DNA of 33,364 nucleotides, from IMG/VR virus record IMGVR_UViG_3300005663_000138, positions 1-33,364 of that record; one strand, 5' to 3'. A model generated the notes under the pieces. The model saw only the letters and a program-made list of their open reading frames with translations. It was not told the DNA's origin and made no database searches. Positions 1 through 33,364 of the stretch are shown here, piece after piece. The DNA is from a virus. How positions within the stretch are numbered: the stretch's first letter is position 1; every line of letters starts with the position of its first letter. The translations under genes and the position numbers were made by a program.

Positions 1-2
1 CA

Positions 3-1625
3 CAAATCGAACTACGCGTACTCGCGTCCCTGTCGGGCGACGAGAAGATGCGCGAGATTTTCCGCTCGGGTGATGACTACCACCTGCGCACGGCGCGCCA
101 TATCGCTCCGATGCTTTGGCATATCGATCCCGAGGACGTCACGGACCGCGAACGCCGCATCGCAAAGTGCTTCCATCCCGACACCGAAGTCCTGACCAGG
201 CGGGGGTGGGTGCGGATCCCCGAGTTGGTCACGGGAGAAGAGGTGGCCGAGGCCGCGCCGAATCCCGACGGCACGGTGAGGTTATCATGGGTCACGCCGT
301 TAGAGGTTTTCACGAAGAAGAATGAGTTCGATCACTTGGTGCACCTACGGAACGAGGGCATCGACCTGCGGGTCACGCCCGACCACCGGATGCTGACTAT
401 GTCGCGCGGAGGGGCGTACAGCGTCGTGCGACCCGCCGATCTACATAAGACATACTACTGGGCGAACGCCGGCCTCCTTGATGGTACCGAAGAAGTCGAC
501 GAGCGCCTACTGCGTCTCGCGGTCGCGGTGCAAGCGGACGGTTCCTATTCCGGTAACCGCGTCAGGTTCGGTTTCACGAAGCAGCGCAAGGTTGACAGAC
601 TCATCGGGATGCTGAAGCCGGGGGAGTTCACGCATCGTGTCGCGGGACGTCGTCATGACATCGGGCTCCTCCCGGGCCTGACTTGTAAGGTCAGGGCTCT
701 CCTTGACGACAAGTCCTTCCCCTGGTCGTGGTTGTTGCTGGTGCCGGAGTTGCGTCTTGCAGTGCTCGATGAGGCTCCGTACTGGGACGGGCACGACCGC
801 ACGGACTGGCGCATGAGGTTGTACTTTAGCTACGACGTACAAAGCGTCGACGTCTTGCAGGCCATCGCGGCGACGGTTGGTCGGAAGACGAGGCGTGCCA
901 GGAACGGTCCGTGCTGGCGGCTCTCGATCAAGGACCATCACAGGACCCGGGGAGGCAACCTCGAAACCACGGAAGTGCCGTACACGGGCGAAGTCGCGTG
1001 CCTCTCCGTGCCTTCATCGTTTGTCTTGGTCCGTGACGGTGGGGTACCGGTCATCACCGGGCAGAGCTTCAACTTTGCCCTCATCTACGGGATGGGCGAC
1101 GAGCGGATCGCGCGCGACCTGGGAATCTCGATTGATGAAGCACGTGCGGTGCGCGCAGCCATCCTCGGAAACTTCAGCGACATGTCCGCGTACATTCGTG
1201 CGCGCATCCTTGAGGCGCGAACCACGGGCGTCTGTTGGACGTGGTGGCAAGGTGAGCGCGCGCGCCGTCGACCGCTCCACAAGATCGCGAGCGTTGATGG
1301 GAGGGAACGCAACACCGCAGAGAACGGCGCGTATAACTCTCCAGTCCAGGGCACTGCCAACGAGTTCAACACGGCGTCGCTCATCGAAGTCGTCAACTGG
1401 ATCGAGGCAGACTGCGTACCCGCGAAGGTCGTCATCCCCATCCACGATCAACTCGTGCTCGAAGTGCGCGAGGACGTGATCGTGGAAACCGCGAAGCAAG
1501 TCAAAGGCATTATGGAATCGTGGGACTTGCCAGGCGTTCCGATCATTGTCGACACCGAGGTCGGCCGGTCGTGGGGCAGCTTGGAGAAGTGGGACATTGA
1601 GAAACCGCTCCCAACATTCGCGTAA
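3..1625 (+). CDS. polA: DNA polymerase I family A, C-terminal part, interrupted by an intein (5' truncated by window edge)
   Basis: This is the replicative or repair DNA polymerase of the phage, adding dNTPs to a primer end. The reading frame is open from the first codon of the window (base 3) and begins inside palm motif A (QIELRVLASLSGD), so the N-terminal half lies to the left. Removing the intein at 168-1064 restores the O-helix, motif B: RRIAK joined to SFNFALIYGMG. Motif C is seen as IHDQLVLEV near base 1440. Most family members have HDE there, so Gln replaces the metal-proximal Glu; HDx variants exist in phage enzymes. The family is certain, and exonuclease or other N-terminal domains cannot be judged. 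UvsY-like, SSB and UvsX genes follow on the same strand, which fits a replication block. Confidence 0.95.
   Translation, partial: QIELRVLASLSGDEKMREIFRSGDDYHLRTARHIAPMLWHIDPEDVTDRERRIAKCFHPDTEVLTRRGWVRIPELVTGEEVAEAAPNPDGTVRLSWVTPLEVFTKKNEFDHLVHLRNEGIDLRVTPDHRMLTMSRGGAYSVVRPADLHKTYYWANAGLLDGTEEVDERLLRLAVAVQADGSYSGNRVRFGFTKQRKVDRLIGMLKPGEFTHRVAGRRHDIGLLPGLTCKVRALLDDKSFPWSWLLLVPELRLAVLDEAPYWDGHDRTDWRMRLYFSYDVQSVDVLQAIAATVGRKTRRARNGPCWRLSIKDHHRTRGGNLETTEVPYTGEVACLSVPSSFVLVRDGGVPVITGQSFNFALIYGMGDERIARDLGISIDEARAVRAAILGNFSDMSAYIRARILEARTTGVCWTWWQGERARRRPLHKIASVDGRERNTAENGAYNSPVQGTANEFNTASLIEVVNWIEADCVPAKVVIPIHDQLVLEVREDVIVETAKQVKGIMESWDLPGVPIIVDTEVGRSWGSLEKWDIEKPLPTFA
168..1064 (+). other. Intein with LAGLIDADG-type endonuclease in DNA polymerase motif B
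   Basis: This is a 299-residue in-frame insertion that starts with Cys (CFHPDTEVLT, splicing block A). It carries block B TPDH and ends in VPVITGQ, directly before extein Ser. The centre holds a probable LAGLIDADG endonuclease: LAVAVQADGSY looks like the first motif, and a weaker EAPYWDGHD-like segment may be the second. Excision would rejoin Lys and Ser in the nucleotide-binding O-helix. The C-terminal residue is Gln and the penultimate one Gly, instead of the usual His-Asn. The block F region (GEVACLSVP...VRDGG) matches the intein type that ends in SGN/TGN. Whether Gln supports splicing here is inferred, since rare Gln-ending inteins do splice. Confidence 0.9.
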
Positions 1626-1893
1626 GCCGACGCGTCGTCGGCAGAAGCGACCGTGCCCGATCTGCGGCTTGCGCTGGCGCGCTCCGCAAGTCGTGGCAAC
1701 CGGAGCGGGACTTTGCTGTAGCGACAACTGTAGACTCGCGTACGATGCCGCGCGGCGGTTGTCGAAGTCGAAGCGTTCGCGCGAGCGAGTCGGCCTTCTC
1801 TTTGCCAATGGCACGACAGCAACGTGGTCCCCGGAAGACCATACGACTGAGTACGACCCGTTGAGAATTCCAGACGAAGCGCACAAGTCATAA
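1597..1893 (+). CDS. Small zinc-finger protein of unknown function
   Basis: This is a basic protein of about 98 residues with one four-cysteine zinc site, CPIC followed about 18 residues later by CSDNC. The arrangement resembles short treble-clef or zinc-ribbon nucleic-acid binding modules. The 5' end overlaps the polymerase gene in another frame. I chose TTG at 1597 because a GGAG Shine-Dalgarno-like sequence lies about 9 bases upstream; a TTG at 1546 is the longer alternative. The N-terminus is rich in Arg and Lys, consistent with DNA or RNA binding, but no specific family is recognised. It ends 28 nt before the next gene and is probably co-transcribed with it. Confidence 0.6.
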   Translation: MRNRSQHSRKPTRRRQKRPCPICGLRWRAPQVVATGAGLCCSDNCRLAYDAARRLSKSKRSRERVGLLFANGTTATWSPEDHTTEYDPLRIPDEAHKS

Positions 1894-1921
1894 CCGTGCC
1901 GACACACCAGCGAGGAACCCG

Positions 1922-2398
1922 ATGAGCGAACCCCTCTTCCCGAACGACGTCTCTATCGATGAGTACCTGATGCAGTGCATCACCATCGACGAGCTGCTAC
2001 TCGATGACGCGTTCAAGCGCACACCTGCGGAGCTGGCGTATTGGAACGCGCGATTCGCCGAAGCGAATCGGAGCTTCCTGATCGAGAAGCTCGACTGTGA
2101 CAGGATGGGAGCGCAGCTCTACCTGGAGCACAGGGAGATCCTGCTGACGTTGGAACGGAAGCCGACCGAGGCCATGATCAAGGCGTCGGTCGAGAGCGAC
2201 GATCGCTACTACGAAGCGCGGACGAAACTCGTGACAGCCGAGGCTGAGAGGGTTCGGCTGCGCGGTGTCTGCGAAGCTATGATCACGAAGAAGGATATGC
2301 TTCAATCGCTCGGCGCGAAGTTGCGCGCTGAGATGAGCGGCGACCCCGCCGTGCGCGAACAGCACAGCGACTATCGGGCTGGCCGCACTCAGGAGTAG
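1922..2398 (+). CDS. Helical protein, candidate UvsY-like recombination mediator
   Basis: This is a 158-residue, almost entirely alpha-helical, charged protein without cysteine motifs or membrane segments. Size, helical character and position (directly before a gp32-like SSB and a UvsX/RecA recombinase) match the recombination mediator UvsY of T4, which loads recombinase onto SSB-coated DNA. The region from about residue 75 to 140 (KPTEAMIKASVESD...MITKKDMLQSLGA) has the layout of the UvsY core: a helix with a threonine-led start, an alternating charged helix, then a C-terminal helix with K-D/M-L. I see no decisive signature, so the role is inferred mainly from context and shape. Other phages label similar proteins only as coil-containing. 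Confidence 0.55.
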   Translation: MSEPLFPNDVSIDEYLMQCITIDELLLDDAFKRTPAELAYWNARFAEANRSFLIEKLDCDRMGAQLYLEHREILLTLERKPTEAMIKASVESDDRYYEARTKLVTAEAERVRLRGVCEAMITKKDMLQSLGAKLRAEMSGDPAVREQHSDYRAGRTQE

Positions 2399-2436
2399 GA
2401 ACGAAGAAACGCAGTTACACAGCAAGGAGAAACACA

Positions 2437-3201
2437 ATGAGCAACCTACAAAAGTACGGGGAGTACACGGTCGAGTCGGCCGAGGAAGAGCAGAAGCAGA
2501 TCGACGAGAGCAGTAGCGTCGACTACCTGAAGCTCTCGGTCGGACGCAACGTCGTACGCTTCCTGCCACCGCCCGTCGGAAAGACGAGCCCGTTCAAGAT
2601 TGTGCAGCAGCACTTCCTCAAGCTGCCTGGTATGCCATCGCCGGTGAAGTTCGCGTGCCCGCGCTACCTCAAGCCGTCGGGCCACTGCATCGTTTGCGCG
2701 AAGGCGAACGAGCTGTACCGCAGCGGCAACTCGGCGGACAAGGAACGCGGCTACGAGCTGTTCCCGAAGCGCCGCGTCTACGCCAACGTCATCGACCGAA
2801 GCAACCAGGAGAAGGGTCCCATCATCTTGGAGATGGGCAAGACGATCCACGAGCCGCTCGTCAAGATTCGCAAGAACGAAGACATCGGCGGCAACTATAC
2901 GCACCCGGACGAGGGGTTCGATATCGTGATCGATCGCGTGGGCACGAGCAAGAACGACACGAAGTACACAGTCATCCCCGCGCGCAAGTCCTCTCCGCTC
3001 GGGAACCTGGAGTGGGTCGAGCAGCAGCACGACCTCGACCGATATTCCAAGCAGCACACCGACGCGGAGATCCGCGAGATGATCGGCGCGCCCGCTTCGG
3101 AAGAGTCGTCCTCAGCACCGGAACCCGAGGGTGCGACCAGCGACGACTTCATCGACGTTGAGTCCGAGCCCGCCGAGGGCGAAGACAATATCAAGTGGTA
3201 G
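2437..3201 (+). CDS. Single-stranded DNA-binding protein, gp32-like
   Basis: This 254-residue protein coats single-stranded DNA during replication and recombination. The core has the layout of T4-type gp32: an N-terminal segment, an OB-fold region (GRNVVRFLPPP) and a zinc site with C-x7-H-C-x2-C spacing (CPRYLKPSGHCIVC, about residues 74-87). The C-terminal tail is strongly acidic and ends DNIKW, typical of SSBs that recruit partners through the tail. The ATG at 2437 is preceded by a strong AAGGAGA ribosome binding site. It lies between the UvsY-like and UvsX-like genes, the same functional set as in T4. A perfect hairpin separates it from the recombinase gene. Confidence 0.85.
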   Translation: MSNLQKYGEYTVESAEEEQKQIDESSSVDYLKLSVGRNVVRFLPPPVGKTSPFKIVQQHFLKLPGMPSPVKFACPRYLKPSGHCIVCAKANELYRSGNSADKERGYELFPKRRVYANVIDRSNQEKGPIILEMGKTIHEPLVKIRKNEDIGGNYTHPDEGFDIVIDRVGTSKNDTKYTVIPARKSSPLGNLEWVEQQHDLDRYSKQHTDAEIREMIGAPASEESSSAPEPEGATSDDFIDVESEPAEGEDNIKW

Positions 3202-3207
3202 CGAGAT

Positions 3208-3253
3208 CGAGCGGCGGTCGTTTCTTGAGTTGGTGTTGACCGACCGCCGCTCG
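3208..3253 (+). promoter_or_regulatory. 13-bp perfect inverted repeat between ssb and recA
   Basis: The arms CGAGCGGCGGTCG (3208-3220) and CGACCGCCGCTCG (3241-3253) are perfectly complementary around a 20-nt loop. They fill nearly the whole gap between the SSB stop codon and the recombinase ribosome binding site. There is no T-run after the second arm, so it is not a standard intrinsic terminator. An attenuator, RNA-processing site, mRNA-stabilising hairpin or protein-binding operator are all possible. The structure is seen directly; the role is not known. Confidence 0.75.
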
Positions 3254-3270
3254 GTTCACCAGGGAGCGGT

Positions 3271-5319
3271 ATGAGCAAACAAGCGAACGCGTTGGGGAAG
3301 ATCCTCACCGCCGTTCGGAAGGAGTTCGGCAAGTCGAGCGCGATTCGGTTGTCGGACGGCTTCCGCGGCGAGGTCGTTCAATCGATCCCCACGGGCATCG
3401 AGGTGTTCGATAACTACGTTGGCAACTGCGGCGGGCTCCCCGTCGGCCGCGTCGTCGAGTTGTTCTCCGAGGAAGGAGTTGGGAAAGCGCAGCCAGTTGA
3501 TGCGGAAGTCTTGACCCCAACCGGCTTCAAGCCGATCGGGACACTCCATGTTGGCGACGTGGTAATTGGGCGGAATGGGGCATCCACGAAGGTCACGGGT
3601 GTTTACCCCCAAGGTCGCAAGGATGTCTATCGCGTGACGTTGACCGACGGCACTTCGACCGAGTCGTGTCTCGAACACCTCTGGCTTACCTCGGGCTCGA
3701 ACGACGTTTCACGAGGGACGGGTGGTCGCGTACGATCGCTTGGTGAGATAATCGACAGTGGGCTATTCGAGAACCACGGGCAGTGGCAAGCATACAAGCA
3801 CCACTTGCCGGAGCTAGCCCCGGTCGAGTTCTCGGGTTTGGGTTCATTGCCTGTGCATCCCTATTTGCTAGGGACTCTGCTTGGCGACGGCGGGTTGACC
3901 AAACGCTCAGTTCATCTCCATAACCCCGAAGACGATGTATTACGTCGCGCGGTTTCATTGTTGCCGGATGGCGACTGTGCGCATCCCCTGTTGGACGGTT
4001 GTGGTGTACGGATCGTGCGACGCGAATGGAAGTACCATACGCCCACTGCTTTATCGGACGCCATCGCGGAGCTAGGTCTCCGCGGCGCACGCTCGTGGGA
4101 AAAGTTCATTCCCCGTATGTATCAGTTCGCTAGTGTTGACGACAGACTCGAACTCTTGAGGGGCCTCGCCGACACCGACGGTCACGTGAACAAATGCGGC
4201 ACGCTCCTCGAATACCGCACCGCTTCCGAACGGCTCGCGGATGATGTAGCGTTCGTTGCGCGGTCGCTCGGCGGGATCGTTCGTGTGAGAACGAAGATAC
4301 CAACATACCGACACAAGGGACGCAAGAAGAAAGGTCGCCCCGCCTACATACTGCTCATCCGGTTCGGGAACGGTGTCGTACCTGTTTCATCAAGCAAGCA
4401 CCTCGCTCGCTGGCGCGAACGAGAACAACCGGCCTACCGCTCGATCGCTAAAGTCGAGAAGAGTCGCGAGACAGGTTGTGTCTGTATCAGGGTAGCGCGT
4501 CCTGATGGCCTGTACGTGACCGACGACTTCATCGTCACGCACAACTCCAGCCTATGCCTCGCGATGCTTGCGGCGGCGCAGCGCGCGGGCGCGACTACGA
4601 TCCTCTCGGAGACCGAGAACGGGTTCACCGAGGAACGCGCGGTGACGTTCGGCGTCGACCCCGAACAGCTCGGGTTGTTCCAGCCCGACTACATGGAGCA
4701 GGCGTTGCAGCAGTTGGAGCTGACCCTCGACACGGTGAAGCCAAAGGAGGGTCCGTACCTCATCGCCTGGGACTCGCTCGCCGCGACGCCTACGAAGTTG
4801 GAGATCGACCAGGGCGTCATGAACAAAGCCGCGCAGGACAACCGCGCGCTGCTCATGTCCCGGTCGCTGCGCATCCTCACGCAGAAGGCGGCACGCGCCT
4901 GCGCGATTCTACTCATCGTCAACCAGACGCGACACAAGCGCGGCGTCGTGTTCGGCGACGACACGACCACGCCGGGCGGGAACGCTCTCAAGTTCCACGC
5001 ATCGATCCGGCTGCAGCTCATGGGTGGCAAGGCGGTCAAGAAGAGGGACGAGCACGTCGGCAAGGACCTCCTGGTCTTCGGCAAGAAGAACCGCTTCGCG
5101 ACTCCGTTCCGTAAGGCGCGGCTTCGCCTGATGTACGACGAGGGATTTGACAACGACTGGTCCACGCTGAACCTCGCGAAGGACTGGAAGCTCGTTGCGA
5201 AGAAGTCGCGCGATGCCGAGGCTGCGCGAACGCGCCTCAAGGAGATCGGATGGGATCGCGGGAAGGCCCGCGACCTTGCAGCGGATTTGGGGTTCGCAGA
5301 CGAGGATGACGACGAGTAG
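3271..5319 (+). CDS. RecA/UvsX-like recombinase interrupted by an intein in the P-loop
   Basis: This is an ATP-dependent strand-exchange protein. Without the intein it is 329 residues. The N-terminal helix and linker (IRLSDGF...IPTGIEVFDNYVG) are followed by the Walker A loop EEGVGK^SSLCLAML, rejoined across the intein. Walker B is LIAWDS, and an L2-like DNA-binding segment with TTTPGGNALKFHAS precedes the RLQLMGG strand. The C-terminus is charged and ends in an acidic run (DEDDDE). ATG at 3271 has an AGGGAG ribosome binding site. The length and the acidic tail fit phage UvsX/RecA hybrids. Together with gp32-like, gp46/47 and UvsW-like genes it supports recombination-dependent replication. 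Confidence 0.93.
   Translation: MSKQANALGKILTAVRKEFGKSSAIRLSDGFRGEVVQSIPTGIEVFDNYVGNCGGLPVGRVVELFSEEGVGKAQPVDAEVLTPTGFKPIGTLHVGDVVIGRNGASTKVTGVYPQGRKDVYRVTLTDGTSTESCLEHLWLTSGSNDVSRGTGGRVRSLGEIIDSGLFENHGQWQAYKHHLPELAPVEFSGLGSLPVHPYLLGTLLGDGGLTKRSVHLHNPEDDVLRRAVSLLPDGDCAHPLLDGCGVRIVRREWKYHTPTALSDAIAELGLRGARSWEKFIPRMYQFASVDDRLELLRGLADTDGHVNKCGTLLEYRTASERLADDVAFVARSLGGIVRVRTKIPTYRHKGRKKKGRPAYILLIRFGNGVVPVSSSKHLARWREREQPAYRSIAKVEKSRETGCVCIRVARPDGLYVTDDFIVTHNSSLCLAMLAAAQRAGATTILSETENGFTEERAVTFGVDPEQLGLFQPDYMEQALQQLELTLDTVKPKEGPYLIAWDSLAATPTKLEIDQGVMNKAAQDNRALLMSRSLRILTQKAARACAILLIVNQTRHKRGVVFGDDTTTPGGNALKFHASIRLQLMGGKAVKKRDEHVGKDLLVFGKKNRFATPFRKARLRLMYDEGFDNDWSTLNLAKDWKLVAKKSRDAEAARTRLKEIGWDRGKARDLAADLGFADEDDDE
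3487..4545 (+). other. Class 3-type intein with two LAGLIDADG motifs in the RecA Walker A loop
   Basis: This 353-residue in-frame insertion lies between Lys and Ser of the ATP-binding loop. It begins with Ala (AQPVDAEVLTPTGF), not Cys or Ser, and ends THN before extein Ser. Block B reads ESCLEHLW and block F reads CIRVARPDGLYVTDDF. The Trp of block B (intein residue 66), the Cys of block F (about residue 333) and the Thr of THN (351) form the Trp-Cys-Thr triplet that defines class 3 inteins, which start splicing from the block F cysteine. Two LAGLIDADG motifs are clear: LLGTLLGDGG and LLRGLADTDG. The endonuclease therefore looks intact. Confidence 0.93.
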
Positions 5320-5334
5320 GTTAGTCTCCGGTGC

Positions 5335-5555
5335 ATGTCGGATCTCATAGCTGTTCTCTTCGCGTTCTTTCTCGGTCCGCCCGAGACCTGCAACTCAACG
5401 TTCTTCGGAACGCCGGGCGACAAGTGGGCCGGCGGCGACGCGCTCTACTTGAAACGTCCTGTCAACGATCGCGACGTTTCGGCTCGATGGTCGTGCTTGT
5501 GCACACGCGGACCGGGTTGTTCACGGTCGCGCAGGTTGTCGAGGATGTCGCATGA
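5335..5555 (+). pseudogene. Frameshifted RlpA-like (double-psi beta-barrel) gene remnant
   Basis: The first frame (ATG 5335) encodes a signal-like start (MSDLIAVLFAFFLG), a Cys and GTPGDKWAGGDALYLKRPVNDRDV. It then loses similarity, while the -1 frame continues with MVVLVHTRTGLFTVAQVV and stops at 5555. Both pieces line up with the intact gene at 6074-6475: DKHRGGKSPCL...RVDDHGI for the first and RVVVINIRTRLAVTTVILDHGPYG for the second. The AHRTLKCG segment and the GPYG end are missing. I read this as a copy broken by a small deletion with frameshift and then truncated. An HNH endonuclease gene starts 53 nt later, so the damage may be linked to its arrival. Confidence 0.65.
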
Positions 5556-5607
5556 TCGCCGAACTGGGGCCGAAGTCGCAGGGCTCGCTATTCGATAGGG
5601 GTGTTTG

Positions 5608-6081
5608 ATGGATTGGGTCGAGCGTTTCAAGTCGAAGTTTATTGTAGACCTGACGAGTGGATGTTGGTTTTGGAACGGAACATTTGACGCCGAGGGTTAC
5701 AGTCTCTTCTGGTTGCATGGACAGAATCGACGCGCCCAACGCGTAGCGTACGAATTGTACCGTGGTCAGATCCCAGAGAACCACCACCTCGATCATTATC
5801 GAATGAATCAGGGACCACGCCACGCGTCGTGCGCCCGACACTGCGTGAGTCCGTGGCATCTCGAACCCGTGACGCCGCGCGAAAACACGATACGAGGAAA
5901 TAGTCCGCGACTCACTGCTGCGCGCCAGTTGGCCAAAACGCATTGTCCCAAAGGACATCCTTACGCTGGCGACAATCTCGTTGTTTACAAGGTTGGACGA
6001 AGAGAGTGTCGTGAATGCAGACGACGCATCGCACGTGAATCGCAGCGTCGTCGGCGGGCAGGGATCAAGGTCGATGCTTAG
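5608..6081 (+). CDS. Free-standing HNH homing endonuclease
   Basis: This 157-residue DNA nuclease is of the HNH type common in phage genomes. The N-terminal part has the usual signature: CWFWNG, then AQRVAYELYRGQIP, LDHYR, and a His-rich core ending CVSPWHLEPVTPRENT. A C-terminal zinc finger, CPKGHP...CRECRRR, is also typical. The asparagine of the common CVNPxHLE motif is Ser here; activity is uncertain but plausible. I chose ATG 5608, preceded by GGGG, over the adjacent TTG. It sits between a broken and an intact copy of an RlpA-like gene and overlaps the start of the latter by 8 nt, consistent with a mobile gene that inserted with little disruption downstream. Confidence 0.9.
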   Translation: MDWVERFKSKFIVDLTSGCWFWNGTFDAEGYSLFWLHGQNRRAQRVAYELYRGQIPENHHLDHYRMNQGPRHASCARHCVSPWHLEPVTPRENTIRGNSPRLTAARQLAKTHCPKGHPYAGDNLVVYKVGRRECRECRRRIARESQRRRRAGIKVDA

Positions 6082-6475
6082 TTGGATTTTGGCGTTCCTA
6101 AGTGTACTTAGTGGCACCGAACCGGAGCGTTGTATTGCGAGCAATTTTGGCGGTGTGTCAGATAAGCACCGCGGCGGCAAATCGCCGTGCCTGCGGCCGA
6201 TGCGGCGCGTTCGGGTGGACGATCATGGTATTGCCCATCGGACACTGAAGTGTGGAACACGTGTGGTTGTTATAAACATACGAACGCGGCTAGCCGTGAC
6301 CACGGTTATTTTGGACCACGGTCCCTACGGCGCCGTCCACGAAGGCAGTTGGGTCGTCAAGAAGAAGAGGAGTGACCCTGGGCGATGGAGGGGCTGTGGA
6401 GATCTCTCGTACCCGGTCGCACGAGAACTAAAGCACAACGGATTTGAAGAGGTGATTATTGTTCCGCTTATCTAA
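6074..6475 (+). CDS. RlpA-like double-psi beta-barrel protein with signal peptide
   Basis: This 133-residue secreted protein begins with a hydrophobic signal segment (MLSWILAFLSVLSG). It then has GGKSPCL, HGIAHRTLKCGTRVVV and VILDHGPYG, the pattern of RlpA-type double-psi beta-barrel domains that bind or cleave peptidoglycan glycan strands. The C-terminal part (SWVVKKKRSDPGRWRG...DLSYPVAREL) is the phage-type extension that ends the barrel. The Asp of DHGPYG corresponds to the conserved acidic residue of the family. It probably acts at the cell envelope in lysis or cell-wall modification. ATG 6074 overlaps the HNH stop (ATGCTTAG). The pseudogene at 5335-5555 is a damaged relative, so the family is duplicated here. 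Confidence 0.75.
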   Translation: MLSWILAFLSVLSGTEPERCIASNFGGVSDKHRGGKSPCLRPMRRVRVDDHGIAHRTLKCGTRVVVINIRTRLAVTTVILDHGPYGAVHEGSWVVKKKRSDPGRWRGCGDLSYPVARELKHNGFEEVIIVPLI

Positions 6476-6574
6476 CGCTGAACGATTCAACGACAACGTG
6501 TGTTGAGGACCTGGCCGTGGATTGGTTACTGCGATAGGGATGGCTATGGCGTACAAGCTCGACGAGGGCGACAC

Positions 6575-6814
6575 GTGAGACGGAATCGCGATCGACCAAA
6601 GCTGAAACGGAATCGCGAGCGCGAAGAACTGCGCGGCGCGCTCAAGTATCAACCGAAGCTAGAACGTCTCCCGGTCTGCGGTGACTGTGGCAAGACCTTC
6701 AAGTTCGGCGATTATGCAAACAAGTGCGAAGGATGCGGGCAACTCGTCTGCGATCAGTGTAAGGGTGCGAGGAAGCATCAGTGCCCGAAGAATGATGAAC
6801 GACCCGAAGGATGA
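6575..6814 (+). CDS. Small zinc-finger protein (FYVE/RING-like cysteine array)
   Basis: About 79 residues: a basic N-terminus (MRRNRDRPKLKRNRE) and then a dense cysteine array, CGDCGKTF...CEGCGQLVCDQC...HQC. The spacing suggests two interleaved zinc sites as in FYVE, RING or treble-clef modules. Function is unknown; nucleic-acid or protein binding is likely. I chose GTG 6575 because GAGGG lies about 9 nt upstream and because it overlaps the stop of a 12-codon ORF starting at 6540 (GTGA). A longer form from GTG 6500 is possible but its extra residues look random. It overlaps the next gene by 23 nt. Confidence 0.6.
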   Translation: MRRNRDRPKLKRNREREELRGALKYQPKLERLPVCGDCGKTFKFGDYANKCEGCGQLVCDQCKGARKHQCPKNDERPEG

Positions 6815-7031
6815 ACTTGCGCAGGATGCGCGACGCCGCCTGGTGTCCATGGACTGGTGCGACGAGTGCAACGACTACATCAGAGGCTTCGGACCCCACG
6901 TCCACTGTCCGAAGTGTGGCTCTCCGCCCGGCGTGGCGCACGAGGTTCGGAACTTCAGCCAGATTAGTAGGGATGGCGATGTCTACTGCAGGGAGTGCGG
7001 TACCTATGTTCGAGGCTACGACGCGGGGTGA
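6792..7031 (+). CDS. Small two-zinc-site protein
   Basis: This 79-residue protein has two CxxC pairs close together (CDEC and CPKC, about residues 23-41) and a third (CREC, about residue 68). It is probably a zinc-ribbon protein that binds nucleic acid or a partner protein. The sequences after the first and third pair (NDYIRGFG and GTYVRGYD) are similar, so the protein may contain two copies of a short CxEC-x3-YxRG unit. The ATG at 6792 lies in the tail of the previous gene and a second ATG follows directly. The 3' end (CTACGACGCGGGGTGA) is the left copy of a direct repeat around the tRNA-like element. Confidence 0.6.
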   Translation: MMNDPKDELAQDARRRLVSMDWCDECNDYIRGFGPHVHCPKCGSPPGVAHEVRNFSQISRDGDVYCRECGTYVRGYDAG

Positions 7032-7205
7032 TCGATGACTTGTAAGAGTTCGTGGAGCCGCAGCACCTCAGACAATGGGGATGGCGAAGGCGGTAGAATC
7101 CGCCAGGGACCCGGGACTCTCTCGACCAGGACAGCTAGCCCGGAATGTCGGTGCGAGACCGATAGGCGGCTCCACACTATGACTACAACGCGGGGTGACC
7201 AATGA
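7016..7205 (+). repeat. Direct repeat pair (23 bp, 20 identical) flanking a structured element
   Basis: Copies at 7016-7038 and 7183-7205 share 20 of 23 positions and each contains CGCGGGGTGA followed by ATGA. The left copy is the end of the upstream zinc-protein gene plus a start codon; the right copy ends with the start of the gene at 7202. The 144 nt between them hold the tRNA-like element. A junction-spanning duplication, or insertion between duplicated target sites, would both give this pattern. Confidence 0.8.
7053..7174 (+). ncRNA. tRNA-like structured element (possible degenerate tRNA-Leu or tRNA mimic)
   Basis: The ends TGGAGCCGC (7053-7061) and GCGGCTCCA (7166-7174) pair perfectly over 9 bp, like an extended acceptor stem. 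Directly before the 3' strand lies a T-arm-like hairpin: GTCGG, loop TGCGAGA, CCGAT (7147-7163). It has a 7-nt loop close to TTCGAGA, with T55 changed to G. TGGCGAAGGCGGTAGA at 7082-7097 resembles the D-arm/A-box of tRNA-Leu (TGGCGGAATTGGTAGA). About 20 extra nt separate the acceptor strand from that A-box and no convincing 7-nt anticodon loop exists, so it is not a normal tRNA. An ORF of 56 codons (7035-7205) also spans it, which is the main alternative. Confidence 0.45.
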
Positions 7206-7726
7206 GGACCGTCTACGGCGTCGTGGTGCATCCGGTCTGCGAAGACAAGACCTGTCGGGATCGCAACGTCGACCATGGCCACCGCAAGGAGCCGGAGACG
7301 AAGGCGACGGAGATCGGCTGGTACGATGAGTGCTGGCTGAACGCGCGCAGCAAGCCGCTGTTTCTGCTACGGCTGTTCGGGATACTTGCGTCGATCATCG
7401 CTGCGATGTTCACCGTCGTGACCTGGGTAATCCCCACGCTGAGCATGCTGGAGGCGTTCGGGCTCGCCGGCTGGTACTGGATCGCCTATCGCCGGATGAG
7501 TCGGTCGCGCTGCGTCTCCTGTAGGCAGCTCCCCGAAGCGCACACGCTGTCAGGACGCGGCGTGTCCAACGTGAGTCCGATCCCTCGACCGCCGCCGGGC
7601 CAACCGCCGGCTAGGTCACCACGGTACCGTCCGCGGCTCCATCGTCGGGGCGAGTGCCAAGCATGCGACAACATACGCGCTGACAGGGATCGGCACCTCG
7701 CAACAACGCGGACGGTGGACCCGTGA
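7202..7726 (+). CDS. Membrane protein with cysteine pairs, unknown function
   Basis: This 174-residue protein has a soluble N-terminus of about 55 residues containing CEDKTC and His residues. One or two hydrophobic segments follow (LFGILASIIAAMFTVVTWVI and the adjacent AFGLAGWYWIAY). The C-terminal tail is Pro- and Arg-rich with two CxxC pairs (CVSC, CQAC). The topology suggests an inner-membrane protein with a zinc-binding cytoplasmic tail. No family is recognised. The ATG lies inside the right copy of the direct repeat, so its 5' context was probably remodelled by that duplication. The stop overlaps the next GTG start (GTGA), so the two are likely translated together. Confidence 0.6.
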   Translation: MRTVYGVVVHPVCEDKTCRDRNVDHGHRKEPETKATEIGWYDECWLNARSKPLFLLRLFGILASIIAAMFTVVTWVIPTLSMLEAFGLAGWYWIAYRRMSRSRCVSCRQLPEAHTLSGRGVSNVSPIPRPPPGQPPARSPRYRPRLHRRGECQACDNIRADRDRHLATTRTVDP

Positions 7727-7980
7727 GTGCGCTGTTGCGAGTGTTGAGAGATCGTGGACCGCATACCTGGTTCGGTTGGCTCAACTTCTTGTTGGTCCAG
7801 TGGTTGTTCGTTCGGCTTCAGCGCACCTGTGAGTCAGTGACGACTGGAGGTTTCTCCCTGCCAGGCGTCGATGGGCGCTGGCGGCATGGGAGCTGGAATG
7901 TCATCGGCCCGATCGTTCCGATGACGGGTTGGTGGCAACGTTACATCTGGCTGCTGCCGAAGGGTTGGAGGCTCACCTGA
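7723..7980 (+). CDS. Small Trp-rich protein, unknown function
   Basis: An 85-residue protein rich in Trp and aromatic residues. It has one moderately hydrophobic stretch (WFGWLNFLLVQWLFVRL) that may lie on or in the membrane, and a C-terminal GPIVPMTGWW...GWRLT. No family assignment is possible. It starts with GTG overlapping the stop of the membrane-protein gene upstream and ends TGATG at the start of the SbcD-like gene. It therefore belongs to the same translationally coupled group. The tight overlap on both sides supports it as a real gene. Confidence 0.6.
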   Translation: MSALLRVLRDRGPHTWFGWLNFLLVQWLFVRLQRTCESVTTGGFSLPGVDGRWRHGSWNVIGPIVPMTGWWQRYIWLLPKGWRLT

Positions 7981-9104
7981 TGCGCATCGCTTTTTGCAGT
8001 GATGTTCATATTGGAAATTTCCACAAGTTCGGTGGCGCGATGGAAGTCGGACTGAACGCGCGCTGCCGCGCCGTATGCGATGCGCTCGACCGCGCAGTGG
8101 ACCGCGCGAAACGTCTCGGCTGCGAGGCGTTCTACGTGGCCGGTGATCTGTTCGACTCGACGAAGCCGTCGCCGCAGATGATCGTTCGTGTGCAACACGC
8201 TCTCTCGCAGATGCGGTCCTACGTGATCGTCGGGAACCACGACCAACAATCCTACGACGTTGGCGACAATGCGTGCGGTCCCTTGACCGCGAGCGCGGTC
8301 CGCGTCATCGACCGACCAGCCCTAGTCGGATACGACGAGCACAACGTCGACATCTTTGCGGTACCGTTCCGACCGGGGCCCGCGGAAGACTGGATCGAAG
8401 AAGATGTTGCCGAGGTGAAGGGTCGGGTGCGTACGGGAAGACCAGCCTCCTCTCGTCGCGCGCTCGTCCTTCACCTCGGCCTTTACGAAGACGACGCGAT
8501 GCCGCATTGGGCGAAAGGCTCGAACGATTGCATCCCTCTCTCGTTGCTCCGTGACTTGATGCGGCGGTTCGAGATCGACGCGGTGTTCGCGGGTAACTGG
8601 CACTGGCATAAGAAATGGTCGAAGCCGCGCATCGTTCAGTGCGGAGCGCTCGCGCCGACAGGGTTCGGTGACCTTGGCTTGGCGGGTCACGGCATCGTCG
8701 TCTGGGACACCGACACGTTGGAGACCAAGCACGTCGAGGTTCCGGGTCCGCGATTCATCGACGTCCCGCCACCAGGTCAGCCGTGGAATCTTCAGACCTA
8801 TCGTGATGCGGCAGAAGCGGGGTGTCGGATCTATGCGCGAGCGAAGGTGCCGGCGGACAAGGTGGGCAATCAGGCCGGACACTTCCGCGCTGCCGATCCC
8901 GAGGGCGTGTTGTTCGCAGGCTTCACGGTGCTGCCCGACACGAGCGAGGCCGAAGCTGCGGCACGAACCGCGGCGACCGTTGCGCGCAGTGCTGAGACAC
9001 TGCTCGACGCGCTCACGGGTTTCGTCGGAGAGATGCCGCTCGATGAAGGTGTCGAGCGCGACCGTGTACTCCAACGGTGTAGGTTATACTTGAATACCGA
9101 TTGA
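7980..9104 (+). CDS. SbcD/gp47-like metallophosphoesterase nuclease subunit
   Basis: This 374-residue nuclease subunit corresponds to the Mre11/SbcD/T4 gp47 family, which processes DNA ends with an SMC-like ATPase. The phosphoesterase motifs are in order: DVH (residues 8-10), GDLFD (55-59), GNHD (85-88), LHLG (164-167) and GNWHWH (205-210). All metal ligands appear present. The C-terminal 120 residues are a less conserved capping region. The partner ATPase gene follows at 10337 but is separated by a TnpB element. The last few codons (after TAT TAC-like GGTTATAC at 9082) probably come from the inserted element: excision would give an end LGR-stop overlapping the start of the next gene. Confidence 0.9.
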   Translation: MRIAFCSDVHIGNFHKFGGAMEVGLNARCRAVCDALDRAVDRAKRLGCEAFYVAGDLFDSTKPSPQMIVRVQHALSQMRSYVIVGNHDQQSYDVGDNACGPLTASAVRVIDRPALVGYDEHNVDIFAVPFRPGPAEDWIEEDVAEVKGRVRTGRPASSRRALVLHLGLYEDDAMPHWAKGSNDCIPLSLLRDLMRRFEIDAVFAGNWHWHKKWSKPRIVQCGALAPTGFGDLGLAGHGIVVWDTDTLETKHVEVPGPRFIDVPPPGQPWNLQTYRDAAEAGCRIYARAKVPADKVGNQAGHFRAADPEGVLFAGFTVLPDTSEAEAAARTAATVARSAETLLDALTGFVGEMPLDEGVERDRVLQRCRLYLNTD

Positions 9105-10335
9105 ATTTACGCTATGATATCTGCCGTGAACCGATCGTACCGCTACCGGCTCAAGCCGACGCGGAGGCAGGCCCGCGCTCTCATGGCGTGGCTTGCGATG
9201 ACGCGCGAACTCTACAATGCCGCGCTCCAGGAGCGTCGAGACGCCTGGAAGAAGTGTGGGGTATCTGTCTCGATGTACGACCAATCGCGCGCGCTTGCGG
9301 AGGTCCGAGACGCGCGTCCCGAGTTTCGTCGGGTACCTGTCGTAGTATTGCGCGGTGCGCTGCGGCGTCTTAACGGTGCCTTTGGTGCCTTCTTCAATCG
9401 CGTGAAGGTTGGGGAAAAGCCTGGCTTCCCACGTTTCAAGGGTGCGCATCGGTTCAACACGATCAGCATCGACGATCTTAGGAAACGTAATCCGCTCGAC
9501 ACTGATCGGCGTCGGCTCGCTATTCCGATGCTCGGAAAAGTCAAGATCGATATTCATCGCCCAATGGAAGGTGCGCCAAAGACGATGCGGCTCACGCTCG
9601 ACAACGGACGCTGGTATGCCTCGATTCAGTGCGTTGACGTTCCAACGAAACCGCTAGCACCCGCTGGTCACGAGGTTGGTGTTGATCTTGGACTCAGGTC
9701 GTTTGCGGTCACGAGCGATGGCGAAGTGTTCGAGAACCCGCGTGTTCTACGTCGAGCGGAGAACGCGGTAAGCCGAGCGCAGCGCCGGGTATCAAAGAAA
9801 AGGCGGGGTGGTCGCAACCGTCGGAAGGCCGCGCAGCGACTCGCGCGACGTCACGGTCAACTTTGCAATACGCGCCGCGAGCACCATATCCAAGTAGCTC
9901 GCGCACTCGTTGCTACGAATGATCTGATCTGTGTCGAAGCTCTGAACATCAAAGGTCTCGCCCGATCGAGGCTGTCGAAATCTGTCTATGATGTTGGTTG
10001 GGGAAGTTTCCTCGGATGGTTACGTACGAAAGCGGAAGAAGCTGCGCGCGTGGTCGTGGAAGTGAACCCTGCCGGGACATCGCAAACTTGTAGCGCGTGT
10101 GGCGATGAGGTCCGCAAGAGCCTCGCCGTTCGCGTCCATCGTTGTCCGTGCGGACTTGTGGTGGACCGTGATGAGAACGCGGCGCTCAACATCCTAGCGG
10201 CCGGTAGGGCCGTGCGGCGAGAGGCGCTCCGAAGTAAGGGGACCTCTGCGACCCGCGAAGTTCGAGTCAGGACCACACGATCGGTTCACGCCTCAAATGG
10301 TTCTGGCGTTACATAGGACATTGCACAGGTTATAC
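9090..10335 (+). mobile_element. Lone TnpB (IS605/IS1341-type) insertion between sbcD and sbcC
   Basis: The nine bases AGGTTATAC occur at 9081-9089 and again at 10327-10335, just outside and just inside the two ends of a block holding only tnpB. There is no TnpA transposase, as in IS1341-type elements. Joining the two copies recreates a normal overlap between sbcD (ending LGR-stop) and the TTG start of sbcC, which argues that this is an insertion into a contiguous operon. IS605-type elements insert next to a short target motif, here apparently TTATAC. The exact ends are an inference; the guide RNA, if present, would overlap the 3' end of tnpB. Confidence 0.75.
9114..10316 (+). CDS. tnpB: TnpB RNA-guided nuclease (IS605 family, OrfB)
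   Basis: This 400-residue TnpB is the transposon-encoded RNA-guided DNA nuclease related to Cas12. The start (NRSYRYRLKPTRRQ) is the family N-terminus. The RuvC-type catalytic residues are visible: Asp in GVDLGLRSFAV (about 191), Glu in ICVEALNIKGL (about 275) and Asp in DRDENAALNI (about 353). The zinc finger CSAC...CPCG lies between the last two. All key residues are intact, so it is probably active. ATG 9114 was chosen; GTG 9126 is an alternative closer to the usual start, and neither has a good ribosome binding site. Only 20 nt follow the stop before the presumed right end. Confidence 0.93.
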   Translation: MISAVNRSYRYRLKPTRRQARALMAWLAMTRELYNAALQERRDAWKKCGVSVSMYDQSRALAEVRDARPEFRRVPVVVLRGALRRLNGAFGAFFNRVKVGEKPGFPRFKGAHRFNTISIDDLRKRNPLDTDRRRLAIPMLGKVKIDIHRPMEGAPKTMRLTLDNGRWYASIQCVDVPTKPLAPAGHEVGVDLGLRSFAVTSDGEVFENPRVLRRAENAVSRAQRRVSKKRRGGRNRRKAAQRLARRHGQLCNTRREHHIQVARALVATNDLICVEALNIKGLARSRLSKSVYDVGWGSFLGWLRTKAEEAARVVVEVNPAGTSQTCSACGDEVRKSLAVRVHRCPCGLVVDRDENAALNILAAGRAVRREALRSKGTSATREVRVRTTRSVHASNGSGVT

Positions 10336-10336
10336 C

Positions 10337-11944
10337 TTGGACGTTAGAGAGATCCGACTCAAGAACTTCATGGTCCACGACGACCGGACGTTCACGCTCC
10401 CGTCTGCGGGCGTTGTCCTTGTGACCGGTCCGAACGGCTCAGGGAAGTCGTCTCTCATCGAGGCCGTCGCCACCTGCCTCTGGGGTAAGACGCTGCGCGG
10501 TACGTTGCCATGGCGTGACGAGGCGGGCGAGGTCAGCGTCGCGACGGACATCGTGGAGGTGTTGCGCACACGTAAGGGCAGGAAGACGCAGCTCGCGTTC
10601 TCGTTGCCCGACGGCGAATTCCACGAGAAGTTTGACACGATGACCAAGGCGCAGGAGGCGCTCGACCCGATCGTTGGCGCGTTCAAGGTCTGGCAACGGA
10701 CTCAGGTCTTCTCGTCGCAGGACGTCGCACACTTCACGCTCGCGACGGACGGCGAACGCAAGCGTCTCCTCGAATCGATCCTCGGCCTCGAACAGTTCGA
10801 CGAAGCGCTGGGCTACTGCCGCACCGACTTTCGTACCGCGACCAAGGGGTCCGACGCGAAGCAGCGGGAGCTTGCCGTCCTCGAAGAGCGTCGATACCAG
10901 ATCGAGCAAGCTGTGCTGCAGGCACGGGAGACCCTCGCGGATGTCGCGGAGGTCGTCAATGCTACCGAACTCGAATCGAAGATCGCGCGTCTGCGCAAGG
11001 CGGGCATCAAGTGCACCGAAGAGATCAGGGCTTGCAACAAACACCTCGCGGAGTGCGAGCGCGTTGGCGACGAAGCAGACGCGCAGGCATCGGTCTACGA
11101 GCGCGCGTTTGCGAAGCTCGGGGCGGAGTGTCCGACGTGCCTGCGTCCCGTCACCGACCAAGACCGCGTGACGGTGCGCGGGAAGGTCACGGTGCTACGT
11201 GAGAACGCCACAGAGTCGCGAGCGGCAGTCGAAGACAAGCTCGTCACGATGCGCGAGAACCTCGACGAGCTGCGCGGCGAACTTGAAACGACCCGCGGTC
11301 GGCGTGAGGAACTCTCCAGGTCGCTCGCGGTCGCGAAGACAAAGAGCGCGAACCGTGCGAGCGCGGAGCGCGGGTTGAGGAAAGCGGAGACCACGCTGAC
11401 CGAAGCCGAGGAGGCGCTGAACGCAGCGACCGTGACCGCTGCTACCTTCGCAGCGGAGGCCGCAGAGCTGGAGGCGTGCGAGCGTGTCCTCGGTCTGAAA
11501 GGCGTCCGGTCGCACGTGCTCGGCGAGGCGCTGTCGGGAATCGAAGCGGTCGCGAACGGATGGCTGGCTCGCATCGCGGGCTCGGGACTCCAACTCTCGC
11601 TCAAGCCTTACGGTGAGAAGAAGTCGGGTGGCGTTCGGGACTCGATCAGTCTTGAGGTCACAGGAGCCGGCGGCGGGTACGGATACCAAGGCGCGTCGGG
11701 TGGGGAGCGTCGGCGGATCGACGTCGCGCTCCTGTTCGCCCTCGCGGAGATCGCGGGCGCGGCCCACGGTCAGAAGCGGGGCACGCTGTTTTTTGACGAA
11801 GTTCTGGACTCACTCGATACGGCAGGTGTCGGCGCGGTCGTCGAAGCACTCGATGAACTCGCCAGTGCCCGCGCCGTCGTGGTCATCTCTCACAACGAAG
11901 ACCTCGCCGATCGACTCGCTGGAGCGACTCGGATCCAGCTCTGA
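10337..11944 (+). CDS. SbcC/gp46-like SMC ATPase subunit
   Basis: This 535-residue ATPase is the partner of the SbcD-like nuclease. Walker A is GPNGSGKSS (31-39). A long coiled coil is interrupted by a zinc hook CPTC (265-268), which dimerises such proteins. The ABC signature GASGGERRR is near 452-460, Walker B is GTLFFDEVLDSLD (482-494) and the H-loop is ISHNED (517-522). The coiled coil is short, as in T4 gp46. The start is TTG 10337; no better start is available, and the TnpB insertion ends one base upstream. Its original translation probably depended on overlap with sbcD, so the insertion may have changed coupling. Confidence 0.93.
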   Translation: MDVREIRLKNFMVHDDRTFTLPSAGVVLVTGPNGSGKSSLIEAVATCLWGKTLRGTLPWRDEAGEVSVATDIVEVLRTRKGRKTQLAFSLPDGEFHEKFDTMTKAQEALDPIVGAFKVWQRTQVFSSQDVAHFTLATDGERKRLLESILGLEQFDEALGYCRTDFRTATKGSDAKQRELAVLEERRYQIEQAVLQARETLADVAEVVNATELESKIARLRKAGIKCTEEIRACNKHLAECERVGDEADAQASVYERAFAKLGAECPTCLRPVTDQDRVTVRGKVTVLRENATESRAAVEDKLVTMRENLDELRGELETTRGRREELSRSLAVAKTKSANRASAERGLRKAETTLTEAEEALNAATVTAATFAAEAAELEACERVLGLKGVRSHVLGEALSGIEAVANGWLARIAGSGLQLSLKPYGEKKSGGVRDSISLEVTGAGGGYGYQGASGGERRRIDVALLFALAEIAGAAHGQKRGTLFFDEVLDSLDTAGVGAVVEALDELASARAVVVISHNEDLADRLAGATRIQL

Positions 11945-11986
11945 GTTAGATTCCTTATGTCTGCTACCTGTGCTAGTGTCACTCGC

Positions 11987-13528
11987 ATGGTCGACCGGGA
12001 AGCAGCCGCCGCGTCGGTCCACCGGCTGCTCGTAGCAGTCGGCGAAGACCCGAAACGCGAGGGCCTGCAAAGAACGCCCGAGCGCGTCGCTCGGGCTTAT
12101 GAAGAGCTGCTCGCCGGGTACAAGCAGGACCCGAAGAAGATTCTCGGACGCGACTTCTCCTCCGAGGGTTACGACGAGATGATCGCGTTGCAGGAGATCG
12201 ACTTCTACTCACTGTGTGTTCCATCACGGCAACTAATCAATGTCGTAGGTGGCGCCAAGCGCGCCTCACAGGTTGAAGTTGGTGATAGGTTTTGGACCCT
12301 TCGGGAAGGCAGGTGCGTTGAAACGAAGGTCGCATCAGTTACATCGCGCAAGACACGCGAGATTGTCGAGGTCGAAACTGAAGCTAGTAGTTTTCGTGTC
12401 ACGCCAGACCACCCGCTCGCGACTCCTGATGGGTGGTGCGAGGCTAAGGATCTAGCAGGACGAAAGATTGAGTGGACGCCACCCCGAAGCCTTTGCAGGC
12501 GTCGCTATCCACCCGAGGTCGGTTACGCTTTGGGGTACACGATTGGAGCAACGTGTTCGGATGGCTCTGTCGGGGAACGTAGTCTTTCGCTTGTAGTGAA
12601 CGACGAGAACTTTGCATCGAAGTACGCAACAACCTTGGAGCAGGCGTTTGGCATTGAGGCCGAAGTCGAAGCAGTGTCTCGACCCTCGGGTTTCACTGGT
12701 CGTGATACTCCAGGCTTCCGGGTGAGGGTTGTGTCGAGCTACCTTGCTGACCTATTCAGGTTGTGGCTCGGCGGTGATGCCCATCATATGCGTCAAAACT
12801 TTCCCCGCGTCGTGTTGTCATCGTTCGGCACGATGCAAGGTTTCATCGACGGCTACATCGACGGAGATGGTTTCCCACGGAAGGATCAGCCTGGCTCGCT
12901 CGTCGTTAGCGGCAATGCTGACTTCCTTGCAGAATTTGCGAAGGTAATCGAAGCAAGATTCACCGCACAAAAGGGCGCTTCCCAACTGTACATTAGCGAT
13001 CGATGGTGGCAACGCGGGTGGTACGGCCGACACGGCTTTGAGCAGGAGTGTCACCGCACGGACTTGGTCGAGAGTCGTTGGGTAGATGTTCGGGCAGTAC
13101 GGTGTCTGCCCGAGCCACAAAAACCGTACACCGTTTATAGTTTTGTTTGCGAGCCCCACCCAACATTCCTCATCGCAGGTCACTTGGCGCACAACTGTGA
13201 ACACCACCTGCTGCCGTTCCACGGGACCGCGACGGTGGTCTACTTGCCCGGCGAGCGTGTCGTCGGTATCTCGAAGCTCGCTCGACTCGTTGAATGCTAC
13301 GCACGTCGGCTCCAGATCCAGGAGCGAATGACCAAACAGATTGCCGATGCGCTGCACGTCCACCTCGAACCGAAGGGGTGGGGCGTCACCGTCTCCGCGC
13401 AGCATCTCTGTATGGCAGCGCGCGGCGTCGGGAAGCATCGTTCGACAATGACGACAACTGCTTTGGGCGGCGTCTTCAAGGACGACCCCATGGTGCGGCA
13501 GGAGTTCCTGCGACTCGCGAGCCTATGA
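11987..13528 (+). CDS. folE: GTP cyclohydrolase I (FolE) interrupted by an intein
   Basis: It converts GTP to dihydroneopterin triphosphate, the first step towards preQ0. Without the intein it is 186 residues, normal for FolE. The N-terminal part ([22 protein letters not shown]) is followed by the zinc and active-site segment, rebuilt by splicing as DFYSL joined to [10 protein letters not shown]. The second zinc Cys is in [12 protein letters not shown]. All catalytic residues are present. I chose ATG 11987 (MVDREAA) since FolE proteins start close to here; ATG 11957 would add ten unlikely residues. No clear ribosome binding site is seen, while TGTGCTAGTGT about 8 nt upstream resembles an extended -10, so a leaderless transcript is possible. 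The stop overlaps the aminotransferase start (ATGA). Confidence 0.95.
12215..13195 (+). other. Intein with LAGLIDADG endonuclease directly before the zinc cysteine of FolE
   Basis: This 327-residue in-frame insertion begins with Cys ([13 protein letters not shown]). It has block B TPDHPL and ends LAHN before extein Cys, all canonical for a class 1 intein. Endonuclease motifs are [14 protein letters not shown] and [11 protein letters not shown]; the second is a clear LAGLIDADG match and the first is diverged. The +1 residue needed for splicing is the same Cys that binds the catalytic zinc in FolE, so the site is both essential and conserved. Base use is slightly more AT-rich than the exteins, consistent with separate acquisition. 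Confidence 0.95.
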
Positions 13529-14394
13529 CGAACCTTGGACCAAACGCGCGGTCTCACTCGGGGTCCGCTCAATCGTTCCACCACCGGTCGCCGGAGTACG
13601 CGGGGTTGCTGTACTCGCTTGAAGAGACGTTCCGCGAGAAGTTCAATGTACGTCCATCCTCTTCGGTACTGTTCCTGACCGGGAGTGGGTCGCTTGCGAA
13701 CGAGGCGGTCGCGGCAAGCCTCACCGTGCCGCTGTACGTGAGTGGCGTGCAGTACGAGTTCGGCTCTCGGCTTCAGCGGTACCTGCGCGCCCACGACAAC
13801 CTCGACGACCGGGTCGCAGGTCGCCACGCTTGGGTCGGCTACGAGACCAGCGCGTCGCTGAAGATGTCGGGGCCGCCGAGTGCACAGTTCACCTTCGTGG
13901 ACATGGTCTCCGCGTTCCCGTACTACCTACCCGATCCGTCGTGGGATATCTGGACGACCGTGAGCAGCAAGCAGCTTGGTGCCCTCCCGGTCATCGGCAT
14001 CGTAGTCGTTGCCGAGCGCGCGTGGCAGCACTTGCTCAAGGAGTCCGAGGCGTACTCCTATCTCAACCTCGCACGCTATCGTGCGTACCAGGCTCTCGGT
14101 CAGCCGCCACACACTCCGGCAATCCCCCTCTTGTACGACCTGCTGACCACGCTGAGCGAGTTCGATCGCGACGTACTTGTGGCACAGATCGACCGTCGCA
14201 GGTCGCTGCTCGCTGAGGTCGTTCCGCCGGAGCACAACATAGGGAAAGGACCCGTGTTCACGATTGCGGATGTCGTGCGCGCCGAAGTTGTGCAGAGGTT
14301 CGGATTGTACCCCGGCAAGAACTGTTGGCAGGTCTTCCTCTGGTCGGGAGAGGACGATGACTACGACGAGCTGCGGAGGGAGCTGCAACGATGA
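13525..14394 (+). CDS. Class V (PLP-dependent) aminotransferase in the deazaguanine operon
   Basis: This 289-residue protein has the hallmarks of class V fold-type I aminotransferases (alanine-glyoxylate or serine-type). In order: FHHRSPEY near the N-terminus, [11 protein letters not shown], an ETS-like segment (YETSASL), the cofactor aspartate in FVDMVSAFP, and the PLP lysine in [16 protein letters not shown]. The [26 protein letters not shown] stretch matches the family's substrate-site helix and TPA motif. It is about 60-90 residues shorter than bacterial relatives, mostly in loops and the small domain. It overlaps folE and queC by ATGA at both ends, so it is made with the preQ0 enzymes. 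A role in altering the 7-deazaguanine side chain is possible but unproven. Confidence 0.8.
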
Positions 14395-15044
14395 CAACGG
14401 CCGTCTGCGAATTGTCGGGTGGGTACGACAGCGCGTTGTCCACGCTGCTCGCCCTTCGGAAGTACGATTCCGTGTTCGGCGTCTTCACGAACTACGGACA
14501 GGTCTACGCCGAGCAGGAGCGTGCGAGTGCGGAGTACCTCGCGGAGTGGTTCACGCGCTACCCGTCGTGGCGCGGACTGACCCGCTTGAAATGCACGCTC
14601 AGTCAGGCGCTCCCTGACCAGAGCGACAGCCCATACATCCCCGTTCGCAACCTCGTGCTCGGTACCCTCTCGGCAAACTTCGCCCAGGCCCACGGAGCGA
14701 ACGTGGTTGTGGTCGGTAGCAAGACCACGGAGTACCGGCCCGACGATCCCTACTGCTGGTACGATTGTACCACGGAGTTCTACGAAGGGATGGGTGCGCT
14801 CGTTTCTCTCGCGGCTGAGGCGGGGCACGAGATCAGGTACGAGCAGTCGCTCATTCTCGACGGCCAACCGCTGACGAAAGCCCAGGTCCTCGAAGCGTTG
14901 ATCGACGAGGGCATCGCGCTCATCAAGCTCTGGAACTGTTACGAGGCGGGCGAGCGCCCGTGTCAGAAGTGCTTTCACTGCCTCGACATGCGCAAGACGT
15001 TGGAAGGCATGGGTCAGCTCACGCGATTCGAGGGTTGGTGGTGA
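14391..15044 (+). CDS. queC: 7-cyano-7-deazaguanine synthase (QueC)
   Basis: This enzyme converts 7-carboxy-7-deazaguanine to preQ0 using ATP and ammonia. The 217-residue protein has the PP-loop SGGYDSA (9-15), the segment YIPVRNLVLGTLSANFA that lines the active site, and the zinc site C183, C191, C194, C197 (WNCYE...CQKCFHC). All are expected for QueC, and length is normal. Start and stop overlap the flanking genes (ATGA and GTGA), so translation is coupled. No GAT amidotransferase domain is fused, so conversion of preQ0 to the archaeosine-type base by a Gat-QueC is not indicated. Confidence 0.95.
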   Translation: MTTAVCELSGGYDSALSTLLALRKYDSVFGVFTNYGQVYAEQERASAEYLAEWFTRYPSWRGLTRLKCTLSQALPDQSDSPYIPVRNLVLGTLSANFAQAHGANVVVVGSKTTEYRPDDPYCWYDCTTEFYEGMGALVSLAAEAGHEIRYEQSLILDGQPLTKAQVLEALIDEGIALIKLWNCYEAGERPCQKCFHCLDMRKTLEGMGQLTRFEGWW

Positions 15045-15889
15045 AAATCTATCTGGTGATGAGCCCGTACGTGAAGCCCATTCCCTGCCCGCCGCGCATC
15101 CTGATCAGCTACTTCTACTTCTACCGGTCGTTCCACAAGTCCAAGTCACCGAACTACGCGGGTGTCGAGTATTACGCGAGGCACGGGTGCGACATCTTCG
15201 TCGACTCGGGTGCGTACTCCGCGTGGACATCGGGTACGAGCATCGCGATCGGCGATTACATCAACTTCTTGAAGCGGTGGCGTAGCAAGGTCGCGATCTA
15301 CGCGAACCTCGACAACATCCAGAGCAGCAAGTTGACGGATCAGAACCAGCGGTACCTTGAGTCGGAAGGGCTCGCACCTCTGCCGGTCTACCATATGGGC
15401 GAGGACGAGTCGGTGCTCGAAGGTCTGTGCGAGCGATTCGACCTCGTCTGTTGTGGTGGTACGGGCTCGGTGCTGGGCGAGGGTGCTAGCAGGAAGCGTC
15501 GCTCGAAACAGTGGCACTTCGATCGCGTCTTCAAGATTGCCCAGGAGCACGGGACCAAAATCCACGGCTTCGGCATCACCGACTTCCCCCTGCTCAAGGC
15601 GTACCCGTGGTACTCCGTCGACTCGTCGTCATGGGCACGGCCATTGCGCTTCGGGAACATCCCCCTCTTCGACCCGCGTCGCGGCACGACCGTCTCGTTC
15701 AAGATGACGGAGCTGCAACCTCTCATTGAAAACCGTGAGCTGCTGCAAGAGGTCTACGGCGTGCAGCCCAAGCAGCTCTTGTACCGCAAGGCGACCCGTG
15801 TCCAGATCGCAGCGCTGTCGATCAAGAGTTGGCTGCTACTTGAAGAGTGGTTGACGAAGCGCGAACAGAAGGCGAAGGCTATCGCATGA
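15041..15889 (+). CDS. dpdA: DpdA-like DNA-guanine transglycosylase
   Basis: DpdA enzymes are relatives of tRNA-guanine transglycosylase that swap guanine in DNA for a 7-deazaguanine. This 282-residue protein is of the phage type. It has FVDSGAYSAW (53-62, with the catalytic-type Asp), YANLDNI (88-93), PVYHMGED, a GGTGSVLG loop, and HGFGITDFPLLKAYPWYSVDSSSW (175-198). GTG 15041 overlaps the queC stop. The gene lies in an operon with all four preQ0 synthesis genes, which strongly supports DNA as the substrate. No QueF is visible, so the inserted base is most simply preQ0, unless the operon's aminotransferase or another gene changes it. Exact phage DpdA subtype is not resolved. Confidence 0.88.
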   Translation: MKIYLVMSPYVKPIPCPPRILISYFYFYRSFHKSKSPNYAGVEYYARHGCDIFVDSGAYSAWTSGTSIAIGDYINFLKRWRSKVAIYANLDNIQSSKLTDQNQRYLESEGLAPLPVYHMGEDESVLEGLCERFDLVCCGGTGSVLGEGASRKRRSKQWHFDRVFKIAQEHGTKIHGFGITDFPLLKAYPWYSVDSSSWARPLRFGNIPLFDPRRGTTVSFKMTELQPLIENRELLQEVYGVQPKQLLYRKATRVQIAALSIKSWLLLEEWLTKREQKAKAIA

Positions 15890-16593
15890 CGCAGATCAGA
15901 ACGTTCGATACCGACTCGGTCTCCCGCGCGGACCTGCACCTCGCGGACTACAACCCGCGCACCATCAGCAAGAAGATGTTGTCGGAGCTGTGCGAGTCGC
16001 TCGTGACCTACGGGTTTGTCCAGCCGGTCGTCGTCCGCAAGGAGGACGGCCTCGTCATTGGTGGCCACCAGCGCCTCGCAGCGTACGACGCACTGGTCGC
16101 GGAGCACGGAGAGAACGTGTTGCCCGGCGGCGTCCCTGTGGTCTACGTCGACGGCCTCGACGATCGCGAAGTGAAGATCCTGAACCTGACTCTCAATAAG
16201 GTGCAGGGTTCTTGGGACTACGAAAAGTTACCCATCGTCGTCCAAGAGATCCTCGACGGTGTTGACCTGAACATCGCGGACGAAGACCTCGAAGTGTCGG
16301 TCGCGGGTTTCGACTTCGCGGAGATCAATGATCTACTCGACCTCTCCATCCAGCCGGACCTCGGGGAAGTCGAGCCCTTCGAGAAGATATCATCGGGCGA
16401 ACGCGTCCTGACCTACCGCCTGCCCGAGGAAGCGGCCGACGAGGTCGAAGCCATCCTGTTGCGGTTCGGCGCCGACGAGTTCAAGAAGCGGTCGGCTGCG
16501 TTGCTCAAAGCGCTGCGCGTTGCAGCGGAGACCGTGGAGGCGCGGCAGGCAGAGGAGACCGACGATGGCGATACAGATCACACGCCGGCTTGA
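15886..16593 (+). CDS. ParB/sulfiredoxin-fold domain protein
   Basis: This 235-residue protein has an N-terminal ParB-like nuclease domain. It shows the segment LHLADYNPRTISKKMLSEL, then YGFVQPVVVR and VIGGHQRLAAY (GGHQR at 59-63). The C-terminal 120 residues are acidic and predicted helical and carry no recognised domain. Phage ParB-like proteins of this type are often found with DNA methyltransferases and can have nuclease or CTPase activity; here the function is unknown. It sits inside the deazaguanine operon, overlapping dpdA (ATGA) and queD (29 nt). A DNA-modification or packaging-related role is an inference from that position. A second ParB-like gene occurs at 27248-27895. Confidence 0.85.
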   Translation: MTQIRTFDTDSVSRADLHLADYNPRTISKKMLSELCESLVTYGFVQPVVVRKEDGLVIGGHQRLAAYDALVAEHGENVLPGGVPVVYVDGLDDREVKILNLTLNKVQGSWDYEKLPIVVQEILDGVDLNIADEDLEVSVAGFDFAEINDLLDLSIQPDLGEVEPFEKISSGERVLTYRLPEEAADEVEAILLRFGADEFKKRSAALLKALRVAAETVEARQAEETDDGDTDHTPA

Positions 16594-16981
16594 GATCGAT
16601 GCGGGGCATCGCCTGCTCAAACACACGGGCAAGTGTCGACACGTGCACGGCCACCGCTTCGTGTTCGACGTGACCGTCTCCGCAGAGCAGCTCGACGAGG
16701 TCGGCCGGATCATCGACTTCGGCGAGGTCAAGCGTATCCTCGGTGGCTGGCTCGATGAGCATTGGGACCACGGCTTCATCCTCACCGCCGACGATCCACT
16801 TCGAGAGTTCCTTCAGACGCATGAGCTGAAGCACTACGTTCTGCCCTGGGCTCCGACCGCGGAGAACATCGCGGCCTACTTCTTCAAGCAGGCGCTCGAC
16901 CTCATGCGCCAGGTCGGCATCGATCTCGTGAAGGTTCGCGTCTGGGAGACACCGAACTGTTGGGCGGAGGTGACGTCGTGA
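16565..16981 (+). CDS. queD: 6-carboxy-5,6,7,8-tetrahydropterin synthase (QueD)
   Basis: This enzyme makes carboxy-tetrahydropterin from dihydroneopterin triphosphate, the second step to preQ0. The 138-residue protein has the zinc ligands His15, His28 and His30 (AGHRL, CRHVHGHRF) with the catalytic Cys24. It also has the DFGEVK segment and LDEHWDHGFIL (63-73), followed by PTAENIAAYFF and the C-terminal VRVWETP with the substrate-binding Glu. All residues expected of QueD are present. It starts inside the 3' end of the ParB-like gene and its stop overlaps the GTG start of queE. Confidence 0.95.
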   Translation: MAIQITRRLEIDAGHRLLKHTGKCRHVHGHRFVFDVTVSAEQLDEVGRIIDFGEVKRILGGWLDEHWDHGFILTADDPLREFLQTHELKHYVLPWAPTAENIAAYFFKQALDLMRQVGIDLVKVRVWETPNCWAEVTS

Positions 16982-17697
16982 GCTACAGGGTGCGCGAGAT
17001 TTTCTCAACGTTGCAGGGCGAGGGATCGCGCGCCGGTTCCCTGTCGGTCTTCGTTCGCTTCGCAGGCTGCAACCTGTGGAACGGACGACCCGAGGACCGC
17101 GAGAAGGGGAAGGGCGCTTGCGCGCTCTGGTGTGACACCGACTTCGTCAAGGGCAAGGAGGTCTCCGCCGAGGACGTTCGCCTCGAACTCGATCGGCTCT
17201 GGGGGGAGCGTCTGCCGTCTGCAAAGTGGTGCGTGCTCTCGGGCGGCGAGCCGCTGCTCCAGGTCGACCACGCGCTCGTTGACGAGCTGCAGAGGCACGG
17301 TTGGAACGTCGCGATCGAAACGAATGGTACGCTGGACAACCGCGCTCTCGACCTCATGGACCACGTCTGCGTTTCGCCGAAGCTCGGCTCGACGATCGAG
17401 CGGATGCGTGCGGACGAGCTGAAGGTTGTGCTGCCGGGGCACGTGGACTTCGAGAAGGGTTGGACGGACGGTCGGCTCGTCGACCTCCAGGAGAGCGGCG
17501 AGTGGGGCGCGCTCTACATCCAGCCGCAGGACCCGATCTACACGGACGAGGTCAACGCGAGTTACCTCGCCTCAAAGGTGCGGACCGGCGGTCGCGATCT
17601 CTACGAACGAAACCTCAATCGGTGTCTCAACTTTGTTGCGAACCATCCCGAATGGCGCTTGAGCCTACAAGTCCACAAGTATGCTCGCATCCCCTGA
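16978..17697 (+). CDS. queE: 7-carboxy-7-deazaguanine synthase (QueE), radical SAM
   Basis: This is the radical SAM enzyme that rearranges carboxy-tetrahydropterin to 7-carboxy-7-deazaguanine. The 239-residue protein has REIFSTLQGEG at the N-terminus, RFAGCNLWNG, CDTDF, LSGGEPLLQ and ETNGT, all QueE signatures. Cluster cysteines are C31, C48 and C52, a C-x16-C-x3-C spacing. QueE enzymes commonly use CxxxCxxC or C-x14-C-x2-C, so this is an expanded variant of the latter type. GTG 16978 overlaps the queD stop. The 3' end overlaps the methyltransferase by 17 nt. The reading frame is intact and the assignment is firm. Confidence 0.94.
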   Translation: MSYRVREIFSTLQGEGSRAGSLSVFVRFAGCNLWNGRPEDREKGKGACALWCDTDFVKGKEVSAEDVRLELDRLWGERLPSAKWCVLSGGEPLLQVDHALVDELQRHGWNVAIETNGTLDNRALDLMDHVCVSPKLGSTIERMRADELKVVLPGHVDFEKGWTDGRLVDLQESGEWGALYIQPQDPIYTDEVNASYLASKVRTGGRDLYERNLNRCLNFVANHPEWRLSLQVHKYARIP

Positions 17698-18247
17698 AGA
17701 GTTTGGCGCGGTTCTCGCGGATCCGCCATGGCCGTTCCGTGACCGCGGCTCTCGCTTCTCGCCCGACTACGAGGGGCAAGAGTTGGCAGACCAGTCGAAG
17801 TACCAAGTGTTGACGGTCGCAGACCTCTGCGCGATGGGCTGGGCGGTGAAGCACGTTGCCCTTGCCGACTCGTTTCTGTTTCTCTGGTCCCCGAACGCGC
17901 TCGTCCTCGACGGTACCGCAACCCGCGTTGCTCGCGCATGGGGTTTCGAACCGAAGCAGCTCATCCCGTGGGTCAAGGTAACGAATGACCGCAAGAAGCC
18001 GCGCATCGGTGGCGGACACTACACGCGCGTCTGTACCGAGCAACTCGTGCTCTGTCGCCGCGGGAAGGCGAAGGTGCTGCGGCGCGACATCCCGGGCGTC
18101 ATCCACGCGCCACGAGGAAACGAGCACAGTCGAAAGCCATGCGAGTGCTTCGGGCTGATCGAGAAGCTGGTCAGCGGTCCCTACTTGGAGTTGTTCGCGC
18201 GCCGCAAGTTCTCTTCGCTCTGGACTGCGTGGGGCGATGAGATGTAG
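17681..18247 (+). CDS. MT-A70 family adenine-N6 DNA methyltransferase
   Basis: This 188-residue protein has the MT-A70 catalytic motif DPPW (14-17). LFLWSPNALV follows, then a WVKVTNDRKKPRIGGGHYTR segment, EQLVLCRRG and the C-terminal ELFARRKFSSLWTAWGDE, which closes the SAM-binding fold. It would methylate adenine N6 in DNA, or possibly RNA, as family members do. It is the last gene of the deazaguanine operon and overlaps queE. Phage genomes often carry such orphan methyltransferases against restriction; here it could add to the protection given by 7-deazaguanine bases. No cognate endonuclease is seen. Confidence 0.9.
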   Translation: MLASPEEFGAVLADPPWPFRDRGSRFSPDYEGQELADQSKYQVLTVADLCAMGWAVKHVALADSFLFLWSPNALVLDGTATRVARAWGFEPKQLIPWVKVTNDRKKPRIGGGHYTRVCTEQLVLCRRGKAKVLRRDIPGVIHAPRGNEHSRKPCECFGLIEKLVSGPYLELFARRKFSSLWTAWGDEM

Positions 18248-18297
18248 CTACGAAAAATGCACACCTCGCACAAGTCAAAGGTAGAGGAAGGAAGCCC

Positions 18298-18597
18298 GTG
18301 TGTGGTACAGGCACGAGCGCGATGACCATGAGCACCGATCTACGAACCGCAATCCTCTCGGTGAAGCTCGAACTCACCGAGGCCATGAACGAACTCGACC
18401 GCGCCCTCGACCAGGCGACCCTGGAGAACAAGTGCGCGACCGACTCGGCACTCGTGCGCGCGGAGAGTCTGTCGTACTGCTCAGTCAAGTCAATCGATCG
18501 CGCGCGCACCTTGCTGACTACTTCCATGCGCGAACCTGATGTCTACAACGCACCACCCGATCGACGGAACGATAGTCCTGCACTGCGGACACCTTGA
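18298..18597 (+). CDS. Small helical protein, unknown function
   Basis: This 99-residue protein consists mostly of helices with regular hydrophobic spacing (LRTAILSVKLELTEAMNELDRALDQATLE), suggesting a short coiled coil. No family is recognised. The GTG start at 18298 has a strong AGGAAGGA ribosome binding site 8 nt upstream, which decides the start over the ATGs at 18322 and 18328. It opens a new group of genes 50 nt after the methyltransferase, and its 3' end overlaps the next gene by 59 nt in another frame. The long overlap means the last 20 residues may not be well conserved. Confidence 0.6.
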   Translation: MCGTGTSAMTMSTDLRTAILSVKLELTEAMNELDRALDQATLENKCATDSALVRAESLSYCSVKSIDRARTLLTTSMREPDVYNAPPDRRNDSPALRTP

Positions 18598-18796
18598 CGC
18601 CGAGTGCTGGCACGCATTCCGTAACGAATCACCCGTCAAGTTCCGTCGTAAGGACGGGACCGCGGATGCCTCCGAGTGGGTCTGCGTCTGCGGTGACTGT
18701 TTCGATCTCTATGAGGACAAGCCGATGGGCTGCGCGACGATCCGCGGTGACGGTGTGTGGAGGGACAACGCGCCCACGCTCGTACAGCCGAATTGA
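18539..18796 (+). CDS. Small cysteine-rich protein, unknown function
   Basis: This 85-residue protein has an N-terminal CGHLDAEC and a central CVCGDC, enough ligands for one zinc ion. No family is recognised. It begins inside the 3' end of the preceding gene and its stop overlaps a TTG start of the following gene (TTGA), so expression is probably coupled. The composition is ordinary for the surrounding small proteins, which together form a run of zinc-binding genes from 18.5 to 19.6 kb. Confidence 0.6.
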   Translation: MSTTHHPIDGTIVLHCGHLDAECWHAFRNESPVKFRRKDGTADASEWVCVCGDCFDLYEDKPMGCATIRGDGVWRDNAPTLVQPN

Positions 18797-19041
18797 CTCA
18801 GGAGAATCAACGGTGCGACTACTGCGACGCGCAGCTGGGCGAAGATTCGATCGGGGTCTCGCGGACGCACTTCACCTTGGTCCGCGAGTCGCTACCCAAG
18901 TTGCTTCCCGTCGAGGTGCGCGCGCGTCTCAAGCGGTACAGGTTCTGCTCTACCACGTGTGAAGAAGCGGCGGAGGCGTACTCCAGAATGTCGCCACCAC
19001 GCAGAGGAGGTTTACATGACACGACCAAGGAAGAGGCGTAG
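18793..19041 (+). CDS. Small CxxC...CxxxC zinc protein
   Basis: About 82 residues, with CDYC near the N-terminus and FCSTTCEEAAEAY about 45 residues later, the layout of a small treble-clef or MYM/TRASH-type zinc finger. The linker (LVRESLPKLLPVEVRARLKRY) is helical and basic. I chose TTG 18793, which overlaps the upstream stop; GTG 18757 would be in frame with extra residues of no clear value. It overlaps the next gene by 26 nt. Function unknown. Confidence 0.55.
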   Translation: MTQENQRCDYCDAQLGEDSIGVSRTHFTLVRESLPKLLPVEVRARLKRYRFCSTTCEEAAEAYSRMSPPRRGGLHDTTKEEA

Positions 19042-19603
19042 GAAACGCCACGAGGTCCATGAAGCGTTGCGGTGCCCCGCGTGCCCGGAACGGTTTAAGG
19101 CGTGCACGATTATCGTACCGCTTGCGAAGGGTAACGGTTTCCAGGTCGGGCTCCAATGCGCACGCTGCGGTGCGCAGTGGCTCGTCGCGGAACGGGAGAC
19201 GGTCCATGTTCACCGGTGGAAGAAGTGGGGCTACGAGATCCGCACGGAGATCATTGTCACCTGTGGCATCCCGCTCGACATGCGCTCAGCGTACACGCCG
19301 AGCGGCGACTACATCGGCAACCCGCGTGACGCGGCCTTCCTCTGCAAACGAAAAGGCATCGCCCCGGAGAAGGCGTCCCCGAGTCACAACGTCTGCTCGG
19401 TTGGCTACTGTCTCGAAGAAGAGAAGTGGTACGGCTGGAGCCACCGTGCGATCGTCGGCTTCGCCATCGGCAACAAGCTCTTCGAGGAAACGTTCCCCGG
19501 CGCAACGGACAAGACACCGTTCCTCGAACACGGGCGTAAGACCATCAAGACCATGGACGAGGCGCGACAAGCGGCCAACAACTTCGCGCGCTCGGTGTCG
19601 TAG
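19016..19603 (+). CDS. Zinc-ribbon protein, unknown function
   Basis: This 195-residue protein begins with a basic tail (MTRPRKRRRKRHE). A four-cysteine ribbon follows: CPAC at about residues 19-22 and CARCGAQW some 35 residues later. The C-terminal half contains CSVGYCLEEEKWYGWSHRAIVGFAIG, a segment I associate with conserved phage proteins of unknown role. The start is set by a strong GAGGAGG site 6 nt before ATG 19016. The C-terminus has KTMDEARQAANNFARSV, probably a helix. Nucleic-acid binding is a reasonable guess and nothing more specific is supported. Confidence 0.7.
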   Translation: MTRPRKRRRKRHEVHEALRCPACPERFKACTIIVPLAKGNGFQVGLQCARCGAQWLVAERETVHVHRWKKWGYEIRTEIIVTCGIPLDMRSAYTPSGDYIGNPRDAAFLCKRKGIAPEKASPSHNVCSVGYCLEEEKWYGWSHRAIVGFAIGNKLFEETFPGATDKTPFLEHGRKTIKTMDEARQAANNFARSVS

Positions 19604-19633
19604 GTGGTAGGCTCCGGGGAGGAGGCGACAATA

Positions 19634-20389
19634 ATGACCATCGAGAAGACTCGCGCAGATTCACCGCTGTGGACGACCCCGGCAGCTCCTGGCCCGGGAG
19701 CGTTCGCGAACCTGGAGGTCCCCGATAACATCAACGAGATCGCCAAGGAGATCGCGGAGTGTCCCAAGTTCCGCGCAATGCTGGAGCGGCGCCTCGCCCC
19801 ATACCGCACAAAGGTGAACTGGGAATCGCTGATGCGTCCGCTCGGTGGCTATGGGATCTTCGCGTTCGTTCTGCTCACTCTCTTCGCTTGCGAGCGCCGT
19901 GTCGAACCGACCTTCGAGCCGGACCCACTCGACTGGCCGCACGTACCGCTTCGCGTCGCTGGCGTGGACGGCGTCGGCGGACGTTCGCTAAAAGCCGCGG
20001 TCGATCTGTGGGTCGACCAGGTCGGGTGCGAACTGTTCGTGCTCAGCAGCGAAGAGGACGCGGACGTGCTCGTCGACTTCGATGCACCGCCAGCAGGAAC
20101 GAATTGCGCGTGGCAGTGTAACCCAAGACGCCACGCCGCGTGCACCTGCTACGCGCCAACCAAACAGGAGTGGCGCATCTACTATCCCGCGCCCTCGACG
20201 ATCGACGTCGACCTCTGGGTCTGGTCACACGAGCTATGCCATGTCATTGGGTTGGCCCACGACGTTGGTCGGAAGATGAGCCCGTGTAGACCCGATGCCT
20301 CGAAGGGCCCATCCGATCATGTCATGCTCCGCGTGACCGATGCCGACCGGAAGGCCGTGCGCCGGAAGCACTGTCTTGAAGAGTCGTGA
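19634..20389 (+). CDS. Metzincin-type zinc protease with lipoprotein-like signal (possible internal start)
   Basis: This 251-residue protein carries the metzincin zinc site SHELCHVIGLAHD (HExxHxxGxxHD, about 198-210). A following SDHVML may serve as the Met-turn, so a zinc endopeptidase is likely. Residues 67-86, MRPLGGYGIFAFVLLTLFAC, form a complete lipoprotein signal peptide with an LFAC lipobox, but they lie 66 residues inside the frame. The gene may therefore start at ATG 19832 (185 residues). The upstream part (NINEIAKEIAECPKFRAML) would then be a separate or fused cytoplasmic domain. ATG 19634 has its own GGGGAGGAGG site. Both products could be made. Cysteines after the lipobox suggest disulphides in an exported domain. 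Confidence 0.75.
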   Translation: MTIEKTRADSPLWTTPAAPGPGAFANLEVPDNINEIAKEIAECPKFRAMLERRLAPYRTKVNWESLMRPLGGYGIFAFVLLTLFACERRVEPTFEPDPLDWPHVPLRVAGVDGVGGRSLKAAVDLWVDQVGCELFVLSSEEDADVLVDFDAPPAGTNCAWQCNPRRHAACTCYAPTKQEWRIYYPAPSTIDVDLWVWSHELCHVIGLAHDVGRKMSPCRPDASKGPSDHVMLRVTDADRKAVRRKHCLEES

Positions 20390-20414
20390 TTGTTTGCCAG
20401 GTCCGGCTGACTCG

Positions 20415-20510
20415 ATGCTCAAGACAGTTGCGAAGGTCGGACTCAAGCTGGTCAACGGCGGGCTCCGCCGCATCGTGCGATGGCAGATGCGTCGACGCGG
20501 GAAGCAATGA
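20415..20510 (+). CDS. 31-codon basic peptide
   Basis: This very short ORF (MLKTVAKVGLKLVNGG...) is rich in Arg and Lys and may form an amphipathic helix. Its stop overlaps the next ATG (ATGA), which is the rule in this genome. Its last third resembles the end of the following ORF (VNGGLRRIVRW against VTNGLRAFCLW), part of a local tandem duplication. There is no strong ribosome binding site. It is reported because it fills the gap between larger genes in an orderly way. Confidence 0.35.
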   Translation: MLKTVAKVGLKLVNGGLRRIVRWQMRRRGKQ

Positions 20511-20676
20511 GCGAGCCGCAACAGCAGGAGCTAGAGTACGACAGATACAACCCCGGTCGGGCTGAGTTCAAACCGATCACGAAGGGCGGCTGCATGTCCG
20601 TTACGAACGGGCTCCGCGCCTTCTGTCTGTGGGCCATCAGGGTGGCGAAGCGATGAGCGAGTCGCAACAGCAGGAG
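20501..20676 (+). repeat. Direct repeat of a gene start (30 bp, 28 identical, 146-nt period)
   Basis: Copies at 20501-20530 and 20647-20676 both read GAAGCxATGAGCGAGxCGCAACAGCAGGAG in pattern, with only two differences. Each contains a stop-start overlap ATGA and the first eight codons of a gene. Weaker similarity extends upstream (CGGGCTCCGC in both), so the whole 146-nt unit is probably a tandem duplication. Confidence 0.85.
20507..20656 (+). CDS. 49-residue protein from a tandem duplication
   Basis: This short ORF starts MSEPQQQELEYD and ends SVTNGLRAFCLWAIRVAKR. Its start is nearly identical in DNA to that of the following gene (MSESQQQEE), and its end resembles that of the preceding peptide. 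Start and stop both overlap neighbours as ATGA. The arrangement suggests that a unit of about 146 nt was copied in tandem and has since diverged. Function unknown. Confidence 0.4.
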   Translation: MSEPQQQELEYDRYNPGRAEFKPITKGGCMSVTNGLRAFCLWAIRVAKR

Positions 20677-20922
20677 GAGCACCGCCATGCGGACGGATGC
20701 GAGGGACGATACTGGCGGGCCGGCAGTCCGCGTTACAAGGGACCGTGCACGTGCGGACTAGAGGGACGCGCGGAGTGGTCGTATGACGAACTGCAGAAGG
20801 CGTACGCGAAACTGGTCGCGAGCTACCACGAGTTCGCCGAGTGTGTCCTCTTCAGCACTGACGACCCCGTGATTCACAACTACGTCAAAGAGTACGTCGC
20901 CGACGTGGGCCTCGATCTCTAG
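20653..20922 (+). CDS. Small protein with cysteine pair, unknown function
   Basis: This 89-residue protein has an N-terminus rich in Gln, Glu and His (MSESQQQEEHRHADGCEGRYW) and a CTCG pair near residue 35. A helical C-terminal half follows (YDELQKAYAKLVASYHEFAECVL). The stop codon overlaps the stop of the minus-strand gene at 20919 through the palindrome CTAG. The first eight codons are duplicated in the ORF upstream. No family is recognised. Confidence 0.6.
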   Translation: MSESQQQEEHRHADGCEGRYWRAGSPRYKGPCTCGLEGRAEWSYDELQKAYAKLVASYHEFAECVLFSTDDPVIHNYVKEYVADVGLDL

Positions 20923-21158
20923 TTGACGAGTCTCTGCTCCACCTCGGATCGGAACATCTCGGCTTCGGAAGACCAAGCAGCGCCGCACGCCGCGCAGACG
21001 CGCGCGAAGATGCAGAGGTACACGTTGCTGTGAACGCGCACCGTCAAGCGCTTCTCGTAGACCTCGCCGCAGTCTACCGTGTAGAACAGATGCGTCACGC
21101 AACCGCATGGCGTGAAGTCCGGATCGAAGTGCCGGACGAGTCTGAAGCCTTTGATCAT
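20919..21158 (-). CDS. Small cysteine-containing protein, unknown function
   Basis: This 79-residue protein (MIKGFRLVRHFDPDFTPCGC...) contains CGC near residue 18 and CAACGAAW near residue 60. It could hold zinc, and the middle is beta-rich with alternating hydrophobic residues. The start at 21158 overlaps the stop of the upstream gene (ATGA), and GGAG lies about 7 nt before it, which favours it over a TTG at 21170. It is the last gene of a three-gene minus-strand group and converges on the plus-strand gene at 20922 with no terminator between. Confidence 0.65.
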   Translation of the reverse strand: MIKGFRLVRHFDPDFTPCGCVTHLFYTVDCGEVYEKRLTVRVHSNVYLCIFARVCAACGAAWSSEAEMFRSEVEQRLVN

Positions 21159-21427
21159 TCGCCGCTCCAATGTTCGAGTCGTAGCTCCGCGTCGACGATG
21201 GTCGCATGGTGGATCGCAAAGGCGATAGGCACGGCCAAGCGCCAGTCCGGGTAGTGAGTGAGACCAGGGTAGGTATGAGCCTCTACGATCCCGCGTTCTC
21301 TCAACCGATTCAACAGCTCACCCATTGTCGCCAAGTCGAACCCTTCCTTCACGAGCCAGTCGTGTATCTCATGTAAAGCGACGTACTGTCCGAGTGCGAG
21401 ACGCGACCGCAGGGGCTCGTCGCTCAC
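21155..21427 (-). CDS. Winged-helix-like small protein
   Basis: This 90-residue protein has a helical N-terminal half with YVALHEIHDWLVKEGFDLATMGELLNRLRERGIVEA, which reads like a winged helix-turn-helix. A short C-terminal part follows (DWRLAVPIAFAIHHATI). A DNA-binding regulator is possible, and it lies next to a divergent promoter region, but no family is recognised. GTG 21427 has GGAGA about 8 nt upstream and overlaps the stop of a small ORF before it (GTGA). Confidence 0.6.
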   Translation of the reverse strand: MSDEPLRSRLALGQYVALHEIHDWLVKEGFDLATMGELLNRLRERGIVEAHTYPGLTHYPDWRLAVPIAFAIHHATIVDAELRLEHWSGE

Positions 21428-21555
21428 GCAACGTCTCCGAGGCGCCGCTTCGCATCGGCTGCACGCCACCGTTCGACTATCTCCACCTTCGTTGCCATGT
21501 CTGTGACTTGGGCGCGCTCGCGCGCATTCCGCACCCCGTCGGGACCCCGCGACAC
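21424..21555 (-). CDS. Candidate 43-residue protein upstream of the minus-strand group
   Basis: On the minus strand, GTG 21555 opens a 43-codon frame (MSRGPDGVRNARERAQVTDMATKV...) ending in GTGA at the start of the next gene. The translated sequence is charged and helical, and the frame stays open further upstream with protein-like codons but no start. The coupling to the next gene is the main support. A shorter form from ATG 21498 is possible. Confidence 0.4.
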   Translation of the reverse strand: MSRGPDGVRNARERAQVTDMATKVEIVERWRAADAKRRLGDVA

Positions 21556-21656
21556 GGCCCCAGCAGACCCCTCGTACGCCCGCTCACACGCGTCCCGCGC
21601 GTATGGGCGTGTTGTAACCGCCGGAGTTGCCAGGGAAAATAGGGTATTGCAGACGA

Positions 21657-21678
21657 TATATAGCTAGGGCACTATATA
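21657..21678 (+). promoter_or_regulatory. Dyad TATATAG-N8-CTATATA in a divergent promoter region
   Basis: TATATAG at 21657-21663 and CTATATA at 21672-21678 form a perfect 7-bp inverted repeat with an 8-nt spacer, in an AT-rich patch unlike the rest of the window. It lies between a minus-strand group and the plus-strand ATPase operon. TTGCAG at 21647 could serve as a -35 for a -10 within the second arm, although spacing of 18-19 nt is long. A repressor operator overlapping the promoter is the simplest reading. Confidence 0.55.
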
Positions 21679-21720
21679 GGTATGGGAAAGAACCCACAAA
21701 CTCAACGAAAGGCTGGCAGC

Positions 21721-22779
21721 ATGTACATCGAGAACATCCGACAGAACGCAGACGGCACGTACTCCCCCCACTTCAGCACGGTCGAGATGACGGTCCTCAC
21801 ACACCTGCAGGGCCGGGGCAGCGCGAGCATCGTTCCCGACATCTCGATCGCAATTGGTGTGAGCCGGGGGCGTGTGCACAAGGCGCTCCGCGCGCTGATG
21901 CAAGCGGAGCTGGTGAAGGGCGCGGTCAACAAGCGCCCGTTCCTGTTCTCGGCGATCTCCGCGGATGAGGTTCCCTCCATGGTCGATGCCGAAGGCGAGG
22001 ACTCGATCGAGTTCGAGGCCGAGGAAGCGATCGAGAACAACGGTCGCATCGAGCATCCGAAGTTCCAGCGCCTCCATCAGTACATCGAAGGCGGCGTGAC
22101 GCGCATCTGGATCACGGGTGACGCGGGACTCGGCAAGACCACAGCGGTCAAGATGATTTGCGCGGACCTCGGATGGAAGCTGTTCATCCTCACTCCGGTC
22201 GATGACAAGTACGAACTGTTCGGGTCGTTTGACGCGAACGGCGTGTACCACGAGACCGAGCTGTACCGATGGGCCACCTACGAAGGCAAAGCCGTGCTCC
22301 TCATGGACGAGATTGACGGCAACGACCCGGGCGCGCTGGTCTCAATGAATGCGGTACTAGCGAACGGCGTGGCGGTCTTCCCGATGGGGCAAGTCGAAAT
22401 TGCGGACGACAAGATCGTAATCGCAACTGCGAACACCACGGGCGAAGGCGCGACCATGCAGTACAGCGCGCGGCAGGCTCAGGACGGCGCGCTGATCGAC
22501 CGGTTCGAAATTAAGTATCACTGGGGTCTGCACGAGCCGACCGAGCGCGCGATTGCTCTTGCGAAAACTCCGGGCAGCGAGCAGTCCGTCAAGGCGAGCT
22601 GGAAGATTCGGAAGAACCTGGAACGCTACGGTGTCGAGACGACCTGGGGTCCGCGACGAACCTACGCGCTCTGTCGCGCAGTGTCGTGCGGAGTTCCGGT
22701 GCGCGAGGCTGCATACGATGTCGGGCTGTCGTGTTTCTCAGACTTCGACCAGAATCACGCGCTCGAAGGAGTCAACTGA
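21721..22779 (+). CDS. CobS/MoxR-like AAA+ ATPase with N-terminal winged helix
   Basis: This 352-residue ATPase begins with a winged helix-turn-helix (VLTHLQGRGSASIVPDISIAIGVSRGRVHKALRAL, about 26-59). An acidic linker and an AAA+ domain follow: Walker A GDAGLGKTT (133-141), Walker B LLMDEID (193-199) and sensor 1 IATANTTG. A DRFE segment (probable arginine finger region) completes the set. The closest known types are the MoxR/CobS group, which act with a von Willebrand-type partner. The next gene fits such a partner. I chose ATG 21721, which has GAAAGG upstream. ATG 21682 lies too close to the presumed -10 and has no ribosome binding site. Confidence 0.85.
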   Translation: MYIENIRQNADGTYSPHFSTVEMTVLTHLQGRGSASIVPDISIAIGVSRGRVHKALRALMQAELVKGAVNKRPFLFSAISADEVPSMVDAEGEDSIEFEAEEAIENNGRIEHPKFQRLHQYIEGGVTRIWITGDAGLGKTTAVKMICADLGWKLFILTPVDDKYELFGSFDANGVYHETELYRWATYEGKAVLLMDEIDGNDPGALVSMNAVLANGVAVFPMGQVEIADDKIVIATANTTGEGATMQYSARQAQDGALIDRFEIKYHWGLHEPTERAIALAKTPGSEQSVKASWKIRKNLERYGVETTWGPRRTYALCRAVSCGVPVREAAYDVGLSCFSDFDQNHALEGVN

Positions 22780-23603
22780 TGTACCGCATCGACAAGCACC
22801 CCACGATCAAACAGCTGAAGGTCGTAAAGATCCCCGCAACGAAGCTGGCTGGTGTATCGCGCGACCTGCGCACCCGCATCACGATTAACGAGGACAGCGA
22901 GTTTGTCGGAGCGACCGCTGCGGAGTGCCAGGACATGCTGGAGCGCGGCGCGTTGAATCAGGTGAAGCGGGCACGCGAATTTGCAGAGAAGGTTAGCCGC
23001 ACGGTGAAGGTTGAGAACCCCCGCCGTCGCAAACGCAACGTGGTCGCGGGTGGGCGCGTTCGGGTCTCCGCGTACCTCGCGGGTTCGCAGAAGCCGTTCT
23101 CGCGCAAGGTCAAGGTCGTTGACGCGAAGGCTCCGGTCCGCGTGTATGTTGACATCGGCTGCAGCGGTGGCGTCGATGCGAAGGATGTAGAGAAACGCGG
23201 ACTCGCGTTGCTCGCGTTCGCGCATTGCCTGTCAAAGCAGCGTCCGGTCGAAGTCATCGCGTTCACGTACTTCAGGATCAGGCGGCAGGACGTACTCGTG
23301 AAGGTCCCTCTCGGACTGAAGCCTGTCAACTGGGCACTCGCGGGCGCAGTCATTGGGCACTCCGCGTTCATGCGGGACTTCGCATTCCGCATCACCCACG
23401 ACGTTGCGAAGGCACCGAAGGCTGGTTGCATCGCTTGGGGCGAGAGCTACCAGGGCAACACGGTCGCACGCGAGATCCTCGGCGCAGGACCGAACGACAT
23501 CGTCTTCGGTCGCGGTCACCTGTCGGACTCCGTGCTCCGCAGCGACCCCGTCAAGTGGGTCGCAAGCGAACTGGACCGCGTCCTCAACACGAAAGGAAAC
23601 TAG
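22779..23603 (+). CDS. vWA-like partner protein of the AAA+ ATPase
   Basis: This 274-residue protein has a middle segment VRVYVDIGCSGG (about 121-131), then a helix (KRGLALLAFAHCLSKQRPVEVIAF) and a strand, the order found in von Willebrand A domains. The metal-site motif is DIGCS, not the usual DxSxS. The N-terminal third has two short helical parts, EFVGATAAECQDMLERG and QVKRAREFAEKV, like the phage proteins that accompany CobS-type ATPases. It starts TGATG at the end of the ATPase gene, as expected for a two-component chaperone-like pair. The target is unknown. Confidence 0.65.
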   Translation: MYRIDKHPTIKQLKVVKIPATKLAGVSRDLRTRITINEDSEFVGATAAECQDMLERGALNQVKRAREFAEKVSRTVKVENPRRRKRNVVAGGRVRVSAYLAGSQKPFSRKVKVVDAKAPVRVYVDIGCSGGVDAKDVEKRGLALLAFAHCLSKQRPVEVIAFTYFRIRRQDVLVKVPLGLKPVNWALAGAVIGHSAFMRDFAFRITHDVAKAPKAGCIAWGESYQGNTVAREILGAGPNDIVFGRGHLSDSVLRSDPVKWVASELDRVLNTKGN

Positions 23604-23607
23604 GACC

Positions 23608-23847
23608 ATGACGATACGACAAGACGTTCTCAGTACGAAGCAGCAGGCACGCGATGCGCTCCGCAAGGTTCGCCGCGTTAACGTTCGCATGTACCACGAC
23701 CTGTCGGCCGATTGGCACAAGGCGTCGGTCGCGTTGATCGACGGCGGGCTGGACGAGGCAGAAGAGCTGTACATCGATATCGTGATGGACGCGCACGCAG
23801 CCATCGAAGACGCACTCGAAGACGCACGTGTCGGGACGGGTCAGTAG
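23608..23847 (+). CDS. Small helical protein, unknown function
   Basis: This 79-residue protein is predicted to be almost all helix (VLSTKQQARDALRKVRRVNVRMYHDL...AEELYIDIVMDAHAAIEDAL). It carries no cysteines and is acidic at the C-terminus. It starts 5 nt after the vWA-like gene, with AAAGGAAAC upstream. No family is recognised. The spacing suggests it is translated from the same message as the ATPase pair. Confidence 0.6.
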   Translation: MTIRQDVLSTKQQARDALRKVRRVNVRMYHDLSADWHKASVALIDGGLDEAEELYIDIVMDAHAAIEDALEDARVGTGQ

Positions 23848-23927
23848 GGATGTTCCTCAGCACGCATCGCGGTCACGGGGTGCGTGTGAAGGAGCGCTTC
23901 TGCTCCAACCAACAGGAGGCTGGCACA

Positions 23928-24308
23928 ATGACGACACACAACTTCATCGCATTCCTCGCGCTCACGGCGGACCTGCCCACGCAGTACGTCCTTCGATTAG
24001 CGCACCACCCGAGCTTCAAGCTCAGCCGTTGCGCGAGCGACATTCTCGGCATCATGTTTGGAGAGGTCGAAGCGCACGACGACGTGGACGCGTGGTACGC
24101 ACCGCGCGAGTGCCACGGCGTGGTGTCGCGGCAGGCCGACAAGGACGTGCGCAGCGCGATCAGCAAACACGGTTACACGCCCAAGTCGTTCGTACGGGAG
24201 CTGGTCGAGCGCACGTCTGCACGCTGGGTCGATCGTTCGGGGCTCGGGTCCCGCGTACACGAAGCGGTCGAGGACAACCACAACCATAACCACCGCGCGT
24301 TCGCGTAA
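23928..24308 (+). CDS. Hypothetical protein with His-rich C-terminus
   Basis: This 126-residue protein has a helical N-terminal half (NFIAFLALTADLPTQYVLRLA). Its C-terminal half ends EDNHNHNHRAFA, a possible metal-binding tail. The start is decided by a strong AGGAGGCTGG element 7 nt before ATG 23928. The frame is open from ATG 23850, but the extra residues have no such site. It does not resemble a family I know. It belongs to the plus-strand operon closed by the terminator at 24950. Confidence 0.65.
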   Translation: MTTHNFIAFLALTADLPTQYVLRLAHHPSFKLSRCASDILGIMFGEVEAHDDVDAWYAPRECHGVVSRQADKDVRSAISKHGYTPKSFVRELVERTSARWVDRSGLGSRVHEAVEDNHNHNHRAFA

Positions 24309-24320
24309 GGGAGACGGACC

Positions 24321-24566
24321 ATGAAACACCGAGTACAGTTTTGCATGTTCGGCGATAGTGATGGGCTCTACACGGAGCATGGCTTCAACTCCGCTCGCGA
24401 GGCGCTCGCATTCGCGAAGCAACACGTCCGCACAAAGTACGGCCGCGGCTGGATCGTGCGCAAGGCCCGCGATGAGATGCTCTACAACGTGTCGCATCAC
24501 GGCAAAGTCTATGGCTCGATCACAATCTACAATGGCATCCATAGTCAACAGCGCGTCTGTGCGTAG
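24321..24566 (+). CDS. Small hypothetical protein
   Basis: This 81-residue protein looks like a compact alpha/beta domain: a strand (HRVQFCMFGD), a helix (SAREALAFAKQHVRTKYG) and strands (GWIVRKA, GSITIYNG). There are no zinc or catalytic motifs. ATG 24321 has GGGAG about 8 nt upstream. It lies 12 nt after the previous gene and ends 13 nt before the next, in one operon. Function unknown. Confidence 0.65.
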   Translation: MKHRVQFCMFGDSDGLYTEHGFNSAREALAFAKQHVRTKYGRGWIVRKARDEMLYNVSHHGKVYGSITIYNGIHSQQRVCA

Positions 24567-24579
24567 GGAGGTAAAGCCG

Positions 24580-24927
24580 ATGGCGAGCATCCAAGTCCAT
24601 ATCAAAGGCGGCGGACGGTTCAACCCAGTCCGCGCAACCAAGTGGCGGGCCACCGGCTCGACGATGTACCTCACGGCGGGTCGCCGCTGGATCGTGCACC
24701 AGGACGACGACTTCAAGCGCATCGGCAAGACAACAGCGAAGAACTGGTTCGAGAAGAACGACATCGAGCTGCCGCTGCGACTCCGCAAGAAGTCCACACC
24801 ACGCGATGCGCAGATGCTTGTGAACTGCTACAAGCACCAGCTCGCACAATGGCACGCAGCGGCCAAGGCTGCAGGCATGACCTTGAGCGATTGGGTGCGG
24901 GCAGCACTCGACCAGCAGGCGAAGTAG
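24580..24927 (+). CDS. Hypothetical protein with RHH-like C-terminal segment
   Basis: This 115-residue basic protein starts with a beta-rich region (MASIQVHIKGGGRF...TMYLTAGRRWIVHQDDDF). It ends with QLAQWHAAAKAAGMTLSDWVRAALDQQAK. That last stretch matches the ribbon-helix-helix or MobC-like pattern WxxAAxxAGMSLSxWIRxxL, seen in small DNA-binding proteins. A regulatory or nucleic-acid-binding role is therefore possible. ATG 24580 is set by GGGAGG 8 nt upstream. It is the last gene before the terminator. Confidence 0.65.
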   Translation: MASIQVHIKGGGRFNPVRATKWRATGSTMYLTAGRRWIVHQDDDFKRIGKTTAKNWFEKNDIELPLRLRKKSTPRDAQMLVNCYKHQLAQWHAAAKAAGMTLSDWVRAALDQQAK

Positions 24928-24949
24928 CGACCGCCGCGCTCGTGCGGAA

Positions 24950-24975
24950 GGGCTCCGGGGAACCGGGGCCCTTTT
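24950..24975 (+). terminator. Rho-independent terminator
   Basis: GGGCTCCGG (24950-24958), loop GGAA, CCGGGGCCC (24963-24971) and a TTTT run form a 9-bp stem with one G-T pair and a stable GNRA-type loop. It ends the plus-strand operon. The minus-strand operon converges here and ends at 24977. Confidence 0.9.
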
Positions 24976-24976
24976 G

Positions 24977-25225
24977 CTATGCCGTTGTCTTTTCCAAACG
25001 CTTGCGCGCGTCATACGTCTTCGCACACGTCGGGCATTGGATGTACTCGCAGTTCTCGCTCTTCGACCAGATAGCCGCCCACTCGGGTGGCAACGTCATC
25101 CCCTCGTCCCAGATTCCCTTCCGAACCGCGAGGTAATTCGATCCGGCCTTGCTGCGAAGAACGATGTCCTCGCTCGCGTCACAACCCTCGGTGTCGCAGA
25201 CGATGCGCGCGGGAACTTCGATCAC
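24977..25225 (-). CDS. Small four-cysteine zinc protein
   Basis: This 82-residue protein has two cysteine pairs, CDTEGC near residue 10 and CEYIQCPTC near residue 65, which would hold one zinc ion. Between them is a short WDEGMTLPPEWAAIW segment. GTG 25225 overlaps the stop of the helicase gene (GTGA); the frame further upstream is antisense to nothing useful and was left out. It is the last gene of the long minus-strand operon. Function unknown, possibly a helicase partner by position. Confidence 0.65.
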   Translation of the reverse strand: MIEVPARIVCDTEGCDASEDIVLRSKAGSNYLAVRKGIWDEGMTLPPEWAAIWSKSENCEYIQCPTCAKTYDARKRLEKTTA

Positions 25226-26610
25226 GCGGCCACCGATTCGACTACGACTTCGTAGCCTTCCGAACGGTACGCGCGAGACCGAGCGCGGCTGTGCTTCTCC
25301 AACCACTTCTGCCCACGGTCGTCGAGGTCCCATACTTCAAACGTCGTCTTACGTCCTTGGTCGGTTCGCATCCCGCGACCGATGCGTTGCAGCGTAGCGA
25401 TGACACTCTGCCCACCGCTGGCAACAACGACCGACTCCAGCGAAGGGATGTCGATGCCCTCCTGGAAGACGACCGAGCAAACGATCGCATCGATGTCGCC
25501 GCGCTCCAGTCGTTCGACCGAACGCTCGCGGGACCGCTGCGAGTCCGAACCCCAGACGAAGTCGGTCTGGATGTTCGCGTCTTCGAGCATCGTGCGGAGC
25601 AGCTTGCCGTGCTTGATCTCCTTGACGAAGATGAGCATCGGCGCCTTCGCACGCTTCGCGGCTTCGGTAACAAGCCGGTTGCGGCGCTTCGATCGTACGA
25701 TGCACTCGCCGTACACGCCCTGCCACGTGGGCCGGTCGCTCGTTTGGAAGCAGGGCACCAACTTGATGCGCGGCTTCGCGAGCACGCCTGCAGCGATCAA
25801 CACGTCCGGCTTGATGCGATAGATGACCGAGCCCATTGCGGCGACCGTGTACAGGCTCTTCCTGTCACCGCGCGCGAGCGGTGTGCCGCTCATCGCGATC
25901 CGGTAGTACGCGTTCCGCATCTGCATCGCGACGCGCCAAAACGACGCGGCTGGCAAACAGTGCGCTTCGTCAACGATGAGGCCCTGGGCAGAGTTCGCGA
26001 GCTGTGCGAACTGCGGGGTGCCGTATGCCTTACTCAAAGTCTGAAACGTCGCACACGTGAGAGAGGCTCCGCTCGCGCCGCTCGGGTCCGCAGACTCCCA
26101 CTTCCCATCGCCGATGCGGCCAGCTGCTTCGAGTGAGTTCCGTTTTTCGTATCGGTCCGCGATGTCATACATCAACCCGGAGCGGTGGACCACGAACAGC
26201 CAGTTGCAGGGCATCGCGCGCACAAGGCCGAGCACTATTTCCCCTTTGCCCGAGCCGGTCGGCATCCAGAGAATGCCACGCGTCCTGCGAGCGCTAGCTT
26301 CGACTGCGTCCTCCTGGTAGTCGCGTAGCCAGGCCAGGTCCGCGTTGGGATCGCGTGGCGCGGGGCACGTACGCTTGTCAATGATCTGCACCTGCATGCC
26401 CTCGGCCTTTGCACCGCGGATGACGAGCGAGATGAGTCCCGCGGGGAACGAGTCAGCGATGAGGTTGTAAAGCGACGTCCGTCCGCCACCCCCACCCTTG
26501 CGGTAGTGCGCGCTCGTATCTTCGAACGAGAGGTAGCCGTGCAACCAACGCCGGTCTTCTCGCGTTGCGCGCACGACCCGCGCGTGCAAGTTATTAGCTT
26601 CCAGCCACAC
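25222..26610 (-). CDS. UvsW-like SF2 DNA helicase
   Basis: This 462-residue helicase has the SF2 set in order: LRDYQEDAV (Q-type motif, 95-103), motif I WMPTGSGKGE (115-124), DEAH (214-217) and SGTP (241-244). GSDSQRSRE, VVFQEGIDIP and QRIGRGMR (motif VI) follow in the second domain. In motif I the Thr/Ser after the lysine is Gly. T4 UvsW also has an unusual P-loop, so activity is not ruled out. The N-terminal 90 residues resemble the UvsW accessory domain. UvsW unwinds recombination intermediates, which fits the UvsX, gp32 and gp46/47 genes found at the start of the window. GTG start overlaps the upstream stop (TAGTG). Confidence 0.88.
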   Translation of the reverse strand: MWLEANNLHARVVRATREDRRWLHGYLSFEDTSAHYRKGGGGGRTSLYNLIADSFPAGLISLVIRGAKAEGMQVQIIDKRTCPAPRDPNADLAWLRDYQEDAVEASARRTRGILWMPTGSGKGEIVLGLVRAMPCNWLFVVHRSGLMYDIADRYEKRNSLEAAGRIGDGKWESADPSGASGASLTCATFQTLSKAYGTPQFAQLANSAQGLIVDEAHCLPAASFWRVAMQMRNAYYRIAMSGTPLARGDRKSLYTVAAMGSVIYRIKPDVLIAAGVLAKPRIKLVPCFQTSDRPTWQGVYGECIVRSKRRNRLVTEAAKRAKAPMLIFVKEIKHGKLLRTMLEDANIQTDFVWGSDSQRSRERSVERLERGDIDAIVCSVVFQEGIDIPSLESVVVASGGQSVIATLQRIGRGMRTDQGRKTTFEVWDLDDRGQKWLEKHSRARSRAYRSEGYEVVVESVAA

Positions 26611-26954
26611 TAGGCACCAACCTTGGTGAAGATGCCGGTGTGTAAGGGATCGTCTTCGACCTCGTCCTCGTCCGGGAATCTCCCGGCACCCCCGAGTCGG
26701 CGAAACGACTCGGTCGCGAGACGATAGCGTGCGGCACTCTCAACCTGCTCGACGTAGCATTCGCCTGGGCAGACCCACGGTCCTTGTCCCCGCTGCGGAT
26801 GAAAGAAGAAGCACAGCTCATCGTCGCACTCGTGTTCGTGCCCGCATTGGTTGCATACGAGCACGCCATGTCGCACCGTGACACGCTGAACGTCCCACCC
26901 GCTCGCGTGAAACCGCGCCCTACCGTCCCGGGTTGTGCCGAGCACCTTGGACAC
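26610..26954 (-). CDS. Zinc-binding protein, unknown function
   Basis: This 114-residue protein has a cysteine/histidine cluster CNQCGHEHECDDELC followed by CPGEC, enough for two zinc ions. The C-terminus is acidic (RFPDEDEVEDDPLHTG). The start at GTG 26954 shares one base with the stop of the excisionase-like gene (TAGTG), the same junction as at the helicase start. Longer upstream extension overlaps that gene and was not used. No family is recognised. Confidence 0.6.
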   Translation of the reverse strand: MSKVLGTTRDGRARFHASGWDVQRVTVRHGVLVCNQCGHEHECDDELCFFFHPQRGQGPWVCPGECYVEQVESAARYRLATESFRRLGGAGRFPDEDEVEDDPLHTGIFTKVGA

Positions 26955-27199
26955 TACCGGGCCCGCGCCTTCCGCTGCAGCTCCAGCAGACCGAACTCCT
27001 TCGCAGCCGAGCCACAGTATTCGATGAGCGACTTGAGCGTGACGTACCACCGGCCCCCGATCTTCGTGCCGTCGAGCGTCTCCTGCTCCAGCATCCGGTA
27101 GATGGCGGACGGTGATACTCGGACGAGTTGCGCGGCCTTGGTCGCGCGGACGTAGCCTTTCGTTCGTAGAAACTCTGCTTGCTTCGAGCGTCGAGTCAT
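26954..27199 (-). CDS. Excisionase/MerR-type helix-turn-helix DNA-binding protein
   Basis: This 81-residue protein carries the helix-turn-helix of the excisionase (HTH_17) family: GYVRATKAAQLVRVSPSAIYRMLEQETLDGTKIGGRWYVTLKSL, about residues 15-58. The C-terminal helix is basic (KEFGLLELQRKARAR). Such proteins bind DNA as regulators or recombination directionality factors. No integrase is in the window, so a regulatory role is as likely. ATG 27199 has a strong GGAGAGGAGA site upstream, and 48 nt separate it from the ParB-like gene before it. Confidence 0.85.
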   Translation of the reverse strand: MTRRSKQAEFLRTKGYVRATKAAQLVRVSPSAIYRMLEQETLDGTKIGGRWYVTLKSLIEYCGSAAKEFGLLELQRKARAR

Positions 27200-27247
27200 T
27201 ACTGTCTCCTCTCCGCTGAGTATGCTTGTTTCGCTAGTTGTGCGCTA

Positions 27248-27895
27248 TCACTGTTCGCCCAGCAATCGCAGCAATCCCACAGACAGTTCGTTGCCCTTGC
27301 CCGCCGCGCGGCGCAGACCTTTCCGGGCTTGCTGGTACTCCTCGCGTGACGAGAACAGGATCTCGATGAGGAAGGGACGCGGTGGCGGCGGGTCGAGGTC
27401 GGGTGGCGGAGCGCCTCCCATACCGGAGAGGTCCTCACCCGGGTCGCGCGTCACCGTGTCGATCAGGTCGTTGATCTCGCTCTCGTTGAAACCGCTGAGC
27501 ACGAGGTCGTCCATTGCCCAACCGTTCTTCTCCAGGTCAGCCAGGATGCGCCCGACCCCGGAGAGGTCCAGCTCGCCGCGCAGCTTGTTCATCCCGACCC
27601 GCAGCACCTCGGCCAGTGCGTGTGCGTCATCCTCCTGGTCGACCACGACCGCGGAAACGAACTCGTACTCCAGCTCGCGCGCTGCGCGGATGCGGTGATG
27701 TCCGTCCACGATCTCGAAGCGATCGTTCTCCGTCTCTTTCAAGAGAACCGGCTGCAGGAACCCGAACCGACGGATCGCTTCGACGAGCCGCACGTACATC
27801 TCGGGCTCCATGACGTTGGGGTTGTCGGGCGCTTCATCGATCGTGTCCAAGCGAACGTCGACGACGTGCGTCTCTGGTCCCAGTGCAATCTTCAC
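27248..27895 (-). CDS. ParB-like N-terminal domain protein
   Basis: This 215-residue protein contains the ParB/sulfiredoxin-type domain: EAPDNPNV, then RFGFLQPVLLK and VDGHHRIRAARELEYEFVSAVVV (DGHHR at 64-68). After the domain come helical and Pro-rich parts (GGAPPPDLDPPPPRP). Family members can act as nucleases, CTP-dependent clamps or regulators; none is proven for this type. It overlaps the sigma-factor gene upstream by 4 nt (ATGA). It differs clearly from the ParB-like protein at 15886, so the window has two distinct members. Confidence 0.85.
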   Translation of the reverse strand: MKIALGPETHVVDVRLDTIDEAPDNPNVMEPEMYVRLVEAIRRFGFLQPVLLKETENDRFEIVDGHHRIRAARELEYEFVSAVVVDQEDDAHALAEVLRVGMNKLRGELDLSGVGRILADLEKNGWAMDDLVLSGFNESEINDLIDTVTRDPGEDLSGMGGAPPPDLDPPPPRPFLIEILFSSREEYQQARKGLRRAAGKGNELSVGLLRLLGEQ

Positions 27896-28464
27896 GTGTT
27901 GTTCCTCCAGAGCTTGAAGAGGGTGTAGTCGGATTCGATGCGTCGGCGTATCTGTGCGCTCGCGCTGTAGACACGTTGTACCGGGACATCCAAGACGTGA
28001 GCAACCTGCAACGGTTTGTACCCCGCCATGAGCACGGCCTCCGCGAGACTACCATCTTTGTCGCTCGCGAAGATGCGCGCAAGCTCCTTGCGGATCGCGC
28101 GCCGCCAACGCGCCTCCTCGATGACCTCGTCTGCCGACGGCGCGGGGTCCACGATCGATTCGTTGAGCTGCGCGCGGTGGTGCTTGAACAGCTCGGCGAG
28201 CTGTCGATAGGACGCGCTTGCGATCGAGGCGTTCTTCCACACGAACGGTCGCAGCGCGTAGTTCGCAGCGCGCCAAAGATACGCTTCGAGGGGAGCACCC
28301 ACGCGCGGATCCCAATGGTGGACTGCCTTGAGCAGTGCGGCCCACGCCTCCTGACGCAGGTCCTCCTCCTCGCTCCACCAATAGGTGCGTTTGTACTTCC
28401 GCGCAACGCGCGCAGCCACCCGCGCGATGTCGTCGAACTCGTCAAGGTCGTCCGGGTCTGCCAC
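27892..28464 (-). CDS. Sigma-70 family RNA polymerase sigma factor (phage)
   Basis: This 190-residue protein is laid out like a small ECF-type sigma factor. Region 2 is about residues 20-75, with EEDLRQEAWAALLKAVHHWDPRVGAPLEAYLWRAANYAL. A charged linker follows. Region 4 is about 140-185, with AVLMAGYKPLQVAHVLDVPVQRVYSASAQIRRRI as the helix-turn-helix. It probably redirects host RNA polymerase to phage promoters, as late-gene sigma factors do. No promoter consensus can be drawn from this window alone. It overlaps the ParB-like gene downstream and starts 3 nt after the next gene upstream ends. Confidence 0.8.
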   Translation of the reverse strand: MADPDDLDEFDDIARVAARVARKYKRTYWWSEEEDLRQEAWAALLKAVHHWDPRVGAPLEAYLWRAANYALRPFVWKNASIASASYRQLAELFKHHRAQLNESIVDPAPSADEVIEEARWRRAIRKELARIFASDKDGSLAEAVLMAGYKPLQVAHVLDVPVQRVYSASAQIRRRIESDYTLFKLWRNNT

Positions 28465-28467
28465 GGC

Positions 28468-28932
28468 TTACTCCTTCTCCAACGCTTTGCGCGCAAGCCA
28501 GACTCTGCGGTCGTTCGGCGACTTCGCGAGCTTGCGCAGCCGGGACACGGTGCGCGCGTGGTGCGGGATCATAAGAACCCAATGCGGGATCCAAATTTCC
28601 ATACCGCTAGTTCCCGGCTCGACCTTCATGGGAACCTTTGCCTTCACGAGCATCCCCATCAAGGCTGCGTCCGAAGGCACGGGGTCGTAGTCAAGCTCCT
28701 CCATCCGGCGATGGAAGCGGCGCTGCACGTCAGCAGGCTTACCCGACAGACGCTTCTTGGCCCTACCGCGGATCGGAGCGAAGTCGCGATCGACCACGTT
28801 GCGAACTGAGCGCAGCGCTTTCGCGACCGCCTTGCGCGCGTTGCGTCGCCCGACGATCCCTTGGTACTCATCCAGACGGCCGAGCGCTTTCGCTAGCTCG
28901 CGCTCAGCCTGCTTCAGTGTCTTCTTTGGCAT
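28468..28932 (-). CDS. Basic helical protein, unknown function
   Basis: This 154-residue protein is rich in Lys and Arg, with an N-terminal coiled segment (LKQAERELAKALGRLDEYQGIV). The middle part, RGRAKKRLSGKPADVQRRFHRRMEEL, suggests nucleic-acid binding. A hydrophobic strand GMEIWIPHWVLMIP lies near residue 115. No family is recognised. It overlaps the upstream gene by 29 nt. The GGAGGCTGGAGA element precedes ATG 28932, a leader shared with other genes of this operon. Confidence 0.65.
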   Translation of the reverse strand: MPKKTLKQAERELAKALGRLDEYQGIVGRRNARKAVAKALRSVRNVVDRDFAPIRGRAKKRLSGKPADVQRRFHRRMEELDYDPVPSDAALMGMLVKAKVPMKVEPGTSGMEIWIPHWVLMIPHHARTVSRLRKLAKSPNDRRVWLARKALEKE

Positions 28933-29176
28933 CGGGTCTCTCCAGCCTCCGCACCCATTGGGCGCAGGTCAAACTCTTGTTGCTGCCGTACGGACGCTCG
29001 TCCGGCCACGGCAGTACGATCTCATCGACCTCGCTGATCGGCGTGGTCATGAACGCGTCGCCGCGCCCCTTCATTAGTTCAATATCGGCGAACTCCAGCG
29101 CACGCCTGCGCGCCTCTTCTTCCGACTCCGCGATCGAGTAGACCAGGATGCGGACTTCGGTCTCGTAGAGCTTCAT
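28904..29176 (-). CDS. Small hypothetical protein
   Basis: This 90-residue protein starts with a beta strand and helix (MKLYETEVRILVYSIAESEEEARRRALEF). It continues DIELMKGRGDAFMTTPISEVDEIV, a compact alpha/beta fold by appearance. ATG 29176 overlaps the upstream stop (ATGA). The frame extends 7 codons further up, but the overlap favours this start. No known domain. The 3' end lies in the gene at 28932. Confidence 0.6.
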   Translation of the reverse strand: MKLYETEVRILVYSIAESEEEARRRALEFADIELMKGRGDAFMTTPISEVDEIVLPWPDERPYGSNKSLTCAQWVRRLERPDAKEDTEAG

Positions 29177-29520
29177 TCTTTCACCGACTCCGTACAACGG
29201 CAGTTGCCCACGGAGCAGATGAACGCGCTACCCGAGGAGCGGTCGAGGCCGAGCGCGAGTTGTTCAACTCGCATGTCGACAGTCCACACCTCGACGTGGT
29301 CGACCTCGGCGTGGCCGCACGCTTCGCATCGACCCGCGAGTCGACGCACTGCATCCTGTTCCGCGGTGACGCCCCTGCGCTTGTCGTCAAGCTTCGCGAT
29401 CTGCTCCGACGTCGCGCGCTCGGACCAGTCGGGCTCGTAGCCACGCGTGCCTATGTCGCGAAAGGCCCCTGCGAAGACCTCCGCGAGCGTGGGTTCCTCG
29501 CCTCGTTTGCGCCGGCTCAC
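29173..29520 (-). CDS. Small zinc-binding protein, unknown function
   Basis: This 115-residue protein has a basic start (MSRRKRGEEPTL) and a helical middle (DKRRGVTAEQDAVRRLAGR). The zinc site is CEACGHAEVDH followed by CSVGNCRC near the end. GTG 29520 is chosen for its AGGGGG site 6 nt upstream; GTG 29547 in the same frame would place the start inside a palindrome (29537-29552). Function unknown. It is the first gene downstream of a 310-nt non-coding stretch. Confidence 0.6.
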   Translation of the reverse strand: MSRRKRGEEPTLAEVFAGAFRDIGTRGYEPDWSERATSEQIAKLDDKRRGVTAEQDAVRRLAGRCEACGHAEVDHVEVWTVDMRVEQLALGLDRSSGSAFICSVGNCRCTESVKE

Positions 29521-29536
29521 GCGGCCCCCTGTGAAA

Positions 29537-29552
29537 TGTAAGCGCACTTACA
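29537..29552. promoter_or_regulatory. Palindrome TGTAAG-N4-CTTACA upstream of the minus-strand gene at 29520
   Basis: TGTAAG (29537-29542) and CTTACA (29547-29552) form a 6-bp perfect dyad with a 4-nt centre, shortly upstream of the GTG 29520 start. Short AT-containing dyads of this size are typical repressor or activator sites. No clear -10/-35 pair is seen with it. Confidence 0.5.
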
Positions 29553-29554
29553 AT

Positions 29555-29581
29555 GCGGATCCACAGGCCCCCCGGATCCGC
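29555..29581. repeat. 8-bp inverted repeat GCGGATCC / GGATCCGC
   Basis: Arms at 29555-29562 and 29574-29581 are perfect complements around an 11-nt C-rich loop. The hairpin lies in the non-coding stretch between two minus-strand genes and next to the TGTAAG dyad. Role unknown. Confidence 0.6.
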
Positions 29582-29664
29582 GGCGGGGTCTAACGGCTCC
29601 GTCGACGCTCTGTACTGCGACACAGCGGGTTGCCCGCACGAGGGCCGCATCATTGCGTCTCACA

Positions 29665-29712
29665 GGGGACCCCACGCTGGGACCCAGCACAGCCCGCCCT
29701 CGTGGGGTCCCC
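29665..29712. repeat. 12-bp perfect inverted repeat in a 310-nt non-coding region
   Basis: GGGGACCCCACG (29665-29676) pairs perfectly with CGTGGGGTCCCC (29701-29712). The loop contains a second small hairpin, CTGG-GAC-CCAG. The motif GGGACCC or its complement recurs at least four more times up to 29790. No gene can be supported from 29521 to 29833, so this stretch is probably structured regulatory or non-coding RNA, or a terminator region for the gene at 29834. It lacks a T-run. Confidence 0.65.
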
Positions 29713-29833
29713 CTGGAACCCCTGTAGTCGCGCTGGGCGGGACCCCCTGAAACGGGACTCCGCGTGTGCGGACCCAGTTCTAGGGGAGCTGCTCGCGGAT
29801 GACGCGGGCAGGGTCGCGATGAGAGGGATCGTG

Positions 29834-30226
29834 TCACCCCCGTCGTCTCCTGCGGCGGCGACGCTTGCGCTCCTGCCACTCGTTGAAGTGCGCCTCAAAC
29901 GGCTTGATGCCGTCGGCGTGCAGCCCAAGCTGCTCCGCGTACTTCTGAATCATCCACGGGTGCCAGGTGCCGCCATCGAGCCGCAACCTTCGCGAGGGCG
30001 TGACCTCGTACTCGTCGCTACCCTTGTGCTCCGAGTTGTCGATCGTCACCGGGCGAAACACGAACACGATCTGGTTACCCGTGCCCGACACGAACATCAC
30101 CGCATCGTTCGGACCGAACTTGATGCTGCGGTTCTTCTTCCGCCAACGATCGAACATCGTCTTCTCGCTGCGACGGAAGTCATCAGTGGCGACTCCGCGC
30201 AGGCGTACGTCTTGGAGTTGTGACAT
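29834..30226 (-). CDS. Basic hypothetical protein with poly-Arg end
   Basis: This 130-residue protein has a middle beta-rich segment (NDAVMFVSGTGNQIVFVFRPVTID) and a helical part (WHPWMIQKYAEQLGLHADGIKPFEAHFNEW). It ends in RKRRRRRRRRG, a strong nucleic-acid-binding tail. No family is recognised. ATG 30226 has an AGGAGGCTGGAG leader, identical to that of the gene at 30634. It is followed, in its direction of transcription, by the structured non-coding stretch. Confidence 0.65.
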   Translation of the reverse strand: MSQLQDVRLRGVATDDFRRSEKTMFDRWRKKNRSIKFGPNDAVMFVSGTGNQIVFVFRPVTIDNSEHKGSDEYEVTPSRRLRLDGGTWHPWMIQKYAEQLGLHADGIKPFEAHFNEWQERKRRRRRRRRG

Positions 30227-30301
30227 CTCCAGCCTCCTTCCCAGATGAGCAGGATTGCTCCGGCGGTTGGCCCGACGATCGAGCCGACCTGCGCAGCCGT
30301 C

Positions 30302-30634
30302 CTACAGTCCGCGCACGACTTCGGTCGAGATGAGTTCGAGCTTGGCGACTCCCTTATCGTCGAACTCGACCCGGCGCACGCCCTTGCGGTAGAGCTTGCG
30401 CAACGAACTCGCGAGCGGGTGCTCGTCACCGCTTCCGTTAGTCATCTTGTTCGCGAGCGTGACCTTCTGCCCTTGCGACATCTTGCGCTTCGGCTTGGCC
30501 TTTGCCTTCATTCCGCCGCGGCACTTCTTGCACGTCGCCCGGTAGCCGTCCTTCGCGTTCTTGTGTTTGTCGAACGAGCCCACGGGTTTTCGAACCTCGC
30601 ACTCGTTGCACTTCTTCGACTGCACCTTTGCCAT
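30302..30634 (-). CDS. Small zinc-finger protein
   Basis: This 110-residue protein begins MAKVQSKKCNEC...RKPVGSFDKHKNAKDGYRATCKKCRGG. This four-cysteine finger (CxxC, about 21-residue spacer, CxxC) is common in phage proteins and at the start of some HNH nucleases. No HNH residues follow; the rest is basic (KAKAKPKRKMSQGQK). It may bind DNA or RNA. The start has the AGGAGGCTGGAG leader. The first two thirds overlap the tail of the upstream gene in another frame by 197 nt, which is unusual. Confidence 0.65.
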   Translation of the reverse strand: MAKVQSKKCNECEVRKPVGSFDKHKNAKDGYRATCKKCRGGMKAKAKPKRKMSQGQKVTLANKMTNGSGDEHPLASSLRKLYRKGVRRVEFDDKGVAKLELISTEVVRGL

Positions 30635-31220
30635 CTCCAGCCTCCTTGGTTGTTGCGGGCAGCCCGTCCACGCGGGCGCCGAAGTCCTTGTCCTTCACGT
30701 ACTGCCTCATCACTTCGCCCATCGAGAGGACGTCATCCGGTCGCTCGTGGTAGCGCCACGGTCGTTGCTGCGACAAGCTCAGCTCGGGCGGACCGTCACC
30801 GCGATCCTTGTCCATGAGCAAACGCTCCTGGTAGCCATACGGAAAGCGGTAGCCGTCCATGAAGCACCAGAGGCAATACTGGTTCGACGTGTCCACGTGT
30901 CGTGACTCCGCGGGATACAACTCGATCGCCTCGATCTCCGCACCGAGGACTTCCGTCTTAATGCGCTGCAGGTCGCGCCAGTCGTGTATCGTCTTACGGT
31001 CGTTACGCTTGATCGAGAGCCACACGACTCGACCGAAGGGTTCCTTCGACTCCATGACGCGGAGGTCGACCTGGTAGTGGTTGTTGCGCAGATAGACCGC
31101 GCCCGTGGGCAGCGCCGTCTTGTTGCCGGCTCCGTCCGTGTAGTGGTCGCACTGATAGAACGGAGTCCATGGCGCATCGCGCGGTGTGCGGCGCGGCTGT
31201 TTGTTCCTACGCTTCGACAC
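30438..31220 (-). CDS. DUF7694-like phage protein with an unusually long overlapping tail
   Basis: The first 130 residues contain a conserved phage domain: TGAVYLRNNHYQVDLRV, VVWLSIKRNDRKTIHDWRDLQRIK, EAIELYPAESRHVDTSNQYCLWCF. I recognise this as the DUF7694-type domain, function unknown. After about residue 190 the sequence becomes low in complexity (GAVEEVQRVRGSKTRGLVRQTQ...). It lies wholly over the gene at 30302-30634, including its ribosome binding site. The natural end of the protein is probably near GLPATT (about base 30650), and a lost stop codon or small frameshift may explain the run-on. GTG 31220 has AAGGAAGG upstream. Confidence 0.75.
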   Translation of the reverse strand: MSKRRNKQPRRTPRDAPWTPFYQCDHYTDGAGNKTALPTGAVYLRNNHYQVDLRVMESKEPFGRVVWLSIKRNDRKTIHDWRDLQRIKTEVLGAEIEAIELYPAESRHVDTSNQYCLWCFMDGYRFPYGYQERLLMDKDRGDGPPELSLSQQRPWRYHERPDDVLSMGEVMRQYVKDKDFGARVDGLPATTKEAGDGKGAVEEVQRVRGSKTRGLVRQTQEREGRLPGDVQEVPRRNEGKGQAEAQDVARAEGHAREQDD

Positions 31221-31461
31221 GACCTTCCTTTCGTGCGGCTCGCGTTACGATCTCCAAACAGACATCGCATACATCACCCGGCGCGAGGCGACCCAGTAGA
31301 ATCAAGTGCGCATCTGCGTGAACGTGCACCCGCGATCCATCCACTAGTCGAGCGTGTAGCGCGCCAGTGCCTTCCTGTACCCAATAGAAGCCGCCAATGC
31401 GTTCGCCGAGGCGAATGCGCGCGACCAATTCTTCTCGTGTCGCGAGGTTCACGCGTCTCAC
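31207..31461 (-). CDS. Small hypothetical protein
   Basis: This 84-residue protein is largely beta-rich (GERIGGFYWVQEGTGALHARLVDGSRVHVHADAHLILLG). A C-terminal CDVC pair could bind metal with the nearby His residues. It overlaps its neighbours (GTGA at the start, 14 nt at the end). No family is recognised. It belongs to the same operon as the SLOG-domain gene upstream. Confidence 0.6.
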   Translation of the reverse strand: MRRVNLATREELVARIRLGERIGGFYWVQEGTGALHARLVDGSRVHVHADAHLILLGRLAPGDVCDVCLEIVTRAARKEGRVEA

Positions 31462-31805
31462 GGCAACACCTCGACGGGTATGCCTGCAGCGCGTGCGAGC
31501 CGCACCATGCTCTTCGTACCCTTACTCGCCTCGATGTCCGCGTGGTACGCGATGACCAGATCGGGCTTGCCTTCCTGGAGCATCTTCGCGTTGCGAATCG
31601 GTCCTGCGGCGCGACCGTACTGCGCCCAGTCCGCCAGGTACGCCTCGATTGCGAAGCCGAGTGACTTCGCTACTTCGCCTGCGATCGTGTCGGCTCCCTT
31701 CGCAGCACCGTGGATGATTATGGCACCGGGCGGTAGCTCCCTGAGCCGATTGAGGATGGCGCCCCGGTCGGTCCAATGTCGGTCACCGCAGACGAGCACG
31801 CGCAT
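31458..31805 (-). CDS. SLOG-domain (DprA/YspA-like, DUF2493) protein
   Basis: This 115-residue protein has the nucleotide-binding pattern of the SLOG superfamily: MRVLVCGDRHWTDRG at the N-terminus, then IIIHGAAKGADTIAGEVAKSLG, EAYLADWAQYGRAAGPIRNAKML and PDLVIAYHADI. This is the short DUF2493/YspA type found in many phages. Members may bind nucleotide-derived ligands, and the phage role is unknown. ATG 31805 shares one base with the stop of the upstream gene (TGATG), so I prefer it to a start 9 codons earlier. Confidence 0.85.
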   Translation of the reverse strand: MRVLVCGDRHWTDRGAILNRLRELPPGAIIIHGAAKGADTIAGEVAKSLGFAIEAYLADWAQYGRAAGPIRNAKMLQEGKPDLVIAYHADIEASKGTKSMVRLARAAGIPVEVLP

Positions 31806-32338
31806 CAGTCGTCCTCCTCGTCCACTACGCATTCGTCACCGTCAACGAGACGGTCGCGAGCGTCCTGCGCTCGTGCGCCCGCAGGCGCAAGGAGTTGGCC
31901 AAGCTCTCGTAGCGATGTACCCACCACGGCTTCAAGCGCCTTCGTCGCATGTTCTTGCGCCTTGGTTTGAGCACCTTCAAGTAGGGCGCGTCGGAAGGTG
32001 CGCTCGTACTCCTTCCGCGCACTCGCCAGCGCTTCCTCGTTCGGCACAACTGCGATGGGTTCGTGCAGGTACTTCTCCAACCACTTACCGACCGCGCGTT
32101 TGGCGTTCTCGTGGAGGTACTTGCCAACGAAGCTGTTGTGACTCCGACCGTTCGTGACGTCGAGCTGCCACTTGCCGTTGTACTCCGCGCGGAAGCCGAG
32201 CAGACCCAGCACGATCTGCTCGGTCTGTTTGTCGAGCAGCTTGCGGATGCGTGCCCCTCCCTTGGCAAGGAAGTCTTCGTACCAGTCGTCGAGGATCTGC
32301 TGGAGCTGCGCGCGGATCGTCTGCTCTGTTACGGTCAT
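31805..32338 (-). CDS. Hypothetical helical protein with acidic tail
   Basis: This 177-residue protein has helices through most of its length (TIRAQLQQILDDWYEDFLAKGG, EEALASARKEYERTFRRALLEGAQTKAQEHATKALEAVVG). It ends in a strongly acidic tail, DGDECVVDEEDD. No family is recognised. A middle segment, KWQLDVTNGRSHNSFVGKYLHENAKRA, is probably the folded core. The start overlaps the upstream stop (ATGA) and the end overlaps the SLOG gene. Acidic tails often mediate contacts with other replication proteins, but this is a guess. Confidence 0.6.
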   Translation of the reverse strand: MTVTEQTIRAQLQQILDDWYEDFLAKGGARIRKLLDKQTEQIVLGLLGFRAEYNGKWQLDVTNGRSHNSFVGKYLHENAKRAVGKWLEKYLHEPIAVVPNEEALASARKEYERTFRRALLEGAQTKAQEHATKALEAVVGTSLRELGQLLAPAGARAQDARDRLVDGDECVVDEEDD

Positions 32339-32778
32339 CGTGATCCCTCCGCGCGCATCGCTTCGATTTCATCGCTGCGCGGGTGATGCGAGTGCAACAC
32401 GCGATCGTCCATCACGCACCACTGCATCGTGCGAACCATGTTCTTCCGTACCTCGTCCCGCGTGTACACAGTGCTCCCGTGATACTCAATCTCGTCCGGC
32501 CCGTAGTCCAGGGTCAGGTCGATGAGCTGCTCCTCCCACAGAAGCCAGCCGTGCGGCATCGGGATGATGGTGGTGATGTAGCCCTCGTAGTATTCGAGGT
32601 CGAGCCACGTCGCGCCCATGAAGAAGCGCTGGCTGTTGGCGAAGCACTGCTTTATCTGTGGTCGGAGGCCGAGCTTACGCAGCGCGTCCTTGATCGGCTT
32701 CGGGTGATGCGCGTAGCGAACAGGGCACCACCCGCGTCGTTCGAAGATGTTGAGGCGTCGGTTCGTGTCACTTGGCAT
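32335..32778 (-). CDS. Conserved hypothetical phage protein (CxNS...GYI...HGW...IDLT type)
   Basis: This 147-residue protein contains QCFANSQRFFMGATWLDLEYYEGYITTIIPMPHGWLLWEEQLIDLTLDYG. The order Cys-x2-Asn-Ser, GYI, H-x-W and ID-x-T recalls small phage and bacterial proteins with a papain-like or transglutaminase-like arrangement (Cys, His, Asp). The catalytic role is not established. The N-terminus is basic (NRRLNIFERRGWCPVRY). It overlaps both neighbours. Apart from that pattern I cannot name a family. Confidence 0.65.
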   Translation of the reverse strand: MPSDTNRRLNIFERRGWCPVRYAHHPKPIKDALRKLGLRPQIKQCFANSQRFFMGATWLDLEYYEGYITTIIPMPHGWLLWEEQLIDLTLDYGPDEIEYHGSTVYTRDEVRKNMVRTMQWCVMDDRVLHSHHPRSDEIEAMRAEGSR

Positions 32779-33157
32779 CGCGCATCTTCCATTCCATCAG
32801 CAGCTCAGGGAGCGGGCTCGTTGTCGTGAAGCCGCACGCCTGGTAGAACTTTTCCAGGTCGGCGGGGTCCGAGCCGTAACCTCCCGGTGTGACGATCAAC
32901 TTGTGAGTCTCGGAGCGATAGCGCTCAAGGGTCCAACGCTCGCCGAGCGCTTGTTGAAGACGACGCATCAACTCTTTCCCAATGCCCGCACCGCGATCGT
33001 CCCTGTGGACGACAACGCGGTTCAGGAACCAGCACTCACCCAAGAGCGAAGCCGCGCAGGTCGACGGTTTCCCGAACCCCGCGTTGCGCACGTGGGTGGT
33101 CACGGAGATGCACTCCGATTCGCGCGACACGCGCCACACACGTTCGGTGCCGCTCAC
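32768..33157 (-). CDS. GNAT family N-acetyltransferase
   Basis: This 129-residue protein carries the acetyl-CoA-binding motif RVVVHRDDRGAGIGKELMRRLQQAL (motif A, R-x2-G-x-G-x-G/A type; about 47-71). It ends in the C-terminal motif FYQACGF typical of GNAT enzymes. The acceptor could be a protein, small molecule or host factor; phages carry many of unknown target. The N-terminal part CISVTTHVRNAGFG is the strand region before the motif. GTG 33157 overlaps the stop of the upstream gene (GTGA). Confidence 0.85.
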   Translation of the reverse strand: MSGTERVWRVSRESECISVTTHVRNAGFGKPSTCAASLLGECWFLNRVVVHRDDRGAGIGKELMRRLQQALGERWTLERYRSETHKLIVTPGGYGSDPADLEKFYQACGFTTTSPLPELLMEWKMRDAK

Positions 33158-33363
33158 GCCGATGCCCCCGCTTGGTAAAGTTCTTCAAGTTCCAAAGCCA
33201 ACGGAAGGGCTGGCGTCCAGGGTCTAGCTTCCCAGACGCCTTCGTCTACCCGAACGAATTCGCGATCCCAGAACCGGCTCTGAACGCGGATGACGTTCGG
33301 ACGTCGCTTGAACGTAGTGAGCAGCATCGACACGTTCTCGATCGTCCGGCGGAACTGCGCCAT
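33154..33363 (-). CDS. Small hypothetical protein at window edge
   Basis: This 69-residue protein starts MAQFRRTIENVSMLL at the very edge of the window, so a longer upstream form cannot be excluded. It contains a strand-rich middle (RFWDREFVRVDEGVWEARPW) and a helical end. No domain is recognised. It is coupled to the acetyltransferase through a GTGA overlap. Confidence 0.55.
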   Translation of the reverse strand: MAQFRRTIENVSMLLTTFKRRPNVIRVQSRFWDREFVRVDEGVWEARPWTPALPLALELEELYQAGASA

Positions 33364-33364
33364 C

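Follow-up and report, generated by a model that had tools for sequence, protein, structure and literature searches.

A class V aminotransferase-like gene embedded in a phage operon predicted to make 7-deazaguanine DNA

Phage operons for the incorporation of preQ0 into DNA are known from Mycobacterium phage Rosebush and Escherichia phage CAjan, both of which carry dPreQ0 according to the available part of the report (Hutinet 2019, PMC6884629). In the same excerpts, the 7-deazaguanine bases of phages differ from each other by small side-chain steps (Hutinet 2019, PMC6884629). Within the window (the whole stretch of 33,364 nucleotides of viral DNA that was analyzed) we find an operon with the same FolE, QueD, QueE, QueC and DpdA; searches with PF13522 and PF00117 found no amidotransferase in the two phage records with this gene arrangement, which may be fragments. 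In contrast to these operons, it has an embedded aminotransferase-like gene (AT), an intein in FolE and changed QueC motifs (PMC6884629). The evidence supports the view, also put forward in a preliminary description of this DNA, that the AT gene is an addition to the known genes of the phage preQ0-to-DNA set, and a second phage, L187, carries it at the equivalent position. The accessible portions of the literature on 7-deazaguanine, DpdA, aminotransferases and modification enzymes yielded no AT of this kind; the excerpts of PMC6884629 have "aminotransferase" only as a legend word for genes that make G+ from preQ0, for which the text says amidotransferases.

Operon organization and the folE intein

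The operon (11987-18247, forward strand) consists of eight genes in the order folE, AT, queC, dpdA, parB-like, queD, queE and MT-A70, and adjacent genes overlap by 4-29 nt. The AT gene (13525..14394, 289 aa) overlaps both folE and queC by 4 nt, with ATGA at both junctions, as had been described. The queC-like gene (14391..15044, 217 aa) matches PF06508 with 82.4 bits (cut-off 22), and TIGR00364 below its cut-off (75.7 versus 150.3 bits). The dpdA-like transglycosylase gene (15041..15889, GTG start) is recognized by phrog_887 (E 9.7e-54) and has tblastn matches in 296 phage records, the best-ranked at 36.5% identity; no match was found among PDB sequences, and PADLOC made no call for AT or DpdA. 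It is followed by the ParB-like gene (15886..16593; phrog_498, phrog_620 and phrog_9353 at about 1e-28, ParB_N at 24.4 bits, just below the cut-off of 26.3), queD (16565..16981; PF01242 (PTPS) 117.6 bits, phrog_2389, and TIGR03367 at 81.0 bits, below the cut-off of 89.25), queE (16978..17697, GTG start; TIGR04508 180.6 bits, 3.3e-53, below the cut-off of 240, and phrog_2076) and, as the last gene, the MT-A70 methyltransferase gene (17681..18247; PF05063 75.1 bits). Profile matches thus recover every named member of the FolE, QueC, DpdA-like, QueD and QueE set, and the earlier reading of a complete operon holds for this gene set, although it missed the FolE intein, the ParB-like gene, MT-A70 and the altered QueC motifs.

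The folE open reading frame (GTP cyclohydrolase I; 11957/11987-13528, with an additional in-frame ATG at 11957) matches PF01227 with 222.8 bits. PF01227 and TIGR00063 match in two stretches, the N-terminal extein (11987..12214) and the C-terminal extein (13196..13528), of which the latter carries the zinc-site residues. Between them lies a LAGLIDADG intein of 327 aa (12215..13195), which splits folE at the zinc cysteine: it starts with Cys and ends with His-Asn, directly before the Cys of the CEHH motif, a cysteine with a role in the zinc site of FolE. The position of the intein corresponds exactly to the gap in the alignment with the intein-free FolE of L187, and in another phage (L056) this very site of FolE is occupied by an intein of 57% identity. 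GC3 is 0.56 for the intein versus 0.79 and 0.76 for the N- and C-terminal exteins. LAGLIDADG_3 scores 22.8 bits on the intein, just above the cut-off of 22.5, and the splicing-domain profiles stay under theirs (PF14890 14.3 versus 35.8; TIGR01445 19.1 and 19.5 versus 24.5). Since the intein splits the zinc site, FolE would be active only once the intein is spliced out. In the accessible portions of the literature we found no report of an intein in FolE. This phage is rich in inteins, and with FolE the active sites that they occupy include that of an enzyme for DNA modification.

A divergent aminotransferase-like protein and its distribution

The earlier assignment of AT to the class V aminotransferases is correct, though by no means evident from the sequence. 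AT matched no Pfam family at E 0.1 (PF00266 included) and no PHROG at E 0.01; similarly, no Pfam family matched the AT of L187 at E 0.05. Evidence from the single sequence is weak, with a phmmer match to 3f0h (2.7e-5). Among the NCBIfam profiles, pyridoxamine-pyruvate transaminase ranks first (E 9.8e-7, 27.9 bits versus a cut-off of 600), with PhnW close behind (6.7e-6), and this match does not separate the class V subfamilies. The structure predicted with AlphaFold from an alignment with the L187 sequence reached a pLDDT of 86.1 and a pTM of 0.87, compared to a pLDDT of 73 for an earlier model made without that sequence; 51 of the 80 candidate class V frames were used, so that the alignment is itself one of class V proteins. 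With VIA-align the model superposes on 2yri_A (Z 28.0, 2.9 A, 281 residues), and the remaining top structural matches are class V transaminases. Among the 25 best rows from a viral structure library, only distant PLP folds are seen (9-15% identity); aminotransferases of phages Pupper and Tonenili are among that library's matches. Taken together, the second phage copy and the predicted fold make the assignment of AT as a very divergent class V (fold type I) transaminase-like protein firm.

D126 (the pyridine aspartate), K149 (the PLP lysine) and T197 are invariant across 53 aligned proteins, and we infer that AT binds PLP. In class V enzymes an arginine on the last strand binds the substrate carboxylate. 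The corresponding strand, though its exact register is uncertain, is without a basic residue in both phage proteins (CWQVFLWSG in AT, GYQVFLWSG in L187), suggesting that AT may not be a normal transaminase. In a phylogenetic tree the ATs of the two phages group in a clade of their own (100/100, stem 3.66), and the analysis flags the letter make-up of both as unusual. The GC3 of AT (0.79) is in line with that of the neighboring genes; a chance or mis-called open reading frame is ruled out by this matching codon bias and by recurrence in another assembly.

The second copy is found in L187, a 64.7-kb virus contig with the order folE (no intein)-AT-queC, followed by a diverged DpdA fused to ParB. 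The two ATs are 50% identical over 283 residues, and are conserved similarly to QueC and QueE (both 49%); pN/pS between the phages is 0.61 for AT, 0.63 for QueC and 0.68 for QueE, with synonymous sites near saturation. The DpdA part is only 24% identical, and AT is kept nonetheless. AT was present in one of the best 80 viral queC loci, and the 79 viral dpdA loci considered besides that of this phage lack it in the flanking DNA examined. As L187 keeps folE-AT-queC, AT looks like an inherited part of the operon; the two phages found represent one lineage. More AT phages may exist, since the viral scans cover the best 80 loci.

Wide occurrence of the gene in unrelated contexts had been named as an argument against a role in modification; in the collections searched, no phage-type copy was seen in such a context. 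The 50,697 phage records gave no phage-type copy: there was no match at E 0.01, and only the search at E 10 returned three rows: a class V frame (E 1e-4, a value within the limit of the stricter search, which nevertheless did not list it) that lies, by eye, beside LicD-like and cytidylyltransferase-like genes on an unverified, bacterial-looking 6-kb contig, a match within a 1525-aa frame with no further sign of an aminotransferase by eye, and a match at E 9. Plasmids gave five rows, the best at 26.2% identity over 70% of the query and none covering 80%. Among the best 80 relatives in a genome scan the highest identity was 29%, and neither folE, queC, queE, queD nor dpdA was found in the examined flanks of any of the 80. 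An ordinary class V aminotransferase occurs on the viral contig L179, with no deazaguanine genes found in the examined flanks. PF00266 was found in none of 50 virus records (50 of the 80 loci of the DpdA scan); as this profile also missed AT in its own contig, G001, the result excludes only ordinary class V enzymes.

The QueC pocket and possible roles of the aminotransferase

Canonical QueC needs Y35, R99 and Y189, and carries H39 and YPDC, according to the available text of PMC13329287. The QueC found here keeps SGGYDS, IPVRN (VPxRN, with R99) and the zinc Cys4 with Y189, though its zinc motif CY(x)6CxxCxxC lacks one residue of the spacing C(x)8C given in that work. In contrast, YxQxHxxE and YPDC are replaced by YGQVYAEQE and WYDC, and by YGQPYARQE and FWDC in L187; both phages thus have Tyr for H39 and (W/F)(Y/W)DC for YPDC. 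In a comparison of these motifs across 154 rows, 125 rows retain Y35 and Q37, and of these 125 only 2, those of the AT phages, have Tyr in place of H39. Its value as a mark of AT phages is weakened by the extra residue before Glu in 25/154 rows, by an aromatic residue at P132 in 5/154, and by L036, in which H39 is Leu and the second motif YWDD, and AT is absent from the flanks examined. As both AT phages are one lineage, the QueC change and AT count as one event.

Small side-chain steps reportedly distinguish phage 7-deazaguanine bases in work by Cui that appeared in NAR in 2023. In the pathway that we somewhat favor, FolE, QueD, QueE and QueC would make a 7-deazaguanine base that DpdA would swap into the phage DNA, probably with the ParB-like protein as partner. 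AT would be an inherited extra enzyme of this pathway, most likely handling the nitrogen chemistry of the side chain at the 7-position, in the step catalyzed by QueC or an adjacent one. AT probably takes part in making an unusual base; we infer both its membership of this pathway and its place there, and its substrate is the least certain part. Neighboring genes need not belong to one pathway, and passenger genes occur in phage operons. That AT is such a metabolic passenger, unrelated to DNA modification, is unlikely: its absence from the examined DNA of the 79 other dpdA loci would fit, but both phages, most of whose common proteins are 28-59% identical, carry it at one and the same position, and the 4-nt overlap with queC is present in both.

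The favored pathway can take three definite forms, whose likelihoods overlap with its own. In the first, which we consider unlikely, AT would make a primary amine for the altered QueC to couple, instead of ammonia, to 7-carboxy-7-deazaguanine (CDG), and DpdA would insert the product, an N-substituted 7-carboxamide-7-deazaguanine; we know of no such base in DNA. 2-Aminoethylphosphonate transaminases, which handle a primary amine, are among the relatives of AT by weak sequence and fold similarity, and the loss of canonical H39 and YPDC would agree with an altered QueC. The QueC relative Cap9 indeed uses another amine, joining CDG to the N-terminal glycine of a protein in place of NH3, as stated in the available part of PMC13279940. 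However, the candidate amine is hypothetical, plain preQ0 synthesis is possible because Y35, R99 and Y189 are kept and the Y131 position is still aromatic, and L036 has a changed pocket but no AT in the flanks examined. Rather unlikely is a role of AT as a PLP enzyme that frees ammonia locally for QueC, or as a non-catalytic partner protein: QueC has no fused Gat domain, and the glutaminase domains PF13522 and PF00117 were found in neither of the two AT phage records, which may be fragments, but free ammonium is generally regarded as the substrate of E. coli QueC, and the retention of the PLP residues speaks against an inactive protein. Modeled on pyridoxamine-pyruvate transaminase acting on pyridoxamine, AT could also interconvert, in either direction, an aminomethyl base (preQ1, from host QueF) and a 7-formyl base. 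The best NCBIfam match points this way, but, with PhnW near, fails to split the subfamilies, and QueF (PF14489) is above cut-off in none of three records, possibly fragments, including those of both AT phages, where two weak matches are FolE; we regard this interconversion as very unlikely. Two phages keep AT next to queC and have a changed QueC pocket, and this combination leads to a definite prediction that is open to mass spectrometry.

Comparison with known enzyme families

The FolE intein resembles other LAGLIDADG inteins in its Cys start, TPDH block, LAGLIDADG match and HN|C end, and differs from them in having FolE as the host gene. AT shares the predicted fold, the PLP lysine, the aspartate and other PLP-site residues with the class V transaminases of the AGT, PhnW and PntC-AEPT type (2yri, 6pd1, 1m32, 3f0h). 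It differs by its length (289 aa versus approximately 345-410 for most of the single-domain chains listed), by its identity of at most 29% (best 80 of the genome scan) and by a last strand without arginine.

With regard to the Cap9 and QatC branches of the QueC family, the QueC of this phage fits the YxQ(x)5E motif reported for Cap9 in the available parts of PMC13329287 and PMC13279940. It keeps Cys-Tyr at the zinc site, in contrast to the Cys-Glu given there for Cap9, and it shares an operon with dpdA rather than with a CD-NTase. If AT did supply an amine, this QueC would be a small-molecule amide ligase, placed between the metabolic and the CBASS protein-tagging roles of its relatives.

A folE-to-queE operon on a larger phage contig

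A run of eight genes, folE, an aminotransferase-like gene (AT, 13525..14394), queC, dpdA, a parB-like gene, queD, queE and an MT-A70 gene, occupies the plus strand of the window from 11987 to 18247. The complete folE-to-queE set of the preliminary description, with AT placed between folE and queC, is thus present, and AT overlaps each neighbor by 4 nt. As read from the sequence, the plus-strand junctions are folE/AT and AT/queC (4 nt each, ATGA), queC/dpdA (4 nt, GTGA), dpdA/parB (4 nt), parB/queD (29 nt), queD/queE (4 nt) and queE/MT-A70 (17 nt). The MT-A70 gene probably methylates adenine, which we take to be the role of its family. A second ParB-like gene is located at 27248-27895 on the minus strand, distant from dpdA.

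The window aligns to a larger contig of the same phage, G001 (IMGVR_UViG_3300005253_000063, IMG/VR, 118,354 bases), over 33,389 columns with 0 mismatches and one 25-base gap. The gap lies at window position 5479, where 25 bases of that record are absent from the window; the rest is identical. G001 encodes a portal protein (PF04860, 53.8 bits, above cut-off) and a terminase (NF033889, E 5.4e-27, below cut-off), and the phage is therefore taken for a tailed phage.

The aminotransferase-like protein and a second phage

Using tblastn against 50,697 phage records, the window AT gave no match at E 0.01 and three unconvincing rows at E 10; oddly, a row of E 1e-4 appears at the limit of 10 and nothing at 0.01. 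Searched alone against the viral contigs, it matched only itself. Co-occurrence of AT with dpdA in other phages, envisaged earlier, was found in one further phage, L187 (IMGVR_UViG_3300031576_000039, 64,701 bases; phmmer E 1.7e-78), the single case among the best 80 loci of a QueC profile scan with at least 80 matches. It did not extend to the DpdA scan, of which the best 80 of 247 relatives were taken, the window phage being one: phmmer found no AT in the available flanks of the 79 other loci (best E 0.97), many of which fall short of the requested 7 kb on contigs that may be incomplete. Of these 79 loci, 70 contain a FolE match, 66 QueD, 63 QueE and 45 QueC. The two scans share one contig (L041 = L251). 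The L187 AT had no tblastn match in the phage records at E 1. A profile of both AT sequences, run over the frames of loci L003-L179 (L092 being the only window copy included) and L187-L266, recovered from viral loci the window copy, L187 and L179, the last with an ordinary class V frame (E 2.4e-13); a further 84 matching frames were of cellular or plasmid type (E 1e-19 at best).

The gene order in L187 is SSB, RecA, SbcD, SbcC, folE, AT, queC, dpdA-parB, queD, queE, with folE and AT 1 nt apart and overlaps of 4 nt at both AT/queC and queC/dpdA. A different gene, by eye DNA methyltransferase-like, follows the operon. In the window, a TnpB/OrfB-type gene (9114-10316, GC3 0.60) lies between sbcD and sbcC, which adjoin in L187 without it. 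Identities between the two phages are 61% for the FolE exteins, 50% for AT, 49% for QueC, 59% for QueD and 49% for QueE. At E <=1e-6, 21 predicted proteins of G001 match L187 (gene list without AT, which was a separate query), with aligned stretches 28-59% identical except for the C-terminal 105 residues of FolE (71%). The pN/pS values are 0.61 (AT), 0.52 (FolE), 0.63 (QueC), 0.51 (QueD) and 0.68 (QueE), with pS (0.52-0.62) near saturation. The dpdA parts are just 24% identical across 204 residues against 50% for AT; judged from these identities, AT is therefore retained through divergence or replacement of dpdA.

The window AT protein (P0001, 289 aa) matched 0 Pfam families at E 0.1 and 0 PHROGs at E 0.01. 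The assignment to class V aminotransferases nevertheless stands, as the weak matches are all of this class (phmmer: 3f0h, E 2.7e-5, and 1iug, 5.6e-5; NCBIfam, all far below their cut-offs: PPAT, 9.8e-7, PhnW, 6.7e-6, and BhcA, 5.4e-5) and the AlphaFold model matches 2yri_A in VIA-align (Z 28.0, 2.9 A, 281 residues). Since 6pd1_D (27.6) and 7e7g (27.1) are tied with it (rows within 1 Z), the fold names no substrate. In an alignment with 51 other class V proteins, D126, K149, T197 and four further columns are invariant, without and with the L187 AT added afterwards. Around 25 residues are gone between R88 and W103, and the C-terminal domain is shorter. In class V enzymes an arginine on the last strand binds the carboxylate of the substrate. 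As the AlphaFold alignment is composed of class V proteins, support for the fold is partly built in; the rise in confidence on adding the one phage sequence, that of L187 (pLDDT 73.1 to 86.1, pTM 0.75 to 0.87), is a fairer sign. A tree of 53 rows unites the two phage ATs in a single clade (100/100), whose stem measures 3.66 changes per column; each of the two was flagged for an unusual composition.

The FolE intein and apparent inteins in other proteins

The window FolE is a single 523-aa frame, with FolE matches at either end and 327 foreign residues in the middle. The insert (12215-13195) begins with Cys and finishes with His-Asn directly ahead of the Cys of CEHH, the zinc site of FolE; its GC3 is 0.56 (exteins, 0.79 and 0.76). 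The FolE of L187 has an empty site (FFSL|CEHH) at the exact insertion point. By its sequence the insert is an intein, a claim that rests on the junctions and the empty site because splicing-domain profiles all fell below their cut-offs and LAGLIDADG_3 was marginally above. Among the viral contigs, the profile scan found this intein only in the window phage and L056 (IMGVR_UViG_3300036829_000239), at the same site and 57% identical (51% over the full FolE-plus-intein alignment). It had no match in the phage records at E 0.01, and no FolE intein was found in the accessible portions of the literature pairing folE or GTP cyclohydrolase with inteins.

The window phage looks intein-rich, with DNA polymerase I, RecA, FolE, a DnaB-like helicase and the portal protein apparently split. 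The apparent inteins lie at window 168-1061 (approx.), 3487-4545 (approx.) and 12215-13195, and on G001 outside the window. LAGLIDADG_3 is above cut-off in RecA, DnaB, portal and FolE, and intein_Nterm in the polymerase. RecA, DnaB and FolE of L187 are without these inteins, and its polymerase has, by eye, an intein at a different place. On locus L093 (3551-7120), the DNA polymerase I frame, starting upstream of window position 48, carries a uracil-DNA-glycosylase domain at its N terminus (PF03167, 72.5 bits, above cut-off), a region also covered by the alignment of the L187 polymerase.

QueC, DpdA and the proposed pathway

The available part of PMC13329287 gives the canonical QueC motifs as SGGxDS, YxQxHxxE, VPxRN, YPDC and C(x)8CxxCxxC, and reports mutants Y35A, R99A, Y131A and Y189A as inactive and Y131F as partially active. 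We aligned 154 rows drawn from 149 loci, including partial and non-QueC rows. Of these, 127 have His at the H39 position; among the 125 with Y35 and Q37, four lack it (Tyr in the window and L187, Leu in L036, Asn in L249). An aromatic residue replaces P132 in five rows (window, L187, L036, L026, L027), and 25 have an additional residue ahead of Glu. Of the aligned rows, only those of the two AT phages combine Tyr39 with WYDC or FWDC, and as both belong to a single lineage this counts once. At the sequence level, L036 shows that the QueC pocket is able to change without AT in its available flanks.

Across 159 viral loci on 158 contigs, profiles seeded from six phages with ParB adjoining, near or fused to DpdA matched DpdA in 131. 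In 88 of the 131, the ParB-like and DpdA matches share a strand, and in 70 they are no more than 300 nt apart. L187 (7657-9225) encodes a natural DpdA-ParB fusion in a single open frame (phrog_887, 5.4e-14; ParB_N, 53.3 bits). ParB is not mentioned in the main text of Hutinet 2019 (PMC6884629).

From family roles, FolE, once its intein is spliced out, would convert GTP to H2NTP, QueD H2NTP to CPH4, QueE CPH4 to CDG and QueC CDG to an amide or nitrile, after which DpdA would exchange the modified base into DNA. We infer that the ParB-like protein aids DpdA on DNA and that AT acts on the nitrogen of the side chain. By the common view, E. coli QueC takes free ammonium. AT might make a primary amine that the altered QueC joins to CDG in place of ammonia, a model raised because Cap9, in the available part of its description, takes an amine instead of ammonia (PMC13279940).
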